Below are positions 1 through 64,000 of a DNA stretch of 64,000 bases, piece after piece. The position numbers and the translations under genes were made by a program. The stretch covers positions 1-64,000 of the forward strand of contig CAJFSS010000013.1 of assembly GCA_904419745.1 (NCBI GenBank). Direction: 5' to 3'. The DNA is from Candidatus Pseudoruminococcus merdavium. Lineage in GTDB: Bacteria; Bacillota; Clostridia; Oscillospirales; Ruminococcaceae. The notes below the pieces were generated by a model. That model was given only the letters and a program-made list of their open reading frames with translations. It did no database searches and was not told the origin of the DNA. How positions within the stretch are numbered: the stretch's first letter is position 1; every line of letters begins with the position of its first letter.

Positions 1-1
1 C

Positions 2-247
2 GCACGGTATTTCAAGGCGATAGACAGCTATAACAGGCTGAATGTGACGAACAGGAATCTGTATCGGGAGAATGAAAAGCTCTCAAAAATCAACGGTAAG
101 CTTACCGAAGAAAACACAAGACTGAGGGCTGAAAACAAAAACTATTCACTGCTCCGCAGAGTGTTCGGACACAAACAGATAGACAGCCTGCTTGAACAGG
201 CGAGGAATCTCAAGGGTCAAAAGCGTGACCACACACGCTCAAGATAA
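2..247 (+). CDS. MobV/Pre plasmid recombination relaxase, C-terminal end
   Basis: This reading frame is open from the left edge of the window, so only the last roughly 81 residues are present. It is a highly charged heptad-like segment (RENEKLSKINGKLTEENTRL) predicted as coiled coil, followed by NYSLLRRVFGHKQIDSLLEQ. This arrangement resembles the C-terminal tail of MobV-type relaxases of mobilizable plasmids and elements. The catalytic N-terminal domain lies outside the window and cannot be checked. An internal GTG at 44 is not needed as a start. TnpV follows 24 bp downstream, supporting a mobile-element setting. Confidence 0.7.
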   Translation, partial: ARYFKAIDSYNRLNVTNRNLYRENEKLSKINGKLTEENTRLRAENKNYSLLRRVFGHKQIDSLLEQARNLKGQKRDHTRSR

Positions 248-271
248 ATCAATTTTCAGGAGGTAAACAAA

Positions 272-652
272 ATGGCAAAGACGATTTTTGAAGAAATGGG
301 CGGCGCTTATGTACGGCAGGGAGATTATCTTCTCCCCTGCCTGTCCCTACCCGCCGAAAAAGAAAACAAGCCCATTGGAGTGTGGGGACAGCGGCATCTG
401 CGCTATCTCAAACAGCACCGAAAAGCGCTTTATACCAACCTGCTTACAAGCGGCAAGCTGAACAGTTATCTTGCGGATATTGACAAGCAGGCTGAAGATA
501 TGTTTTCCCGGCTGGTAAAACAACTGACGGAGCGTGAAGGCGTGACTGAGCAGATAAAGGCGGAAAATCAAATGGAATGGGTTGGCAGGATGAATAACAT
601 TCGCAGCAAGGCAATGGAGATTGTAACTGCGGAGTTGATTTACCAGAGATAA
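272..652 (+). CDS. TnpV family transposon-encoded protein
   Basis: This 126-residue protein matches the TnpV family as I know it: it opens with MAKTIFEEMGGAYVRQGDYL, continues through PIGVWGQRHLRYLKQHR and LTSGKLNSYLADIDKQA, and ends with GRMNNIRSKAMEIV. TnpV proteins are small accessory proteins of Firmicute transposons and integrative elements; their biochemical role is unknown to me. A strong ribosome site (AGGAGG) precedes the ATG. The gene follows the relaxase tail and precedes a terminator, so it probably closes the mobilization module. Length is normal for the family and no break is visible. Confidence 0.85.
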   Translation: MAKTIFEEMGGAYVRQGDYLLPCLSLPAEKENKPIGVWGQRHLRYLKQHRKALYTNLLTSGKLNSYLADIDKQAEDMFSRLVKQLTEREGVTEQIKAENQMEWVGRMNNIRSKAMEIVTAELIYQR

Positions 653-659
653 GCAGGGC

Positions 660-697
660 GTGCCGCAGGTAAAATTAATTTATCTGCGGCACTTTGT
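660..697 (+). terminator. Rho-independent terminator after tnpV
   Basis: The inverted repeat GTGCCGCAG (660-668) / CTGCGGCAC (684-692) is followed by TTTGTTTT. It separates the tnpV unit from the restriction operon promoter. Confidence 0.75.
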
Positions 698-729
698 TTT
701 CTGGGAACAAACAGGTATCTTTTTTTACC

Positions 730-765
730 CATGACATTGCGTTTCTGTCATGATCGTGCTATAAT
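730..765 (+). promoter_or_regulatory. Restriction operon promoter with overlapping palindrome
   Basis: A -10 box TATAAT (760-765) lies 17 bp after a weak -35 TTGCGT (737-742). The -35 region sits inside an inverted repeat, CATGACA (730-736) and TGTCATG (746-752) with a 9-nt gap. A repressor bound here would block the promoter. The methyltransferase downstream carries an N-terminal ribbon-helix-helix-like extension, so autoregulation is a reasonable inference. Confidence 0.6.
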
Positions 766-807
766 AGGGATAAATCAGGTATTATTTATTTCCCAGGAGG
801 GATTTGC

Positions 808-1974
808 ATGGCAAAACAGATTCATATAAGAATTGATGATGATACATATGAAGAGTTAAACAATTATTCTACTGTGAGCAGTCAGACCATTCAGGATTGT
901 ATGCTGGTTGCTATCAGGCAGCTTTTGATTAAAGCGAAAGAAGAACCCGGCAGGAATCCTGATGGTTATACTTTTATAGATTTATTTGCCGGTATTGGAG
1001 GTATGCGCATCGCTTTTGAGGCTGCCGGGGCCCAATGTGTATATTCCAATGAGTGGAACAAATACAGCCAGCAGACCTATTATGCAAACTTTGGTGTTCA
1101 GCCTGATGGGGATATTACGAAAGTCCCCGCAGAAAACATTCCTGATCATGATATACTTGTTGCCGGTTTTCCCTGTCAGCCTTTTTCCATCGCCGGGGTA
1201 TCCAAGAAAAACAGTCTTGGTCGTGCAACCGGCTTTGAAGATAAAACACAGGGGACACTTTTCTTTGATATATGTCGTATTCTGAAAGCAAAACGACCGA
1301 AAGCGTTTATGCTGGAAAATGTAAAAAACCTTTGCAGCCACGACAGGGGAAGAACATTTAAGGTTATACAGGAATCTCTTGCGGAGTTGAACTATAAAAT
1401 TTTTTATCAGGTTGTCGATGGAAAGGATTATGTTCCTCAGCACAGGGAACGAATCGTGATTGTCGGTTTCGATATGTTACGCTATGAAAATAATATTGAT
1501 TTTCATTTTGATCTGCATCCGCTGAAAAGGAAACCTGTATTGAGAGATATTCTTGAATCGAAAGTCGACAGCAAATATACCCTGTCTGATAAATTGTGGG
1601 ATTATCTGCAAAACTACGCTGCGAAACACAGGGAGGCAGGAAATGGCTTCGGTTACGGTATTGCGCCGCCTGATGGGATTACCCGGACGATGAGTGCCCG
1701 TTATTATAAGGACGGATCGGAAATTCTGATTGAACAGAAAGGGAAAAATCCACGCCGACTGACACCGAGAGAGTGCGCAAGGCTTCAGGGATTCCCGGAT
1801 ACTTTCAAAATCCCGGTTTCCGACACACAGGCATATAAACAGTTCGGGAATTCTGTTGTCGTTCCGTTGATGACGGAAATTGCAAAACTGATTGTTATAC
1901 ACTTGGAGCAGCTTGATGCTGTACAGCAGACCAAGCTGAACTTTGAAGGAATATCGCAAAGGCAGGTGATATGA
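808..1974 (+). CDS. DNA (cytosine-5) methyltransferase with N-terminal DNA-binding-like extension
   Basis: This 388-residue protein transfers a methyl group from S-adenosylmethionine to cytosine C5. Motif I DLFAGIGG is at 58-65, the catalytic PCQP at 122-125, ENV at 170-172, QHRER at 211-215, LTPRECARLQGFP at 318-330 and QFGNSV at 345-350. Residues 4-40 (IHIRIDDDTYEEL...) look like a beta-alpha-alpha ribbon-helix-helix fold, unusual for a bare methylase and suited to self-regulation through the palindrome at 730-752. AGGAGG at 795-800 supports the ATG. The EcoRII-like nuclease begins one base after the stop. Because the partner nuclease is EcoRII-like and Vsr follows, CCWGG is the likely target; this is inference. 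Confidence 0.93.
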   Translation: MAKQIHIRIDDDTYEELNNYSTVSSQTIQDCMLVAIRQLLIKAKEEPGRNPDGYTFIDLFAGIGGMRIAFEAAGAQCVYSNEWNKYSQQTYYANFGVQPDGDITKVPAENIPDHDILVAGFPCQPFSIAGVSKKNSLGRATGFEDKTQGTLFFDICRILKAKRPKAFMLENVKNLCSHDRGRTFKVIQESLAELNYKIFYQVVDGKDYVPQHRERIVIVGFDMLRYENNIDFHFDLHPLKRKPVLRDILESKVDSKYTLSDKLWDYLQNYAAKHREAGNGFGYGIAPPDGITRTMSARYYKDGSEILIEQKGKNPRRLTPRECARLQGFPDTFKIPVSDTQAYKQFGNSVVVPLMTEIAKLIVIHLEQLDAVQQTKLNFEGISQRQVI

Positions 1975-1975
1975 A

Positions 1976-3154
1976 ATGCCGGACAGTTATGCCGTACAGG
2001 CGATTCAGGCTGTACTCAACAGTCGGAAAGCATATTGTAAGTTTCTCTCTGCTAATGATACCGGGTTGACCGGTGGTCATCAGGCTGGCATTTATATTTC
2101 CAAACCGTCTGTTCCCATTCTGTTTGATGAGCCGGGAATCAGGGGCGAGAACAGGGAGAAATGGGTAAAGGTCAAATGGCAGGATGAAATTGAAACAGAT
2201 ACCCGCTTTATTTATTACGGTCAGGGAACAAGGAATGAATACAGAATTACTAATTTCGGCCGGGGATTTCCTTTTCTGCGACCGGAATATACCGGTGCTC
2301 TGTTCGTCTTTGCAAAATGCAGTGATGAGTATTATCAGGCGTATATCCTGAATTCCGAAGATGATATTGACCAGTTTCTTGATGCTTTTGGCATCGGACC
2401 AACCGAAACAAACAGGCTGATTGATACCGCTCAGGTGCAGACTGAAACACGGGAACAGCTGGCAATTCAGGAGTTTATTTCAGGCCTGACTGTTGATTTC
2501 CCATTGTCCGAAGAAATGTCGGCGGCAGCACGCAACATTCAGAACAGCGTCCATAACCATCTGGAATATATCAGAACGAATCCAGATCGAAAAATCATTG
2601 AATGGACGAATACAGAATATGCCCTGTTCAGGGCGATTGAACACGCCCGTTATGGAGAGACAATTTCCCGTGGTTTTGATTCTGTGGATTCCTTTATTAC
2701 GATGGCAAACATGGTTTTGAATCGTCGGAAAAGCCGTGCAGGAAAGAGTCTCGAACATCATCTGTCTGCCATCTTTGACGGAAACAGTATTACGTATTCT
2801 GCACAGGCAGTAACGGAAGGAAACAAAAAACCGGACTTTATTTTTCCTTCGCAGGAGGCGTACCACAATATGGCCTTCTCAACAGACAGATTGATTTCGC
2901 TTGCAGCAAAAACAACCTGTAAGGATCGATGGAGGCAGGTCATTAACGAAGCTGACCGGCTGCGGGACAGACCTAAATATCTCTGCACTCTTCAACAGGG
3001 GATTTCCCCTGCACAGATGGACGAAATGCAGAGTGAAAATGTAATTCTTGTTGTTCCTAAACCATACATCTCATCCTATCCGGCAGATCGTAAGGACAGG
3101 ATATGGACGCTTTCCCAATTTGTGAACTATGTGCGGGAAGTGGAGGCTCTTTGA
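1976..3154 (+). CDS. EcoRII-like type II restriction endonuclease
   Basis: This 392-residue protein is close to EcoRII in length (about 400). The N-terminal half (about 1-165) would be the effector DNA-binding domain. The C-terminal half carries the PD-(D/E)XK nuclease core seen in EcoRII and relatives: RKSRAGKSLEHHL (251-263), KPDFIFP (285-291, Asp287) and AAKTTCKDRWRQV (310-322). EcoRII recognises CCWGG and typically needs two sites for efficient cleavage. The gene starts one base after the methylase stop and shares TGATG with vsr, so the three are translationally coupled. No frameshift or missing core residue is visible; the specificity is inferred from family. Confidence 0.9.
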   Translation: MPDSYAVQAIQAVLNSRKAYCKFLSANDTGLTGGHQAGIYISKPSVPILFDEPGIRGENREKWVKVKWQDEIETDTRFIYYGQGTRNEYRITNFGRGFPFLRPEYTGALFVFAKCSDEYYQAYILNSEDDIDQFLDAFGIGPTETNRLIDTAQVQTETREQLAIQEFISGLTVDFPLSEEMSAAARNIQNSVHNHLEYIRTNPDRKIIEWTNTEYALFRAIEHARYGETISRGFDSVDSFITMANMVLNRRKSRAGKSLEHHLSAIFDGNSITYSAQAVTEGNKKPDFIFPSQEAYHNMAFSTDRLISLAAKTTCKDRWRQVINEADRLRDRPKYLCTLQQGISPAQMDEMQSENVILVVPKPYISSYPADRKDRIWTLSQFVNYVREVEAL

Positions 3155-3606
3155 TGGCTGATATCCTTTCACCTGAACAACGGAGCAGAAACATGGCGGC
3201 AATCCGATCCAAAAACACGAAGCCGGAAATATATTTTCGGAAGCTTCTGTTTGCAAGAGGATACCGTTACCGCATATCGGAAAAAAGCGTCCCAGGACAT
3301 CCCGATATCTTTTTGCACAAATATAATACGGCCATCTTTGTTCATGGGTGTTTCTGGCACCGTCATCAGGGGTGCAAATATGCATATATGCCAAAATCAA
3401 GGCAGGAGTTCTGGCAAAGGAAATTTGACGATAATGTCAATCGGGATCAAGTCGTAAAAGATGAATTACAGAAGCGAAATATCAAATGCCTGATTGTGTG
3501 GGAGTGTACGATCAGGAAAATGATGAAAAAGCAGGAAACAGAAAATTGTGTCATTAAAAAATGCATTGATTTTATGTTTTCGGATGAAAAAATGCTTGAA
3601 ATATAG
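3154..3606 (+). CDS. vsr: Vsr very short patch repair endonuclease
   Basis: Vsr nicks 5' of T in T:G mismatches created when 5-methylcytosine deaminates, protecting the methylase's target sites from mutation. Starting at the ATG overlapping the upstream stop (TGATG) gives 150 residues, the normal length. Residue positions match E. coli Vsr closely: Asp51 in PGHPDIF, Cys66, Trp68, His69 and His71 in HGCFWHRH, Cys74, and Cys118 in WEC, which together form the active site and structural zinc site. A longer in-frame start at 3103 would overlap the nuclease gene and has no good ribosome site. The presence of vsr supports a cytosine-5 methylase acting at an internal C such as CCWGG. Confidence 0.92.
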   Translation: MADILSPEQRSRNMAAIRSKNTKPEIYFRKLLFARGYRYRISEKSVPGHPDIFLHKYNTAIFVHGCFWHRHQGCKYAYMPKSRQEFWQRKFDDNVNRDQVVKDELQKRNIKCLIVWECTIRKMMKKQETENCVIKKCIDFMFSDEKMLEI

Positions 3607-3620
3607 GAAAGGATTAAACT

Positions 3621-4682
3621 ATGTATACTAATAGAATCGAATTGTATCGAAAATTAGAAGAAAATTTGGGTAGTAAAGTACTTGTATATATTACAAGTGA
3701 TCGTGCTGGTTTCGAGGCCAGCATTGCCCAAGATGTTATTGATCTGTTCATTAATCAATTGGACAGCATTGGCATACAACGAAAAATCTCACTCTATTTG
3801 TATACCAGAGGAGGTGATACTGCGGCTGCCTGGAATATTGTTAACCTTTTACGTCAATACTGTGATGAACTGGAGGTTGTGATTCCCCACAAAGCGCATA
3901 GTGCAGGAACGTTAATAAGCATTGGTGCAAACTCTATCATAATGACCAAACAGGCCACATTAGGACCAATCGATCCAAGTGTAAATACTCCGTTAAATCC
4001 TCCTATTCCTAATGCTCCACCTCAAAGCAACTACCCTGTAAGCGTTGAAGCGGTTAAAGGATACCTTGCTTTCGCAAAAGAAGAACTGTCAATCAAAGAT
4101 GATGCTGCTTTATCTAACATCATGATCAAGCTGTCAGAGTATGTTCATCCACTTGTGTTGGGCCAAGTCTATAGAGCACGAGCACAGATAAAAATGTTGG
4201 CGGAGAAATTATTAACGAATCAAGTAACAGACAACGCAAAAATTAAAGATATTATATCTTTCCTTTGCAGTGATTCCGGTAGTCATGACTATACAATTAA
4301 TAGAAGAGAAGCGAAAGAGACACTTGGTTTGAATGTAAAAAAGCCAGATGACAATCTTTATTCTATTATCAAAAGTATATATGATGATATTAGCACAGAA
4401 TTAGGGTTTGGGTTTCCGTTTGATCCAATCGCAGTATCAAAAATCAACGGAGGCGCATATAGTGTTACCAGAGCTATAATCGAGAGTATTGATGGAGGCT
4501 GCGACTCTTTTGTTACTGAAGGGGTTATCAGGCAAGTAACTGTTTCTGGTGTTCCAGGGCAAGTGCCACAACAAGCTATCCAGACGACCAAAACATTCGA
4601 GGGGTGGAAACATGAAACTATTAACGCCATTAACGACACAACAATTATTACTGACAGAACAACAGAATCTACAAGTAATTAA
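3621..4682 (+). CDS. ClpP/SppA-fold serine protease (SDH_protease family) in restriction operon
   Basis: This 353-residue soluble protein resembles the serine dehydrogenase proteinase family (PF01972, ClpP-like fold). Visible hallmarks are the oxyanion-loop YTRGGDTAAAW (61-71), the nucleophile motif AHSAGTLIS with Ser94, and TLGPIDP (113-119). A Ser-Lys dyad with Lys110 or a neighbour is plausible. There is no signal peptide or membrane segment, unlike SppA or NfeD partners. It begins 14 bp after vsr with GGAAAGG as ribosome site, so it is part of the same operon. It could be a defence effector or a regulator of the restriction enzyme; its role here is unknown to me. Codon use is more AT-rich than the three genes before it. 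Confidence 0.8.
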   Translation: MYTNRIELYRKLEENLGSKVLVYITSDRAGFEASIAQDVIDLFINQLDSIGIQRKISLYLYTRGGDTAAAWNIVNLLRQYCDELEVVIPHKAHSAGTLISIGANSIIMTKQATLGPIDPSVNTPLNPPIPNAPPQSNYPVSVEAVKGYLAFAKEELSIKDDAALSNIMIKLSEYVHPLVLGQVYRARAQIKMLAEKLLTNQVTDNAKIKDIISFLCSDSGSHDYTINRREAKETLGLNVKKPDDNLYSIIKSIYDDISTELGFGFPFDPIAVSKINGGAYSVTRAIIESIDGGCDSFVTEGVIRQVTVSGVPGQVPQQAIQTTKTFEGWKHETINAINDTTIITDRTTESTSN

Positions 4683-4812
4683 CATAGGTTATGTAGCGCC
4701 GATTCGATCTGGATACGCCAACTATAGTTGCAGTTCAACAACTAAGGATACTAATGCACTTATAAACCTACTTGAAAATTTAATTCTGATTGAGCAGTCT
4801 GTGCGGGATTAG
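4612..4812 (+). CDS. Small hypothetical protein overlapping the protease gene end
   Basis: A 66-residue frame begins inside the last 71 bases of the protease gene and continues 130 bases beyond it. A purine-rich AGGGGTGG stands just before the ATG. The product (MKLLTPLTTQQLLLTEQQNL...) is rich in Thr, Gln and Leu with no motif I recognise. Coupled translation with the protease would be natural given the overlap. It could equally be a chance frame. Confidence 0.4.
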   Translation: MKLLTPLTTQQLLLTEQQNLQVINIGYVAPIRSGYANYSCSSTTKDTNALINLLENLILIEQSVRD

Positions 4813-4820
4813 ATCCTTTG

Positions 4821-4839
4821 TGGCAACACAATGGCAACA
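4821..4839 (+). repeat. Direct repeat TGGCAACA x2
   Basis: TGGCAACA occurs at 4821-4828 and 4832-4839, in phase at 11 bp, just after the last gene of the restriction operon. It could be a protein-binding or recombinase arm site at the element boundary; only the repeat itself is seen. Confidence 0.35.
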
Positions 4840-4959
4840 AAAAATCGGATAGCGTATGCTTTATCGATAATACAAATAATGTAGATACTCTCTGATAAAT
4901 CTCATAAACAAACTTGTTTAGAATTGATTTGCAGGGAGCGAGTGGGAATAAGAATTTTC

Positions 4960-4997
4960 AACCCGCAGGTCCTTGCGACAAAGGACTTGCGGGTTTT
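4960..4997 (+). terminator. Long hairpin terminator at end of restriction island
   Basis: A 15-bp stem, 4960-4974 against 4981-4995 with one G-T wobble and a 6-nt loop, ends in TTTT. It closes the restriction operon and marks the probable right side of the acquired segment. Confidence 0.7.
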
Positions 4998-5018
4998 GTA
5001 ATATCTCTCCCAATTATG

Positions 5019-5348
5019 GAGTTCTCTGACCCACAGGAGGTAAAACGGGCGATGGAGGCCGACCAACAGTGGGAGGAGATAAAAAAGTCAGGGAACAGCT
5101 CCGGCGCTCTTTTGACCAGAATGGACGGTAAAAGAAAGTAGAATATCGTTTTAAGAGCCAATAAGGAAGAAACTAGGAAACGGGCCATTGGGCGTTCCAA
5201 ATTAAATAGAGAAACTAATATGGAATTTGTAGAAACAATGTAGGAGCAGTTTCATAATCTTGGGATATATGAGCAAAATGTGATAGATACAACAAATTTT
5301 TCAATGAGAGACACCGTTTGCGCAATACAAGAAAACCTTGCTCTGTGA
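5019..5348 (+). pseudogene. Decayed P-loop kinase-like gene remnant
   Basis: One reading frame stays protein-like over this stretch but is cut by TAG at 5139 and TAG at 5241. After the first stop it reads NIVLRANKEETRKRAIGR and NRETNMEFVETM; after the second it reads EQFHNLGIYEQNVIDTT and FSMRDTVCAIQENLAL. The pattern (VLRA-EET-RAIGR, then VIDTT-TV--I) is that of the C-terminal half of small AAA_33/zeta-like P-loop kinases. The Walker A half is absent. It looks like a degraded passenger at the element edge. The first 40 residues (5019-5138) may belong to another remnant. Confidence 0.5.
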
Positions 5349-5448
5349 ATGATTTCTTTTATGAAAAGGAGTATCACCTCCCATCTATCGGAGTAATAAC
5401 AAACCCCCAACGGGACCGAATGTTGAAATTCGTCCCAACCAATCTATC

Positions 5449-5498
5449 TTGACAAATCATCCACTATCGGATATGATAAATACATACCGAATGTATGT
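5449..5498 (+). promoter_or_regulatory. TetR gene promoter and operator
   Basis: A consensus promoter, TTGACA (5449-5454), 17-bp spacer, TATGAT (5472-5477), is followed by the palindrome ACATAC-CGAAT-GTATGT (5482-5498) at the expected start site. The half-site ACATACCG recurs before the ABC transporter at 6251, so the TetR protein probably represses both. Confidence 0.8.
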
Positions 5499-5519
5499 TA
5501 ATTGAAGGAGGGCAAAGTT

Positions 5520-6167
5520 ATGGCCCGCAACAAATACCCGGAAGTAACCGTGGAAAAAATACTGGATGTGGCCCGGCGGTTATTTTTAGAAAAAGGATAT
5601 GACAACACCACCATTCAAGACATTGTAGATCATTTGGATGGCTTATCTAAAGGCGCCGTCTATCACCACTTCAAATCAAAAGAGGAAATCATGGACGCAG
5701 TGGGCGATCGGATGTTTTCGGCCAATAACCCTTTTGAAAAGGTACGAAAACGTTCGGATTTGAACGGCCTACAAAAACTACAGGAGGCTATCCGGCTGAA
5801 TCAATCGGATGAAGCGCGGACCAGCATGACAATCCAATCTATTCCCCTCACGAGGAATCCCCGGCTTCTGGTAGAGATGATTGAATCCAACCGGCGTATT
5901 CTAACCCCATATTATCAAGAACTGCTGGAAGAGGGAAACAGGGATGGCTCTCTGCATACGGAGTATGCCAAAGAAATTGCTGAACTCATGCCATTGCTCA
6001 CCAGCTTATGGCTACTGCCCTCCGTTTTCCCCACAGATAAGGAAGGGATGAAGCACAAGTTTCGCTTCCTTGGCGATATGCTGGAGAAGATGGGAGTTCC
6101 CCTTATGGACGATTCTATCTATACTTTGGTGGAAGAATTTTTTGACAAAATGCCAGAAGAAAAATAA
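5520..6167 (+). CDS. TetR/AcrR family repressor of the adjacent exporter
   Basis: This 215-residue protein has an N-terminal TetR helix-turn-helix (ILDVARRLFLEKGYDNTT, then IQDIVDHL, then GLSKGAVYHHFKSKEEI) at about 12-60 and a variable ligand-binding C-terminus. The ATG at 5520 is chosen over an upstream TTG at 5502 because AAGGAGGG sits 7 bp before it. Its own promoter and the ABC promoter share the ACATACCG palindrome, the usual layout for a TetR protein that senses a drug or metabolite and controls an efflux pump. The ligand is not predictable. Confidence 0.9.
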   Translation: MARNKYPEVTVEKILDVARRLFLEKGYDNTTIQDIVDHLDGLSKGAVYHHFKSKEEIMDAVGDRMFSANNPFEKVRKRSDLNGLQKLQEAIRLNQSDEARTSMTIQSIPLTRNPRLLVEMIESNRRILTPYYQELLEEGNRDGSLHTEYAKEIAELMPLLTSLWLLPSVFPTDKEGMKHKFRFLGDMLEKMGVPLMDDSIYTLVEEFFDKMPEEK

Positions 6168-6212
6168 AGTTGCCGAAGGGCAATTTTATTTTAGACATTT
6201 ACATTCATTCGG

Positions 6213-6265
6213 ACGGTATTTTATCGATACCGTATTTTCTTTAAGGTTATACATACCGTCGTATG
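6213..6265 (+). promoter_or_regulatory. Two palindromes in the ABC exporter leader
   Basis: ACGGTAT (6213-6219) / ATACCGT (6227-6233), and CATAC (6252-6256) / GTATG (6261-6265), lie between tetR and the ABC gene. The second contains ACATACCG, also present in the tetR operator. These are candidate TetR sites. A short TTGCC-GAAG-GGCAA hairpin followed by TTTTATTTT at 6170-6192 could end the tetR transcript. Confidence 0.6.
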
Positions 6266-6284
6266 GTATTGAAAGGAGAACATA

Positions 6285-7016
6285 ATGAAAGAAATCGTGA
6301 TTTCCACAGACCGGATAACCAAATCCTTTTCCGGGAAAGAGGTTCTCAAAGATTGCTGGATTTCCGTGGAGCAAGGAACGGTCTACGGCTTGCTCGGAAA
6401 AAACGGAGCTGGAAAGACCACAATGTTCAAATTACTGCTCGGCTTTCTCAAACCAACAGCCGGAACTGCTACTGTTCTCGGTATGGACAGTATAAAAGAG
6501 AATGCCAAAATTCTAAAACATACCGGAAATCTGATTGAGACGCCTGTGTTCTACGAACATCTATCGGCCACCGATAATCTGCTCCTCCATTTGGCCTATA
6601 TGGGGCTTGAAAACATGGAGGTGGAACCGGTGCTTGAACGTGTAGGGCTTCCCGACACAGGTACACAACCCGTCCGTGAATTTTCCTTGGGAATGCGTCA
6701 GCGTTTGGCAATAGCCCGCGCTATTGTTCATAATCCGGAGGTATTGATTTTAGACGAGCCGGTTAATGGACTTGACCCTGTGGGGATAAAACAAATGCGC
6801 GTCCTGTTTCGCCATCTTGTCGATCAAGACGGGATAACGATTCTGCTATCCAGCCATCTTTTATCCGAAGTGCAGCAAGTTACCGACCGTATCGGGGTGA
6901 TTGCAGATGGAAGGCTCGTGCTGGAGGAGGATACCGAAGAAATCCGCCGAAATCATCCAGGCGATATGGAAGATTATCTGATCGGCGTGATGGAAAGAGG
7001 GCAGCTCCATGAATAA
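6285..7016 (+). CDS. ABC transporter ATP-binding protein
   Basis: This 243-residue ATPase powers the permease encoded next to it. Walker A GKNGAGKT is at 38-45, the signature SLGMRQ at 134-139 and Walker B LILDEP at 154-159, with the switch His in LLSSHL following. The sequence is of the BcrA/CcmA exporter type often linked to peptide-antibiotic resistance or lantibiotic immunity. AAAGGAG precedes the ATG. The stop overlaps the permease start by 8 bp, showing translational coupling. Regulation by the upstream TetR is supported by shared palindromes. Confidence 0.93.
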   Translation: MKEIVISTDRITKSFSGKEVLKDCWISVEQGTVYGLLGKNGAGKTTMFKLLLGFLKPTAGTATVLGMDSIKENAKILKHTGNLIETPVFYEHLSATDNLLLHLAYMGLENMEVEPVLERVGLPDTGTQPVREFSLGMRQRLAIARAIVHNPEVLILDEPVNGLDPVGIKQMRVLFRHLVDQDGITILLSSHLLSEVQQVTDRIGVIADGRLVLEEDTEEIRRNHPGDMEDYLIGVMERGQLHE

Positions 7017-7716
7017 ACTCATATCTTTGGAAGTTAAGCGAAACCGCCTGCGTCCTTACTATATTGCAGTGCTGATCGGTGGTTTTACCCTGTTGGCTTT
7101 TCACTATTTTATGGCTGCGATTCCTCTTATCGATCCAACGGAGGCCGACATTGCAATGTTTTCTTCTTATGACTTTCTGTTTAACTTGAATCATCTTGTA
7201 AGTATGGCTATATTTGGGATTTTAGGTGCGGTGATGGGGACGCGATTTGTCATTGAGGAATATAGTGGGGCCAAGGCCATATTATCATTCTCCTATCCGA
7301 TCAGCCGAAAAAAGATGATGGGCGCAAAGCTATGGCTGGTTTTTTGCTACCCTGTTGCCGCCATGCTGCTGTGTGGACTTGTGATTGGCAGTGTGTTCTT
7401 CGTTACCGAAAGCTTGTTCCCCTTATGTGTTGACCATCTCACCCGGGAAACGATAGGATGGGCGTTTCTCTCCCTTCTGTGCCATTCTCTTTTAGCTGGC
7501 GCTGTGGCACTTTTGGCGATATGGATTGGGTTTCTGAAAAAATCTATTCCCGTAACGATTGTAGCGGCGGTCATCACCGCAACAATCCTATGTCAAGTGT
7601 TATCGTCAGCTTTCTCTTTCCGTCCAGTGCTTTTTATTCTGTTGGGCGTTGCAGCAATCCTCACAATGGTAGCTGTGAGAAGTATGTTTTATCAAGTAGA
7701 AAGTATGGAAGTGTAA
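7009..7716 (+). CDS. ABC-2 type exporter permease
   Basis: This 235-residue membrane protein has about six hydrophobic segments, among them YIAVLIGGFTLLAFHYFM near 16-33 and a last one near 205-225, with an extracellular-type loop between the first two. Such permeases pair with BcrA-like ATPases to expel peptides or drugs. It starts within the ATPase gene's last 8 bases. No substrate can be assigned. Confidence 0.85.
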   Translation: MNKLISLEVKRNRLRPYYIAVLIGGFTLLAFHYFMAAIPLIDPTEADIAMFSSYDFLFNLNHLVSMAIFGILGAVMGTRFVIEEYSGAKAILSFSYPISRKKMMGAKLWLVFCYPVAAMLLCGLVIGSVFFVTESLFPLCVDHLTRETIGWAFLSLLCHSLLAGAVALLAIWIGFLKKSIPVTIVAAVITATILCQVLSSAFSFRPVLFILLGVAAILTMVAVRSMFYQVESMEV

Positions 7717-7719
7717 GCA

Positions 7720-7809
7720 ATGACGGAAAAAGAATTTACCCAAAAAGTTGAGGAGTTGTCCGCACAGTTTGAGTTGTCGCTAATACTGGTGTTCAGGAGG
7801 AAAAAATGA
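7720..7809 (+). pseudogene. 29-codon remnant or leader between permease and MFS gene
   Basis: An ATG three bases after the permease stop opens a 29-residue frame (MTEKEFTQKVEELSAQFEL...) that ends across the start of the MFS gene. It resembles the N-terminus of a larger protein that has been cut off. It may simply couple translation to the downstream gene. Confidence 0.3.
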
Positions 7810-9101
7810 AGCAGAAACTTTTTACCCGGAATTTTACTTTTTTGATTTTAGGGCAGATTAGCTCCCTGATTGGAAATTACACGCTAAAATTTGCCCTGTC
7901 CATGTATGTATTGGAGCAAACCGGATCGGCTTCTATTTTTGCAGGGCTGTTGGCGCTGGCAATGCTCCCTACAATCTTGCTGTCTCCTTTTGGCGGAATC
8001 CTCGCAGACCGGGCAAACCGCCGCAATATCATGGTTGCGCTGGATACTCTTTCCGGGCTGTCCGTACTGATTGCCAGCTTTGTTATGGCACTCGGTCAGG
8101 ATATTTTCGTCATCGGCGCATTGTTGATTCTTTTGTCGGTGTTGGGCGCTTTTGAATCGCCCACTGTGCAAGCCTGTGTCCCACAAATGCTGTCCGGGGA
8201 TAACATCGTAAAAGGGAATGCTGTCGTCAATCAGGTGGCTTCGATTGCTTCCCTGATTACCCCGTTTTTGGGCAGTATATTTTATACCGCATTTGGAATC
8301 CAGCCGGTATTCTATGCGGCGGTAGTATGCTTCTTTGTAACGGCACTGCTTGAATGCTTTATCCGGCTGGATTACAAAAAGCCCGAACAAAAAATGGGGA
8401 TTGGCGCAATCATCAAAGAAGATTTCTCTGTCAGTATGCACTTTTTGCGCCGGGAACAGCCTGGTATTATGAAACTTCTTCTGCTGGCAGCGGCCGTGAG
8501 CCTGTTTGTAGCGGGTACTGCTGTGGTAGGCTTTCCCTATTTGGTGCGTACCGTGTTGGGACTTTCCGCTACCCATTATGGCATTGCGGAAAGTGCCATG
8601 GGTGTTGCGTCTGTTTTGGGAAGTCTGTGCGTGGTGGTATTGGCGAAAAAGCTGCGGATGCGCCATCTTGCCATCGTTTTCGTATCCTTTGGGATCTGCC
8701 TCATTCCGTGCGGTATTGCTTTCCTGTTGCCGGTAAGTGCTTTTACACGTTATCTGATTTTGCTGGTAATGTTCTGCGCTTGCCAGCTTGGGTGCAGCCT
8801 GTTTTCCACCTATGCCATTTCCATCATACAGGAACGGACGCCGGATCATCTGATGGGCAAGGTGATGTCCTATGTATTTACGCTTTCCATGTGTGCGCAA
8901 CCGATAGGACAGATTGTTTACGGTGCCTTGTTCGACCAGTTTGCGGGCAACGCCTATTGGGTACTGATTCCAAGCGGGTTGATGGTGTGTTTGATCGGGC
9001 TGACTTCCTCCGGATTTCTTACGAAGTTTGAGAAACAGGAAGTTCCTATTTCTACCAATCATCGGGCAGTGGAGGAAATATCGGACGAATCCTCCTGTTA
9101 A
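7806..9101 (+). CDS. MFS efflux transporter (macrolide-efflux-like)
   Basis: This 431-residue protein has twelve hydrophobic segments and the loop 2-3 motif GGILADRANRRNIM (about 60-73), typical of the MFS_3/Mef-like drug efflux family. CAGGAGG lies just before the ATG. It follows the ABC exporter in the same direction with about 90 bp between, so it may share the TetR control. The C-terminal tail is polar and charged. Substrate cannot be named. Confidence 0.85.
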   Translation: MKQKLFTRNFTFLILGQISSLIGNYTLKFALSMYVLEQTGSASIFAGLLALAMLPTILLSPFGGILADRANRRNIMVALDTLSGLSVLIASFVMALGQDIFVIGALLILLSVLGAFESPTVQACVPQMLSGDNIVKGNAVVNQVASIASLITPFLGSIFYTAFGIQPVFYAAVVCFFVTALLECFIRLDYKKPEQKMGIGAIIKEDFSVSMHFLRREQPGIMKLLLLAAAVSLFVAGTAVVGFPYLVRTVLGLSATHYGIAESAMGVASVLGSLCVVVLAKKLRMRHLAIVFVSFGICLIPCGIAFLLPVSAFTRYLILLVMFCACQLGCSLFSTYAISIIQERTPDHLMGKVMSYVFTLSMCAQPIGQIVYGALFDQFAGNAYWVLIPSGLMVCLIGLTSSGFLTKFEKQEVPISTNHRAVEEISDESSC

Positions 9102-9331
9102 AACAAAATCTTCAGGAAACTTTTTTCTTTGACAATATACAAATCTTCTGCATGGGGATTCCGTATTTGAAAATCTGGAACGGGACCCGAGCAGGCGCCG
9201 TCCTACAGCCTTAAGCGGTAGCCTCTAACCATCCTTTTATCGTGTGGTGAGCTGTCAAGTTCATAAATCCGCACCAACACCGCAAGGGATTCCTTATGGA
9301 AAACATCCTTTATAGCAGCGCTTTCCACATC

Positions 9332-9371
9332 AAAAAGAGCTACCCAACTTCAAAATTAGGTAGCTCTTTTT
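9332..9371. terminator. Bidirectional terminator after MFS gene
   Basis: AAAAAGAGCTACC (9332-9344) and GGTAGCTCTTTTT (9359-9371) form a 13-bp stem with T-runs on both sides. The stretch 9102-9331 before it holds no gene I can support. Confidence 0.85.
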
Positions 9372-9469
9372 TCTTTTACTTATCTTTTCGCCAATTCTGA
9401 AATACTTCCCGCAGGAAATTGAGAACCGCTTATGAGGACACTCTAAACCAATTTTCTCTTTCCCCTATT

Positions 9470-9714
9470 CCAGGCAGAAACACGATTCCCTGGACCTGAC
9501 TGCATCAATCGCCTGTTGTCCTACCATTTCATCCAAACAACCGGCCGTTTTCGCAATCAGATGAAATACAGCGTTCCAAGCCATTCTCACGGGCGATCTC
9601 AATAAAACGGGAAATGACTGCACCGCCCAATGGAAAAGGAAATCAGCAATCAATAAGTTCCAGTGTCTTCTCGTCCATGCCAATCACCTTTCCACCGACA
9701 ACTACAGGGGTTGC
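9470..9714 (-). pseudogene. Degraded coding remnant downstream of Ca2+-ATPase
   Basis: On the minus strand, right after the ATPase stop, one frame reads TPVVVGGKVIGMDEKTLELI, then a stop, then GGAVISRFIEIARENGLERC and SSDCENGRLFG before another stop. The composition looks protein-like but no start or intact frame exists, and I do not recognise the family. It is probably an eroded gene fragment. Confidence 0.3.
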
Positions 9715-12333
9715 TTAATGCTGGTGCTTAATCAGACCAAAGGCTTTTGAGATTTCCATAACGAGCAAAGGCACTAAAATCAAGCCCAAACCCAACAGAT
9801 AAAGCTGCCAGGGAAGCGTGATAAGGCCAAAGGCAATCCCGACTGGAGTAAAGAGCACCAGACATACCAGTACAATAGATGCCAATGCTGCCCAATTGAG
9901 TTTATGGTTGGTAAAAGGCCCGATTTTAAACAGGGAATGTTCAGAACGCATATTAAATGCCTGGACAATCTGGGTCAGGGACAATACCATAAAGGCCATA
10001 GTCTGTCCTCCGGCCAGGGTACCAGTGACATTTTCCCCAACAACAAACCCGATCAGGGTGAGGATGGCAAACATAAATCCCTGTAAAACCACACGAACTC
10101 CAAGGCCATGAGCAAAAATGCCTTCCTCCTTCGGTTTCGGCTTGCGATCCATCACATCAGATTCCACTGCTTCCATGCCCAAAGCAATTGCAGGCAGGGA
10201 ATCGGTCACCAGATTGATCCACAACAGCTGCATGGACAAAAGCGGCGTCTTATGCCACAGCAGCATGGCAACAAATACAGTGATAACCTCGCCAATATTT
10301 GTTCCCAGCAGGAAACCGACCACTTTTTTGATGTTGGCGTAAATCCCACGTCCTTCCCGAACGGCGTCTACAATGGTAGCAAAATTGTCATCCGTCAGGG
10401 TCATGTCTGCGGCGCCTTTTGCCACATCGGTTCCTGTAATCCCCATTGCGCAACCAATATCGGCGGCTTTCAATGCAGGGGCGTCGTTGACGCCGTCTCC
10501 GGTCATGGAAACCACCTGGCCCTTGCGCTGCCATGCTTTGACAATACGGATTTTATTTTCTGGCGATACGCGGGCATAGACAGAGATGTTTTCCACTTCC
10601 CCATCCAGTTGTTCATCGGTCATGGCGTCCAGTTCCGCCCCGGTAATGGCACGATCGCCGGACTGCATGATTCCAAGCTCTTTGGCAATCGCGGAAGCGG
10701 TCACCACATGATCTCCGGTAATCATTACCGGTTTGATACCGGCCTTCCGGCAAGTGGCAACAGCCGCCTTGGCCTCCGGACGAGGCGGATCAATCATACC
10801 GACCAGCCCCATCAAGGTCAAACCGTTTTCCAATTCCTCTGGAGTGGGATTTGCCGGGACAGTTTCTATCTCCTTATATCCAACCGCAAGTACGCGGAGA
10901 GCGTCGCGGCTCATTTTCTCGTTCATTTTTTTAGCGGCTTCCATATCCCCTGCAATACAGCGGGAAGCCATCACGTCAAATGCACCTTTGACAATGACAA
11001 GATTCCTGCCATCGATCTTGTTGACAGAAGTCATAAGCTTCCGGTCAGAATCAAATGGAATTTCTGCAACCCGGGGATAGGCCTGGTTCAACTGTTCTAA
11101 CTCCATCCCATTTTTATGGGCTGCCACAATGATAGAAGTCTCGGTTGGATCGCCGATATGTTGTTCCGTTCCATCGTCTCCAAATACTACCGAACCATCA
11201 CAACAAAGAGTACCATAGCGGAGAAGTTTTTTTGCCGCCTCAGAATTTTGGCTGCTGATTTGCTCCAGCTCGTCGGTACCATCCAGCCACACTTTGGTAA
11301 GAGTCATACGGTTTTGGGTGAGCGTGCCGGTTTTATCCGAGCAAATGACTGAGGCACTGCCCAGGGTTTCCACTGCGGGCAAGCGGCGGATCAGGGCGTT
11401 TTTCTTCACCATCCGCTGTACGCCGATGGCAAGGACAATGGTGACAATGGCAGGCAGTCCTTCCGGAATTGCAGAAACAGCCAGGGAAACCGCCGTCATA
11501 AAGATTTCCAGTACATCGATGCCGTTTATCAGACCAACCACAAAGATGATCGCGCAGGCGATCAGGGCAAGGATTCCTAAATATTTGCCAAGTTGGGCCA
11601 GTTTTTTCTGCAAAGGAGTCTGTCCTTCATTTTCCCCTTCCAGCAGCCCGGCAATTTTGCCCATCTCGGTATTCATTCCAGTACCCGTGACAACGGCGGT
11701 GGCGGTACCATAGGTGATACTGCACCCGGAAAACACCATATTACTCCGGTCGCCCAGGGGGGCCTTCTCGTCCACAATTGCTTGTGCATCTTTTTCCGAA
11801 GAAACGGATTCCCCGGTCAAAGCCGACTCTTCGCTTTTTAAGCTGGCGCTTTTGAGCAGGCGTGCGTCTGCGGGAATAAAGTCCCCAGCTTCCAAGCGGA
11901 TGATATCACCCGGCACAAGCCCCGCTGCGTCAATAACACTTTCCGTTCCGTCACGCAAAACCCTGGCACGGGGAGCAGACATGTTTTTCAAGGCGTCCAA
12001 CGCCTTTTCCGCCTTGCTTTCCTGCACCATACCCATTACAGCGTTGAGCACTACAATGAGCAGAATGAGCACGGGCTCAAAAAATTCCATTGCATCTCCT
12101 TCAACGCAGGCGATGACAAAGGAGACAACAGCGGCAACCAGCAGGATGATGATCATGACGTCCTTGAACTGTTCCAAAAACCGCTGGAGATTTGTTTTTT
12201 TCTTTTTCTCATCTAATTTGTTTTCGCCGTACTGTTGAAAACGCCGGGCAGCCTGTTGACTGCTAAGTCCCTTTTCCAGCGAAGTCTGTAGGCCGCTTAA
12301 AAGTTCGGCCTGCGGTTTCACATGGGGTATCAA
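9715..12333 (-). CDS. Calcium-transporting P-type ATPase
   Basis: This 872-residue P2-type ATPase exports Ca2+ across the cytoplasmic membrane. LTGES (172-176) is the actuator loop, PEGL (290-293) the M4 ion-site motif, DKTGTLTQ (333-340) holds the phosphorylated Asp333, and TGDGVNDAP is the hinge. NIGEV in M5 and WINLVTDSLPAIALG in M6 keep the Asn, Glu, Thr and Asp residues that bind Ca2+ in SERCA, so the ion assignment is good. The start is TTG, with GGAGG 8 bp upstream; no ATG fits. It is divergent from a TetR gene with palindromes between them. Confidence 0.92.
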   Translation of the reverse strand: MIPHVKPQAELLSGLQTSLEKGLSSQQAARRFQQYGENKLDEKKKKTNLQRFLEQFKDVMIIILLVAAVVSFVIACVEGDAMEFFEPVLILLIVVLNAVMGMVQESKAEKALDALKNMSAPRARVLRDGTESVIDAAGLVPGDIIRLEAGDFIPADARLLKSASLKSEESALTGESVSSEKDAQAIVDEKAPLGDRSNMVFSGCSITYGTATAVVTGTGMNTEMGKIAGLLEGENEGQTPLQKKLAQLGKYLGILALIACAIIFVVGLINGIDVLEIFMTAVSLAVSAIPEGLPAIVTIVLAIGVQRMVKKNALIRRLPAVETLGSASVICSDKTGTLTQNRMTLTKVWLDGTDELEQISSQNSEAAKKLLRYGTLCCDGSVVFGDDGTEQHIGDPTETSIIVAAHKNGMELEQLNQAYPRVAEIPFDSDRKLMTSVNKIDGRNLVIVKGAFDVMASRCIAGDMEAAKKMNEKMSRDALRVLAVGYKEIETVPANPTPEELENGLTLMGLVGMIDPPRPEAKAAVATCRKAGIKPVMITGDHVVTASAIAKELGIMQSGDRAITGAELDAMTDEQLDGEVENISVYARVSPENKIRIVKAWQRKGQVVSMTGDGVNDAPALKAADIGCAMGITGTDVAKGAADMTLTDDNFATIVDAVREGRGIYANIKKVVGFLLGTNIGEVITVFVAMLLWHKTPLLSMQLLWINLVTDSLPAIALGMEAVESDVMDRKPKPKEEGIFAHGLGVRVVLQGFMFAILTLIGFVVGENVTGTLAGGQTMAFMVLSLTQIVQAFNMRSEHSLFKIGPFTNHKLNWAALASIVLVCLVLFTPVGIAFGLITLPWQLYLLGLGLILVPLLVMEISKAFGLIKHQH

Positions 12334-12346
12334 ATAAAATTCCTCC

Positions 12347-12483
12347 TGTCATTGGATTTTGGATTATAGTATTATTGTATCAGCGCGCCGGCTCTTTGTC
12401 ATTGGACAAAAAAACAAGGTGTCAGAATTTTGCTCGTTCATGAAAAATTGTTACTTTTTTGGACACTTCGGCCAATTTGTCCC
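12347..12483. promoter_or_regulatory. Divergent ATPase/TetR control region with repeats
   Basis: TGTCATTGGA occurs twice (12347-12356 and 12397-12406). The second copy lies in the palindrome TTGTC-ATTG-GACAA (12396-12409). A further GGACA (12461-12465) / TGTCC (12479-12483) repeat lies nearer the TetR gene. These are candidate operators for the divergent pair. Confidence 0.5.
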
Positions 12484-12576
12484 CAAAATATCATGGAAAA
12501 AACGCGGATTATTTTGTTGATTTCTGCTAATTTTTATGATATACTTGGGATATTCCTATGGTTTGGAGGTGGGACT

Positions 12577-13191
12577 TTGCCAGATTCCAATATCACCAAG
12601 CGCGCTTTGGCTTCCTCTCTAAAGAAACTGATGGAAGCAAAACCCCTGTCCAAGATCAGCGTCAGCGATATCTGCGAGGCTTGCGACATGAACCGCAAAA
12701 GCTTTTATTATCATTTCAAGGACAAATATGATCTCGTAAACTGGATTTATCGCAACGAATTTATTATGGTTGCAACGCAAAAAGAACAGAAAACCGGGTG
12801 GGATTTGTTAGAAGATCTGTGTATCTATTTCTATGAGAACCACAATTTTTATAAAAAGCTATTAAATGTCGATGGCCAAAATTCCTTTTCCGAGTATTTC
12901 TGGGATATCGTAGTGACAATTCTGTCGGACGATATGGAAGAAATTTTTGGCCGCGATGAAAATTTTGACTTTTATGTTAATTTTTATTCAGATGCATTTG
13001 TCTGTGCAATGAAACGCTGGCTGCTGGAAAAAGATTGTATGCCAGCGGAAGAATTTACCCATTTGCTGAAAAATTGTCTCTTGGGAACATCAAATAAAAT
13101 CATTCAAATGTTATCGCCGGAACCGGCGGCGGACGGACAGGAGACTACCAGCATGGTCAGTGGAACTCCATACAAGGGCAAAAACCCGTGA
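12577..13191 (+). CDS. TetR family regulator, DhaS-like (TetR_C_7 type)
   Basis: Starting at the TTG at 12577, preceded by GGAGGT with 6-bp spacing, gives 204 residues. The N-terminus has a TetR helix-turn-helix (ITKRALASSLKKLME, then ISVSDICEACDMNRKSFYYH, then FKDKYDLVNWI). The C-terminus resembles the family with DhaS-like domains, which can act as activators or repressors. A longer frame back to 12430 lacks a ribosome site. It is divergent from the Ca2+-ATPase and probably controls that intergenic region. Confidence 0.85.
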   Translation: MPDSNITKRALASSLKKLMEAKPLSKISVSDICEACDMNRKSFYYHFKDKYDLVNWIYRNEFIMVATQKEQKTGWDLLEDLCIYFYENHNFYKKLLNVDGQNSFSEYFWDIVVTILSDDMEEIFGRDENFDFYVNFYSDAFVCAMKRWLLEKDCMPAEEFTHLLKNCLLGTSNKIIQMLSPEPAADGQETTSMVSGTPYKGKNP

Positions 13192-13286
13192 TCCCGTCCG
13201 TTTTTTTCAATTTAGGCAGTTGGCAAACCGTAATCTCGATTGTGTTAAGAGAAGTATTTATTTCCTGCTCGCCGCTCAAGCTTTGA

Positions 13287-13316
13287 AAAACTCCCGGCAG
13301 TGCCGGGAGTTTTTTG
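13287..13316 (+). terminator. Terminator after TetR gene
   Basis: AAAACTCCCGGCA and GCCGGGAGTTTTTT form a tight GC-rich stem with a T-run. Confidence 0.85.
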
Positions 13317-13419
13317 ACAAATGGAACAGAATATATACCGGCCCGAACCCTTTTCCATAGTATCGGCGTCTTAGTGATCCTATCCGCAAAATTTTAAAAG
13401 ATACTGGGACATTGCAAGA

Positions 13420-14376
13420 TTATTTTTCAAGCTTTGCAATGGTAAACAACTCGATAAAATCATCCGCCCAGAGGGTACGGGTCAAATAGAGTACCACTCC
13501 GTTATAAGGAGCGGTATAACGCTCCAGCTCCTTCCCCCAATAATCCCGGACAACCCCTATCGGCTGTCCGTATCGCACAAAATCCCCTGCCTGCACCTGT
13601 GGGTACCAGAGCCCGGGGGTATTCGGTTTCTGGTAGAGCACTTCCGTAACAAGTTTTGGAACCTGGGACTGCCGTGGTGCATGATCGAGCATTCCCAAAT
13701 GGGCCAGTACCCGCCGGACATCCTGTATATCTTCCTCCACTTCCTGTGGGGTCCATGTCCCGGCACAGCCGCGTTCCAACAACAGGGAGGGTACACCCAT
13801 AATCCCCGCATAATTATAGGCTCCTGTCTTTGCCAGGGAACGCACCATATAGGGGACGTTGATGCATTGCGCCGCTTTTTTCGCGCGCTCTTCCACCTCT
13901 TTGGAACCAGCCGCGCCAAAATAGACATAGGGCGAGAGGTTTTCGAAAATTTCTCCACCGTGTAAATCCAGATAAAAATCGAGTTTGGGATAAATTTCGG
14001 TCACAAAGAAATGGGCAAGCCGCTGGCTTTCACTCCCCTGTTCTGAACCCGGAAACTCCCGGTTTAGATTCCGCCCATCCGTTGGCACCAGGGAAGCGGT
14101 GCGCGCTTGGAATCCCACCGGATTAACCGGATGAAGCAGCAAAAGGGCGCCATGTATCTCCTGAGGGGTCAACTGCTGGGAAAGGGCGACCGCCGCCTGT
14201 ATTCCCACATATTCACAGCTATGGATTCCCCCGCTTACCAATACAGTGGGGCCGTCTGTCCGGCCGCAAATCAAGGTTGCGGGGATGGAAAAAGAAACCT
14301 CCGGAACTTGCAGCCATTCCCGGACTATTTGCCCTGCGCCAGCTGATAAATTCCCAAACGAAACGGTTTTGTCCAT
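13420..14376 (-). CDS. Succinylglutamate desuccinylase/aspartoacylase-type zinc hydrolase (M14 fold)
   Basis: This 318-residue enzyme has the AstE/AspA-type zinc site: His52 and Glu55 in GGIHSCEYVG and His139 in DLDLHGG-like FYLDLHGGE. GRNLNREFPG (101-110) gives the substrate-binding Arg/Asn pair. The C-terminal ~90 residues form a beta domain common in this group. Substrates are probably N-acyl amino acids or peptides. The start at 14376 is preceded by GGAGGAGAG; an ATG 12 codons upstream is less suitable. It stands apart from the M20/M32 group by the PadR pair. Confidence 0.82.
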   Translation of the reverse strand: MDKTVSFGNLSAGAGQIVREWLQVPEVSFSIPATLICGRTDGPTVLVSGGIHSCEYVGIQAAVALSQQLTPQEIHGALLLLHPVNPVGFQARTASLVPTDGRNLNREFPGSEQGSESQRLAHFFVTEIYPKLDFYLDLHGGEIFENLSPYVYFGAAGSKEVEERAKKAAQCINVPYMVRSLAKTGAYNYAGIMGVPSLLLERGCAGTWTPQEVEEDIQDVRRVLAHLGMLDHAPRQSQVPKLVTEVLYQKPNTPGLWYPQVQAGDFVRYGQPIGVVRDYWGKELERYTAPYNGVVLYLTRTLWADDFIELFTIAKLEK

Positions 14377-14468
14377 CTTATTCTCTCCTCCAATAGAAAT
14401 TTTTTTCAGCATAACAACGCCAGGTACAGTGTGTCAAGGGAAACAATTTGGGATACCCCTTTTGCCAT

Positions 14469-14526
14469 TTGACACAACCGCATCTGCTCTGTTATAATAT
14501 CGTTATACGATATCATGAAACGATAT
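14469..14526 (+). promoter_or_regulatory. PadR promoter and operator
   Basis: TTGACA (14469-14474), 18-bp spacer and TATAAT (14493-14498) overlap the palindrome ATATCG-TTATA-CGATAT (14497-14513); a third CGATAT half-site follows at 14521-14526. Autoregulation by PadR is likely. Confidence 0.75.
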
Positions 14527-14553
14527 TATGATCCCATACAGGAGGAAACGGCG

Positions 14554-14880
14554 ATGCCCAAACATGCGCTGGAAACTTTGACAGAAACCATGTTTTATAT
14601 CCTGATGGCATTGGAACGGGAGCCTATGTGTGGAATCGACGCCTCTGCCTACATAGAAGAAAAGACCAAAGGGAGAGTGAAACTTGGCCCTGCCACGCTA
14701 TACACCATCCTTGGAAAATTTGAAAAAGAGAAATACATTGAAGAAATTGAGGTGGAGGGAAGAAAGCGCACTTACCGCATCACACAGCGGGGAAAAAATG
14801 CCTATCAGGAGGAATTAAAACGGCTTGAACAATGCGTATCGGACGCGCTTAGCGAAAGGGGAGTTTTCCATGGCGATTGA
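14554..14880 (+). CDS. PadR family transcriptional regulator
   Basis: This 108-residue protein is a PadR winged helix: TLTETMFYILMALEREPMCG, GPATLYTILGKFEKEKYIEE and RTYRITQRGK are the typical recognition helix and wing segments. The ATG at 14554 follows GGAGG by 8 bp; an in-frame ATG at 14515 lies inside the operator and is rejected. It overlaps the DUF2812 gene by 11 bp, the classic PadR/DUF2812 pairing, in which the regulator probably controls the membrane protein. Confidence 0.92.
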   Translation: MPKHALETLTETMFYILMALEREPMCGIDASAYIEEKTKGRVKLGPATLYTILGKFEKEKYIEEIEVEGRKRTYRITQRGKNAYQEELKRLEQCVSDALSERGVFHGD

Positions 14881-16075
14881 AACAAGGAAAAAACATGCTA
14901 TCCGTTTTCCTCCCTGCCCTGTCTATGACATTGAAGGGACGGAAAGCTGGTTGGAAAGCATGGCAGAACAGGGCCTTTTCCTTCAGAACTTTTTCGCGGG
15001 ATTTGCTGTTTTTGAAAAAGGAAATGCACAACCTGTACGCTATCGGCTTCAGGCCGCCCCTAAAAGCACAAGCATGTGGAGCGACTCCGGCGGGGAACCG
15101 GAGCAAGAAGCCGTGGAGTTCAGCAAAACCTATGGCTGGGAATATCTGTGTAAACGGTGGGAGTTTTATGTGTACTGCTGCCGCATTCCCAACGCCAGGG
15201 AACTGGATACCGATCCACAAGTACAGGCTCTGGCCCTGGATTTGGTACGCAAACGGGAACGGGGAAATTTCATCTCCTCTCTGTTTTGGCTGATAATCTA
15301 TCCCGTCCTGTTTCTCTTCCATCAGCCGCTTCTGACAATCATCGGAATTGGTACCGGGCTGTTCCTACTCGGGGCGGTTTTGGCAATTTGGGGGCTTTGC
15401 AGCAGCCTTTTCTCCTATTTCCATCTGCGGAAACTGCGCAGGCGGCTAAAGGAAGGGATACCGCTCAACCACAAAAAGGACTGGAAACGGTGGGCACGGT
15501 TTTACCGCTTGGAATTTCCCTGCTTTCTGGTGGTATTCTCTATCTGGTTGGCCTGTATCTTCTCTGGGGGGTACCGGGAGTACACCGGCGCCGATGAAAT
15601 CCCTTTACAGGATTATGCTAAGCCGCTCCCCTTTGCAACCCTGGAAGATTTCAACCCGGACGGCCAGTTTTCCTATGACGATTCCCTCGGCCTTTCCAAT
15701 AAAATCACAGTAAAATCCGATCCGCTTGCCCCGGTTTCCATCCGCCTGTTGCAAGACGGACAGATTTTACTTTCGGATGGGACGTTTCTGGACGGCGGGC
15801 TGAGCATAGAATACTACCGGGCGGCAACCCCCTTTTTGGCACGCGAAATCTTTCGGGAACTCTTCACCCGCGACCAAAACGCAAAAAACTATGAACCGCT
15901 TCCCTTCTCCCTGCCCGATGTGGAGGAAGTCTCTGCATACTCCTCCATCTTTCCCACTGTTTTGCTGAGAAAAGACGAAGAAGTACTGTGTGTCAGCTTT
16001 TATCAGGCTTCTGAGAACGCCCCCATCCCCATAGAGGAATGGGCTCGTGTGTTTGCAGACAGTTTACAGGGATGA
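14870..16075 (+). CDS. DUF2812 domain membrane protein
   Basis: This 401-residue protein begins with the DUF2812 pattern (about 15-110: an ESWLESMAEQGLFLQNF helix followed by strands containing YRL and WEYLCKRWEFYVY). Hydrophobic segments at about 134-185 and 215-237 span the membrane. The C-terminal ~160 residues look extracytoplasmic and are unassigned. Starting at 14870, after AAAGGGGAG, places it in the PadR operon. Function of the family is unknown; PadR partners often respond to envelope stress or antimicrobials, which is only suggestive here. Confidence 0.8.
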   Translation: MAIETRKKHAIRFPPCPVYDIEGTESWLESMAEQGLFLQNFFAGFAVFEKGNAQPVRYRLQAAPKSTSMWSDSGGEPEQEAVEFSKTYGWEYLCKRWEFYVYCCRIPNARELDTDPQVQALALDLVRKRERGNFISSLFWLIIYPVLFLFHQPLLTIIGIGTGLFLLGAVLAIWGLCSSLFSYFHLRKLRRRLKEGIPLNHKKDWKRWARFYRLEFPCFLVVFSIWLACIFSGGYREYTGADEIPLQDYAKPLPFATLEDFNPDGQFSYDDSLGLSNKITVKSDPLAPVSIRLLQDGQILLSDGTFLDGGLSIEYYRAATPFLAREIFRELFTRDQNAKNYEPLPFSLPDVEEVSAYSSIFPTVLLRKDEEVLCVSFYQASENAPIPIEEWARVFADSLQG

Positions 16076-16124
16076 TCTTTCTGCTTTGCAGCGGACTCCC
16101 GATTCTTCCTGAAACCATCCGGTC

Positions 16125-16163
16125 AAAAACACCCCTGTCCGTGCCATGGACAGGGGTGTTTTT
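16125..16163. terminator. Convergent bidirectional terminator
   Basis: AAAAACACCCCTGTCC and GGACAGGGGTGTTTTT form a perfect 16-bp stem with a 7-nt loop between the DUF2812 gene and the convergent GNAT gene. Confidence 0.9.
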
Positions 16164-16674
16164 ACAAGAGTTTTTCCAGAGCAATCCGTTTGCCGTCCGG
16201 CCCGCCGTAATCGACGATCCCACACAGGGAAAAACCATGCTTTTTTAAAAACTTTCGCATGGGAAGATTCCCCTCATGGGTATCCACCCGCAGGCTTGAA
16301 ATCCCGTTTTGCAGGCAGAGAATTTCCGCAAGCTCCACCATCTGATCGGAAAGCCCGCTTCCTCGAAGGGAATCCGCCACTGCTATCCGGTGGAGCACCC
16401 CATACGGCCGTTTTGAAAGCCAGGTTCCTCCCGTCAGCGCCTGGTAGCATTCCTCCGTTTCAAAACTCACAACCATGACGCCGGCAATCTGTTTGCTGCA
16501 TGCAAAGACATAACACTGTTCTTTGCGGATATCCTCCTCAAAGACTTCCCGGTTTGGATAGCCATCCTGCCACTGTCCAATTCCCAGCTTGCCAATGGAC
16601 TTCTGCGCCTGCCGGATTATCGCAAGGATTTCAGGGATATCCCGCTCCCTGGCCAGACGATACTGTATTTCCAT
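16162..16674 (-). CDS. GNAT family N-acetyltransferase
   Basis: This 170-residue protein has the GNAT order: an N-terminal helix region (RERDIPEILAIIRQA), a central strand (GVMVVSF), HRIAVADSLRGSGLSDQMVE matching the acetyl-CoA loop (R-x-x-G-x-G/S-like), and LRVDTHEGNLPMRKFLKKHG. GGAGGGA before the ATG at 16674 supports that start. It overlaps the end of the M20 gene upstream by 44 bp, so the two are co-transcribed. The acceptor substrate is unknown. Confidence 0.85.
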   Translation of the reverse strand: MEIQYRLARERDIPEILAIIRQAQKSIGKLGIGQWQDGYPNREVFEEDIRKEQCYVFACSKQIAGVMVVSFETEECYQALTGGTWLSKRPYGVLHRIAVADSLRGSGLSDQMVELAEILCLQNGISSLRVDTHEGNLPMRKFLKKHGFSLCGIVDYGGPDGKRIALEKLL

Positions 16675-17890
16675 CACAATCCCTCCACTCATGTTCGTTT
16701 AAGAAATCCCAGGCATACTGTACCGTCACCGCAGTACCCAGAGGGAGGACGGATTCATCAATATCAAAATGCTCGTTATGGTGGACCGCACCCGTTCCCA
16801 GCTGCTCATTGCGGATACCTACAAAAGCAAACGCACCGCCATATTTTTTCAAATACAGCGCCATGCTCTCCGAACCAAACCATGGTTCTCCCTGAATCAG
16901 GTGTTCTTCCCCCAGGATTTTTTTGACCGCATTCTGCGCACGGGCCGCACTGGCCGCATCGTTGATGACTGGCGGCGGATATTGTGTGCGCAGGCTCTTA
17001 TATTCTACCGTACAGCGGTGCGCCCGCGCAGTGCTTTCACAGATGCGCTGAAACGCCTCTACTGCTTCCATCCCTGCCTGTTCATCAAAATAGCGCATGG
17101 AACCTGCAAAAGTCACGGTATCCGGAATGACATTTTCCTGTTGTCCCCCCTGCAACAGGCCGATGCCGAGCGTCACCGTCTTGGTGACGTCAATTTCGTT
17201 GACCCAGGCGTTTGGCAGGGCGGAGAGGATATAGGCTGCTCCGAATACCGGGCTTATCAGCTGATCCGGGCGGGAACCATGCCCTCCCTTCCCATGGACG
17301 ACAACTTCAAATCGATTGGCGCCTGCCATGACTGCGCCTTCATTGACAGAGATTTTCCCTGCCGGATGCATTGCCGTCAGGTGCATCCCCCATGCCCCGT
17401 CAATGGAGTATGGTTCCAATGCCTCCATCACTGGATAGATGCCGGCCATGGTTTCCTCCGCTTCCTCAAAGCAGAACAGGATTTTCCCTCGCAGCTGTTC
17501 TTTCAAATCGCAGAGCACATGCATAGCGCCAAGCAACATGGCGGTGTGTCCATCATGCCCGCAGGCATGGCAGACGCCCTTATTCTTGGAAACCGCCGTC
17601 TTCTTTTGGCAGAGGTTTTCCTCCGCTTCTTGGAGTGGGAGCGCATCCATATCCGCACGCAGCAAAAGGGTTTTGCCCGGCCTGCCGGTATCCAGTGTGG
17701 CAATCACGCTGTTGGTTCCCGCTTCTATATGGGAAAGCCCCAGCTGACGGACATGGGACAGCACAAGCTTTTTCGTCTCAAATTCCCGCTGGCTGAGTTC
17801 CGGATGTTCATGGAGATACCTGCGGGTGGAGACAATCAAATCCGTATATTCCTGTATTTTGTTTTGTATGAATGGTTGTTGAATTGGCAA
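16631..17890 (-). CDS. M20D family amidohydrolase (N-acyl amino acid hydrolase type)
   Basis: This 419-residue enzyme cleaves an N-acyl or aminoacyl amide bond using two metals. Key sites are LLRADMDALP, CHACGHDGHTAMLLG with the conserved Cys and His ligands, FCFEEAEET with the catalytic Glu pair, and a C-terminal HHNEHFDID His ligand. The dimerization (lid) domain lies in the middle. The start codon is TTG, with AAAGGA about 10 bp before it. It sits with M32 and M14 peptidases, implying peptide or acyl-amino-acid scavenging. Confidence 0.9.
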   Translation of the reverse strand: MPIQQPFIQNKIQEYTDLIVSTRRYLHEHPELSQREFETKKLVLSHVRQLGLSHIEAGTNSVIATLDTGRPGKTLLLRADMDALPLQEAEENLCQKKTAVSKNKGVCHACGHDGHTAMLLGAMHVLCDLKEQLRGKILFCFEEAEETMAGIYPVMEALEPYSIDGAWGMHLTAMHPAGKISVNEGAVMAGANRFEVVVHGKGGHGSRPDQLISPVFGAAYILSALPNAWVNEIDVTKTVTLGIGLLQGGQQENVIPDTVTFAGSMRYFDEQAGMEAVEAFQRICESTARAHRCTVEYKSLRTQYPPPVINDAASAARAQNAVKKILGEEHLIQGEPWFGSESMALYLKKYGGAFAFVGIRNEQLGTGAVHHNEHFDIDESVLPLGTAVTVQYAWDFLNEHEWRDCDGNTVSSGQGAGYP

Positions 17891-17926
17891 CTGGTGTAAT
17901 TCCTTTCTGTTTTATACTCTTTCCGG

Positions 17927-19435
17927 CTATACAGCAGAACAGGTTGTGCAAAATTTTTCCTTTAAATATTCCAACAGGTACTGGGGATTCAATGGTTCCC
18001 CGGTAGCTTTTTGCAACATCTGACCGGGTGTATAGGTTCGGCCATACTGATGAATCTGTTCCAGGCACCACTGGTTGATTCCGCTAAAATCCCCTTTTGC
18101 AACCCGGGAATAGGCGTCCGGCCGATCTTGAAGCATCTTGTGGCGAAACTGCGCGGCATACAAATCCCCTAAGGCGTAGCTCTGGAAATATCCCACATGG
18201 CCGGAAGCCCAGTGAATATCCTGTAAGACGCCCTGTGCAGCGTTTTGGGGAACAACGCCGAGATACTCGCGGTACTTTTCATTCCAGATTTCCTCAAATT
18301 CTTCAATCCGGATTTTCCCTGCAAAATAATCCCGTTCCATTTCAAACCGGATAATCGGATGCAGGGAATAGGTCAGCTCATCCGCACCAATTCTACGTGG
18401 GCCGGGAGCTGCCTTACACACTGCCTGATAAAAACTTTCCAGCGGTATTTTCCGGAGTTCCGGGCATTCGGATTGGACATAGGGGTAGAAATATTCCCAG
18501 AACTCCCGGCTCTTTCCCACCATATTCTCATAAAAACGGGACTGGGACTCATGCATTGCCCCGCCGATTCCTCCCCAAAGGCTGTATTCCTGCGCCTCCT
18601 GATTGGAGGAATAGTTATATCGTGCATGTCCGCCTTCATGCAGGGTGCTGAATATCCCCGCAAAGAGGTTGCGATAATTGGTCGTCACCCGGGCGTCCTG
18701 AGGGCCCACACCAGTACACATTGGGTGCAGTACTTCAAAGAAACTCGACTTGCGCATGTCAAACCCTGTCTGTTCGAGGATATGTAAGGTAATGCGTTTC
18801 TTTTTCTCATGTTCACAGTCAAAGGAGAGGACGCTGTTGTCAATGGCCGCATGGCGTTCCCGCACGCTGCGGAGAATTTTACTCACGCCTGTTGCCAAAA
18901 CAGAAAAAATCATCCCCGTTTCTTTTGCATTCAGGCCCTCATCCACTTCCCCTATCAGCGTGTCAAAGGGGTCCTCATGTGGCTCCAGTGCCAGGGCAGT
19001 GCGCCTTTTCAGTTCAAAAAGCTGGCGGGCATAGGGCTGGTACGCTTTAAAATCCGCCTGTTGCAAAGCCTGTCTCCATTTTCCCTGCGCCATGGAAGTG
19101 AATTCGTTCATCTCCACCTGCAGGGCCGCGGGGATTCTAACCGCATGCTGAAAGCTTTTTATCAACAGTTTGGCTGCCGCCCGCTCATAGGGGGATGACC
19201 ATTCCTCTTCCGGAAATTCTTGAAGCCTGCTGACTACCTGCGCTGTTTCCCGGCTGACCAGGTGTTCCCGCGCCTGTCTGGTAAAATACCCGCTCACCTC
19301 ATTGCGAAAAGGCCGGCCGTCCTCAGACAGCCCCTGCCAGAGATCCCAGCTCATCAAAGCCCCAGCGCTCCGATAATAGCTCTGTTCCCTGAGGATTTGT
19401 TTTGTCTGTTCCATCAACGCAGCTCTATCAGCCAT
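17927..19435 (-). CDS. M32 family metallocarboxypeptidase
   Basis: This 502-residue protein is the normal length for thermostable carboxypeptidase 1. The zinc motif HEGGH (near residue 260) is present, followed by the downstream Glu region GGAMHESQSRFYENM. DPFDTLIGEVDEGLN and the family-typical GADELTYSLHPIIRFEMERD are also visible. It removes C-terminal residues from peptides in the cytoplasm. An HD-domain gene lies 21 bp upstream in the same direction, and the M20 gene follows, so an operon is likely. Confidence 0.93.
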   Translation of the reverse strand: MADRAALMEQTKQILREQSYYRSAGALMSWDLWQGLSEDGRPFRNEVSGYFTRQAREHLVSRETAQVVSRLQEFPEEEWSSPYERAAAKLLIKSFQHAVRIPAALQVEMNEFTSMAQGKWRQALQQADFKAYQPYARQLFELKRRTALALEPHEDPFDTLIGEVDEGLNAKETGMIFSVLATGVSKILRSVRERHAAIDNSVLSFDCEHEKKKRITLHILEQTGFDMRKSSFFEVLHPMCTGVGPQDARVTTNYRNLFAGIFSTLHEGGHARYNYSSNQEAQEYSLWGGIGGAMHESQSRFYENMVGKSREFWEYFYPYVQSECPELRKIPLESFYQAVCKAAPGPRRIGADELTYSLHPIIRFEMERDYFAGKIRIEEFEEIWNEKYREYLGVVPQNAAQGVLQDIHWASGHVGYFQSYALGDLYAAQFRHKMLQDRPDAYSRVAKGDFSGINQWCLEQIHQYGRTYTPGQMLQKATGEPLNPQYLLEYLKEKFCTTCSAV

Positions 19436-19456
19436 GCGTCTCCCCCTCTCTGTTTG

Positions 19457-20029
19457 TCACTGTGTCTGCATTCCAAGTCCTATTTCGTCCGCCGCTCCCC
19501 GCATCGCGTCAATACACCCGGTAATCAGATCCTCAAGCGGGATGTCGAGCATCTGAGCGCCGTGCAGGATGACTTCCCGGTTGACGCCCGCAGCAAAGGA
19601 ATGCTGCTTGAATTTCTTTTTCACGCTCTTGACTTCCAGATCCATCACAGAATGGGAAGGCCGCATGAGCGCACAGGCATGGATAAGCCCTGTCAGCTCA
19701 TCCGTGGCATAGAGCACCTTTTCCATCCGGTGGGTCGGTTCTATTTCGCTGCAAAGGCCAAAGCCGTGAGAGGCAATGGAGCGGATAAAGGGTTCGTCCA
19801 CATTCTCCTCACGCAAAAGTTCAAACACTTTTGCGCAGTGTTCTTCAGGATATTTTTCATAATCCAAATCATGCAATAAGCCGACGGCGCCCCAATACTC
19901 GACGTCTTCGCCGTATTGCGCGGCATAATGGCGCATGACGGCTTCCACGCTCAGTGCATGGCGGATAAGCGCCTGGGACTCATTGTGTTTTTTTAAAATC
20001 GCAAAAGCTTGTTCCCTTGTTGGAATCAT
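19457..20029 (-). CDS. HD domain hydrolase
   Basis: This 190-residue protein has an HD phosphohydrolase core: H23 in LIRHALSVE, HDLD in GLLHDLDYEKYP (about 52-55), H88 in ASHG, and D109 in YATDELTG. The family acts on nucleotides or phosphate monoesters. It lies between the PK_C-like gene upstream (17 bp) and the M32 gene, in one minus-strand run. The specific substrate is unknown. Confidence 0.88.
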   Translation of the reverse strand: MIPTREQAFAILKKHNESQALIRHALSVEAVMRHYAAQYGEDVEYWGAVGLLHDLDYEKYPEEHCAKVFELLREENVDEPFIRSIASHGFGLCSEIEPTHRMEKVLYATDELTGLIHACALMRPSHSVMDLEVKSVKKKFKQHSFAAGVNREVILHGAQMLDIPLEDLITGCIDAMRGAADEIGLGMQTQ

Positions 20030-20046
20030 GGTTTTCCGCCTCCAGA

Positions 20047-20604
20047 TTACGCCTGGACGATCGGTTTACACAATACCCGGTCAATCTTGGTATCCAAAAT
20101 GGTATTGGCTGTGGAAACACGCATGACCAGTGCGGTATCCTCCCCGCCGCCAGTCCCACCGACTGCAATAATCGGTTTACCGGCCGGAACCAGTCCCGCA
20201 TCCGCCGCCATTACGGCAACCTCCACGCAAACTTTTGTCCCCTGTCCAAACATCCGCAGAGTATGCGCCATAATTTCCACCGGGCCATAACCGCCCAATT
20301 TGGTGGACAACCCGCGTTCTGCTCCGGAAAGGACATGGGCCGCCGTGCAAACCTTGATTCCGCGGCTTATCAGCTGGGCTCGCTTTTGCTCCGGGACGCG
20401 GTTTTCATTTGGGGTTTTGGAACCATATGCACAGGTTACGGCGACCACATTGTATTCTTTGGCCTGTTCTTCGCTCACAAAATCCAATGAGGCGCCCGTG
20501 CTGGTTGCTATGACAATATCGTGAATACCAAGCTCTTTTGCCTGTGCAAAAGCAATGTTCAACGTTTCCTCCGTGTTCTGTTTTCCCTGGCGTTCAAAAT
20601 ACAT
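20047..20604 (-). CDS. Stand-alone pyruvate kinase alpha/beta (C-terminal) domain protein
   Basis: This 185-residue protein consists only of a pyruvate-kinase C-terminal-like domain: NTEETLNIAFAQAKELGI, DIVIATSTGASLDF and GGTGGGEDTALVMR are typical segments. The catalytic TIM barrel is absent, so it is not a pyruvate kinase. Free-standing copies exist in Firmicutes and Archaea with unknown function. The ATG at 20604 follows GAAAGGGGTT; an ATG six codons upstream is less suitable. It appears to be the first gene of the run through HD, M32, M20 and GNAT. Confidence 0.8.
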   Translation of the reverse strand: MYFERQGKQNTEETLNIAFAQAKELGIHDIVIATSTGASLDFVSEEQAKEYNVVAVTCAYGSKTPNENRVPEQKRAQLISRGIKVCTAAHVLSGAERGLSTKLGGYGPVEIMAHTLRMFGQGTKVCVEVAVMAADAGLVPAGKPIIAVGGTGGGEDTALVMRVSTANTILDTKIDRVLCKPIVQA

Positions 20605-20801
20605 AGAAATAACCCCTTTCAAATATAAAAATTTCTGTTTTTCTGCTTTCCTATTAAAAAGCTAGTATTTTTATTTATTATAAATCCCAGATTTGTAAAC
20701 TGCAATGATTGCAGGAAGTACTCCCTCGTTTTTTCCGATTCTGACAATCCCATTCGTGCGAAATAGATAATTTTGAACAAAAAACTTAGAGAAAACTGCT
20801 C

Positions 20802-20830
20802 TTGTTTCTCATCTTATTCGACATTATAAT
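20802..20830 (+). promoter_or_regulatory. Promoter of MalY-type gene
   Basis: TTGTTT (20802-20807), 17-bp spacer, TATAAT (20825-20830), 55 bp before the ATG. Confidence 0.7.
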
Positions 20831-20884
20831 TTGTAGAGAGACTGTAGTAATTTTAATTTACTCTAAGAAAAGGAGCAAATCATT

Positions 20885-22069
20885 ATGAAATACGATTTTG
20901 GAAAATATGTGGAAAGACGCGGCACGGACAGTTCCAAGTGGGATCATCAAACCGGGCCGTTCGGTGCGGAAGGGCTTCTCCCTTTCTGGGTAGCGGATTC
21001 TGATTTTGCCGTGCTTCCGGAAATTCAGCAGGCAATGGCAAAACGTATTGAGCACCCGGTATTTGGTTATACAGCCGCTCCGGAAAATTATTACAGTGCA
21101 ATTGAAAACTGGACAAAAACCCGCTATGGTTATGAAATCCAAAAAGATTGGGTTGTCCCAGGCACCGGCGTTATGGGCAGTGTGGTTCTCGCCATTCAAA
21201 GCCTGACCAAACCCGGAGATCAGATTGTCATACAAACCCCGGTATATCCTCCTTTCCACAGTGTTGTTACTACCAACGACCGCGTTCTTATCAAAAGTGA
21301 ACTGAAAAGGGATGAAAACAACTACTATTCCATGGATTTTGAGGATTTGGAGCAAAAATTCAAGGATGGGGCTAAAATGATGCTGCTATGCAACCCGCAT
21401 AACCCGGTTGGCAGGGTGTGGACCCATGAGGAAATGGAAAAACTGGTTGAACTGTGTAACCGCTACGGCATCTACCTTGTATCGGATGAAATCCATTGCG
21501 ACATCATTATGCCCGGCCATAAACTCACTTCCGCCATGCTCTTCCCCTCCATCTATGATCGTTTGGTTGTATGCACGGCGCCAAGCAAGACCTTTAACAT
21601 TGCCGGTCTTGGTGTGTCCAATGCCCTGGTTCCCAATGAGGAAACCCGGAAAAAGGTAAATAATCAGGTCGCAAAAAATAAAGCTTCCGGTCCTAACATT
21701 CTCTCCAAGCTTGCCTGTGAAGCGGCATATACCCATGGAGCACAGTGGGTGGACGAAATGAACGAGTATCTTGCCGGCAATATGAAGTATGTCTATGAAT
21801 TCTGCAAGGAAAAAATGCCCGATATCCCGGTCACCCGTCCAGAAGGCACCTACCTTATCTGGATGGATTTCGGCGTGTTTGGCAAGACCAGTGAGGAAAT
21901 CATTCATTTCCTCGTAGAAAACGCAAAAATTGGCCTTGGGGACGGTACCCCCTATTCTGATACCGCTGGACAAAAGGGATTTATCAGACTGAACGTCGGC
22001 TGTCCGATGTGTACGCTTAAAGAGGGCATGGAACGCCTGTACCAGGCATATACGATGTTAAAAAAGTAA
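20885..22069 (+). CDS. MalY/PatB-type PLP-dependent C-S lyase/aminotransferase
   Basis: This 394-residue fold type I PLP enzyme has the MalY/PatB hallmarks: KWD near the N-terminus, LPFWVADSDF, a CNPHNPVGRVWTHEE segment with the PLP Asn, VSDEIHCDI with the Asp, and the Schiff-base Lys in APSKTFNIAGL. Members usually cleave cystathionine or cysteine to give pyruvate and sulfide or thiol. AAGGAG lies before the ATG at 20885. It is a single-gene unit with its own promoter and terminator. A second paralog lies at 43968-45134. Confidence 0.9.
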   Translation: MKYDFGKYVERRGTDSSKWDHQTGPFGAEGLLPFWVADSDFAVLPEIQQAMAKRIEHPVFGYTAAPENYYSAIENWTKTRYGYEIQKDWVVPGTGVMGSVVLAIQSLTKPGDQIVIQTPVYPPFHSVVTTNDRVLIKSELKRDENNYYSMDFEDLEQKFKDGAKMMLLCNPHNPVGRVWTHEEMEKLVELCNRYGIYLVSDEIHCDIIMPGHKLTSAMLFPSIYDRLVVCTAPSKTFNIAGLGVSNALVPNEETRKKVNNQVAKNKASGPNILSKLACEAAYTHGAQWVDEMNEYLAGNMKYVYEFCKEKMPDIPVTRPEGTYLIWMDFGVFGKTSEEIIHFLVENAKIGLGDGTPYSDTAGQKGFIRLNVGCPMCTLKEGMERLYQAYTMLKK

Positions 22070-22081
22070 AATAATCCCATT

Positions 22082-22118
22082 CTCCCCTTCCGGTGAATAT
22101 CTCGGAAGGGGAGTTTTT
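22082..22118 (+). terminator. Terminator after MalY-type gene
   Basis: CTCCCCTTCCG and CGGAAGGGGAG form an 11-bp stem followed by TTTTT. Confidence 0.88.
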
Positions 22119-22149
22119 ATAAAGAAATAAAACGGGTACCTTCTCGACA

Positions 22150-22187
22150 AAAAACACCTTGCAGAATTTTTTCTGCAAGGTGTTTTT
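22150..22187 (-). terminator. Terminator of first Gfo/Idh/MocA gene
   Basis: A perfect 17-bp stem, 22150-22166 with 22171-22187, carries T-runs on either strand; it directly follows the convergent oxidoreductase gene. Confidence 0.88.
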
Positions 22188-22198
22188 CATGCTTCCAT

Positions 22199-23227
22199 TT
22201 ATAGATTTGGATCAACATCCACAAACGCATTTGCACGGAGCGCCTGGTCGCAGCAAAATGCCACACGCGCGGCGCTGTAGGCTTCCTCAATGTGCTGCTC
22301 GTTGGAGATATCCTTTTCAATGGCTTCAATTAAGCCGCTGAGCTGCTCCCACATGGGCTTGTACTTGGATTGGAGGTTAATCATCCGATATTCGCCGGTT
22401 TCCGCGTTATACAGCTCAATCTCATCGCCCTCTTCCTGGTGGTTTGGACGAAGATTCTGATAAACCAGACGGATTCTTCCCCGCGGGCCAACAAATTCCT
22501 TGGTATTGGATGCGGCCATCGATCTGCTCCAGCCGGATTCATAATAACCAACAGAACCGTCTTCCAACTGCAAATTGACAATGCTGTAGTTATAAGCTCC
22601 CGGAACCAGATCGTCATCCAACCTGGATTTAATCCCGGAAACCCTGCGGATTTGGGAACCCGTCATCCACTGCATGACGTCAAAATAGTGGACGCCACAG
22701 TCGATTACTGGCGGGCAGTCATCCAACAGGCGTTTGTAGCGGGGCCAGTTCATACAATGATGATTCTGGGCCATTCGCATTACAATGGGTTTTCCAATGG
22801 CTCCCGCGTCAATCAGTTCTTTTACCTTTAAATAGGAGTGGTTAAATCTTAAAATATGGCCGATACGGACTTTGATCGGAGCCGCCAGGACCAAATCACG
22901 GAACTCGCGCGTCTCATCAAGGGTTGCCGCCATCGGCTTTTCGCACAACACATGGATCCCATGCTTGATGCAGTCTTTCAAGATAGGCAGATGGGTATTG
23001 GTATAGGTCGCGATAATGAAAATATCGACATCCGGATTTGTCAAATATTCCTTATAGTCGTCGGAATAGCTGTCTGCCTGATATCTTTTTGCGAACTGAT
23101 GAGCAAGATCCAGGTTCTTGTCCACGACTCCGCAGATACGGATATTTTCCCGATAATAAATATCTGCGATGTGTTCACCACCAATATGACCGCAGCCGAC
23201 CAGCACAACTCCATATGTTTTTTTCAT
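22199..23227 (-). CDS. Gfo/Idh/MocA family oxidoreductase
   Basis: This 342-residue NAD(P)-dependent dehydrogenase has the Rossmann motif VLVGCGHIGGEH (8-19), an acidic VVDKN at the end of strand 2, and the family signature LCEKPMA near residue 96, whose Lys is catalytic. DCGVHYFDVMQWMTG supplies the catalytic His region. Substrates are usually sugars, inositols or amino-sugar derivatives; none can be assigned here. It sits alone on the minus strand, 362 bp from a second family member, to which it is only distantly similar. Confidence 0.88.
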   Translation of the reverse strand: MKKTYGVVLVGCGHIGGEHIADIYYRENIRICGVVDKNLDLAHQFAKRYQADSYSDDYKEYLTNPDVDIFIIATYTNTHLPILKDCIKHGIHVLCEKPMAATLDETREFRDLVLAAPIKVRIGHILRFNHSYLKVKELIDAGAIGKPIVMRMAQNHHCMNWPRYKRLLDDCPPVIDCGVHYFDVMQWMTGSQIRRVSGIKSRLDDDLVPGAYNYSIVNLQLEDGSVGYYESGWSRSMAASNTKEFVGPRGRIRLVYQNLRPNHQEEGDEIELYNAETGEYRMINLQSKYKPMWEQLSGLIEAIEKDISNEQHIEEAYSAARVAFCCDQALRANAFVDVDPNL

Positions 23228-23531
23228 TCCACAATCACCCGAATTTTAAAATTAACAATCCATCTGTGCCGCACCGCTGCGGCAGGTGCATTTTTCATAG
23301 GAAAAAGGATTCCATCGCCCCCAACAAAACCCTTTTAATACACCTTTATAATTATACCTTCTTCCTTTCCAGCCGTAAACACTCTTTTGTAATTTTCAGC
23401 AATTTTTGTTTAGTTGCACAAAGTGTCCCCCCACAATTCGCTATTTCGTGCTCGATTGCTGCGCAATCAGAAAGAATTCTCAAAATACTGTGCTTTTTCT
23501 TCTTCAGTATCACAAGATTTCGTATATAAAA

Positions 23532-23558
23532 CAATACCCGGGAAAATTCCCGGGTATT
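23532..23558 (-). terminator. Terminator of second Gfo/Idh/MocA gene
   Basis: AATACCCGGGAA and TTCCCGGGTATT pair perfectly; the minus strand continues into a T-rich tract. The rest of 23228-23589 shows nothing else I can support. Confidence 0.8.
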
Positions 23559-23589
23559 GCAATTTTCAGGTATTTGTATGCTGCGGAAA

Positions 23590-24648
23590 TTAGAGGATAA
23601 CCTCATGACCGGTCTTTGCAGACTCATAGATACCGCAGAGCATTTTCATCATTGCTACGCCGTCTTCCGGAGTATTGATGAGGGTAGCTTTGCCGTTGAT
23701 GCAATCGATGAAGTGTTTGATTTCTCTCTGGAAACCGTTGACCATGATGTCGTCCTCGCGGTAGACAATCTTGGTATCGGTGAGGTAATCGCACTCTTCA
23801 GAGTAGATTTCCATATCCGGCATAACTCTTGCGCCAGCTTTGGTACCCTTAACATCGAGGGAAACAACGTCGCCCTTGATGTGCTGAGAATAGGAAACCT
23901 CAACGGTCATAACAGCGCCGTTGTCGAATTTCAGGGTTGCAATACAATGATCCTCGACATCGTTGAAATCGGAATAATCTTCCGGACGATATCTCGGGAA
24001 CTCTTTGATGTTGTTTCTAGCGCCGATCTTGTCAAAGGTAACGCCATAAATAGCGGATGGGTTTGGTTTGCCCATCAGATACCAGCCAAGGTCGATCATA
24101 TGTACAGAGAGGTCGATGAGCGGGCCACCGCCGGATCTCTTGGAATCAGCAAACCAACCGCCCGGGTTTCCAACTCTTCTGACATATTTGGTGTCAACAT
24201 GATAGATTTCGCCGAATTTGCCAGCATTGATGAGGTCTTTCATGACCTGTGCGTTTTTGCCAAATCTTCTGACAAAACCGAGCATGAGGATCTGGTTTGG
24301 ATGCTCTTTTGCAACTGCGAGCATCTCTTTTGCCTCTTCCTCATTAAGAGCCATTGGTTTCTCACAGAGAACATGTTTGCCAGCTTTCAGGGCAGCAATG
24401 GTAGCGCCTTTATGGATGTTGTTCCATACTGTTACGCTGACAGCGTCGATATCTGCTTTCTCAAGCATTTCATCATAGCTGCCATAGTACTCTTTGATGC
24501 CGTATTTCTCAGCATAAGCTTTTGCTCTTTCCAGATTGATATCGCAGCAAGCTGCAACTTCAACTTCGTCTGGAATGTTGTTGTAGCCAATCATGTGGTG
24601 GTTGCTAATATTACCGCAGCCAATGATACCTACTTTTATCTTGCCCAT
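23590..24648 (-). CDS. Gfo/Idh/MocA family oxidoreductase
   Basis: This 352-residue dehydrogenase has KVGIIGCGNISNHH at the N-terminus, ACCDIN after strand 2, and HVLCEKPMALNEEEA with the catalytic Lys. GGGPLIDLSVHMIDLGWYLM contains the Asp/His catalytic region. The ATG at 24648 sits 8 bp after AGGAGG; an ATG two codons earlier is only 2 bp away and is disfavoured. Codon use is strongly biased to frequent codons, suggesting high expression. Substrate is probably a sugar or inositol derivative. Confidence 0.9.
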   Translation of the reverse strand: MGKIKVGIIGCGNISNHHMIGYNNIPDEVEVAACCDINLERAKAYAEKYGIKEYYGSYDEMLEKADIDAVSVTVWNNIHKGATIAALKAGKHVLCEKPMALNEEEAKEMLAVAKEHPNQILMLGFVRRFGKNAQVMKDLINAGKFGEIYHVDTKYVRRVGNPGGWFADSKRSGGGPLIDLSVHMIDLGWYLMGKPNPSAIYGVTFDKIGARNNIKEFPRYRPEDYSDFNDVEDHCIATLKFDNGAVMTVEVSYSQHIKGDVVSLDVKGTKAGARVMPDMEIYSEECDYLTDTKIVYREDDIMVNGFQREIKHFIDCINGKATLINTPEDGVAMMKMLCGIYESAKTGHEVIL

Positions 24649-24998
24649 TTCCATAACCTCCTAAGGTTTTAATTATTCTGGAGTCTCCGTTTCCTAGCAA
24701 GCGGAAATCAAAGACAGTATAAAACTTTTTTGCTTTACAACAGCATCCCGGTTCAAAATATGATGTTCCGGAAAAATTCTGCAAAGCCAAGTTTCATACA
24801 CCTGTTATTTTACTCTTAAAGCGCACAAAACACAATTGTCAATTCCTGAGAAAAATTCAAAGCGCTTTTATCCATTGTGTCAAATAAAAATCTTTCCGAA
24901 AATGATACTTGCATATTTTGTCCCATCACTGTTGTAGCAGGTTAAAGACAAGAGAAAATTCCCCTTTTTTCTACCCGATTCTTTATGAAAAAACAGAA

Positions 24999-25028
24999 TT
25001 GTTTTGGATTCCCCTACTATTTTATAAT
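24999..25028 (+). promoter_or_regulatory. Promoter of EamA transporter gene
   Basis: TTGTTT (24999-25004), 18-bp spacer, TATAAT (25023-25028). The remainder of 24655-24998 is AT-rich with no gene I can support. Confidence 0.65.
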
Positions 25029-25055
25029 GAAAAACAGTAAAGTGAGGGAAAAACA

Positions 25056-25952
25056 ATGCAACAGTCAATCAAATCAAACGTATCTGCACAAAAACGCTCG
25101 GTTATCTTCATGGTCATCTGTAGTTTTTTCTGGAGTATCGGCGGGCTCTTTATTAAAATGGTGCCCTGGAACAGTTTCGTCATTTCCTCTGTACGAAGTC
25201 TGATTACCTGTTTTGTGTTTCTGGGATATATGAAAGCCATGCATTATAAGCTCATCGTCTCCAAAAGGACGATACTGGCTGGAGCAACCTTATGCGCGTC
25301 CTTTTTATGTTTTGTCACAGCGAATAAGATGACCACCGCAGCCAACGCAATTATGCTGCAATACACCTCTCCCATTTTTATCCTGTTGATTTCCTGCATC
25401 ATTTTCCGCCAGCGTCCACTGAAAAAGGATATTTTTGTGGTATGCGCCGCTGTTGTGGGGATTGTTCTTTTTTTCCTGGACGATCTCAACCCGGGAAATA
25501 TGCTGGGAAATATCATTGCCCTTGGAGCTGGCTTGACACTGGGGATTTTCTTTGTGTTCGGGAGCAAGTCCACCTCCATTGATGAAAACATGAGCGCCAT
25601 TTTTATGGGGAACTTTATCACATTCCTGGTTGGAATCCCCTTTTATTTTCTCTATCCTCCCACTTTTACCGTTCAGTCCGTCCTGTCAATCCTGGTACTC
25701 GGTATCTTCCAACTGGGCGTTCCCTATATTCTGTATGGAATCGCCATTCGGGACTGCCCCCCGCTGACTGCTTCCCTGATTTCGATGTTTGAGCCGCTGC
25801 TCAACCCATTATGGGTGTTCCTGGTCATGGGAGAAACCCCGGGTATTATGGCCCTGATCGGCGGACTCATTGTGGTAGTAACCATTACTCTGTACAGCAT
25901 TTCCAATATCAAAACTGCCACTGCACAGGCAGCACAGCAATCTCAGCAGTAA
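25056..25952 (+). CDS. EamA/DMT superfamily transporter
   Basis: This 298-residue protein has ten hydrophobic segments in two five-helix EamA repeats; the first begins at FMVICSFFWSIGGLFIKM. The end of repeat two reads SLISMFEPLLNPLWVFLVMG, the usual EamA closing motif, followed by GGLIVV. Such carriers export amino acids or metabolites. GAGGG precedes the ATG. It is a single-gene unit between a promoter and a terminator. Confidence 0.88.
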   Translation: MQQSIKSNVSAQKRSVIFMVICSFFWSIGGLFIKMVPWNSFVISSVRSLITCFVFLGYMKAMHYKLIVSKRTILAGATLCASFLCFVTANKMTTAANAIMLQYTSPIFILLISCIIFRQRPLKKDIFVVCAAVVGIVLFFLDDLNPGNMLGNIIALGAGLTLGIFFVFGSKSTSIDENMSAIFMGNFITFLVGIPFYFLYPPTFTVQSVLSILVLGIFQLGVPYILYGIAIRDCPPLTASLISMFEPLLNPLWVFLVMGETPGIMALIGGLIVVVTITLYSISNIKTATAQAAQQSQQ

Positions 25953-25958
25953 GCTTTG

Positions 25959-25985
25959 AAATCCTCCGCATAACCCGGAGGATTT
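25959..25985 (+). terminator. Terminator after EamA gene
   Basis: AATCCTCCG and CGGAGGATT arms flank a short loop and are followed by a T-containing stretch. Confidence 0.7.
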
Positions 25986-26179
25986 CCCATTTTTCGCGTT
26001 AAAATTGTGGTAAGATGGCAAGGAAAGATTGCATATTTTCAAAAACATGTTATCGTGTAAATGGGACGGCATTTGATCTGCCGGATTTTATTGATAGGAT
26101 TATTCCTGCATACGAAGCGAAAAATACACAAATCCATAGTTCATACACATTTTACACTGTAAAAGAAAGGGGTAACCGG

Positions 26180-26713
26180 ATGGGGGCCATTTTGGAAGAA
26201 ATCTATTCCGATATGGAATTCATGGGGATTGTTGGGGATCTCATCAAAAATGAAACTGTCCTGCAAATGAAGGAATTCCGCCAGCACTATGGTACAACCT
26301 GTTTTGAACATTGCCTGACGGCGTCCTACTATTGTTATCTTATCTGCCGCAAACATGGCTGGGATCACATTTCCTGTGCCAGGGGAGCCATACTGCACGA
26401 CCTGTTTTTATACGACTGGAGAAAACGGGAAAATGGCAGGAAAGGGTTCCATGCCTTTACCCATCCGCATACCGCCTATACAAATGCGCTCAAAGTTACC
26501 GCTTTAAACGACAAGGAAACCGATATCATCCTCAAGCACATGTGGCCGGTAACCATCAGCCTTCCAAAATACAAAGAAAGCTATGTTCTTACCATGGTGG
26601 ATAAATTCTGCGCCATTTCAGAAGCTGTAGAAGAACTCTCCCGCCGACATGCGGCAACACGCTTTTTGCGCCATGCCTCCCTTTTCCTCACAGCCGTTAT
26701 GATAAAAATATAG
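26180..26713 (+). CDS. HD domain phosphohydrolase
   Basis: Starting at 26180 after AAAGGGG gives 177 residues. HD-type metal ligands are visible: FEHCLTASYYCYLICRKHGW, ARGAILHDLFLYDW with the HD pair, FTHPHTAYTNAL and MVDKFCAISEA. A longer frame back to 26015 crosses poor leader sequence. It differs from the HD protein at 19457 in length and motif context. Family members hydrolyse nucleotides or related phosphates; no substrate is evident. Confidence 0.85.
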   Translation: MGAILEEIYSDMEFMGIVGDLIKNETVLQMKEFRQHYGTTCFEHCLTASYYCYLICRKHGWDHISCARGAILHDLFLYDWRKRENGRKGFHAFTHPHTAYTNALKVTALNDKETDIILKHMWPVTISLPKYKESYVLTMVDKFCAISEAVEELSRRHAATRFLRHASLFLTAVMIKI

Positions 26714-26718
26714 AACCC

Positions 26719-26756
26719 AAGGGCTTTGCTATTATCGTGAAAATAGCAAAGCCCTT
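26719..26756 (+). terminator. Terminator after HD gene
   Basis: AAGGGCTTTGCTATT and AATAGCAAAGCCCTT form a perfect 15-bp stem with an 8-nt loop; the T-run is weak. Confidence 0.75.
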
Positions 26757-26964
26757 GTTCTGATTGTTTCCTATTTTCCGAATCACGGGGGGACATCCTG
26801 GAATATTGAAAGAAAATCCTTGCTCGATCCAAAAATATCAGATCAATCCCCCGAGAAAAGGAGTCGTTACGACTCCCCCTCTCTTTTTGACAGCATGACC
26901 AATTACTGCTTTGATGCATTTTTTCCGATGCACATCCGGCAGCATTCCCCGTTTTAAAGAAACT

Positions 26965-27768
26965 TTAGCCGTTTCTAATCTTATCCGCATAGTATTGGAT
27001 GAATTCGCCATTGGTCGGACGGTTTTCCGCTGCACAATACAGTTCCGGGCAATGGAGTTCCAGGGCCTCCGGGCGTGCCCTTTTCCATGCAGATTCTATG
27101 GTACTGCGAATATTCCTCTCAACATTTTTCAGTGGGATATCATATTTTTTCGCAAGAAAGGGATAGAGATCTTTGGTAACCATGAGTTTTTGCGGATCAT
27201 ACCGGCACGCTTCCACGATCGCATCTGTTAAAATCCGGCATCCTTTTGTCTTTGGAGTGATACAAATATAGGATAATTCCATTTTGGTCTGTGTAAGCCA
27301 ATGCTTTTCTTTCCCACCCAGTGTTTTATGGCGGGGACTTTCCTGTACTTTCATGGGAAGTGGGCCCGCTTTCCTGTGCATATATTTTTTTGCTCGTAAA
27401 ATCATCTGGATAGCGTCTGACGGGCCATAATTTTTCTTTTGTTTGCTACAGACGTAGCCCACCCCATGATCTCGCGCGATTTGAAGGGTCATCTGGTCGG
27501 TGGTATGGGTTGTCATGACAATATATGGTTCATAAGGAAGCGCCAGTTCTTTGATGCTAAAAAGCATATCAATCCCATTGCCCTCCTCCAGCTCCAAATC
27601 CAAGATAATCGCATCTGGCTGCGTGAGCTTTATCTGTTCCAGAGCCTGGGACGCACTATCTGTCTGGCCAATGAAGTCGATTTCTTTGACATCTTTTAAA
27701 TACTCTTCAAATGCCTGATAATCTTCCGCTTCATCTTCTACAATTAAAAGACGAATTTGCCCTTCCAT
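26965..27768 (-). CDS. Spo0A-like response regulator
   Basis: This 267-residue protein has a receiver domain (1-120) with Glu11-Asp12, phospho-acceptor Asp57 (IILDLEL), Thr86/Thr87 and Lys109. It has a linker of about 40 residues and a C-terminal Spo0A_C-type DNA-binding domain (about 165-265). The latter ends with RNIRSTIESAWKRAR and PTNGEFIQYYADKIRNG, which closely follow the Spo0A recognition region. Spo0A governs sporulation entry; the divergent receiver loop (MTTHTT) suggests a paralog or a diverged Spo0A. No kinase gene is adjacent. Confidence 0.85.
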   Translation of the reverse strand: MEGQIRLLIVEDEAEDYQAFEEYLKDVKEIDFIGQTDSASQALEQIKLTQPDAIILDLELEEGNGIDMLFSIKELALPYEPYIVMTTHTTDQMTLQIARDHGVGYVCSKQKKNYGPSDAIQMILRAKKYMHRKAGPLPMKVQESPRHKTLGGKEKHWLTQTKMELSYICITPKTKGCRILTDAIVEACRYDPQKLMVTKDLYPFLAKKYDIPLKNVERNIRSTIESAWKRARPEALELHCPELYCAAENRPTNGEFIQYYADKIRNG

Positions 27769-28021
27769 AAATACACCACCTGTTTTGGAAAATTGACTTT
27801 CCAGGATTTTCTCTATTATACTCCTCGGTTAGTGTATTATCAACAATATTTTACAATTGTATGTTGTTTTTTTATATATGTTACCTATAAGTTTTTTCTT
27901 TGTTCCCTTTTAGCTACTTTTTTAAGTGATATCACAGTCTTTTTTCAAAGCAAAAGCCGGTTTGCAAATAAAAGTGGCAAGCCTTTTTATTGTGCAAAAG
28001 AAAGCAAGGATAAAAACATGT

Positions 28022-28048
28022 CCCCTTGAGACGCTGGGTCCCAAGGGG
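28022..28048 (-). terminator. Terminator of YbjN gene
   Basis: CCCCTTG and CAAGGGG arms with a 13-nt loop; on the minus strand a TTTTT tract follows after a few bases. The rest of 27769-28067 shows no gene. Confidence 0.55.
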
Positions 28049-28067
28049 AGTCCTGCTGATACTGGAT

Positions 28068-28538
28068 TTACTCAGCCTCTTCGCAGTCTTTCACTGCCTG
28101 TTCCGGGGTTTTCATCCCAAAAATCACGGCCAAAATCCCATCCGCATAGTGCCGGACGACCATTGCCGGAAGGTAGATGCTGTCTTTGACAATTTGCTCT
28201 CCCGGCATAACGCCGTCACAGTTTACAAAGCATTTATAACGTATTTCCCCATCGCGGTAATCCAACTCAAAATTGCCGTTATTGAGTCCATAATTGGTCC
28301 GCGTGAGGAATTCCGCCATTTCTGCCTTACACTCATCGGCAGAAATGGGGATGACCCCGTAGCTTGTGTAATCGTATTCCCGTACCACAATATGATACTC
28401 GAGGGATTTTATTTTATTATGGAGAGTAAGCCCAAAATGGAAAACCCCCTTGTCTTCCTCAAAATCGAACTGCCATTCATCTTTTTCCAGAAAATTTTTA
28501 ATGCACATTGCAATCTCTTGATTATAGTTTCTGCCCAT
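28068..28538 (-). CDS. YbjN domain protein
   Basis: This 156-residue soluble protein resembles the YbjN family, which shares a fold with type III secretion chaperones and is common in Firmicutes. Segments such as FHFGLTLHNKIKSLEYHIVV, NYGLNNGNFELDYRDGEIRY and a C-terminal acidic helix (AVKDCEEAE) are typical. It has no catalytic motif. Biological role is unknown; a chaperone or regulatory function is only inferred. It is monocistronic. Confidence 0.7.
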   Translation of the reverse strand: MGRNYNQEIAMCIKNFLEKDEWQFDFEEDKGVFHFGLTLHNKIKSLEYHIVVREYDYTSYGVIPISADECKAEMAEFLTRTNYGLNNGNFELDYRDGEIRYKCFVNCDGVMPGEQIVKDSIYLPAMVVRHYADGILAVIFGMKTPEQAVKDCEEAE

Positions 28539-28964
28539 ATAGATATTCTCCCTTCCTCTGCTGTTTCATGTTTTGGGAATCCATCTGCCAGTTTGGAGTA
28601 TCGCCCCCCTTTCGCAAGTTCAAACTGCTTTCATTTCTGTCAATCCGGCTGGTTCCTGTTTAATAAAATTTTTCAGGAATCCGGGTAGCTTCGGGCTTCA
28701 CCCATAGTTTGCAAGGGCTCTTCCTTGTTTCCCATTATAAGGGAAGCAAAAAAATCCTTTTTTTTAAATTTCAGAGAATATGGGATTTAGTTATACAGAA
28801 AAACAGAATATGGAACTTCTATGTTCACAGCCACAAAACCTCTTTGGACAACAATAAGAAAAAAGCCCCATAGAATGGCTCTTTCCGCAAGTCCAAAAAG
28901 TTTTGGTAAAACATTGTTCAATCATTACCAGCATCCTTGTGGGAACGCAACACCCAACAATAGA
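28539..28964. other. Intergenic stretch without supported gene
   Basis: Both strands were read; short frames here have no ribosome site or protein-like composition. It contains the start region of the YbjN gene on the minus strand. Confidence 0.5.
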
Positions 28965-29003
28965 AAAAACCTGCGGTATGCAAGTTGCATACCGCAGGTT
29001 TTT
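28965..29003 (-). terminator. Terminator of tRNA-Val
   Basis: AAAAACCTGCGGTATGC and GCATACCGCAGGTTTTT form a near-perfect 17-bp stem abutting the tRNA CCA end. Confidence 0.88.
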
Positions 29004-29079
29004 GGTGGAGACAGAGGGGCTCGAACCCACGACCTCACGGATGTGAACCGTACGCTCTAACCAACTGAGCTATGCCTCC
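29003..29079 (-). tRNA. tRNA-Val (anticodon CAC)
   Basis: Read on the minus strand, GGAGGCA pairs with TGTCTCC as acceptor stem. The D-arm GCTC/GAGC, the anticodon loop TTCACAT (CAC) and the T-arm GTGGGTTCGAGCCCCTC are present. Discriminator A and an encoded CCA are seen. Confidence 0.95.
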
Positions 29080-29343
29080 AAAGCAGTGGTTTTATTATAG
29101 CAGACCTTTTACAAAATTACAACCTCAAATTACTATTTTTCTTTTTTCTTCGTCTTCTCTTATGTATTTCCCCCTTGGAAATAACAAGCGCGCAGTAGTC
29201 AAAAACCAGTATGAGCAACAACACGCCAGTTGTACAGATTACGGCCACCCACATATATTTCACCCCATTCTACCGATTCTTTACCATTATATGAACCGCC
29301 CAAAAAGGTGTATACACACCATAGAAACTTCTAAGAATCCCTC

Positions 29344-29374
29344 TTGACATGAAGTGAACTCCAAGTGATAGACT
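29344..29374 (+). promoter_or_regulatory. MerR-type promoter with 19-bp spacer
   Basis: TTGACA (29344-29349) and TAGACT (29369-29374) are separated by 19 bp containing the near-palindrome GAAGTGAACTCC. This spacing is characteristic of MerR-activated promoters. The preceding 29080-29343 holds no gene I can support. Confidence 0.75.
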
Positions 29375-29431
29375 TTTCCATGGAAAATCATAATTTCTAT
29401 TTTAAAAAAGCACTGTAAGGAGGCGTCCTTT

Positions 29432-29812
29432 ATGACGATTGCACAGGTAAGCAAACGCTTTGACCTTTCTCCCGATACGCTTCGGTATTATGAGCGTATC
29501 GGCCTGATTCCCCCGGTCGGACGCACGCCCGGCGGGATCCGAAACTACACCGAAGAGGATTGCCGGCGCATTGAATGCATCAAATGTATGCGCTGCGCGG
29601 GATTGGCCATTGAAACTATTATTGAGTACAACGCATTATTCCAACAGGGAGAAAAGACAGCGGAGAAAAGGAAAGACCTGCTCAACCGCCAAAGAAAGGA
29701 AATCCTGCGCCGGATTGAACGGCTTCAGAAAAACCTGAATGTACTGGATAAAAAAATTGCCATGTACGAAAAATCCATGGAAAACTGCTATCCCTCTACT
29801 GTAGAAAAATAG
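29432..29812 (+). CDS. MerR family regulator (copy 1)
   Basis: This 126-residue protein is a MerR helix-turn-helix (MTIAQVSKRFDLSPDTLRYY, then ERIGLIPPVGRT) plus a dimerization coiled coil. The effector tail is short. The sequence ERIGLIPPVGRTPGGIRNYT is shared nearly exactly with the second copy at 30846, so they are recent paralogs. It lies downstream of a 19-bp-spacer promoter and upstream of another before the flavoprotein gene. Group members often respond to electrophiles or metals; only three cysteines are present and none makes an obvious site. Confidence 0.92.
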   Translation: MTIAQVSKRFDLSPDTLRYYERIGLIPPVGRTPGGIRNYTEEDCRRIECIKCMRCAGLAIETIIEYNALFQQGEKTAEKRKDLLNRQRKEILRRIERLQKNLNVLDKKIAMYEKSMENCYPSTVEK

Positions 29813-29903
29813 CTTTCCGTCCTAGTTTTAGCTGATAAAACAGCGATATTTCCCAAAAATCAACTTGAATTTTTGAATATTCCTCTAAACTTCTAGATAC
29901 TGC

Positions 29904-29934
29904 TTGACTTGGAGTCAACTTCAAATGATACGGT
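29904..29934 (+). promoter_or_regulatory. MerR-type promoter of flavoprotein gene
   Basis: TTGACT (29904-29909) and TACGGT (29929-29934) with 19-bp spacing flank the near-perfect palindrome TTGGAGTCAACTTCAA. It matches the operator of the first MerR gene in design, so one or both MerR paralogs probably activate the flavoprotein. Confidence 0.75.
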
Positions 29935-29986
29935 TATGATAAAGAAAAGCCATTTTCAAATTGCCGCAAGAAAAGAGGAGTTTGTC

Positions 29987-30526
29987 ATGCAAAAGAAAGT
30001 ACTTATTTTATCCTCCAGCCCAAGAGTGAAAGGGAATACAGATTTGTTGTGCGACATGTTTGCCAAAGGAGCAGCCGACGCAGGACATGAAGTAGAAAAA
30101 ATTTCCCTGAATCAGAAAAAAATCGGCTATTGTCAGGCATGTGCCGCTTGCCGGAAAAATGGCGGAACCTGTATCCTTGGGGATGATGGACAGGAAATTG
30201 TGGAAAAACTGGTGGCTTCCGATGTGTTTGTCCTGGCTTCCCCGGTCTATTACAGCAGCATCAGCGGGCAATTGAAAACCCTAATTGACCGCACTTATTC
30301 CCACACTTCGGATATCCACGATAAAACCGCTTATTTTATCCTGGCAAGCGGAGCCAAAACCAAAGAGGGCGTAGCCGGTGCCGTTTCTGATTTCCGGGGA
30401 TTCTTGGAAAACCTGAAAAATGTCCGGGAAGGCGGCGTTATCTATGGAACTGGCGCATACTATCTCGGCGACATCCAAAACCATCCCGCTTTGAAAGAGG
30501 CCTATGAAATGGGGAAATCCATCTGA
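29987..30526 (+). CDS. NAD(P)H-dependent FMN reductase/iron-sulfur flavoprotein-type
   Basis: This 179-residue flavodoxin-fold protein has VLILSSSPRVKGNTDLLC, the FMN phosphate loop, and ASPVYYSSISGQLKTLIDR. It also has a compact cysteine cluster Cys49, Cys52, Cys55, Cys62 (CQACAACRKNGGTC). A CX2CX2CX6C pattern is close to that of archaeal iron-sulfur flavoproteins binding [4Fe-4S], though many relatives keep only some cysteines. The ATG at 29987 follows AGAGGAG; an earlier in-frame start overlaps the promoter. MerR control suggests a quinone, nitro-compound or oxidative-stress role. Confidence 0.85.
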   Translation: MQKKVLILSSSPRVKGNTDLLCDMFAKGAADAGHEVEKISLNQKKIGYCQACAACRKNGGTCILGDDGQEIVEKLVASDVFVLASPVYYSSISGQLKTLIDRTYSHTSDIHDKTAYFILASGAKTKEGVAGAVSDFRGFLENLKNVREGGVIYGTGAYYLGDIQNHPALKEAYEMGKSI

Positions 30527-30629
30527 TGCAGGTTGACAGGAAGAGATTTTTTACAGCGGACAAAATCACCAAAGGGTTGCCACCTTCCTCTTGCTCTTGT
30601 TAAAATGCAGCTGTCATGCCCTGTGATGA

Positions 30630-30800
30630 GCCAAGGACGCCGGAAAGACTTTTCCCGCTTTTGAATCTTTTGGGAATACAATTCTCTTTCTGGAAAACAT
30701 TGTCAACCGCACCGGAAACAGGCTCCATCCCATAAAATCGGCTGTTTTGGAAATCAAACGTCCGGGCAAAGCCTTTGAAGCTATCAACCGCATCCTGTAA
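30630..30800 (+). pseudogene. C-terminal remnant of an unrecognised gene
   Basis: After TGA TGA at 30624-30629, the plus strand reads a convincing protein tail: AKDAGKTFPAFESFGNTIL, FLENIVNRTGNRLHP and IKRPGKAFEAINRIL, then TAA at 30798. No start or ribosome site precedes it. It is likely the end of a gene whose front half was deleted when the MerR duplication formed. I do not recognise the family. Confidence 0.5.
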
Positions 30801-30845
30801 CGCCCTACATTGGCAAACAGCATGTATCAATAAGGAGGACCCCCT

Positions 30846-31235
30846 ATGACAATTGCAGAAGTCAGTAAACAATATAACCTCTCCGCAGATACCCTGCGCT
30901 ACTATGAACGCATTGGACTGATTCCCCCAGTCGGAAGAACTTCCGGCGGGATTCGGGATTACACAGAGGAGGACTGCCGTTGGATCGAATTCGCCAAGTG
31001 TATGAGAGGGGCCGGGCTTGCCATTGAGGCATTAGTGGAATATGTCTCTCTATTCCAGCAGGGCGATGAGACAGTACCTGCCAGAAAACAGATCCTCATG
31101 GAACAGAGGGATCATCTGATCGAAAAAATCCAGGAGATGCAGAGCACACTGGAACGTCTCAATTTCAAAATTGAACGTTACGAGCAGTCCGTTCTCCCTG
31201 TAGAGCGCAAACTGAAGAAAAACGCAGAATCCTGA
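30846..31235 (+). CDS. MerR family regulator (copy 2)
   Basis: This 129-residue MerR protein is a paralog of the one at 29432: MTIAEVSKQYNLSADTLRYY then ERIGLIPPVGRTSGGIRDYT. The C-terminal coiled coil differs (LIEKIQEMQSTLERLNFKIE). AAGGAGG precedes the ATG. It is followed after 41 bp by the Fe-S aldo/keto reductase-like gene, so each MerR copy sits before a redox gene: duplication of a regulator-oxidoreductase unit is likely. Confidence 0.92.
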   Translation: MTIAEVSKQYNLSADTLRYYERIGLIPPVGRTSGGIRDYTEEDCRWIEFAKCMRGAGLAIEALVEYVSLFQQGDETVPARKQILMEQRDHLIEKIQEMQSTLERLNFKIERYEQSVLPVERKLKKNAES

Positions 31236-31276
31236 TTCCGAAAACCCCAAACGATCGACAAGAAAGGAATGTTTGT

Positions 31277-32371
31277 ATGGAATACCGGAAAATCCCCCAC
31301 GGGGACGATACATTCAGCACCATTGGAATTGGTGCGGGCAGCTTAGAACTTGCCTCGGCGGAAGAAGTGGAGAACATCATCCGTTATGCAATGGAGCGGG
31401 GCGTCAATTTTATGGATACCATCATGAACCGTGACACCGCCGCGGAACCGATTGCCCACGCGCTCAAAGGCGTGCGCAGCCAGATGAAAATACAAATCCA
31501 TTTTGGCGCTTATTATCCAAACGGGGTGTATCAGCGCACCCGCAATCCCAAAGAAGTCCAAAAAGGCTTTGAACAGGAACTGAAAAAATATGGCACGGAT
31601 TATGCAGACATTGGTATGATCCACTGTGTGGATGAACTGGACGATTTTGACGAGGTTATGAACGGCGGTACTTTTGAATATGCCAGCAAGTTAAAACAGG
31701 ATGGTACGATTCACTATTTGGGATTTGCCTCGCACAACCCGGATATCTGCAAAAAATTTATCGAAACCGGGGCGTTTGACGTCTTTATGCTGAGCCTGAA
31801 TGCATCCTACGATTTTGAACCGGCTGATGGAATGCTCTCCCTGTCGCAAAAACGCGTGGAACTCTATCAGGAGTGCCAAAAACGCGGAATCGGTATCACG
31901 GTGATGAAGCCATACGGCGGCGGACAGCTTCTCAATGCCGGGACTTCCCCCTTTGGGCGTGCGATGACCATCCCCCAGTGTTTTCAGTACGCCCTCGATC
32001 GCCCTGCCGTTCTCTCCTGTTTGCCAGGCGTACGATCCGTCCAGGATTTAAAAGAAGCGCTCAGCTACTATGAATCCACCAAGGAAGAACGCGACTATTC
32101 TTTCCTTGTAAATCTTCCAAATAAAGGGATGCAGGGCGCCTGTATTTACTGCAACCATTGCCAGCCCTGTCCGGCGGGTATCGACATTGGGCTTGTCAGC
32201 AAATACATGGATTTGGCAAAATCCGGGGATGAATTGGCAGGGGAACATTATCTCAAGCTCAACCGCCATGCATCGGACTGCATTGGCTGCGGATCCTGTG
32301 AGCGCAATTGCCCGTTCCATGTGGAAGTACGCAGCAGGATTGCACAGGCAAAAGAATTTTTTGGCATTTAA
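31277..32371 (+). CDS. Aldo/keto reductase-like protein with two [4Fe-4S] motifs
   Basis: This 364-residue protein has an AKR barrel (about 1-270) and a C-terminal ferredoxin-like region, with CIYCNHCQPCPAG and DCIGCGSCERNCPF providing two four-cysteine clusters. The canonical AKR catalytic Tyr is not visible: DTIMNRD (47-53) stands where DTAxxYG is expected, with Arg52 at the Tyr place. The usual Lys on the next strand is also missing, while His116 (MIHCVD) remains. The reaction may therefore be electron transfer rather than ordinary carbonyl reduction. AAAGGAA precedes the ATG. Co-transcription with the MerR copy upstream is likely. Confidence 0.85.
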   Translation: MEYRKIPHGDDTFSTIGIGAGSLELASAEEVENIIRYAMERGVNFMDTIMNRDTAAEPIAHALKGVRSQMKIQIHFGAYYPNGVYQRTRNPKEVQKGFEQELKKYGTDYADIGMIHCVDELDDFDEVMNGGTFEYASKLKQDGTIHYLGFASHNPDICKKFIETGAFDVFMLSLNASYDFEPADGMLSLSQKRVELYQECQKRGIGITVMKPYGGGQLLNAGTSPFGRAMTIPQCFQYALDRPAVLSCLPGVRSVQDLKEALSYYESTKEERDYSFLVNLPNKGMQGACIYCNHCQPCPAGIDIGLVSKYMDLAKSGDELAGEHYLKLNRHASDCIGCGSCERNCPFHVEVRSRIAQAKEFFGI

Positions 32372-32434
32372 TTTCCTATTCTAAAACTGCTTTGTTCTGT
32401 TCTTCCCATTGGAAGAAACTTTCATACCCCCTTG

Positions 32435-32480
32435 AAAAGTCAGGAGTCCTGGGAAAAATCCCCGGCTCCTGACTTTTTTC
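32435..32480 (+). terminator. Terminator after AKR-like gene
   Basis: AAAAGTCAGGAG and CTCCTGACTTTTTT arms with a partly paired interior form a strong hairpin. Confidence 0.82.
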
Positions 32481-32596
32481 TGTCTGTGCCCGTACTTCCT
32501 TTGAAAGGCATAAAAATGGGCCAATGGATTTTTCTTTTTTCTGTACGGAAAATATGGTACACTGAAAAACAGAACAACGGAAAGGACGGAATCGCT

Positions 32597-33748
32597 ATGC
32601 GCGTGGTACATACCTCGGACTGGCACATCGGCAAGGTTCTCAACGACTATTCCCTGCTTGAAGACCAGGCATATATCCTTGGGGAACTCAAACAGTTCCT
32701 GATCGAACAAAAAGCAGACGTTTTAATCATTGCAGGGGATTTGTATGATCGAAAAGTTCCTCCCGCCCAAGCAGTGGAGCTGCTTGACCAGGTACTCAGT
32801 GGGATCATCCAGGACACCGGGGTAAAAATCCTCGCCATTGCCGGCAACCATGACAGCCCTCAGCGCCTTTCCTTTGCAAGCGGGCTTTTTCGACAGAGCG
32901 GACTTTACCTGTGCGCAAAATATTCCCAGCAAATCGAAACGGTTACGTTTCAAGATCCCTATGGGGACATTGTGTTCCACTTAATGCCCTATGCCGATCC
33001 GGCTCAAATCCGTGCAGATTTGAAAGATGATTCGCTGAAAGGGGCAAACGAGGCCGTTGGGCGCCTGCTCTCCCTCCACGAGCAATCCATCGATCCTGAA
33101 AAACGCAATGTGCTGATTGCCCATGGCTTTTTCACCGATCTCACTTCTGGAAGCGGTTTAATTTTTGGAGAGGAAACCAACATTGGCGGCAGCGATGCGG
33201 TGGATATTGGATGGCTGTCCTCCTATGACTATGTTGCACTCGGGCACATCCACACGCCGCAGCGGGTGATTTCCGAAAAAATCCGCTACAGCGGTTCCCT
33301 TCTCAAATATTCCATTGCGGAGGCCACCCGGCACAAATCTGTTACTGTGATTGATTTTTTGGAAAAAGGCGACATGGTAATAGAACAGAAATCCCTTTCT
33401 CCGCTGCGTGACCTGCGCATCATCACGGGGACGCTGGAAGAACTGGCAGACTACAAAAATGCCGTGAATACGAATGACTATGTGTTCGCCCAACTGGAGG
33501 ATCAGGATCTCATCCCGGACGCCATGTACCGGCTCAAATCCGTTTATCCGAATGCACTTGGCCTGCGCCTAAAGCAAAAAGAGGAAGTTTCCGGTCCACT
33601 GCATGCTGCGCTCACGCTCCGGCAAGGAAAAAATCCACTGGAACTGTTTGAGGAATTCCATTTTTATGTTTCCGGAAGGCGGATGGAAGAACAAGACCGA
33701 AAGATATTACAGCAGGCGATTAAAGAGGCGGAGGTGAAAGACGAATGA
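32597..33748 (+). CDS. sbcD: Exonuclease subunit SbcD
   Basis: This 383-residue Mre11-type nuclease processes DNA ends and hairpins with SbcC. Metal-binding motifs are DWHIGK (8-13), GDLYDRK, GNHDSPQRL and LGHIHTPQ. The ATG at 32597 follows GGAAAGGA; a frame extending to 32432 runs through the preceding terminator and is rejected. The stop overlaps sbcC by ATGA. Length is normal. Confidence 0.96.
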   Translation: MRVVHTSDWHIGKVLNDYSLLEDQAYILGELKQFLIEQKADVLIIAGDLYDRKVPPAQAVELLDQVLSGIIQDTGVKILAIAGNHDSPQRLSFASGLFRQSGLYLCAKYSQQIETVTFQDPYGDIVFHLMPYADPAQIRADLKDDSLKGANEAVGRLLSLHEQSIDPEKRNVLIAHGFFTDLTSGSGLIFGEETNIGGSDAVDIGWLSSYDYVALGHIHTPQRVISEKIRYSGSLLKYSIAEATRHKSVTVIDFLEKGDMVIEQKSLSPLRDLRIITGTLEELADYKNAVNTNDYVFAQLEDQDLIPDAMYRLKSVYPNALGLRLKQKEEVSGPLHAALTLRQGKNPLELFEEFHFYVSGRRMEEQDRKILQQAIKEAEVKDE

Positions 33749-36741
33749 AGCCGCTTAAACTGATAATGGAAGCGTTCGGCCCCTACGTCACACGGCAGGA
33801 AATTGACTTTACCCGGTTTGACGGACAAAATCTGTTTGTCATCACCGGGCCTACCGGCGCGGGGAAGACTACAATTTTTGACGCCATTTCCTTTGCACTG
33901 TTCGGCGATTCCAGTGGGGATAGCCGGGAAAGTGAAAACTTCAAAAGCGATTATGCGCCGGACGACGCGGTGAGCCGGGTGGAATTTTCCTTTCTTCTCA
34001 AAGGGAAAGAATACCGGATTGTGCGCTACCCCAAACAGACGCGCCTGTCCAGTCGCGGGAATCTCCGGGTACTCAATTCTGACGCCGAACTCACTCTGCC
34101 GGACAAAAGCGCAGTTACCGGTGTGCGCAATGTCGACCCGCTGATTGTCGAATTGCTGGGCATCAGCAAAGACCGCTTCAAGCAGATCGCCATGCTTCCT
34201 CAGGGGGAATACAAAAAACTCCTGTATGCCAACAGCAAGGAAAAACAGGAAATCTTCCGCAAAGTATTTTCCACGCAGGATTATCTGCATGTAACCGAAG
34301 CCCTCCAGGCCCGAACCAAAAAGATGGAGGAAGAACTCGCAGAACAGCAAAAAAACATCCAACTCCACCTCAACATGTATCAGAGTAAGGATGAACAGCT
34401 GCTTACCCTGCTACATGCACCACAGCAGGATTTCCCCCGCATCTTTGATCATATGGAACAGGAAAGCTCCCATTTGGATCAACAGGCAAAGGAGATGGAA
34501 ACGGATATCAGCGCCTTGTCTGCAAAACTTCAGGCGCTGGGTGTGGCAGAGGCACAGCGCCTCAACGCCCGGTTTGATTTGCTCGAACAACTCCAGGGAC
34601 GGCACAAGGCCTTGATGGATAAAAAGAAACAAGCCGTTGCATGGGAACAGGCCCTTTCCCGCATGGCAAAGGCAAAGGAACTCTCTTTTGCCAAGGCGGA
34701 ACTCGCCACGTTGGAAAAACGCCTTGCCCTCCAGGAAGAGCAGATAAAACGAGCCGGACTAGCATTGGAACAGGCACAGAAAGCAGCGGCGGCCGCCTGT
34801 GAGCTGCAAAAACAGCTTCCCCAGCTGCAACAGCAGCGGGAGCAGGCTGCAGCACAGATTTCCTCACTCGAACAGGAACGCGGCACAGTTACCCTCCTGG
34901 AAGACGCGCGCAGGGAGCGGGGCGCTTTGCTTGCAGCAGAGGGAAAACTCAAAAACCGCCAAACGATATTCTCCCTGTTCCTCCAGCGCCGGGAACTATT
35001 GTCCACCCTGGATTCCCTGAACACAAAGCAACAGCTCTGCAAGGAATTGGACGCGGATGTACAGTCCTTTTGGAAAGCGTCGGAGGCCTACACATCGGCA
35101 CAGCAAACCTATGACATGGTGTATACCGCTTTTTTACAGGGACAGGCAGGACTTCTGGCGGCTTCTCTGAAAGAAGGGGTTCCCTGTCCGGTCTGTGGAA
35201 GCATCCACCACCCATCCCCTGCGGTCTCCAAACAGAAAATCCCCACCGAACACCAGCTGGAGCACTGCAAGCAGGAACTTGACAACACCACGCAGGCCCT
35301 GCGGGACATTGATACCCACGCAAGGATTTCCCTGGAAAAGCTGAGTGCGGCATGGTTCGACGAAAAGGAACCGATTGGTATAGAAGCAGGACGCCTGTAC
35401 CAGTCCCAAACCCGGCTGCATCAGCTCATCCGTTCCTTTGACGCGCAGGCCAAAAGCATTCTGGATCAGGTCAAAGCCATCGAGGACATGCTTTTGAAAT
35501 ATCCGGGCATCACCAAATCCCTGTTGATCGACCCTAAATACCGTGAAGAAAGCTTTTTAAAGCAGGCGGAAGAAAAAAACACACTGAGTCTGGCAGAGCA
35601 ATCCAGTAAAATCCGTGCTGTGGAGGAACGCATTGCCACACTTATGGGGAGTCTTAAAAGCGGCACCACAACCGTCGCGGATTTACAGCAAAAACTGGAA
35701 CAGACGCAAATGCATGCGAGCACCCTGCAAAAACGGTGTGACGAAATCACCTCGGCCTATCAAAAGGGTCAAGAAGCGCTTGTGCGCGCACAGGAGTCGC
35801 TGCGCAGCCAAAAGGAGCGGCAGGCCTCCGATCTCACACTGTATGGACAAAAGCAGCGGGAATTTTCCTCATTGCTGCAACAGCGTGGATTTTCCTGTGC
35901 AGAGGATTTGGAAAATACCCTGTCCCTTCTCCAGCAGGAACAGGAGATCCAGCAGCTTTTGGACCAATACAATAGGGACGCCGCACAATGTGAAAGCCAG
36001 TTGAATCTGCTCACAACCGAGCTTCAGGGGCAGGAAAAGAGAAATCTGGCCGCTTTAAAGGAACAGGAAGAAGCCCTTCAAGCACAGCAAAAACAGCGCA
36101 GCGGGGAACTTTCCGCCCTTCAGGCAATGCTTTTTTCCAATCGAGAACATTGTTCCAGGGCGCGGGAACTCTATCAATCCATCATGGACAGACAGGAGGA
36201 ATATGCCAGGTTGTCCCGCCTATCCCGGCTTGCAAGTGGAAAAGGCGAGGCAAAAGTGGATTTTGAACGCTATGTACTTGCCGCCTATTTTGACGATATT
36301 ATTGAGGCTTCCAACCAGCGGCTGGCCAAGATGACTGGATACCATTATTTGCTCCGGCGCAAGCTGGAACGCGGAAAATATGCCAAGGCGAGCGGCCTGG
36401 ATTTTGAAGTAATCGACAGTTGGAACGGCAAGGCAAGGGATATTACTACCCTGTCCGGTGGAGAAAGCTTCCAGGCTTCTCTGGCGCTTGCACTCGGCGT
36501 TGCGGATGTGATGCAGATGGTTTCCGGAGGGATTGAAATGAATACCATGTTTATTGACGAAGGATTTGGCACGCTCGATCCCCAGGCGTTGGACGAAGCC
36601 ATCCGCGTCTTAACGGAACTCACCGGTGAAAACCGGCTTATTGGAATTATCTCCCATGTGTCCGATCTGAAAGAACGGATTCCTGCCCATGTGGAGGTGT
36701 CCCCTTCCCGGATGGGAAGCAGCGTCCGGGTAGTTGTGTGA
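33745..36741 (+). CDS. sbcC: Exonuclease ATPase subunit SbcC
   Basis: This 998-residue Rad50-like SMC protein has Walker A GPTGAGKT (35-42), two long coiled coils and a zinc hook CPVCG near 481. The ABC signature LSGGESFQ is near 903 and Walker B MFIDEGFGTLD near 935. It forms the ATP-driven clamp of SbcCD that removes hairpins and protein-blocked ends. It begins within the last bases of sbcD. All functional motifs are present. The middle is rich in Gln, giving long CAG/CAA runs. Confidence 0.96.
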   Translation: MKPLKLIMEAFGPYVTRQEIDFTRFDGQNLFVITGPTGAGKTTIFDAISFALFGDSSGDSRESENFKSDYAPDDAVSRVEFSFLLKGKEYRIVRYPKQTRLSSRGNLRVLNSDAELTLPDKSAVTGVRNVDPLIVELLGISKDRFKQIAMLPQGEYKKLLYANSKEKQEIFRKVFSTQDYLHVTEALQARTKKMEEELAEQQKNIQLHLNMYQSKDEQLLTLLHAPQQDFPRIFDHMEQESSHLDQQAKEMETDISALSAKLQALGVAEAQRLNARFDLLEQLQGRHKALMDKKKQAVAWEQALSRMAKAKELSFAKAELATLEKRLALQEEQIKRAGLALEQAQKAAAAACELQKQLPQLQQQREQAAAQISSLEQERGTVTLLEDARRERGALLAAEGKLKNRQTIFSLFLQRRELLSTLDSLNTKQQLCKELDADVQSFWKASEAYTSAQQTYDMVYTAFLQGQAGLLAASLKEGVPCPVCGSIHHPSPAVSKQKIPTEHQLEHCKQELDNTTQALRDIDTHARISLEKLSAAWFDEKEPIGIEAGRLYQSQTRLHQLIRSFDAQAKSILDQVKAIEDMLLKYPGITKSLLIDPKYREESFLKQAEEKNTLSLAEQSSKIRAVEERIATLMGSLKSGTTTVADLQQKLEQTQMHASTLQKRCDEITSAYQKGQEALVRAQESLRSQKERQASDLTLYGQKQREFSSLLQQRGFSCAEDLENTLSLLQQEQEIQQLLDQYNRDAAQCESQLNLLTTELQGQEKRNLAALKEQEEALQAQQKQRSGELSALQAMLFSNREHCSRARELYQSIMDRQEEYARLSRLSRLASGKGEAKVDFERYVLAAYFDDIIEASNQRLAKMTGYHYLLRRKLERGKYAKASGLDFEVIDSWNGKARDITTLSGGESFQASLALALGVADVMQMVSGGIEMNTMFIDEGFGTLDPQALDEAIRVLTELTGENRLIGIISHVSDLKERIPAHVEVSPSRMGSSVRVVV

Positions 36742-36802
36742 TTTCACCTAAAATGTGGAAAAGTTTTCGGTGTGATTTGCTTGCAGATTTTGAATTTTTT
36801 CG

Positions 36803-36831
36803 TTGACAGAAGGATTCCGGGGTGATATAAT
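36803..36831 (+). promoter_or_regulatory. tRNA-Leu promoter
   Basis: TTGACA (36803-36808), 17-bp spacer, TATAAT (36826-36831), a consensus promoter about 50 bp before the tRNA pair. Confidence 0.85.
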
Positions 36832-36885
36832 AGCATACGTCACAGCGAGTCGGACACAAATTCGACAAGCTGTTGCAAGCGGAAT

Positions 36886-36969
36886 GCGGCAGTGCTGGAA
36901 TTGGCAGACAGGCACGTTTGAGGGGCGTGTGTCCTTGACGTACGGGTTCAAGTCCCGTTTGCCGCACCA
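36886..36969 (+). tRNA. tRNA-Leu (anticodon GAG)
   Basis: GCGGCAG pairs with the 3' acceptor strand TTGCCGC. The anticodon stem CACGT/GCGTG holds loop TTGAGGG (GAG). A long variable arm and encoded CCA identify a class II leucine tRNA. Confidence 0.93.
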
Positions 36970-36972
36970 CAT

Positions 36973-37059
36973 GCGGGTATGGCGGAATTGGCAGACGCGT
37001 TAGATTCAGGTTCTAATGGTCGCAAGGCTGTGCAGGTTCAAGTCCTGTTACCCGCACCA
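36973..37059 (+). tRNA. tRNA-Leu (anticodon CAG)
   Basis: GCGGGTA acceptor, anticodon stem TTAGA/TCTAA with loop TTCAGGT (CAG), a long variable arm and encoded CCA. It lies 3 bp after the first tRNA-Leu and shares its promoter. Confidence 0.94.
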
Positions 37060-37092
37060 ATCCGAGTGTTCATAAGAACACTCGGATTTTTT
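37060..37092 (+). terminator. Terminator of tRNA-Leu pair
   Basis: ATCCGAGTGTTC-ATAA-GAACACTCGGAT then TTTTTTC. Confidence 0.92.
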
Positions 37093-37141
37093 CTTTGTCA
37101 AAGTGTCGTTATGAACACCCGTACCATATATAATCTTTCAT

Positions 37142-37178
37142 ACAAAAACAGCCTTCCAAATCGGAGGGCTGTTTTTGT
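37142..37178. terminator. Bidirectional hairpin
   Basis: ACAAAAACAGCC and GGCTGTTTTTGT arms with further pairing inside; T-runs on both strands. Confidence 0.7.
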
Positions 37179-37184
37179 ATCTAT

Positions 37185-37224
37185 GCCCGGAAAGCCTGAG
37201 ATTATGGGCTTTCCGGGCTTTTTC
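37185..37224. terminator. Second hairpin terminator
   Basis: GCCCGGAAAGCC and GGCTTTCCGGGC form a 12-bp stem followed by TTTTTCT. The following 37225-37433 shows no intact gene. Confidence 0.75.
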
Positions 37225-37433
37225 TGTTTTCCGGGACTTGGCGGAATAGGCCGCCATCAGCCCGCTTTCTATTGCGGCGATCACATTGTCCCATGGCGAC
37301 TTGTTTCCGGACACCCTTGTCCGGCTCTTTTGTATCAGAAACAAGGAAACGCTAAAAAGTATCCGCTCCCGGACAACGCCCCTTCCTTCAACGATAACAA
37401 TTTAGCGGGAACCTTGCGGATCCCGCCTTTGTC

Positions 37434-37753
37434 TTATTCCCGTTCAAATGACTCACCGCAATTCCCGCAGATTACATTGACCTCCCGCGTTGCCCGGATG
37501 ATAGTGCCGCAGCAGGGGCAGACATATTTGATGCTGCGGTTAATGGATTTCTTACTCCTGCCCTTGGTGGTGCCTTCCACCGGCAAGCGGCTGGCGTTCC
37601 ATATCTCGTTGATACTGCACCAGACATAAGCCCCGCGCCCTCCGTCCGGCGATACGGTGATGTCCGGGTGGTTCAGCTCACCCTTGTAAAAATGCTCATT
37701 AACAGGTCGAACATTCCCTTGGTTTTCTTTACGATTTCAGATATTTGCAGCAT
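37434..37753 (-). pseudogene. SprT-like protein gene, frameshifted and internally deleted
   Basis: The minus strand opens with ATG after GAGGAGGA and reads MLQISEIVKKTKGMFDLL, then loses frame by one base near 37698. In the next frame it continues EHFYKGELNHPDITVSPDGG and RGAYVWCSINEIWN. It then joins directly to a zinc ribbon, KYVCPCCGTIIRATREVNV followed by ICGNCGESFERE. The order matches mobile-element SprT-like metalloprotease-fold proteins, but the HExxH segment between the two halves is gone. It is therefore a double-damaged pseudogene marking an old element next to the tRNA-Leu pair. Confidence 0.75.
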
Positions 37754-37860
37754 GATTGCATCCTCCTCAAAGATACTTATTTTCTGTGAGTGACAGCTTA
37801 CACACCAACGGTCAAAATGCAAGCTCGAAAAGGCTAAACCATATCTTTTTCCTTTCGCCT

Positions 37861-37886
37861 AGGACAGGAAAAGCCCCGCCGAAGCG
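37861..37886 (+). repeat. 26-nt direct repeat, left copy
   Basis: Positions 37861-37886 are identical to 38735-38760. Each copy includes most of a GCCCCGCCGAAGCGGGGC-type hairpin; the left copy keeps the full stem. The repeats flank the XRE cassette. Confidence 0.85.
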
Positions 37887-38020
37887 GGGCCTTCATTTGG
37901 GTCATAATATACTTTACTCCTCCTTTTTGTGTTTGAAAAGCGTCTTAAAAACGGTACAGATAACCATAATAAATTATATAACGGCAAAAACGATGTTGTT
38001 TTTTATTGGCACAAAAAATC

Positions 38021-38092
38021 CAAGAAAACTTGGCAAAAATTATTGACAAGTGTACTTGGCAATACTATAATAAGATGTGACAAGAAAACTTG
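38021..38092 (+). promoter_or_regulatory. XRE cassette promoter with three CAAG-N4-CTTG operators
   Basis: TTGACA (38043-38048), 17-bp spacer and TATAAT (38066-38071) make a consensus promoter. The dyad CAAG-N4-CTTG occurs at 38021-38032, 38047-38058 (in the spacer) and 38081-38092. The middle copy would block polymerase. The XRE protein of the cassette is the obvious candidate binder. Confidence 0.8.
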
Positions 38093-38117
38093 GCAATTCT
38101 ATTTGGAGGTTTCCATT

Positions 38118-38453
38118 ATGAACAAGGACGAAATTTTAGCAAAAAGCAGAGCGGAAAATAAAAACAAGGACGTATACGAGCAAGAAGTCTTAAAGCAGGC
38201 AAGTAAAAGTGCAGTTGTAGTTCAGATGGTTTTGGCGACGCTCTTTTTCGTGACACAGATATTTGTCGGCGAAGGCATAAACTGGGGACTATGGGCGCTT
38301 GTTTTTAGCGCAAATATGACAATCTACTGGGTGAAATATATTAAACTTCGCCGTAAGCACGAGCTTATGATAGCAATCGCCTATACGATATTGGTATCCG
38401 TAATGTCCGGATACTATATCTATAACCTGATTGTATCTTCCACAATCCAGTAA
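38118..38453 (+). CDS. Small membrane protein, DUF6442-like
   Basis: This 111-residue protein has a charged N-terminus (KDEILAKSRAENKNKDVYEQ) and three hydrophobic segments, near 40-55, 60-78 and 88-108. It resembles small proteins routinely encoded beside an XRE regulator in Firmicutes; function is unknown. TTGGAGGT lies before the ATG at 38118. A longer frame from 37929 crosses the promoter and is rejected. The XRE gene follows after 13 bp. Confidence 0.75.
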   Translation: MNKDEILAKSRAENKNKDVYEQEVLKQASKSAVVVQMVLATLFFVTQIFVGEGINWGLWALVFSANMTIYWVKYIKLRRKHELMIAIAYTILVSVMSGYYIYNLIVSSTIQ

Positions 38454-38466
38454 GGCGGTGGAAAAT

Positions 38467-38673
38467 ATGGATGATAAGCTGGTATTAAAAAATCGCCTGA
38501 AAGAAACACGGACAGAATTGAAATTATCACAGAGTCAACTGGCGGATATGGTCGGTGTGTCTCGCAACACGATCAGCTCCATTGAAACAGGCCAGTTCAA
38601 TCCCACAGCGAAATTGGCACTGGTTCTCTGTATTGCATTGGATAAAAAGTTTGAAGATCTGTTCTACTTTTGA
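38467..38673 (+). CDS. XRE family regulator (YozG/Cro-type)
   Basis: This 68-residue protein is a single helix-turn-helix: LKETRTELKLSQSQLADMVG then VSRNTISSIETGQFNPTAKL. It is second in the cassette, after the small membrane protein. Given three matching dyads at the shared promoter, autorepression is likely. Such pairs are widespread and mobile; the signal is unknown. Confidence 0.92.
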   Translation: MDDKLVLKNRLKETRTELKLSQSQLADMVGVSRNTISSIETGQFNPTAKLALVLCIALDKKFEDLFYF

Positions 38674-39042
38674 AGCTACTCCATGTTCAAAAACAGCGGT
38701 GCAACCTGTCAAGAATTAATATCTTTTTTCACTGAGGACAGGAAAAGCCCCGCCGAAGCGAGGCTTTTTAATTCAATAATCCGGAATTTACATTTTAGGC
38801 ATAGGCGCAGTATTCAGTTTCTTGTGCTCCCCTTGTCATAACGTGGGCTTCATAATCGCCCGCCACAGGCTCGCTCACAGACGAAGTGCACAGCCACTTG
38901 CAAGCATGGAGAAAAAATCTTGGGGATTTTCCCGCCAACTTGTCTAGATTACTGAGTCTATGTAATGTATATGCTAGCTACCTGCAAATACTGATTTACA
39001 ATAAAAAAGCAGATTGAACATTTCGATAGTGTACCATTTTAT
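38674..39042. other. Intergenic stretch with second 26-nt repeat
   Basis: Positions 38735-38760 repeat 37861-37886 exactly, then continue into a TTTTT tract that serves as terminator for the XRE gene. The remainder (38771-39042) shows nothing I can support. Confidence 0.7.
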
Positions 39043-39477
39043 CTATCTGAGCCACACAGCAAATCCAACAAACAGACCACATAATACCGCTATACTTCCT
39101 AAAATCAAGCAGCCTACAGAGGAAACAGTATCTTCTTTGTAACCATCTATATAGCTATACTTTGGATAATTTTTATCATACCAAATCTTTACTTGATCTC
39201 CTCTTTTATATGGACAATATGTTGTTCCGAAATTGATTTCAACCCTTATAACCTCATCGCCAACCACATATTCATAAGTCGGAAAATAAGCACGACGTCT
39301 TTGCATTTTCATTGAACTAATGCTTACGATCTTTCCATATGTTTGTGATAAGCATCTGCGCTTCTTATCTCTTTTGGTTTTAAAATAAGAATATCCTTGT
39401 CTTGCAAAAATGCTACCTATCGAACAAAACATTAAAGGAAAAAATATCCCAAACATGACTTTATCAGTCAAGTCCAT
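39043..39477 (-). CDS. DUF3592-like membrane protein
   Basis: This 144-residue protein has an N-terminal hydrophobic helix (about 7-25) and a C-terminal one (about 118-140). Between them is a beta-rich domain with YEYVVGDEVIRVE and GDQVKIWYDKNYP, a pattern typical of DUF3592. The extracytoplasmic or cytoplasmic face is uncertain. GAGGTCAT lies before the ATG. Function is unknown. Its codon use is AT-rich relative to neighbours, consistent with acquired DNA near the tRNA-Leu site. Confidence 0.7.
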   Translation of the reverse strand: MDLTDKVMFGIFFPLMFCSIGSIFARQGYSYFKTKRDKKRRCLSQTYGKIVSISSMKMQRRRAYFPTYEYVVGDEVIRVEINFGTTYCPYKRGDQVKIWYDKNYPKYSYIDGYKEDTVSSVGCLILGSIAVLCGLFVGFAVWLR

Positions 39478-39752
39478 ATAATGACCTCCTCGTTAAATAT
39501 AGATTTGTCTTTGTGTACATTATAACATGATACTTCAATCTCATCATTACTTTTCTGCTTTTGACACACTATTTATCAGCCTATAATTTGAAAAGAGTGG
39601 TAAAACATTTCCCTGCAATCTTTCAAAAAGACAAACAGGAACGGTCCATTCCCCGTCTTTTTCCCGTTGGAATACAACCGCTTATCTGGAACCCATTCCT
39701 TCCTCTCAGGCATAGGATGTACTATACCAGAAAATAGGGAGGTGTTGAATCC

Positions 39753-39971
39753 ATGCTTATCATTGCATGTATAAAAGAGGTACGGCAAAATAGCCTTCTG
39801 GTACAGGATTGCTCCACTTCACAGGATATTGTTGTAAACACCAATTGCACCAGATGCTTCTGTGTCGGGGATAGAATCCGTATCTGTTATAATGGCATCA
39901 TGACCAATAGCCTTCCTCCACAAATTTCGGCAACTTGTATCCGGCGTATCTCTTCCTGTTGCGGCTGCTAA
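39753..39971 (+). CDS. Small Cys-rich hypothetical protein, OB-like
   Basis: This 72-residue frame is preceded by GGGAGGTG. The sequence pattern VGDRIRICYNGIMTNSLPPQ then ISATCIRRI resembles small beta-barrel proteins of the DUF3221 kind, in which GD-V-Y-G and PPQI recur. Eight cysteines, including a CCGC end, are unusual. I can assign no function. Confidence 0.5.
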   Translation: MLIIACIKEVRQNSLLVQDCSTSQDIVVNTNCTRCFCVGDRIRICYNGIMTNSLPPQISATCIRRISSCCGC

Positions 39972-40103
39972 CCACCGCAGTGGGGATTCCATGAAACGGT
40001 TCTTTTTATCTCTCCCCGTTCCCCTACATTGCCGCTGGCAAAAAAGGCAGAAAACCAGAACAAAACCATTCTGATTTTCTGCCATATCAGCTTTTTATTT
40101 CTC

Positions 40104-40142
40104 ATCTCCCATTCGGATACCAGCGGTATTCAAATGGGAGAT
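40104..40142. terminator. Terminator of GH18 gene
   Basis: ATCTCCCATT and AATGGGAGAT arms flank a loop that itself contains GATACC/GGTATT pairing; T-runs on both sides. Confidence 0.75.
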
Positions 40143-40145
40143 TTT

Positions 40146-42083
40146 TTATTGCGGTAGTTTTAAAACCTGCCCGGGATGGATAATATCACTTGCCAACCCG
40201 TTGATTTCCATAATTTCTGTATAACGGTTTCCGGACCCAAGATAAGTGCGCGCAATTTTCCACAGGGTATCTCCCCGCTTAACCGTATACTCCCGATAGG
40301 AAACTTCCGGTTTTGGTTGCATACTGCCCTGCGTCCCCGGAATTTTCAACTGCATTCCCGGATAAATACGGTCGCTGGTCATGTCATTCAGCCGCATGAT
40401 CTCACGGTATCTGCTACCCCGGCCCAAATACTGCTCCGCAAGTTTCCACAGAGTATCCCCGGAACGGACCTGGTGAATAAAATACTCCTGCGAAGGAGTA
40501 GATGGCTGGGAGGTTTCCGGTTCCTGTTCGAACGTGATACAGGAAGCGGACAGATATCCGGTCTGACCATCCGGGAGCTTCACCTGGTAAACTCCATCTC
40601 CGTTTTTCCGTACAGAAATCTCTGTCCCGCCGGATAGGGTTGCAATGACCTTCCCTTTTAAATTCGGGCTGCGATAAACGGATACATTTGACTGGCCCCT
40701 CCTGATATATGCGGTAGTAAAGGGAATTTCATCCGAAGGTTCGGAAGTTGTGTCTTCCGTTTCCGGAGGAGTGGAGACGTCCGGTATTACCGGTTGTTCC
40801 GGCTGAGAGGGAACAGAAGGAGAATTTTCCGTATCCGAATTATTTCCATTGATCCAATCCTCATAGTGATCCCAGATAGCCGTGTCTTCCTGGCCTAAAG
40901 ACCAGGCTCCGGCGCCTTTTAAGTCATATTTTTCAATTAAGCCCAGTTTTTCCCGATAGGACTCATCATTTTCAAACCAGGCGACATAGTTTCCGGGCTG
41001 AAGGACAAAGTCTCCCCCTACAGTATATTTCCCATCGGCTTCTGTAACCGTAAACTCCGCCTTGACAGATTCGCTGGCCTCATCATATTGGACAGTGGCT
41101 TCACAGTCTTTCAAAATTTGCTGGATGGTCTTGCTGCTGGCGCCTTTTCCCACGATACGGTTATCGTCTAAGCTCCAAATACGCCCATAAAACGGGATAC
41201 CAACCACAATTTTATCCGAGGTTGTTTTGTCCAACGCATATTTAATTGAATTTTCCACAAAATCAATGCTTGCAACCGGTCCGGCTTCCCCGCCCTCGTA
41301 ATGCTCGTCATACGCCATAATCACCAGATGATCCGCATATTGGGCCAGGGCTGCATAATCATAAGAGCCATGCCATCCTGTCTGCCAATTCTTCGGGTTT
41401 GCTGCAACCGCAACGGATACTTCTTTTTCTGCGGGAATTTTCTCACGCAGCAGGCGGACAAGCTCCGTATACTGCTCCCTCTGTTCATGCGTCACATTTT
41501 CAATGTCCACATTGATTCCATCAAGATCATATTCTTCAATATAATCTGCAAGCTGTGTGGAAAGGGAATCCGCATTTTTCAGTGCGTTGATCCCCGCTGT
41601 ACGGTTCCAGTGATTGCTCAAAAACGGGACGACTTTCATCCCCTTGTCGTGCATGCTTTTGATAAAAAACGGACTGAGATAATTGAGTTTCAGGCTTCCA
41701 TCCTCGCGGATGTCAAAATAACTGGGCGAAACAGTATCCAATGCATCGCCTGCCTGGTTCACATATTCAATTTGCTGGATATCCGTACCGCTGTACAGAT
41801 ATCCCATAGTATACCGATCCGTTGCGGCAAAAACGGATAAAAAGGAGGAAAATGCAAGGGTTGCTACCAAAGCGCCGGAAATCAGGATTTTTACACTTTT
41901 AATCCTTACTTTTTTTGACAATTCCAAAACCGTTTGTTTGAAATCTTTGGAAACAGGCTTTCGGTTTGTGTTTTTAGAAAACTCCTCGGCAAATTCCGCT
42001 TCTGCACGTGGAAAGTCCAAAATCAGATTATATGTTCCATCCCCGTTGGGAAGAATTTTGATATTTGGCGACAACTGCCCCAC
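40146..42083 (-). CDS. GH18 glycoside hydrolase with SH3 and two LysM domains
   Basis: This 645-residue protein probably cleaves peptidoglycan or spore cortex. Residues 1-63 are cytoplasmic and basic; 64-87 form a membrane anchor or signal (ILISGALVATLAFSSFLSV). The GH18 domain spans about 90-415 with catalytic YDLDGINVDIENV (Glu near 192). A Pro/Ser/Thr linker leads to a bacterial SH3 (about 470-525) and two LysM repeats, each with VRSGDTLWKLA or VKRGDTLWKIA. Order and motifs recall YaaH/SleL spore lytic enzymes but with LysM at the C-terminus. The start is GTG after AAAGG. Spore or cell-wall function is inferred. Confidence 0.9.
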   Translation of the reverse strand: MGQLSPNIKILPNGDGTYNLILDFPRAEAEFAEEFSKNTNRKPVSKDFKQTVLELSKKVRIKSVKILISGALVATLAFSSFLSVFAATDRYTMGYLYSGTDIQQIEYVNQAGDALDTVSPSYFDIREDGSLKLNYLSPFFIKSMHDKGMKVVPFLSNHWNRTAGINALKNADSLSTQLADYIEEYDLDGINVDIENVTHEQREQYTELVRLLREKIPAEKEVSVAVAANPKNWQTGWHGSYDYAALAQYADHLVIMAYDEHYEGGEAGPVASIDFVENSIKYALDKTTSDKIVVGIPFYGRIWSLDDNRIVGKGASSKTIQQILKDCEATVQYDEASESVKAEFTVTEADGKYTVGGDFVLQPGNYVAWFENDESYREKLGLIEKYDLKGAGAWSLGQEDTAIWDHYEDWINGNNSDTENSPSVPSQPEQPVIPDVSTPPETEDTTSEPSDEIPFTTAYIRRGQSNVSVYRSPNLKGKVIATLSGGTEISVRKNGDGVYQVKLPDGQTGYLSASCITFEQEPETSQPSTPSQEYFIHQVRSGDTLWKLAEQYLGRGSRYREIMRLNDMTSDRIYPGMQLKIPGTQGSMQPKPEVSYREYTVKRGDTLWKIARTYLGSGNRYTEIMEINGLASDIIHPGQVLKLPQ

Positions 42084-42248
42084 CTTACCTTTCAGCCATT
42101 GTGATAATCGTTTGCATGGTTGGTATTATTATATACGTGGCTTTCAAAATTATCCTTTGATTACTAAAAAGAGGGAAATGAAAAAATAGATGTCCGGGAA
42201 GGCTTTGGCCTCTCTGGCGGTCAGGACGATCGGCAGTTTTTTCTGAAA

Positions 42249-42290
42249 CAGAGAAATCGGACGGCAAAAGCCTGCCGCCCGATTTCTCTG
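42249..42290 (-). terminator. Terminator of SDR gene
   Basis: An 18-bp stem (42249-42266 with 42273-42290, one mismatch) lies directly after the SDR stop on the minus strand. Confidence 0.75.
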
Positions 42291-42308
42291 CTTATTCGTT
42301 ATTCAAAA

Positions 42309-43067
42309 TTATACGCAGGTATAGCCGCCGTCAATTGGGAGAATGACTCCCGTTACATAGGAGGCTTCATCACTTGCAAGGAAAATTGCCCCTGCATTGA
42401 GTTCCCCGCTGACGCCATAGCGTCCCAGAGGAACCGTCGCTTTCATATAAGCGGTAAACGCGTCCGTTTTTAAAGTATCCGCAGTGAGTTCCGTTTCAAA
42501 GTAACCCGGACAAATCGCATTGCAGGTGATGTTATATTTTGCAAGCTCTGCCGCAACGGCTCTGGTAAAGTTGATAACTCCGCCTTTTGAGGTATGGTAT
42601 GCAACGGTATCCATTGCCGTATTTCCCACCATACCGTACATGGAAGCAATATTGATGATACGGCCATAGTTGTGCTTTTTCATGATATTGCCAAAAGCAC
42701 GGGTAACATAGAACACGCTGTTCATATCCGTATCAATGGTAAAATCCCATTCCTCATTGGTCATATCCAGCACGCCCGCATTTTTTGCAGAGCCTGCACA
42801 GTTGACAAGGACGTCGACTTTCCCAAATTCCGCTTCTACCTTTTTGGCAACTTCATCCACCATGGCAGAATCCGTAACATCACATTGCAGGGGGAGACAA
42901 CGATGGCCTTTTTCCTCAAGTTCTTTTGCAAGAGCCTGGAGTTTGTCCATTCTTCTGGCCGTAATCACCAGGTCTGCACCCTGTTCGGCAAACCCTCTTG
43001 CCATCTGTGCCCCCAGTCCGGAGGATGCCCCGGACACAACAACCACTCTACCTGTCAAATCAAACAT
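42309..43067 (-). CDS. Short-chain dehydrogenase/reductase
   Basis: This 252-residue classical SDR has the NAD(P) loop VVSGASSGLGAQMARG (10-25), NCAG (near 88) and the active-site Ser-Tyr-Lys in NIASMYGM and AYHTSKGG. The C-terminal LPIDGGYTCV is the family ending. GAGGAGAC precedes the ATG. Close relatives act as gluconate 5-dehydrogenase, carbonyl or 3-oxoacyl reductases; substrate cannot be chosen. It stands alone on the minus strand. Confidence 0.92.
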   Translation of the reverse strand: MFDLTGRVVVVSGASSGLGAQMARGFAEQGADLVITARRMDKLQALAKELEEKGHRCLPLQCDVTDSAMVDEVAKKVEAEFGKVDVLVNCAGSAKNAGVLDMTNEEWDFTIDTDMNSVFYVTRAFGNIMKKHNYGRIINIASMYGMVGNTAMDTVAYHTSKGGVINFTRAVAAELAKYNITCNAICPGYFETELTADTLKTDAFTAYMKATVPLGRYGVSGELNAGAIFLASDEASYVTGVILPIDGGYTCV

Positions 43068-43276
43068 TTGAGTCTCCTCCTTATTGATTCTTTGATACTG
43101 TACATTATACAGTTATTTTTTTACATTTTCAATGCTGGACTCAAAACAATTCCGCTTTTTGGAGAATTTTAACAATACATCAGAATTGCCTTTGTAAATG
43201 CCTGCATGTCCCTTCACACTGTGAAACAAATACAAGTGGGAAAAGGAGGAATTGTTGTTTCAAACATAAGCGAAAG

Positions 43277-43306
43277 AAAAAGCCGCCGGAAATCCGGCGG
43301 CTTTTT
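43277..43306. terminator. Terminator between SDR leader and GNAT gene
   Basis: AAAAAGCCGCCGGA-AA-TCCGGCGGCTTTTT is a perfect symmetrical hairpin, serving the GNAT gene on the minus strand. Confidence 0.88.
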
Positions 43307-43320
43307 CTCAAACCATATTC

Positions 43321-43827
43321 TCATACCTTTTTTTGATAAAAAGCGCTCACTTTGTACCCAAAATCGCGTACCATCACTCGTTCAAAACCGAGCCGGTCAT
43401 ACATCCCGGTGAGAGCGGGCCGATTGACTCGGCAATCCAACCTCAGGTATTCCTTTCCCATCTGCCGGACAATGTTGCAGGCAGCGTCGATCATTTTATC
43501 CGGTATCCCGGTAGAGGCAAATTTCCGGCATACAGAAAATTTGTGAAGATAAATGGCGCTGTCCTCTTCGCTCTCTTCCCCCCAAAACTCCGTATCACTT
43601 TCACACAAGAGCATGGTGGAAGCAACCTCTTTTCCAATGTAACCGAGGTACCCGGTTACACCCTCGTGAAACAGAAGCTTTGTTTGAAGCATTTCCAATG
43701 TCCACAGCGGCATATGTTTGCTCAGCAGATACTGGTGTGCTTCGAGCAGACAGTCCACAAAGAGTTCCTGTTCCTCCTTTGTCTGCACCTTTTTAACCCA
43801 GAACTTTGTCTCTTTTTCCAAAATCAT
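43321..43827 (-). CDS. GNAT-like acetyltransferase
   Basis: This 168-residue protein has the GNAT layout: KVQTKEEQELFVDCLLEA helix, GYIGKEVASTMLL strand pair, IYLHKFSVCRKFASTGIPDK at the acetyl-CoA site, then YLRLDCRVNRPALTGMYDRL then GFERV. It is a different subfamily from the one at 16162. Small polar acceptor is likely. It lies alone on the minus strand and ends at a strong hairpin. Confidence 0.8.
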   Translation of the reverse strand: MILEKETKFWVKKVQTKEEQELFVDCLLEAHQYLLSKHMPLWTLEMLQTKLLFHEGVTGYLGYIGKEVASTMLLCESDTEFWGEESEEDSAIYLHKFSVCRKFASTGIPDKMIDAACNIVRQMGKEYLRLDCRVNRPALTGMYDRLGFERVMVRDFGYKVSAFYQKKV

Positions 43828-43967
43828 CCGTCCCCTGCTTTTGCGGGATATCCCCGGCTTAAACTCCTAGAGTGTATAATATGCAAAAATATGAATATTA
43901 ATTCAATAACAAATTCTATCATAACACATTTTTCACCAAGTGCAAGGGGTTTTGAAAGATTTCTTTT

Positions 43968-45134
43968 TTATGCAATCATTTTTATTTCCCGCCCCGCATT
44001 CAACAGACGGGACAGGGTGCGGGTGAGCTCTTCCCTTGGGATTCCAAGCTGGAGCCTGACAAACCCCTCCCCTTCTTTCCCATACTGGGATCCATCGTCA
44101 ACCGTGATATTGGCTTTTGCAAACAACCGGTCAATCTGTTCCTGTGTGCCGCAGGCACGCAGATCTACCCAGATTAGGGAACCAGCGCGATGCCGGCAGA
44201 TGACCGCCTGTGGGAGATATCGGGCAAAAAATTCCCTTACCAGCCGGATATTCTCTTCCACAAATGCAAGCAGGGCGTCAATCCACGCTTTGCCCTGCGG
44301 GGTATAGGCGGCAAGCACTGCCGTATACATAAATGGGCTGAGGCTTCCATAATGGTCTTCGTCCCTCTGGCGGCGATAGCGCTCTCTAAGATGTTCTTCC
44401 GGAATGATAATGTTGGCGTGGCTTGTCCCGGTAAAATTGAAAGATTTCCCCAAGGAGGTACAGACAATACAATTTCCCATGGCTTCCTCCAGTGTAGCAT
44501 AGGGCGTCATCGGCATGTCGGCAAACACATGCTCTGCAAAAATTTCATCCGCCACTACAAGCACTCCATACCGGCTGGCAAGAGAAGCAACCCGCTTCAA
44601 ATCCTCCCTTTCCCAATAATCCATAATTGGGTTATGGGGATTACAGAGGATCATCAGGCAATTTTCCGGTTTTGCCATCAGGGTTTCCAACCCGTCAAAA
44701 TCCATCCGGTAGCAGCCGTTTTCATAGATCAGGGGATTACAGATTTTTTTCCGTCCCGTGTTTCGGATAACCCGATCATACAGCACATAGGCCGGCGATT
44801 GGACAATGATTCCATCTCCCTGTTTTGTAAATGCGCGAATAGCCGCACTAATCGCCTGTAGCGTCCCGTAGGATGGGACAATCCAATCCCGCTGAATGTT
44901 CCAGCCGCGCACTTGCTCCATCCATCCGCGGACAGCATCCAGATACTGGGGTACATCCGAGGCTGTCCATCCAAACAGGCCGCTGCGTACCCGTTGTTCC
45001 AGTGCTTTTAGGATACAGGGCGCCGTTTTCAAATGGAGCTGGGCTCCTGCCAAAACCGTATGTTCCGGGTGATAAGGCGTCCCGAAATCAATGGGCGCCG
45101 CATCTGCCAGGGTTTCAAAATCAAATTGCTGCAT
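43968..45134 (-). CDS. MalY/PatB-like PLP enzyme (second copy)
   Basis: This 388-residue protein is a fold type I PLP enzyme with LCNPHNPIMDYWEREDL, VVADEIFAEHVF and the Schiff-base Lys in TSLGKSFNFTG. Compared with the copy at 20885, the catalytic landmarks agree, but the N-terminus lacks the KWD and FWVADSDF segments, so it is a diverged paralog. It may be a C-S lyase or an aminotransferase. It shares the minus strand with the PepV-like gene upstream, separated by a hairpin. Confidence 0.87.
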   Translation of the reverse strand: MQQFDFETLADAAPIDFGTPYHPEHTVLAGAQLHLKTAPCILKALEQRVRSGLFGWTASDVPQYLDAVRGWMEQVRGWNIQRDWIVPSYGTLQAISAAIRAFTKQGDGIIVQSPAYVLYDRVIRNTGRKKICNPLIYENGCYRMDFDGLETLMAKPENCLMILCNPHNPIMDYWEREDLKRVASLASRYGVLVVADEIFAEHVFADMPMTPYATLEEAMGNCIVCTSLGKSFNFTGTSHANIIIPEEHLRERYRRQRDEDHYGSLSPFMYTAVLAAYTPQGKAWIDALLAFVEENIRLVREFFARYLPQAVICRHRAGSLIWVDLRACGTQEQIDRLFAKANITVDDGSQYGKEGEGFVRLQLGIPREELTRTLSRLLNAGREIKMIA

Positions 45135-45198
45135 CTTTTTCCATTCCTTTCTGGCAATCCGGGACCTCCCGCCTGCGTAGCATAGATGATAGATTGAA

Positions 45199-45228
45199 AA
45201 AGCCCGGCATCCGTGGATACTGGGCTTT
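45199..45228 (-). terminator. Terminator of PepV-like gene
   Basis: AAAGCCC and GGGCTTT arms enclose a 16-nt loop; the minus strand continues with TTTTTC. Confidence 0.65.
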
Positions 45229-45266
45229 CCAGACCAAAACAGGACTTTTGTTTTGGATTGAATTTG

Positions 45267-46700
45267 TTAAAATTCCATCTTGTCCACGGCAAGGATTGCA
45301 TTGACATAGATTTTAAAAGACTGACACATCTTTTTCAAATCCAGCAGTTCATCCGGACCATGGGCGCCGCCGTGTCCTTCCGGCAGGAAATCATATTCTC
45401 CCGGCTTTTTGGGGAACCCTGGGCCAAACGAGATGGCGTTTGGAATTTTCCGGGCATAAGTGCCCCCACCGTTGACATAGGGAGCCAGATTGCAGCCGCT
45501 TTCCTCATTAAAAATTTCGGTCAGCGTGGAAACAGCGGGGTGTTCTTTTGGGAAATAAAACGGTTCGCTGTCCATCACAACCTCAAGCTGTGCGCCGTGT
45601 GCTTTGGCCCAATCGGCCAGTTTCCGCGTCATTTCTTTGGAATCATAACTGACCGAATAACGGATATTGTAATTGGCGACAAGACAGCCGTCCTGTGTGC
45701 GTACCATCCCCATGACGCAGGTCGTTTCACCCGACTTTTCATCCCGGTAGTCCATCTCCATCGCAATGCCGTTAAAATCTGAAGAGGCCCGTGCAATGGC
45801 AGCCACATCCGCTTTTGCAGAGCCGGTGATAACATCCAGTTTTGTCAAAGTTTCCGCCAGTTTATGAATGGCGCTGACCGACTGATAGGGACGCGCCGCA
45901 TGGCCGCCAATTCCATGGGCCAGCACTTTTATCGTGTCCCCTTCGTCCGTCACCTCAAAACCGTCTCCCAAACCGGAGAGTGTTTGAAGCAGGCCGTCGG
46001 ATTTTTTAAGTACCGCGTAAGCTTTGTTTGGGACGACGTTTGAAGCAATGCCTCCGGTCATTTCCACAAGATTACCGTCGAATTTGGAGAATACCATATT
46101 GGCCTCGTAGATCCCCTTTTCACAATAACAGACCGGGTAGGGAGTATCCGGGACAATGGAGAAATTCGGTGTTTTCCGGCGTTTTAAATATTCAGGGATA
46201 TCCCACATGCCGGTTTCCTCGCTGGTGCCATAGATGAGTTTATAATTATAGCGCAGGGGAATTTGATTGTCCCGGAAAAAGCGGAGAAGAAACAAAGCCA
46301 TGACCGCAGGGCCTTTGTTGTCCGACACGCCTCGTCCAATCAGGCAATCATGTTCTTCATCGTAGATGGCGCCGTAGGGTTCATAAATCCAGTCGTCCCC
46401 TTCCGGTACAACGTCCAGATGTCCCCACAGTCCAATGAACTTCTCTGTATCTGGGTTAGCGGGATAGTAGGCAGAACCCGCAAAATATTCGCAGTTATCC
46501 GTTTCAAATCCGTATTCCTCGCTAATTTTGAGCGCTTCGTCCAGCGCATCCCGACATCCCTGGCCAAATGGCTTTGTCTCGCTTGTCCTGTCCGAAATAC
46601 TCTTGATTTTGGCAAGACGCTGCACGCAAGCAATGTATTCCTGCTTATGTTCCAGAAAGTATTCCTCGGCCAGCTTTGACATCTTTTCATCCATAATCAT
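45267..46700 (-). CDS. PepV/Sapep-type M20 dipeptidase
   Basis: This 477-residue metallopeptidase has the first metal ligand HLDVV in LWGHLDVVPEGDDW and RGVSDNKGPAVMAL with the bridging Asp. GTSEETG holds the catalytic Glu pair, and a C-terminal GGAHGPDE His region completes the site. The overall order follows PepV/Sapep dipeptidases acting on Xaa dipeptides. The ATG at 46700 is 8 bp after GTGGAGG; a frame extending to 46760 has no ribosome site. Confidence 0.92.
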   Translation of the reverse strand: MIMDEKMSKLAEEYFLEHKQEYIACVQRLAKIKSISDRTSETKPFGQGCRDALDEALKISEEYGFETDNCEYFAGSAYYPANPDTEKFIGLWGHLDVVPEGDDWIYEPYGAIYDEEHDCLIGRGVSDNKGPAVMALFLLRFFRDNQIPLRYNYKLIYGTSEETGMWDIPEYLKRRKTPNFSIVPDTPYPVCYCEKGIYEANMVFSKFDGNLVEMTGGIASNVVPNKAYAVLKKSDGLLQTLSGLGDGFEVTDEGDTIKVLAHGIGGHAARPYQSVSAIHKLAETLTKLDVITGSAKADVAAIARASSDFNGIAMEMDYRDEKSGETTCVMGMVRTQDGCLVANYNIRYSVSYDSKEMTRKLADWAKAHGAQLEVVMDSEPFYFPKEHPAVSTLTEIFNEESGCNLAPYVNGGGTYARKIPNAISFGPGFPKKPGEYDFLPEGHGGAHGPDELLDLKKMCQSFKIYVNAILAVDKMEF

Positions 46701-46917
46701 AGTAAATTCCTCCACTCCTCTATCTTTCAGGATGGGTACCGAAGCACCATATCTTTCCAAAAAGCTTCCAGGTAAACAGCGATATCCCAGTTCCCTTTCC
46801 CATTCATTGTATCACTCTGTAAAATTCCGTGCAAGAAAAGACAATTGCAGATATTATTTTTGTGAAATTCTCCCGATATTTAAAATCAGTTTCCCGCAAC
46901 ATGACCAAACCGGCAAA

Positions 46918-46950
46918 AAAGTTCTCCCCATAACGGATGAGGAGAACTTT
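46918..46950 (-). terminator. Terminator of ABC exporter operon
   Basis: AAAGTTCTCC and GGAGAACTTT arms; minus strand continues with a T-run. It directly follows the permease gene. Confidence 0.8.
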
Positions 46951-46971
46951 CCAAAATCAAAACTGTGTAAA

Positions 46972-48561
46972 TTAAAACTGCTCGAACCACTTTATCCCGG
47001 CCGTACGCAGGGATACCCAAAGGACACATACTGCAAGCAGTGTAAAGGCTCCAAAAAACACGGGCAGCCATCCGGCCATCGAAGGCACGGCAAACAGCAA
47101 AGCCACGGCGCCAATCACGGGAAGCATTCCCGCCATAACGCCACAGAAAGTTGCCGCGCTCTGTTTAATGACCGCCACTTCCGTTGTCCAGGTAAAATTC
47201 GGGAACCGGAGATTGAAAAACAACCCTGCCAGGGAAATATAAAAACAGTACAACAGGGGAATGGCAAACAGCAGGATTCCATCGGGGAAATCCGGCTTTA
47301 AGAATACAGTCAGCAACAGGCTGTCTACCAGTGAAAATGGCACCGTAACTGTCAGGTTTACCCCCAGTTTGGCAGCAAAAATTGTCCTGGTATTCACGGG
47401 AAGAGAGCGGACAATCCACAGGCTTTTTCCCTCCAGGGAAACCGAACAGGCGCTGGTACTGGACATCCCGATAAAAAAGCAGAGGAAAACCGGTGCAATC
47501 AGCGGAAGAATCTGTGCAAGTCCCGGAAAGCCCAACACCTGTTCCAGGGTTTGGGAGGGGACAAAAAACAGGGCAATTGCCATCACAAGGGATAAAATTA
47601 CCCCAATCGTTGTGTTCAGGATATACAATGGGGAAGACAGAAACCTACGCAGTTCTTTTTGGTACAACGCCTGAAACGGGGTGTGTGTTTTCCCTTTACT
47701 GAGAACAAAATGAGATTGCGTCCCTACAGATGTACAAAAAGTATGCATGGTACCAAACCACCGTGATACCAACACGACAAACAGGGCAAACGGAAGAAGC
47801 GAGCATGCGAGAAATCCCGCCAGGGAAAGCAGACTGCCGTCGCACAAAGCGCTGGTGTACATTCCGGCAAGCGGATAGATGCGGTTTACCATCCCCATAA
47901 ATGCCGCGCCAAGCTCTCCAAGCTTATCCGCATTGCCGCTTATCCCAAACGAACCGAATACAATGGCAAGGGAGGCAAGCAGCATCAACAGGGTTCCCAC
48001 AAGATTTTTATGTCGAAACCGCGCAGAGAGGATACTCACCATAACGCCAATGACAGAAGCCAGAACCACCGGAAGCAGTGGGACACACAGCAGAGTAAGC
48101 AAAAACACCAGGTAAAACAATAGTCCCGGCCGTGCAGCCATGGCATAGACCACCATCATGGGCAGTAAAATCACCACGGCAAACAGTTCATTCATTAAGT
48201 AGAGGATGAGAATCCTGCTGGCGACTACGCTCTTCTGGGAAACCGGCAGGGACATGACCAAATCGTAATCTTTAAAGGAAAAGAGCACGGAGCCGGCTTT
48301 GTAAATGGTCGTCACCAGGGACATCAGGCTGCTGACCGCCATCATCAATGCAGGCAGCACACGCAGCATATCCATCATGGAAAACGCCGCAGCCAGCATA
48401 TAGCTGTAGAAAAAGGAAGCGCCAAGCAGCAAAATCCCAAGCAGAACAAAACCGACAAGGAGTCCCGCAGCTTTAAGCTTTCCGCCTTTTTGGTGGACAA
48501 GTCGGTTGATTCCCATATTATTCATCAGATAAATTTTTACAAGACGAAAGGTATTACTCAT
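46972..48561 (-). CDS. ABC exporter permease, twelve-helix type
   Basis: This 529-residue membrane protein has about twelve hydrophobic segments, with early ones such as GLLVGFVLLGILLLGASFFY. Members with this size pair with a single ATPase in Firmicutes. The ATG at 48561 overlaps the end of the ATPase gene by 8 bp, so they are co-translated; an upstream in-frame codon lies within the ATPase gene and is rejected. Substrate is unknown. Confidence 0.85.
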   Translation of the reverse strand: MSNTFRLVKIYLMNNMGINRLVHQKGGKLKAAGLLVGFVLLGILLLGASFFYSYMLAAAFSMMDMLRVLPALMMAVSSLMSLVTTIYKAGSVLFSFKDYDLVMSLPVSQKSVVASRILILYLMNELFAVVILLPMMVVYAMAARPGLLFYLVFLLTLLCVPLLPVVLASVIGVMVSILSARFRHKNLVGTLLMLLASLAIVFGSFGISGNADKLGELGAAFMGMVNRIYPLAGMYTSALCDGSLLSLAGFLACSLLPFALFVVLVSRWFGTMHTFCTSVGTQSHFVLSKGKTHTPFQALYQKELRRFLSSPLYILNTTIGVILSLVMAIALFFVPSQTLEQVLGFPGLAQILPLIAPVFLCFFIGMSSTSACSVSLEGKSLWIVRSLPVNTRTIFAAKLGVNLTVTVPFSLVDSLLLTVFLKPDFPDGILLFAIPLLYCFYISLAGLFFNLRFPNFTWTTEVAVIKQSAATFCGVMAGMLPVIGAVALLFAVPSMAGWLPVFFGAFTLLAVCVLWVSLRTAGIKWFEQF

Positions 48562-49267
48562 GGTCGATAAGCTCCAGGAAAATATCCTCCAGGCTGCTGT
48601 CGCCCTTGACCTGTTCCATGGTCCCGCTTGCAATCAGCCTGCCTTCTTTAATGATGGCAATTTTGTTGCACAGTTTTTCCGCCACATCCAACACATGGGT
48701 GGAAAAGAAAATAGCGTTCCCCCGTGCGCAGAGTTCCTGCATGATCAGTTTGAGCGTATGCGCCGCTTTGGGATCCAGTCCGACAAACGGCTCATCCAGC
48801 ACAAGCAGTTTGGGTTCGTGGATCAGTGCGGAAAGCACGGCGAGTTTCTGCTTCATCCCATGTGAATACGAGGAGATGAGATCTCCCAGGTTTTTGGTAA
48901 TTTCCAACCTGTCCCCATAATCCCGGATGCGCTGTATCCGATCCGATTCCGGGACTTCAAAGACATCCCCGATAAAATTCAGGTACTGAATCCCGGTCAG
49001 ATGTTCATATAAATCCGGATTATCCGGGATATACGCCGTCATCCGTTTGCAGGCAACCGGATCTTTTTTGACAGATATCCCGTCGATGAGGATATCCCCT
49101 TCTTCAAAGGACTGCACGCCCACAACTGCCCGGATGGTGGTCGTTTTCCCGGCCCCATTATGGCCGATAAAGCCGTAAATATCCCCCGCGGCAATTTCTA
49201 ATGACAAATCATCCACCGCGCGTTTTCCGCCGCGGTAGGTTTTGGAAAAATGTTCAATGCGGAGCAT
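48554..49267 (-). CDS. ABC transporter ATP-binding protein
   Basis: This 237-residue ATPase has Walker A GHNGAGKTT, signature SYSHGMKQKL, Walker B LLVLDEPFVGLD and switch His in FFSTHVLD. It starts at the ATG at 49267 preceded by AGGAGAGGGG. The promoter 30-70 bp upstream carries a large palindrome over its -10 box. No regulator gene is next to it, so its repressor is encoded elsewhere. GntR/YtrA-type control would be typical for this ABC group, but this is inference. Confidence 0.93.
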   Translation of the reverse strand: MLRIEHFSKTYRGGKRAVDDLSLEIAAGDIYGFIGHNGAGKTTTIRAVVGVQSFEEGDILIDGISVKKDPVACKRMTAYIPDNPDLYEHLTGIQYLNFIGDVFEVPESDRIQRIRDYGDRLEITKNLGDLISSYSHGMKQKLAVLSALIHEPKLLVLDEPFVGLDPKAAHTLKLIMQELCARGNAIFFSTHVLDVAEKLCNKIAIIKEGRLIASGTMEQVKGDSSLEDIFLELIDHE

Positions 49268-49296
49268 GAGCAAATCCCCTCTCCTTTCATGACTGA

Positions 49297-49336
49297 TTGT
49301 TATAGCTATCATATAACAACTCGAATTGAAAGTCAA
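49297..49336 (-). promoter_or_regulatory. ABC exporter promoter with overlapping operator
   Basis: On the minus strand TTGACT (49336-49331), 17-bp spacer and TATGAT (49313-49308) form the promoter. The palindrome TTGTTATA (49297-49304) / TATAACAA (49312-49319) covers the -10 box. Confidence 0.8.
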
Positions 49337-49341
49337 CTGTT

Positions 49342-49899
49342 CTATAACAAATAGTACAATAAAAATCCCGCCACTCCGCACAGCGCCATGACAAGGATGG
49401 GATTTGGCTTCCATTTCCTCAGAATAAACAGTGCAGCTGCAAACAGACAGAGCGCTACGACGTCAAACCCGGAAAGGGAGATAACCCCTCCATCCCAAAA
49501 AGTCAGCAGCAAAATGGAAACACCGGCACTTGCAATCAGGGAAACCACGGCGGGACGAAGGCCGGACAATGCGCCCTGTATCAGAGAAAGCTGCCGGTAT
49601 TTGTAATAAAAATAGGCAATGGTCAACACAATGATGCAGGAAGGGAGCACACAGCCGAATGTCGCCACTAGTGCTCCGCCAATCCCTCCAATACGAATCC
49701 CGACAAAGGTGGCGGAATTGATGGCGATCGGCCCGGGCGTCATCTGAGAAATGGTAATGATATCCACAAACTCCCCCATTGACAGCCAATGGTTGAGATC
49801 CACCACCTGTTTTTGAATCAGCGGCATTGCGGCATATCCTCCACCGATGGAAAACAGCCCGATTTGAAAGAAACTCCAGAATAATTGCAGGTAAATCAT
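49342..49899 (-). CDS. Chromate transporter half-protein (ChrA-like, second of pair)
   Basis: This 185-residue protein is a single CHR domain with about five to six hydrophobic segments: FWSFFQIGLFSIGGGYAAMP (N-terminal CHR motif), then SQMTPGPIAINSATFVG and LPSCIIVLTIAYFYY. Short CHR proteins work as pairs of opposite topology. The ATG at 49899 overlaps the partner's stop (ATGA) and follows AAAGGAG. Whether the substrate is chromate or another anion such as sulfate cannot be said. Confidence 0.88.
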   Translation of the reverse strand: MIYLQLFWSFFQIGLFSIGGGYAAMPLIQKQVVDLNHWLSMGEFVDIITISQMTPGPIAINSATFVGIRIGGIGGALVATFGCVLPSCIIVLTIAYFYYKYRQLSLIQGALSGLRPAVVSLIASAGVSILLLTFWDGGVISLSGFDVVALCLFAAALFILRKWKPNPILVMALCGVAGFLLYYLL

Positions 49900-50486
49900 A
49901 CGCCGCGCTCCTTTCTGCGCTTCTCCCCTATCAAGGCGTCTATCACGCCAATCAGGCCGCACAGCACCACAATCAGGATGATATTGACATTGAAAAAATA
50001 AGAGGCGATAAATACCGCAAACATAATCAAGATGGGAAGCGCCTTTTTCTCCCGGAACACATTGATTCCCATGGTAAGTACAACATCGGCGATGACTGCG
50101 GCAACGCCGGCTTGCATTCCCTTCATGACAGCGCTCACTGCCTGACTGTCTCGGAATGCCTGATAAAACAGGGAGATAATGGACAGGATAATCAGCGGAG
50201 GGAGAACCGTTCCCAAAATCGTGAGCAAAGCCCCAGGAATCCCCGCCAGGCGGTATCCAATCAAAATGGAGGCATTGACGGCAATCGCCCCTGGAGAAGA
50301 CTGGGCAATTGCCGTTAAATCCAGCATCTCCTCCTCTTCAATCCAGTGATACTGCTCTACAAATTTCTTTCTCATCAGGGGGATGATGACATATCCTCCG
50401 CCAAAAGTAAAGGCACTCAAAGTAAAAGTGGACCAGAATAATTTCAGGAAAAATCCTTTTTCCCTGTTTTCCCGTTTCAAAATCAC
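49896..50486 (-). CDS. Chromate transporter half-protein (ChrA-like, first of pair)
   Basis: This 196-residue CHR protein has FWSTFTLSAFTFGGGYVIIP near the N-terminus and AQSSPGAIAVNASILIGYRL, the PGPxA-like signature with Ser for Gly. Hydrophobic segments follow. The two halves share the fold but are clearly different in sequence, as usual for the SCHR pair. AAAGGGGAG precedes the ATG. The two genes overlap by 4 bp. Confidence 0.88.
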   Translation of the reverse strand: MILKRENREKGFFLKLFWSTFTLSAFTFGGGYVIIPLMRKKFVEQYHWIEEEEMLDLTAIAQSSPGAIAVNASILIGYRLAGIPGALLTILGTVLPPLIILSIISLFYQAFRDSQAVSAVMKGMQAGVAAVIADVVLTMGINVFREKKALPILIMFAVFIASYFFNVNIILIVVLCGLIGVIDALIGEKRRKERGV

Positions 50487-50636
50487 TTTCTCCCCTTTTC
50501 TATCATCTTTCTATCAGCAATTATTATATCACCGCTGTTTAAAAAGGAAACTATTATTGCGGATTCTTAACGAAATATGGTTTTGATTGGAAAAATAAAT
50601 AGTGCTGCATCCGCAATTCCGACAATTGGTTTTCTC

Positions 50637-50665
50637 TTGACAAAATTGAATTCCTCCGCTATAAT
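50637..50665 (+). promoter_or_regulatory. tRNA-Ala promoter
   Basis: TTGACA (50637-50642), 17-bp spacer, TATAAT (50660-50665), 20 bp before the tRNA. Confidence 0.9.
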
Positions 50666-50685
50666 AACGCTTGTACTTTTGTCTT

Positions 50686-50761
50686 GGGGGCGTAGCTCAG
50701 CTGGGAGAGCGTTTGACTGGCAGTCAAGAGGTCATGGGTTCGATCCCCACCGTCTCCACCA
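50686..50761 (+). tRNA. tRNA-Ala (anticodon GGC)
   Basis: GGGGGCG pairs with CGTCTCC; the anticodon stem TTTGA/TCAAG holds loop CTGGCAG (GGC). The T-arm ATGGGTTCGATCCCCAC and encoded CCA complete the tRNA. Confidence 0.93.
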
Positions 50762-50792
50762 AGTCAGAGCAAAGTTCGCTTTGCTCTGACTT
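50761..50792 (+). terminator. Terminator of tRNA-Ala
   Basis: AAGTCAGAGCAAAG-TTCG-CTTTGCTCTGACTT followed by ATTTTTTT. Confidence 0.92.
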
Positions 50793-51250
50793 ATTTTTTT
50801 GTCTACGACAGAAAAAATAAGTCATCCGCCCGCACCCTTACTCCTCCTCTTTCGCAAAAAGTCACGCTCGGCTCACCTGTTCGGTTGTAAACTCCCTCAC
50901 CATGGCTCGCTGTCGCTGCCAACTTTTTGCGAGTTCGAGAGTTCAACTCCCACCTCCGAAAACGCAAAAATATCTTTTTCATGTGGCTTAGACGCAACGA
51001 ATAAATCCGAACCTTGCGCCGGTTGGCGACGGGTTCGGATTTATTGTTGTTGTGTTTTTATATTTGTAAGATTAATCATATCTCCCGTATCTTTTTTAAA
51101 AGGAATTACTGCTAAGAAACCGCTGCCCTCGCACCATAAAGCATGGTATAATTTACAAAAGCCAAAACGCAAATTACATGCGTGTATTTAGAAAAGGGAT
51201 GTTTTTTGCATTAGAACAGAATTACAGGTACTATTAAGGAGGGAAATTTG
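50793..51250. other. Intergenic stretch beside tRNA-Ala with a strong hairpin
   Basis: AATAAATCCGAACC (51000-51013) and GGTTCGGATTTATT (51032-51045) form a 14-bp stem. A possible -10 TATAAT (51147-51152) for the following gene overlaps ACCAT-AAAGC-ATGGT (51133-51147). No gene is supported. At 50949-50968 the sequence mildly resembles the tRNA T-arm end, possibly an old attachment site. Confidence 0.45.
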
Positions 51251-52195
51251 ATGAAAACACGTTTGATAATATTCTCATCGGTAAAGGAACTGAAGTTAGC
51301 GGAAGCAATACAGCGGAACCTTTATCATAAAGATTACGCAGTAAAAATATGGACAAACGGTTTTTTTAAACTATCCAAATCCTATATTTCTCATTTTTCA
51401 AATATTAGAACCGACTATGACTATGCTGTTGTTTTATGTAGTGATGACGATCTAGTGAAAAAGAAAGGGGCACGAAAATATATTCCAAGGGACAATGTGT
51501 TACTTGAATTAGGAATGTGTATTAGCGAATTTTCTTTGGAACATGTTATGATTGTAAAAAAAGATACTATTTCTCTACCGACAGATTTAGACGGAATAGA
51601 GTCTATTTGTTATAATATGGAAAAAGATGACGACCTGGATACAATTGCAGGCATGATTTGTTCAAGTATTATGAATCATATTTCCAAGCATACGAATCAA
51701 GGATATATAAAATTATCTTGGGATGAATACTTTTATCATTTGAATAATTTAATAGATACATTAAAACAATCATCCGGATTGGGAGGATTCTATTTTGATA
51801 TTATAATTGGTATCAATCGGGGCGGGTTAATGGTTGCGGATTTAATTTCCAGAGAATTTGGACAAAATATACCTATTTTAGCAATATATGCAGACAGAAG
51901 AACAGGAAAAGCCGTTTTTGACTCAACTGATTTATTGATTAGTAATAAAGATATCTTGAAAATACTACAAAACGACAGAATTAAACATATTTTATTAACC
52001 GACAGCTTTACTCGAGATGGAGTTACTATTATTGAAGCCAAAAAATATCTAACCCAAAATCTAAATTCTAAAGTGATTAAATCCGCTGTAATATATGCTA
52101 ATCGTAGACTGGAAAATACCAAAGCATTAAAAAGTATTGACTACATTGCATCGTTTCAAGATCTGGATAATAAAAAGTTATCCTTGACATTCTAA
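51251..52195 (+). CDS. TIR-like domain fused to phosphoribosyltransferase
   Basis: This 314-residue protein has two parts. Residues 1-145 match the TIR-like nucleotide-binding family (PF10137, CAP12/PCTIR type): YDYAVVLCSDDDLV, then YIPRDNVLLELGMCISEF with Glu86 at the place of the TIR catalytic glutamate. Residues 155-314 form a type I phosphoribosyltransferase fold: IIIGINRGGLMVADLI and a PRPP-loop-like ILLTDSFTRDGVTIIEA. TIR domains of this kind cleave NAD+ in bacterial defence; the attached domain could sense or process phosphoribosyl products. AAGGAGGG precedes the ATG at 51251. The gene is markedly AT-rich and lies beside tRNA-Ala, so it was probably acquired. Function is inferred. Confidence 0.75.
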   Translation: MKTRLIIFSSVKELKLAEAIQRNLYHKDYAVKIWTNGFFKLSKSYISHFSNIRTDYDYAVVLCSDDDLVKKKGARKYIPRDNVLLELGMCISEFSLEHVMIVKKDTISLPTDLDGIESICYNMEKDDDLDTIAGMICSSIMNHISKHTNQGYIKLSWDEYFYHLNNLIDTLKQSSGLGGFYFDIIIGINRGGLMVADLISREFGQNIPILAIYADRRTGKAVFDSTDLLISNKDILKILQNDRIKHILLTDSFTRDGVTIIEAKKYLTQNLNSKVIKSAVIYANRRLENTKALKSIDYIASFQDLDNKKLSLTF

Positions 52196-52199
52196 ACCT

Positions 52200-52385
52200 T
52201 TACCGACGTTCCGATGTTTTTTGCCTTTCTTCCGGTTCAAAACAGCCATGTAATTCCGACGCCGAAGTTTCGTAATGATATTTTTCACACCAGAGTACCG
52301 GTTCCCGTTCCGTACGTTTTTTTCCATATTGGCGGTATCTGCGGGTTCTTCCAGCATGGCGGCATTGAATGCAGTATCCAAGCAT
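52200..52385 (-). CDS. Small zinc-ribbon-like hypothetical protein
   Basis: This 61-residue frame follows GAGGTGG by 4 bp. It carries CIQC near the N-terminus, then WCEKYHYE and HGCFEPE, giving four to five Cys/His candidates for one zinc site. It ends 5 bp after the convergent TIR-like gene. An overlapping frame of 83 residues (52178-52429) has a poorer start. I assign no function. Confidence 0.45.
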   Translation of the reverse strand: MLGYCIQCRHAGRTRRYRQYGKKRTEREPVLWCEKYHYETSASELHGCFEPEERQKTSERR

Positions 52386-52449
52386 AAAACCACCTCACAC
52401 TGGATAGTCTGCTCGGAAATCCCATGCAATATCCCCTGCCCATAAGGGA

Positions 52450-52482
52450 AACCGGCCCCTCTCGAATTGAGAGGGGCCGGTT
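52450..52482 (-). terminator. Terminator of TipA-like gene
   Basis: AACCGGCCCCTCTC and GAGAGGGGCCGGTT form a 14-bp perfect stem. Confidence 0.88.
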
Positions 52483-52503
52483 CTGGAAATCCATCACAAT
52501 TTT

Positions 52504-53238
52504 TTAACGACAGTACCTTTGAATGGCAAGGCTTATCAATTCTGCGGTTCCCTGCCCGTAACGATCCATATGCTCCCTAAAACGGGAATCCGCAAGATAC
52601 ATCTGACCCAATCCATTGAGGATTTCCCTTGTACATGGATAGTAATACTTTGTAATATGAGCCTGCCACTGTCTTACCAGTTGCTGTACCTCTTCCTCAT
52701 CCGGGGAATGTCCCCGCAAAGCGGCAAATGCAGAAAAAATTTTCTCCGCCTCTTGTTCAATTTCTTCCCAGTCTTTTCTGGAGTAATTTTTTGTACGTCT
52801 TTCACTCTCCGCAAACTCGGGAGTATTCCCATAACGTTCCTCTGCTTCCCTGCGGTAGCATTCCATTTTCTTTTCCAACTCTGTCTTGTCAAAAGCCCGA
52901 AAATCCATCTCATGACCTCCTTGTAAAATTTCATCCACATGCGCAATCAGGGCGTCCAGGCGTTCCCGCTTCATCTGCAGGAGTTTTCTCTGTTGTTTCA
53001 GCGCCTGTATGGGATTGTAATTCGGCTTCGATAAAATCTCCGCAATCTGTGCCAGTTCAAAACCAAGTTCCCGGAAAAACAGGATTTGCTGGAGCCTTAG
53101 CAGCGATTCCCTGTTATAATACCGGTAGCCGGATTCACTTCTTCCCTTAGGGTGGAGAAGCCCGATTTCATCATAATAATGCAGTGTGCGCACACTGATT
53201 CCGATGCGTTTTGCCACCTGTCCAATTGAGAGTTTCAT
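52504..53238 (-). CDS. MerR family regulator with TipAS effector domain
   Basis: This 244-residue protein has a MerR helix-turn-helix (LSIGQVAKRIGISVRTLHYY, then DEIGLLHPKGRSESGYRYYN) and a coiled coil to about 105. A TipAS antibiotic-recognition domain follows (about 125-240: YSRKDWEEIEQEAEKIFSAF, WQAHITKYYYPCTREILNGL then GQMYLADSRFREHM). TipA-type proteins bind thiopeptides or other drugs and activate their own and efflux promoters. Its own promoter has 19-bp spacing. The regulon in this window is limited to its own promoter as far as can be seen. Confidence 0.92.
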   Translation of the reverse strand: MKLSIGQVAKRIGISVRTLHYYDEIGLLHPKGRSESGYRYYNRESLLRLQQILFFRELGFELAQIAEILSKPNYNPIQALKQQRKLLQMKRERLDALIAHVDEILQGGHEMDFRAFDKTELEKKMECYRREAEERYGNTPEFAESERRTKNYSRKDWEEIEQEAEKIFSAFAALRGHSPDEEEVQQLVRQWQAHITKYYYPCTREILNGLGQMYLADSRFREHMDRYGQGTAELISLAIQRYCR

Positions 53239-53262
53239 TCAAAAGACCTCCTTACATCATAG

Positions 53263-53293
53263 AGCATACGGTATCACGCCGCGTCAGAGTCAA
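53263..53293 (-). promoter_or_regulatory. MerR-type promoter with 19-bp spacer
   Basis: On the minus strand TTGACT (53293-53288) and TATGCT (53268-53263) are 19 bp apart, the usual MerR-activated arrangement. Confidence 0.78.
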
Positions 53294-53420
53294 GGGGTTT
53301 TTACAAAATTTTATTGCTTTTTATCATACTTGATTTTGGCAACCCTGCCAATCTCCAACCCAAAAAATCCATTTGATTTTATAAAGTACCGATTTCATGG
53401 AAAATTACCAGTGATTTGCT

Positions 53421-53449
53421 TGACTTTTTCTCAAAAGAGTGTTACCATC
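53421..53449 (+). promoter_or_regulatory. ileS promoter
   Basis: TTGACT (53421-53426), 17-bp spacer, TACCAT (53444-53449), just before the T-box leader. Confidence 0.65.
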
Positions 53450-53464
53450 ATACCAATTAAAAAT

Positions 53465-53724
53465 CACAAAGACTGTGACAGAGACAGTACGCTTGAACCA
53501 AACGCTTCAGCGAACCGGGGACAGTGCAAGCCCGGTGCAAGTCAGGTTGTTGCGGAACATCACTCTGTAGTCGCAAACTGAACAGAACATTGCTTGTTTT
53601 TAGTAAGGGACGCCGGTCTCCCGCCGTTATCCGGGACGCATATGCTGGTATGTCGTAATAGGTGGTTGAAGCGAAGTGCATTTGCCCTTCGTCCTGTTTC
53701 ACGACGGGACGAAGGGCTTTTTAT
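53465..53724 (+). ncRNA. T-box riboswitch leader (isoleucine)
   Basis: The leader has stem I features (GACAGTACG, then AGCGAACCGGGGACAGTG and CAAGCCCGG) and a specifier candidate ATC at 53559-53561 within GGAACATCAC. A T-box bulge TAGGTGGTTGAAGCG has TGGT at 53663-53666, complementary to the ACCA end of uncharged tRNA-Ile. The terminator GCCCTTCGTCC / GGGACGAAGGGC (53684-53717) with TTTTTATTTT ends it. Uncharged tRNA-Ile would favour read-through into ileS. The T-box sequence departs from the GGGTGGNACCGCG consensus. Confidence 0.9.
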
Positions 53725-53807
53725 TTTCTGCCCAATGATATCCAGCACAGGGAGTTTCCCCTGGATTGCCTTACAAACCTTTTTACTTCAAAACAGGAGG
53801 ATTTGCC

Positions 53808-56800
53808 ATGTACGAAAAGGTATCGCCTGACCTGAATTTTGTAGACCGTGAAAAACAGGTCACAGAATTTTGGGAAAAAAACCACATTTTTGAAAAAAGC
53901 GTAGAAAAAAACAAACAGGGGCCTGTCTACACTTTTTATGACGGCCCGCCGACTGCAAACGGGAAACCCCATATCGGCCATGTATTGACCCGTGTCATCA
54001 AGGATTTAATTCCACGTTACCGCACCATGAAAGGGTGGGACGTCCCCCGCAAAGCCGGATGGGATACCCATGGCCTGCCTGTAGAGCTGGAAGTCGAAAA
54101 ACTGCTCGGTATCAATGGAAAAGAGCAAATTGAAGAATACGGCCTGGAACCCTTTATTGAAAAGTGCAAAGAAAGTGTTTGGAAATACAAGGGTATGTGG
54201 GAGGATTTTTCCCGTACGGTCGGTTATTGGGTTGACATGGAACACCCCTATGTCACCTATGACAACAATTTCATTGAATCCGAATGGTGGGCTTTAAAAC
54301 AGATTTGGGAACGCGGCCTGCTCTATAAAGGCTTTAAGATTGTCCCCTACTGCCCACGCTGCGGCACCCCGCTTTCTTCTCACGAAGTAGCCCAGGGATA
54401 CAAGGACGTCAAGGAACGCTCTGCAATCGCCAAATTCAAGGTAGTTGGGGAAAACGCTTACTTCCTCGCCTGGACTACTACTCCCTGGACGCTGCCTTCC
54501 AACGTGGCGCTGTGCGTCAACCCGAATGAATCCTATGTCAAGGTTTCTTACAAAGATGAGACCTATTATCTGGCAGAGGCCCTCTGCGACGCGGTACTCG
54601 GAGAAGGGGAATACACCATTCTGGAACACTATGTCGGAAAGGATTTAGAATACCGCGAGTATGAGCCGCTCTACCGTTTTGTCTCCCCGAAGGAAAAATG
54701 CTGGTACATCACCTGCGACACCTATGTCACCCTGACCGACGGTACCGGTATTGTCCATATCGCCCCTGCGTTTGGTGAGGACGACGCCAATGTCGGGCGC
54801 AAGTATGGCCTCCCGCTTGTCCAGCTGGTCGATTCCAAAGGTGAAATGACTGCGGAAACCGACTGGGCAGGCACTTTCTGTAAGGATGCAGATCCCGAAA
54901 TCCTCAAGGATTTGGACAAAAGAGGACTGCTTTTCTCCGCGCCGAAATTCGAACACAGCTATCCGCATTGCTGGCGCTGTGGGACTCCCCTGATCTACTA
55001 CGCAAGGGAATCCTGGTTTATCCGTATGACCGAAGTCAAAGACGACCTGATCCGCAATAACAACACCGTCCACTGGATGCCGGAAAGCATTGGAAAAGGC
55101 CGCTTTGGCGACTGGCTGGAAAATGTACAGGATTGGGGAATTTCCCGCAACCGGTACTGGGGCACTCCGCTCAACATCTGGGAGTGCGAATGCGGGCACC
55201 GCCATGCCATCGGTTCGATTGAGGAACTCAAGAGCATGTCTCCAAACTGCCCGGACAATATCGAACTGCACCGTCCGTTTATCGACGAGGTCACGATCAC
55301 CTGTCCTCATTGTGGAAAACAGATGAAGCGCGTCCCGGAGGTCATCGACTGCTGGTTCGATTCCGGTTCCATGCCGTTTGCACAGCACCACTATCCATTT
55401 GAAAACAAGGAAGTATTTGAGCAGCAGTTCCCGGCGGACTTTATTTCCGAGGCTGTCGACCAAACTCGCGGATGGTTCTATTCCCTGCTTGCTATCTCCA
55501 CACTGCTCTTTAACAAAGCTCCATATAAAAACGTCATCGTCCTTGGACATGTCCAGGATGAAAACGGGCAGAAGATGTCCAAATCCAAGGGAAACGCCGT
55601 CGATCCATTCGATGCACTGGAAACCTTTGGCGCGGACGCAATCCGCTGGTACTTCTATACAAACTCCGCCCCCTGGCTGCCCAACCGGTTCCACAAAAAA
55701 GCAGTTGTAGAAGGCCAGCGCAAATTCCTTTCAACCCTGTGGAATACCTATGCGTTTTTTGTCCTGTACGCCAATATTGACGAGTTTGACGCCACCAAGC
55801 ATACACTCAAGCACGAGAACCTGACAGTCATGGATCGCTGGCTGCTTTCCCGCCTGAACACCTTGATTTCAGAAGTCGACGATCATTTGGAAAACTACCG
55901 GATCCCGGAGACAGCAAAGGCGCTCTCTGATTTTGTGGATGAACTCAGCAACTGGTATGTCCGCCGTTCCAGAGAACGTTTCTGGGGAACCGAAATGACG
56001 GACGACAAGGAAAGCGCATACATGACCCTGTATACCGCTCTTGTCACTGTTTCCAAAGTCGCTGCTCCTCTCGTCCCATTCCTGAGCGAAGAAATCTATC
56101 AGAATTTGGTGCGCAGTCTGGATAAGGAAGCTCCCGAGAGCGTCCATCTGTGTGAGTTCCCACAGACGGATACAGCCTATGTGGACAAAAAGCTGGAAGA
56201 GGATATGGATGAAGTCCTTCAAATTGTCACGCTTGGCCGCGCGGCAAGAAATGCAGCAAATCGGAAAAACCGCCAGCCTCTTGCCAAAATCTATGTCAAA
56301 GCAGATCACACACTTGACATAGTCTATGAGGATATCATTCTTGATGAGCTCAATATCAAATCTTTGGAATTCATCGATGACGCCTCCGGGTTTGTCTCCT
56401 ATACCTTTAAACCACAGCTGAGAATCCTCGGCCAGAAATACGGTAAGCGCATTGGAGAAATCCGCAACGCTCTTGCTTCTCTGGATGGAAACACCGCTAT
56501 GGCGGAACTTCGGCAAAACGGCTGTATTGTTCTGCATCTGCCGGATGGAGACGTCTCCCTGACAGAGGAAGAACTGCTGATTGAGGAAAAACAAATGGAA
56601 GGGCTCACCTCCCTGAGCGACCGCGGCGTAACTGTGGTACTGGATACCAAACTTACCGACGAACTGGTGGAAGAGGGCTTTGTCCGTGAAATTATCAGCA
56701 AAATCCAATCCATGAGAAAAGAAGCGGATTTCAACGTCACCGATCATATTTCCGTCTATTGTCAGGGCAATGAAAAAATAGCCTCCCTTCTCACTGCACA

Positions 56801-56927
56801 TGCACAGGAGATTTCGCACGATGTACTGGCGGAGGAAATCCATACGGACAGCATGGACGGTTTTACCGCGGATTGGGATATCAATGGGGAAAAAGTCACT
56901 TTCGGTGTAAAAGTTCACACAAAATAA
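53808..56927 (+). CDS. ileS: Isoleucine-tRNA ligase, type 2
   Basis: This 1039-residue enzyme charges tRNA-Ile. DGPPTANGKPHIGHVL (45-60) contains the HIGH motif; KMSKSKGNAVDPF contains KMSKS near 589. The editing domain lies between. Length and the DGPPTANGxPHxGH context place it with the eukaryote-like type 2 IleRS rather than the ~930-residue type 1; type 2 enzymes are typically less sensitive to mupirocin. The ATG at 53808 follows AGGAGG by 7 bp; an earlier in-frame start at 53766 lacks a site. Expression is controlled by the T-box leader upstream. Confidence 0.96.
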   Translation: MYEKVSPDLNFVDREKQVTEFWEKNHIFEKSVEKNKQGPVYTFYDGPPTANGKPHIGHVLTRVIKDLIPRYRTMKGWDVPRKAGWDTHGLPVELEVEKLLGINGKEQIEEYGLEPFIEKCKESVWKYKGMWEDFSRTVGYWVDMEHPYVTYDNNFIESEWWALKQIWERGLLYKGFKIVPYCPRCGTPLSSHEVAQGYKDVKERSAIAKFKVVGENAYFLAWTTTPWTLPSNVALCVNPNESYVKVSYKDETYYLAEALCDAVLGEGEYTILEHYVGKDLEYREYEPLYRFVSPKEKCWYITCDTYVTLTDGTGIVHIAPAFGEDDANVGRKYGLPLVQLVDSKGEMTAETDWAGTFCKDADPEILKDLDKRGLLFSAPKFEHSYPHCWRCGTPLIYYARESWFIRMTEVKDDLIRNNNTVHWMPESIGKGRFGDWLENVQDWGISRNRYWGTPLNIWECECGHRHAIGSIEELKSMSPNCPDNIELHRPFIDEVTITCPHCGKQMKRVPEVIDCWFDSGSMPFAQHHYPFENKEVFEQQFPADFISEAVDQTRGWFYSLLAISTLLFNKAPYKNVIVLGHVQDENGQKMSKSKGNAVDPFDALETFGADAIRWYFYTNSAPWLPNRFHKKAVVEGQRKFLSTLWNTYAFFVLYANIDEFDATKHTLKHENLTVMDRWLLSRLNTLISEVDDHLENYRIPETAKALSDFVDELSNWYVRRSRERFWGTEMTDDKESAYMTLYTALVTVSKVAAPLVPFLSEEIYQNLVRSLDKEAPESVHLCEFPQTDTAYVDKKLEEDMDEVLQIVTLGRAARNAANRKNRQPLAKIYVKADHTLDIVYEDIILDELNIKSLEFIDDASGFVSYTFKPQLRILGQKYGKRIGEIRNALASLDGNTAMAELRQNGCIVLHLPDGDVSLTEEELLIEEKQMEGLTSLSDRGVTVVLDTKLTDELVEEGFVREIISKIQSMRKEADFNVTDHISVYCQGNEKIASLLTAHAQEISHDVLAEEIHTDSMDGFTADWDINGEKVTFGVKVHTK

Positions 56928-56943
56928 AGTATTTATCATTTTT

Positions 56944-56978
56944 AAGCGGAGCAGTTCAAGAACTGCTCCGCTTTTTCC
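56944..56978 (+). terminator. Terminator after ileS
   Basis: AAGCGGAGCAGTTC-AA-GAACTGCTCCGCTT followed by TTTCC. Confidence 0.9.
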
Positions 56979-57622
56979 ATCTCTGATACCACCATCGTCC
57001 TGATTGACATTCATATCACAGTATGCCCCCGCAATCATCCGATTTGGCAGTATACATGGATATAAAAGCCCCATCGCGTAACCTTCTTGGAATCTCCCAG
57101 GTGCATTGCAGGCAGCCATATCACATACTGGTGTTGCCCAGATTATGGTCAATGCTTCTCAGACACGAATCCCTAAGTAGTTCAGGAAAGGAAATTACCA
57201 AAGAAGAAAACTTTTTACCTGCTGCCGTCGGGACTTCTGATCTATCCGAACCTTCTGATACAAATAGCCCAATGCAGAGGAAGCGCTTCAAAGAAATATT
57301 GATTCTTTCCAAAACGGCCATTTTGAAAATACCACGTTTTGTTGGTCATGGTCTTTCTTTGCCGTATTTGGCATCACGTAATAATTTCTCCCAGCTCTTT
57401 TTAGAAGTATATTATCTATTCATACCTTGTTTTTACGCCCATTTAGTCACATAAAATATATTTATTTATTTTTATATTGATATTTGTGACCACAATGGTA
57501 TACTGTAAGTACCACATGGAAAAAGGAGGAGATATATTTTAAAAACTGGAATTGCCATATCCCGCAATCCAGACTTACCGCATAAATCCATGGGATATTA
57601 TAACAAAAGGAGGTTTTACACA
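56979..57622. other. Intergenic stretch with promoter of surface protein gene
   Basis: No intact gene is seen. A minus-strand frame near 56990-57150 looks weakly protein-like but runs through the ileS terminator. A possible promoter, TTGATA (57478-57483) and TATACT (57499-57504) with 15-bp spacing, lies before the surface protein gene. Confidence 0.45.
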
Positions 57623-59314
57623 ATGGGTAAGAATTTTAAAAAAATTTTGGCCGCCGTTGTATCTGCAGCGATGATTTGCCTGCCAATGGGTGTATTGGCA
57701 GCAGATGAAAATGTCGCGTCCGTCGATGCGACGGAATACGCTACGCTACAGGAGGCCATCAACCAGGCAAATGGAAAAACAGTCACATTGCTTACTGATG
57801 TGACAGAGAGCGTTACCATTCCAGAAGGTACTACCATCACATTGGATTTGGGCGAATTCACTTTGACCAATACTGACAAACAGGATACTATTACAAACAA
57901 CGGTACTCTAACCGTCACCGGAAACGGTACTGTTGACAATGTCTCCCATGCCAAGACAGCGCTCCAAAACAATGGAACTGCTGTTCTGAACGGAGGCACT
58001 TTTGACCGTTCCAAAGAAGCTGGAAAAAATGAATCTGATTCTGGAGAAAATTCCTACTACACTATCGTCAACCATGGTACTATGACCATTAAAGACGGTA
58101 CAACGGTAAAACAAAACGGGAAATTCTCCAGTTTGTTGGAAAACGGCTGGTATAACGGCAATCAGAATACTGGAAAACAGGATTCTGTTTTGAACATTGA
58201 AGGCGGTCATTTCACCGGCGGTCTGAATACCATCAAAAACGATGATTACGGTCAATTGCATATTTCCGGCGGTACTTTTGAAAATGTCGCACAGGCTGCT
58301 CTGCTCAACTGGAATACTGCAACCATCACAGGCGGTACTTTCCAAGTGGATACAGGTTCCAACTGTGTCGTTCTTAACGGTTATCTCAATGATTCCATGG
58401 ATAAAGGCGAGTTGACCATCTCTGGTGGTACTTTCAGCGGTGGAGTTGATGTTCTCCAAACCATGGGAGGTTCTACAAACAGCGGAACTATTAAGATTTC
58501 CAACGGTACTTTCAATGGAAATATCAACCTAGGTCTTACTGCATCCGCTTCCGCAGGCAACCTTGAAATTTCCGGTTCTGCTGTCATTAACGGCGATGTT
58601 ATCAACACCCAGCAGGACTCTGTTGTCATCAACGGCGGTACTATTACTGGTACAATCAATAACACTGGTAATGGAACCATGCAGGTCAACAGCGGTAATT
58701 TCTCCGAACAGCCGGACAGCGCATATGTCAATGGAGCTTCTACCGTTGCAAAATACACCACCGGCGATGTAGCAACCTTCATCGTAGGCTCTGCATCTGA
58801 CGTTGCAAACCAGCTTTCCAATGCGGTGAAAGGCGACAAGATTGAGATTATGCAGGGTGATGCAGAGATCGCTGTCACTGAGGGCGTATCCGTTTCCAAT
58901 ACCGGTACTGGAACCGTTACTGTAAACGGTGAAACTGTTACTGAAGAGCCTGTGGTGACCCCGCATGTTCATGGGAATATCATCCATGTGGATGCGAAAG
59001 CCCCAACTGCCACACAGGCAGGCAATATTGAATACTGGTTATGCGAAGACTGCGGCAAATACTTCAGCGATGAAGCCTTGACCAAGGAAATCACAGAAGA
59101 AGATACCATTCTTGCCGCTACTGGCGAAACGTCCAATCCTTCACAGCCAGCTAACCCGGATAATTCCGGTTCCGGCACACAGGTCACTCCGGACGATACC
59201 ACCAGCACCCCGCAAACTGGGGATTCCTCCAACCTGGCGGTCTGGGTTGTTTTAACTGTCCTTGCTGGAGCAAGCATTGTAAAAGCAGCACTGTCTGTCA
59301 AACACGCAAAATAA
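57623..59314 (+). CDS. Secreted beta-helix surface protein with PQTGD sorting signal
   Basis: This 563-residue protein has a signal peptide (1-26, cleaved near GVLA-ADE). A long parallel beta-helix follows (about 50-400), built of imperfect turns such as ITGGTF and LTISGGTFSGG, and then a module with YWLCEDCGKYFSDE. The C-terminus is a sortase-type anchor: PQTGD near 530, a hydrophobic segment (AVWVVLTVLAGASIVKAAL) and a Lys-rich tail. The variant PQTGD replaces LPXTG. AAAGGAGG supports the ATG. A host-surface or polysaccharide-binding role is likely but inferred; no sortase gene is in this window. Confidence 0.85.
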   Translation: MGKNFKKILAAVVSAAMICLPMGVLAADENVASVDATEYATLQEAINQANGKTVTLLTDVTESVTIPEGTTITLDLGEFTLTNTDKQDTITNNGTLTVTGNGTVDNVSHAKTALQNNGTAVLNGGTFDRSKEAGKNESDSGENSYYTIVNHGTMTIKDGTTVKQNGKFSSLLENGWYNGNQNTGKQDSVLNIEGGHFTGGLNTIKNDDYGQLHISGGTFENVAQAALLNWNTATITGGTFQVDTGSNCVVLNGYLNDSMDKGELTISGGTFSGGVDVLQTMGGSTNSGTIKISNGTFNGNINLGLTASASAGNLEISGSAVINGDVINTQQDSVVINGGTITGTINNTGNGTMQVNSGNFSEQPDSAYVNGASTVAKYTTGDVATFIVGSASDVANQLSNAVKGDKIEIMQGDAEIAVTEGVSVSNTGTGTVTVNGETVTEEPVVTPHVHGNIIHVDAKAPTATQAGNIEYWLCEDCGKYFSDEALTKEITEEDTILAATGETSNPSQPANPDNSGSGTQVTPDDTTSTPQTGDSSNLAVWVVLTVLAGASIVKAALSVKHAK

Positions 59315-59339
59315 TCCGGCACTTACATTTTTATATCAA

Positions 59340-59376
59340 AAATACCGGCCCTCCTGGGAAGGCCGGTATTTTTTAA
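59340..59376. terminator. Terminator after surface protein gene
   Basis: AATACCGGCC and GGCCGGTATT arms with a 10-nt loop and TTTTTT; may serve both strands. Confidence 0.85.
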
Positions 59377-59521
59377 TATCTTCAATAGTACATGGAAACC
59401 CGGCAATTTGAAAAACAATCAATCCCACGGGCACTATTTTATCAATGTATTCCGGCTGCAATCATAAGATAATTTTTCAGGGAGAACGCTCTTTTTTCAA
59501 AACACCATGGAATGTTTTGCT

Positions 59522-60196
59522 CTATGTCCTTGGACCGCATTCCGGCAAAAACTTCCGGACTACTTCATAGAGTTTTTCGCTGTGCACCACATAACTCCCA
59601 TGATCTTCCCCGGGAAGAATTTTTAAAACGCTGTTTGGAATATGGCTTGCAATCATCCGCGTATGCTCTTCCAATATCAAATCATGCTCCCCTGCCAACA
59701 CCAAAACAGGAATTTTGATCTGTGACAGTTCCGCTACATCGATATTGGGTTCATACGCCATTAGACGCCATAACTTGGAACGTGTAAAAAAATGGACCAG
59801 TTTACAATGGCGTACAAAGCGTTTTCCCATCCCACTGGGAGTGAGGTTGGCTCCGCTGATAATCAGCCTGGAGAGCAAATCCGGATACTGGATGGCTAGC
59901 AGCAACCCAATAATTCCTCCATCGCTATATCCATATACTATGGGCTTTTTTAGCCCAAGCTGTTCTATCAAACACCGGGTATCCTCCGCCATCAAATGAT
60001 AAGTGAGCTGTTTTGTCTTCTCGCTGTGTCCATGGCACCGGCTGTCCAGTGCATAGACGGTATAATGCTTTGACAACTGCGCTGTAAACTCACGAAAAAT
60101 TGTATGATTTTCCCCGTTTCCATGTAATAAAACAATCGGTTTCCCTGTTCCGGATTTCTCATAAAAAAGTGTGACTCCATTCACTGTTATAGTCAT
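59522..60196 (-). CDS. Alpha/beta hydrolase
   Basis: This 224-residue protein has the alpha/beta fold: LLHGNGENHTIF with the oxyanion HG motif, nucleophile Ser in YGYSDGGIIGL (G-Y-S-D-G), Asp in LAGEHDLILEEH, and His in GEDHGSYVVHS. The family includes esterases and lactonases. The ATG is preceded by GGGAGGTTGT. It is a single gene on the minus strand; substrate is unknown. Confidence 0.88.
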   Translation of the reverse strand: MTITVNGVTLFYEKSGTGKPIVLLHGNGENHTIFREFTAQLSKHYTVYALDSRCHGHSEKTKQLTYHLMAEDTRCLIEQLGLKKPIVYGYSDGGIIGLLLAIQYPDLLSRLIISGANLTPSGMGKRFVRHCKLVHFFTRSKLWRLMAYEPNIDVAELSQIKIPVLVLAGEHDLILEEHTRMIASHIPNSVLKILPGEDHGSYVVHSEKLYEVVRKFLPECGPRT

Positions 60197-60537
60197 AACC
60201 TACAACCTCCCATTGACAAATCACTCGATGAACCCTATTCATTTTACTGAAGATCATAAGCTTTCACAAGATTATGTTTTCAAGTTAGAAAAAGATAAAT
60301 ATTTGCTGGAATTACGTATCTGTCCTATTTACAAAAGCTTCACATCATGATATCATTTTAACAAGTAGGATATTTTTTTCCAGGCTTTTTAGCCGGGGTT
60401 CCTATTCTATTACAGGCGGGCAAAAAAAGAAAAATAGAATGCCGCCTCATTTCTTATGAAGGTATTCACCGGATAAACCAATTTGAAAAGGCAAGAAAAT
60501 TTTGAATGTTTATTCCGGTTTTAGGGGGAATTGACAA
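60197..60537. other. Intergenic stretch before dehydrogenase gene
   Basis: AT-rich, with an ATTCTATT/AATAGAAT inverted pair. No promoter stands out clearly; no gene supported. Confidence 0.4.
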
Positions 60538-61491
60538 ATGAAAAAAGGCAAAAAAATTACAATTCTTGGTGCTGGGAATGTGGGTGCAACAATCGCTTAC
60601 ACCCTTGCATTGGACGGAATGGCCTCCGAACTGGTTCTGATCGATATTAACGAAAAAAAAGCCCAAGGAGAAGCAATGGATATTTTGCAGGGAACGCCGT
60701 TTTGTGCCCCTGTAAAAGTCTGTTCCGGATCCTATGAGGACGCCACGGATTCCGATATCGTTATCGTCACTGTCGGACTTGCTCGTAAACCGGGCCAAAG
60801 CCGGATTGACCTCGCACAGGCCAATGTCAATATTATCAAGCAGGTCATGCCGCAAATCACCAAGGTTGCCCCGGACGCTGTTTATGTCGTTGTCAGCAAT
60901 CCAGTGGACATCATCACTTATGCAATTCTCAAAACCACAGATTTACCGGAAAGCCAAGTCATTGGTTCTGGGACTATGCTCGATTCCGCACGGCTTCGTT
61001 CCCGTCTTGCAGACCATGTGGGGCTTAATTCCAAAAATGTTCATGCCTATGTTTTTGGAGAACATGGAGACAGCTCTTTAATCCCATGGTCTCTCGCGAC
61101 CATTGCCGGCATTGAAATGAACCGCTATTGCACCGATATGTGCGAAAAACATAACCTGTGCGGCAAAGAAGAACTCAAGGAAATTGAAGAAGACGTGCGC
61201 AATGCCGGGGCAAAGGTCATTGCACTCAAAGGCGCCACTTTTTATGCGGTTGCCCTTTCTGTACGTCGGATCTGTGAATGCATTGTCCGGGACACCAATT
61301 CCGTTATGACAATTTCTTCCTTGGTTCATGATCAGTATGGTATCAACGATGTTTGCCTTAGCCTTCCCTATGTTGTAGGTGCACGCGGGATTGTTCGTGC
61401 CGTTGTTCCTCCCCTCACAGAAGAAGAGGTCAGCCTGTTACATAAAAGCGCCAACACTCTCAAAGATACTATCAGCCAGCTGGAGCTGTAA
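60538..61491 (+). CDS. L-lactate/malate dehydrogenase family enzyme
   Basis: This 317-residue enzyme has GAGNVG (11-16), an NAD-selecting Asp36 (LIDI), Asn121, Asp149/Arg152 and the catalytic His177 in GEHGDS. The specificity loop reads GLARKPGQSR (80-89): Arg83 aligns with residue 102, which is Gln in lactate dehydrogenases and Arg in malate dehydrogenases. That favours oxaloacetate/malate. Malic enzyme follows at 61600, which fits. Annotation pipelines would probably call it ldh, and some Clostridial LDHs may share this loop, so both remain possible. AGGGGG lies before the ATG. Confidence 0.88.
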   Translation: MKKGKKITILGAGNVGATIAYTLALDGMASELVLIDINEKKAQGEAMDILQGTPFCAPVKVCSGSYEDATDSDIVIVTVGLARKPGQSRIDLAQANVNIIKQVMPQITKVAPDAVYVVVSNPVDIITYAILKTTDLPESQVIGSGTMLDSARLRSRLADHVGLNSKNVHAYVFGEHGDSSLIPWSLATIAGIEMNRYCTDMCEKHNLCGKEELKEIEEDVRNAGAKVIALKGATFYAVALSVRRICECIVRDTNSVMTISSLVHDQYGINDVCLSLPYVVGARGIVRAVVPPLTEEEVSLLHKSANTLKDTISQLEL

Positions 61492-61599
61492 GGGTTCCTT
61501 AGCAGCTCTCGCGGCTGCATGTATAAATTATTTAGCTGGACTGTCTGTTATCACTGGATACAGTCCGCTGAAAAAACATTCAGAAAGGAATGGATAAAC

Positions 61600-62778
61600 A
61601 TGGATTACGCAGCAGAATCCCTGAAAAAACACAGAGAATGGAAAGGCAAAATTGAGGTTGTTTGCCGTGCACCGCTTGCAAACCACGAGGATCTTTCCCT
61701 TGCCTATACCCCGGGTGTTGCTCAGCCTTGCCTGGAAATTCAGAAAGACGTTAACCAGAGCTATGAACTGACCCGCCGCGGCAACCTCGTTGCGGTTGTC
61801 ACCGATGGCACAGCAGTCCTTGGCCTTGGCGACATTGGCCCTGAGGCTGGTATGCCGGTTATGGAGGGCAAATGCGCCCTGTTCAAACACTTTGGCGATG
61901 TTGACGCCATTCCTCTGTGCATCCGCTCCAAGGATGTTGATGAGATTGTCAACACTGTCCGTCTGCTCGCAGGCAGCTTTGGCGGTATCAACCTCGAGGA
62001 TATTGCCGCTCCGCGTTGCTTTGAAATTGAGCGCCGCCTGAAAGAGTGCTGTGATATTCCTATCTTCCACGACGATCAGCATGGTACCGCAGTGGTTGCT
62101 CTGGCCGCTATGCTCAACGCTTTGAAGCTTGTCGGCAAGAAGCTGGAAGACATTAAGGTTGTTACCAGCGGTGCAGGCGCAGCAGGAATTGCAATTATTA
62201 AACTGTTGATCGCTTCTGGCCTGAACAGTGAAAATGTTATCCTCTGCGACCGGAAAGGCGCTATCTACAAGGGACGTGAGGGCCTGAACAAAGAAAAAGA
62301 GGAAATGGCTGAAATTACCAACAAGAACTGCCAGAAAGGCACCCTTGCTGATGTTCTTGTCGGTGCTGACGTGTTCCTCGGCATTTCTGCTCCTGGCTGT
62401 GTTACTCCTGAAATGGTCAAGAGCATGAACAAAGACCCCATCATCTTCCCGATGGCAAACCCGGTTCCGGAAATCATGCCGGATCTTGCATATGAAGCTG
62501 GCGCGGCTGTTGTTGGTACTGGACGCAGCGACTTCCCGAACCAGATCAACAATGTCCTTGCATTCCCTGGCATCTTCCGCGGTGCTTTGGATGTCCGTGC
62601 AAGCGATATCAACGATGCAATGAAGATTGCGGCTGCAAAAGCAATCGCTGACTTTGTCACTCCGGAGAAACTCAATAAGGATTACATCATCCCGAGTGCA
62701 TTTGAAGATGGAATTGCTCAGGCTGTTGCAAAAGCTGTTGCACAGGCTGCTCGTGATTCCGGCGTTGCCCGCCTGTAA
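61600..62778 (+). CDS. NAD(P)-dependent malic enzyme
   Basis: This 392-residue enzyme decarboxylates malate to pyruvate. It has LSLAYTPGVAQPCLEI near the N-terminus, VTDGTAVLGLGDIGPEAG, FHDDQHGTAVV with Asp ligands of the metal, and the Rossmann motif TSGAGAAGIAI. NPVPEIMPD is a further family mark. Length is that of the short bacterial form. AGAAAGGA precedes the ATG at 61600. Codon use is strongly biased, implying high expression. It sits 108 bp after the dehydrogenase in the same direction. Confidence 0.95.
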   Translation: MDYAAESLKKHREWKGKIEVVCRAPLANHEDLSLAYTPGVAQPCLEIQKDVNQSYELTRRGNLVAVVTDGTAVLGLGDIGPEAGMPVMEGKCALFKHFGDVDAIPLCIRSKDVDEIVNTVRLLAGSFGGINLEDIAAPRCFEIERRLKECCDIPIFHDDQHGTAVVALAAMLNALKLVGKKLEDIKVVTSGAGAAGIAIIKLLIASGLNSENVILCDRKGAIYKGREGLNKEKEEMAEITNKNCQKGTLADVLVGADVFLGISAPGCVTPEMVKSMNKDPIIFPMANPVPEIMPDLAYEAGAAVVGTGRSDFPNQINNVLAFPGIFRGALDVRASDINDAMKIAAAKAIADFVTPEKLNKDYIIPSAFEDGIAQAVAKAVAQAARDSGVARL

Positions 62779-62799
62779 TTTTCTCTGACAATCAGGGAT

Positions 62800-62834
62800 A
62801 AAAACCCCCGGAACGTTCCGGGGGTTTTTTATTG
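62800..62834 (+). terminator. Terminator after malic enzyme gene
   Basis: AAAAACCCCCGGAAC and GTTCCGGGGGTTTTT form a perfect 15-bp stem. Confidence 0.93.
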
Positions 62835-63235
62835 TATCGTTTGCTGTCACAGATAAAATGGCATCGCAATCTGCGTTCAATTTTTCCTTTTTGATTCTGT
62901 CGAGTGGACTCATCCGCACGGGTCTCATCACATCCCAATGCCCGGCAATCTTATCATTCTCCACAAGCCACAGGTCGTAGTAGCTAGTGGATATGCCACC
63001 AAAAGTACCCTCACTGGCTGCCAAAACGATATTGACCTGAGCCAGCACCTAATACCTGATGGGGCTTGTCGAAGATTATAGGCATTCCCTGCTCCGTCGA
63101 GCCGCTAGTGTAGTTTCAAACTTGGAAAGACCATCGGCAATACTGATATTGCGCTAAATGTAGATGTCCCCTTGGAAGTAATTGGCGTCTTTTTCGGAGG
63201 ATTACCCTGCATGATATCATAGAGGAAATGTTTCT
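62835..63235 (-). pseudogene. Broken NTF2/SnoaL-like gene
   Basis: Minus-strand protein pieces in three frames line up as one NTF2-like (SnoaL) protein: FLYDIMQGNP, then DGLSKFETTLA, then EQGMPIIFDKPHQVLGAG. The final piece is ASEGTFGGISTSYYDLWLVE followed by NDKIAGHWDVMRP, the classic family end. Several frameshifts and one stop break it. It is divergent from the HxlR gene, a common regulator/target pair. The stretch 63236-63480 upstream of it also looks eroded. Confidence 0.65.
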
Positions 63236-63513
63236 CCAATGCTCAGTTTACCTCTGTTTTATCCAAATCCATAAGTTTCTTCGCCCCATCAATTTGCGTT
63301 CAATCAAAAGGATTCTGTTTTCCCTTTACCGCCTAATGATCCCAGTACTTGACATAATAGTGTCCTTTCGGCCAGGGCAAAAAACAATCTTAAATCGCGT
63401 CAATGTGCCGTATCTCACCCTGCCAACCAAATTGGCTGTCTTGACTTTATCCAGCTATAGCATTATACTAATTCTATAAAGCTTATTTGTAAAGTAAGCA
63501 TAATAAAATACTG

Positions 63514-63532
63514 TAGTTCCAAAAAGAAACTA
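63514..63532 (+). promoter_or_regulatory. Palindrome before HxlR gene
   Basis: TAGTT (63514-63518) and AACTA (63528-63532) lie 30 bp before the HxlR ATG, a candidate HxlR site in the divergent region. Confidence 0.4.
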
Positions 63533-63561
63533 TTGTACATTTAGTAAGGCGAGGAAATTTT

Positions 63562-63897
63562 ATGACAACACAAACAGAAAAAAAGGAGTTACCGGCTTGT
63601 CCGGTAGAAACTACATTAACACTGATTGGGGATAAATGGAAAGTTTTGATTTTGCGGGATTTAATGCCCGGGACGAAACGGTTTGGCGAGCTAAAAAAAT
63701 CCATCGGCAGTGTTTCTCAGAAAGTGTTGACGGCCCAACTTCGTGATATGGAGAAAAGCGGTCTACTCACCCGCACTGTGTATGCTGAAGTTCCTCCGCG
63801 TGTGGAGTATTCCCTGACGGATTTGGGCAGGAGTTTGAAGCCCATTTTGGATGCCATGTGGAATTGGGGAGAAAATTACAAGGTTCAAAATTCCTAA
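63562..63897 (+). CDS. HxlR family transcriptional regulator
   Basis: This 111-residue winged-helix protein has the HxlR features: CPVETTLTLIGDKWKVLILR with the conserved Cys13, RFGELKKSIGSVSQKVLTAQ, and PPRVEYSLTDLGRSLKPIL. Members sense aldehydes, quinones or oxidants through the N-terminal Cys and control nearby redox genes. Its divergent partner is now a pseudogene, so the regulator may be an orphan. Confidence 0.93.
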   Translation: MTTQTEKKELPACPVETTLTLIGDKWKVLILRDLMPGTKRFGELKKSIGSVSQKVLTAQLRDMEKSGLLTRTVYAEVPPRVEYSLTDLGRSLKPILDAMWNWGENYKVQNS

Positions 63898-63900
63898 CAA

Positions 63901-63942
63901 TAAAAAGCTGCTGCATCGAATTTTTGGTGCAGCAGCTTTTCG
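63901..63942 (+). terminator. Terminator after HxlR gene
   Basis: AAAAGCTGCTGCA and TGCAGCAGCTTTT form a 13-bp stem. The last 58 bases of the window hold no gene. Confidence 0.88.
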
Positions 63943-64000
63943 TTATAATGCAAATTTGAATAAAGAAATGTCATTTTAATGTACACTTCCTACTCACTAT

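Follow-up and report, generated by a model that had tools for sequence, protein, structure and literature searches.

What does a phosphoribosyltransferase (PRTase) fold do when it is joined to a TIR domain of the kind present in anti-phage effectors? This question is raised by a gene located on a 64,000-nt stretch of DNA, analysed as a whole and referred to here as the window. CAP12-type TIR effectors are known to respond to cyclic nucleotides that are made by a partner synthase. The gene encodes a putative TIR effector of the CAP12 type, and the domain in its sensor position has not been described there. According to the initial annotation no characterised system with exactly this fusion was known, and in the literature searched we likewise found no characterised equivalent and no name for a TIR-PRTase protein.

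The fusion gene and its setting

The open reading frame was recovered exactly at the position initially annotated, and an AGGAGG sequence is located a few bases before its start codon (Table 1). Its description as an AT-rich gene downstream of tRNA-Ala holds as well: its G+C content is 31%, versus 46.5% for the window. The gene is solitary, being flanked by tRNA-Ala on one side and a gene for a MerR/TipAS regulator on the other, with chromate transporter genes and the IleRS gene further out, and no flanking gene resembles a partner. No defence island was found in the window and no convincing att repeat flanks the fusion gene there. In a synteny check within the family, the loci around the nearest MerR homologues lacked the tRNA. 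Furthermore, no match to SMODS CD-NTases (PF18144) was obtained anywhere in the source genome, nor among the gene neighbours.

A dispersed repeat of ~140 bp is located immediately 3' of tRNA-Ala (window positions 50844-50981). Copies are present on contigs C6 (87% identity, adjoining the tmRNA gene) and C2 (85%), and the repeat may have a preference for the 3' ends of tRNA-like genes.

Table 1. Features of the fusion gene and its upstream region (window positions; residues are those of the fusion protein)
Feature	Positions	Strand	Basis
tRNA-Ala (GGC), upstream of the fusion gene	50686..50761	+	
Strong terminator-like hairpin after tRNA-Ala	50761-50792		
Ribosome-binding site AAGGAGG before ATG 51251	51236..51242	+	sequence
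Alternative start TTG, in frame	51248	+	sequence
TIR-PRTase fusion gene, 314 aa	51251..52195 (stop included)	+	ORF, Pfam, AlphaFold2
CAP12/Pycsar-type TIR domain, residues 1-147; W34, F39, D66-D67, R80-D81-N82, E86	51251..51691	+	
Type I PRTase-fold domain, Gpt/HGXPRT type, residues 152-314	51704..52192	+	
PPi loop IGINRGG, residues 186-192; G-x-x-R-G-G in 3/3 homologues	51806..51826	+	
ADRR motif, residues 214-217; ADR invariant in the three fusions	51890..51901	+	
Divergent PRPP loop D251-S-F-T-R255-D-G257-V-T259, aligned with PurR DDFMKAGGT	52001..52027	+	

A TIR domain and a PRTase fold in one rare architecture

The N-terminal half had been assigned to the TIR-like PF10137/CAP12 family, and two results bear this out. 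Firstly, residues 1-145 contain a significant Pfam match to PF10137 (residues 6-121, E 5.7e-24, 84.9 bits against a curated cut-off of 24.7). Secondly, in the AlphaFold2 model, which consists of two confident domains (mean pLDDT 86.6), the predicted TIR domain (residues 2-154) can be superimposed on that of SfSTING (7un8; Z 17.5, rmsd 2.1, 132 residues aligned). PADLOC groups this half with the TIR effectors of CBASS and Pycsar systems. The NCBIfam Cap12 models match residues 1-146 only, with a score of 76 bits versus a cut-off of 450, and the fusion is thus not an ordinary TIR-STING protein. The alignment with ElSTING (9lmq) is ungapped over the active-site region, and W34, F39 and E86 fall on residues having the same numbers. 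In ElSTING, the catalytic residue E86 is indispensable, and the ribose and the nicotinamide are believed to be bound by W34 and F39 (PMC12421889). The motif PRDNVLLELG is located at residues 79-88, as annotated, and W34, D67, R80-D81-N82, E86 and G88 are invariant among 60 relatives, with F39 being nearly so. As judged from these alignments, the NADase residues of the TIR domain are intact.

That this domain is fused to a PRTase, as initially proposed, is supported both by the two-domain model and by a second Pfam match above its cut-off, PF00156 at residues 166-288 (E 2.5e-9, 37.1 bits versus 26.3). Single-sequence first scans of the GTDB and IMG/VR collections, which may leave out records of the window's own genome, gave no relatives. 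Alignment-based scans yielded 532 TIR relatives on GTDB contigs, among the best 80 of which only one, from Planctomycetales ZRK34 (locus L025), reaches through the PRTase, and 33 relatives in IMG/VR, with a prophage protein (L105) as the sole full-length one. The L105 protein shares 49% identity over its full length (E 9e-92) with the window protein, and the ZRK34 protein about 30%. No further fusion members were found in three more viral scans, nor, beyond the known members, in 100 relatives, 391 genomes of the class and 294 of Planctomycetota. Among 113 PF10137 proteins, the partner domains are of a sensor-like kind: cNMP-binding in 50, TPR in about 11, a macro domain in one and PRTase in 3; two of these three PRTase fusions pass an E-value of 0.001 in Pfam, and L105 is weak in Pfam and clear with a family profile. 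Identity to the window protein, by half, is 49.3% (TIR) and 50.3% (PRTase) for L105, and 31.5% and 35.8% for ZRK34, and codon conservation is 72% at position 2 versus 41% at position 3. Since the PRTase half is conserved at least as well as the TIR half, and position 2 better than position 3, it is likely that both halves are under joint selection. The TIR-PRTase architecture is real, conserved and rare.

Apparent standalone relatives of the PRTase half in two genomes of the phylum (L013, L014) and in one phage, Tenacibaculum phage PTm1 (L016), had been matched by chance, the proteins in question being a type II secretion-like protein, a sulfatase-like protein and a DNA methyltransferase. A Sphingobium candidate (L015) is a separate, weak PRTase adjoining LOG-family and adenosine deaminase genes. 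In the genomes of the class, the PRTase half gave weak PRTase matches only, mostly to open frames having the length of ordinary salvage enzymes. Two observations concern other TIR proteins. The PF10137 protein with a macro domain, which is of the Thoeris ThsA type (E 1.6e-6), has it in one chain with the TIR and is possibly another unusual TIR fusion, and a TIR-TPR gene on a Leptospira interrogans plasmid (L017, 2439-4437) is located shortly after a gene for a putative phage abortive infection protein.

The two homologues do not reside in salvage operons: the L105 gene is located at a prophage end, and the ZRK34 gene in a defence-like region. The former follows tail, endolysin and holin genes and precedes a truncated tRNA 3' end, which we read as an attachment site. 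It looks like a cargo gene, because its G+C content is 35% within a phage of 56%. The ZRK34 gene heads three tightly packed genes, separated by a 1-base gap and then an overlap; those directly following it encode a CDP-alcohol phosphatidyltransferase and a HAD phosphatase (L025, 8944-10475). Near this operon are a ThiF-JAB fusion gene with a PADLOC E1-E2 match and a gene for a CapH-like regulator (11105-13703), which suggests a wider defence island. Partner genes of the ZRK34 type are absent from the window and L105 loci. It should be noted that, with only three members known, the context statistics are weak.

It might be argued that the fusion is a housekeeping or stress protein, whose TIR-like part would bind nucleotides but not act as an NADase, and whose PRTase would serve purine salvage. 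Most PRTases are salvage enzymes, and in the window the neighbours of the gene (chromate transporter, MerR/TipAS, IleRS) are housekeeping genes. However, every NADase residue is intact, the gene has a foreign, AT-rich composition, a homologue is carried by a prophage, and the source genome encodes seven further PRTases besides the fusion. Moreover, the fusion was absent from all other genomes of the family and class that were searched, showing that it is not a core gene. A salvage role is unlikely, and we give this explanation as a whole very little credence.

Possible roles of the PRTase-fold domain

The predicted structure of residues 150-314 has a purine-PRTase fold, with Sulfolobus solfataricus HGXPRT (5bqo; Z 16.7, rmsd 2.4, 137 residues aligned), Helicobacter pylori XGHPRT (Z 16.4) and Escherichia coli XPRT (Z 13.6) among its matches. 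One of the better ones is a Neisseria PRTase solved with ppGpp (5vog, Z 14.4). A profile of the three fusions matches SsoGpt-1 (4trb) with an E-value of 1.2e-7. The domain had been described as a complete-looking type I PRTase. The type I fold and a normal GINRGG PPi loop, with its RGG intact, stand, but "complete-looking" was an overstatement, because the PRPP loop, TDSFTRDGVT, is divergent. The loop reads DDITDTGDS in SsoGpt-1 versus DSFTRDGVT in the window protein, DSFSRKGRT in L105 and DDISRRGQT in ZRK34, giving the pattern D-[SD]-[FI]-[ST]-R-x-G-x-T in all three homologues. The Asp of DTGxT is replaced by Arg in every fusion and the Thr by Asp, Lys or Arg (the Asp of the window protein not being ideal for phosphate binding), and the hood Lys of the SsoGpt-1 "YIKP" segment by Asn, Asp or His.

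As far as sequence comparison goes, the loop resembles that of the non-catalytic sensor PurR, the nearest counterpart that we found, more closely than those of DDxxDTGxT purine PRTases. D251, F253, R255, G257 and T259 correspond to D203, F205, K207, G209 and T211 of the PurR loop DDFMKAGGT, which we confirmed in the PDB sequence; the Phe is Ile in ZRK34, and the fusion family agrees with PurR at four or five of the positions that contact the ligand. The PRT domain of Bacillus subtilis PurR is enzymatically inactive and binds PRPP and (p)ppGpp in competition; F205, G209, G210 and T211 are nearly universal, with Lys or Arg at position 207 (PMC8789054). The N-terminal DNA-binding domain of PurR (PF09182) has no Pfam match in the fusion protein, whose N-terminus is TIR. 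We regard the PurR-like loop as a lead towards a regulatory domain, short of proof that catalysis has been lost. Enzymes can stay functional without the DTG loop, and its degeneration therefore does not prove the loss of activity.

This brings us to the main rival explanation, which is that the PRTase is active. A PRPP-dependent change of a small molecule or base would then make or remove the signal gating the TIR domain, or the enzyme would process TIR products (nicotinamide, ADP-ribose). Neither the GxxRGG of the PPi loop nor D251, the first acidic residue, varies among the fusions, and the ZRK34 loop, nearer to canonical because of its Ile for F253 and Asp for S252, retains both acidic residues. 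The best support comes from the phosphatidyltransferase and HAD-phosphatase genes close behind the ZRK34 gene, which hint that the system of this lineage carries out some chemistry and does not only sense. Furthermore, PRTases do occur in defence, since E. coli is protected against T7 and lambda by a DprA and PRTase pair of P2-like phages (Rousset et al. 2022, PMC9122126). On the other hand, the DTGxT and hood residues are replaced in all three fusions, and no partner genes of the ZRK34 type accompany the two closest members. We consider an active PRTase doubtful. Recycling of nicotinamide, one of the three roles initially suggested, is poorly supported, given the type I purine-type fold and a PRPP loop without the usual residues; in NadV, the nicotinamide PRTase of phages, the catalytic domain is a TIM barrel (PMC9503650).

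The second rival is that the PRTase-fold domain is a bait which triggers the TIR domain through direct recognition of a phage protein, its nucleotide pocket being a relic. Single-gene TIR systems that are set off by phage proteins are known, such as SpbK, a B. subtilis TIR protein that interacts with YonE of SPbeta (PMC12847820); in addition, TPR, a common protein-binding module, occupies the PRTase position in several PF10137 relatives. However, the pocket residues R190-G191-G192, D251, R255, G257 and T259 are common to all three homologues, and a bait acting only through its surface would need none of them. We regard a bait as improbable.

The remaining role suggested initially, a PRTase standing in for a sensing domain, has the best support of the three and is the most economical. 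The initial interpretation stands as regards the TIR family, the fusion itself and, in the literature searched, the absence of a characterised equivalent; its support is poor as regards nicotinamide recycling. Based on the lone AT-rich gene, the intact-looking TIR and the changed PRPP loop, the product is probably a one-gene phage-defence protein sensing a nucleotide-like signal. More specifically, there is in our estimate an even chance that it is a single-gene, NAD+-depleting abortive-infection effector in which the PRTase-fold domain would be the ligand sensor. This sensor reading draws on the domain identities, the intact NADase residues, the conservation of both halves in a three-member family, the PurR-like loop, the absence of a partner-like flanking gene in the window and the prophage location of one homologue. 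Counting against it are the nearer-canonical loop of ZRK34, the Asp that takes the place of the loop Thr in the window protein, and the fact that the window contains no defence island.

The NADase activity, ligand, oligomerisation and defence role that we infer for the fusion protein would fit together as follows. The CAP12-type TIR would be inactive at rest. The PRTase-fold domain, in the slot occupied in relatives by STING, cNMP-binding or TPR sensors, would use its PPi/PRPP pocket to hold a nucleotide-like ligand that is phosphorylated, with PRPP or (p)ppGpp, as in PurR, being the leading candidates. Phage infection would alter this ligand, upon which the protein would oligomerise and assemble composite TIR active sites; hydrolysis of NAD+ via E86 would then lead to growth stop or cell death before phage maturation. 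There is a precedent in TIR-STING, in which filament formation driven by ligand activates NAD+ cleavage (PMC8748872). That the repurposed fold senses PRPP, or else an alarmone resembling (p)ppGpp, and gates the TIR NADase directly, with no dedicated second-messenger synthase, is a more tentative proposal. A PRTase-fold relative with no visible partner in two of the three contexts suggests that immunity may read a housekeeping metabolite or alarmone directly. If true, the disturbance of nucleotide pools by a phage would be coupled to NAD+ depletion without such a synthase.

Comparison with known systems

Cap12 TIR-STING proteins (SfSTING 7un8, ElSTING 9lmq) share with the fusion the TIR subfamily and fold (Z 17.5), the catalytic Glu, the BB-loop Trp/Phe, a comparable length and the order of TIR followed by a ligand domain. 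That domain, however, is STING there and a PRTase fold here (residues 150-314), and the source genome has no SMODS CD-NTase match. PycTIR of Pycsar (8jsj) likewise combines a TIR of this subfamily with one sensor domain, but its cNMP-binding domain is N-terminal and it has a partner cyclase, whereas the fusion has the reverse order, another domain and no adjoining cyclase. The DprA and PRTase system, compared by description, also places a PRTase in a phage-carried anti-phage system, but consists of two separate genes without TIR, and no dprA adjoins the fusion gene. Gpt-type purine PRTases (SsoGpt-1 4trb, HGXPRT 5bqo, E. coli XPRT) have the same fold (Z 13-17), RGG PPi loop and first loop Asp, whereas the fusion has RxGxT instead of DTGxT, no hood Lys and an attached TIR. 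Finally, B. subtilis PurR also employs a type I PRTase fold in regulation, and its DDFMKAGGT loop is similar to DSFTRDGVT at D, F, K/R, G and T. The output of PurR, however, is a DNA-binding domain that represses purine genes, whereas that of the fusion is a TIR domain of the NADase type.
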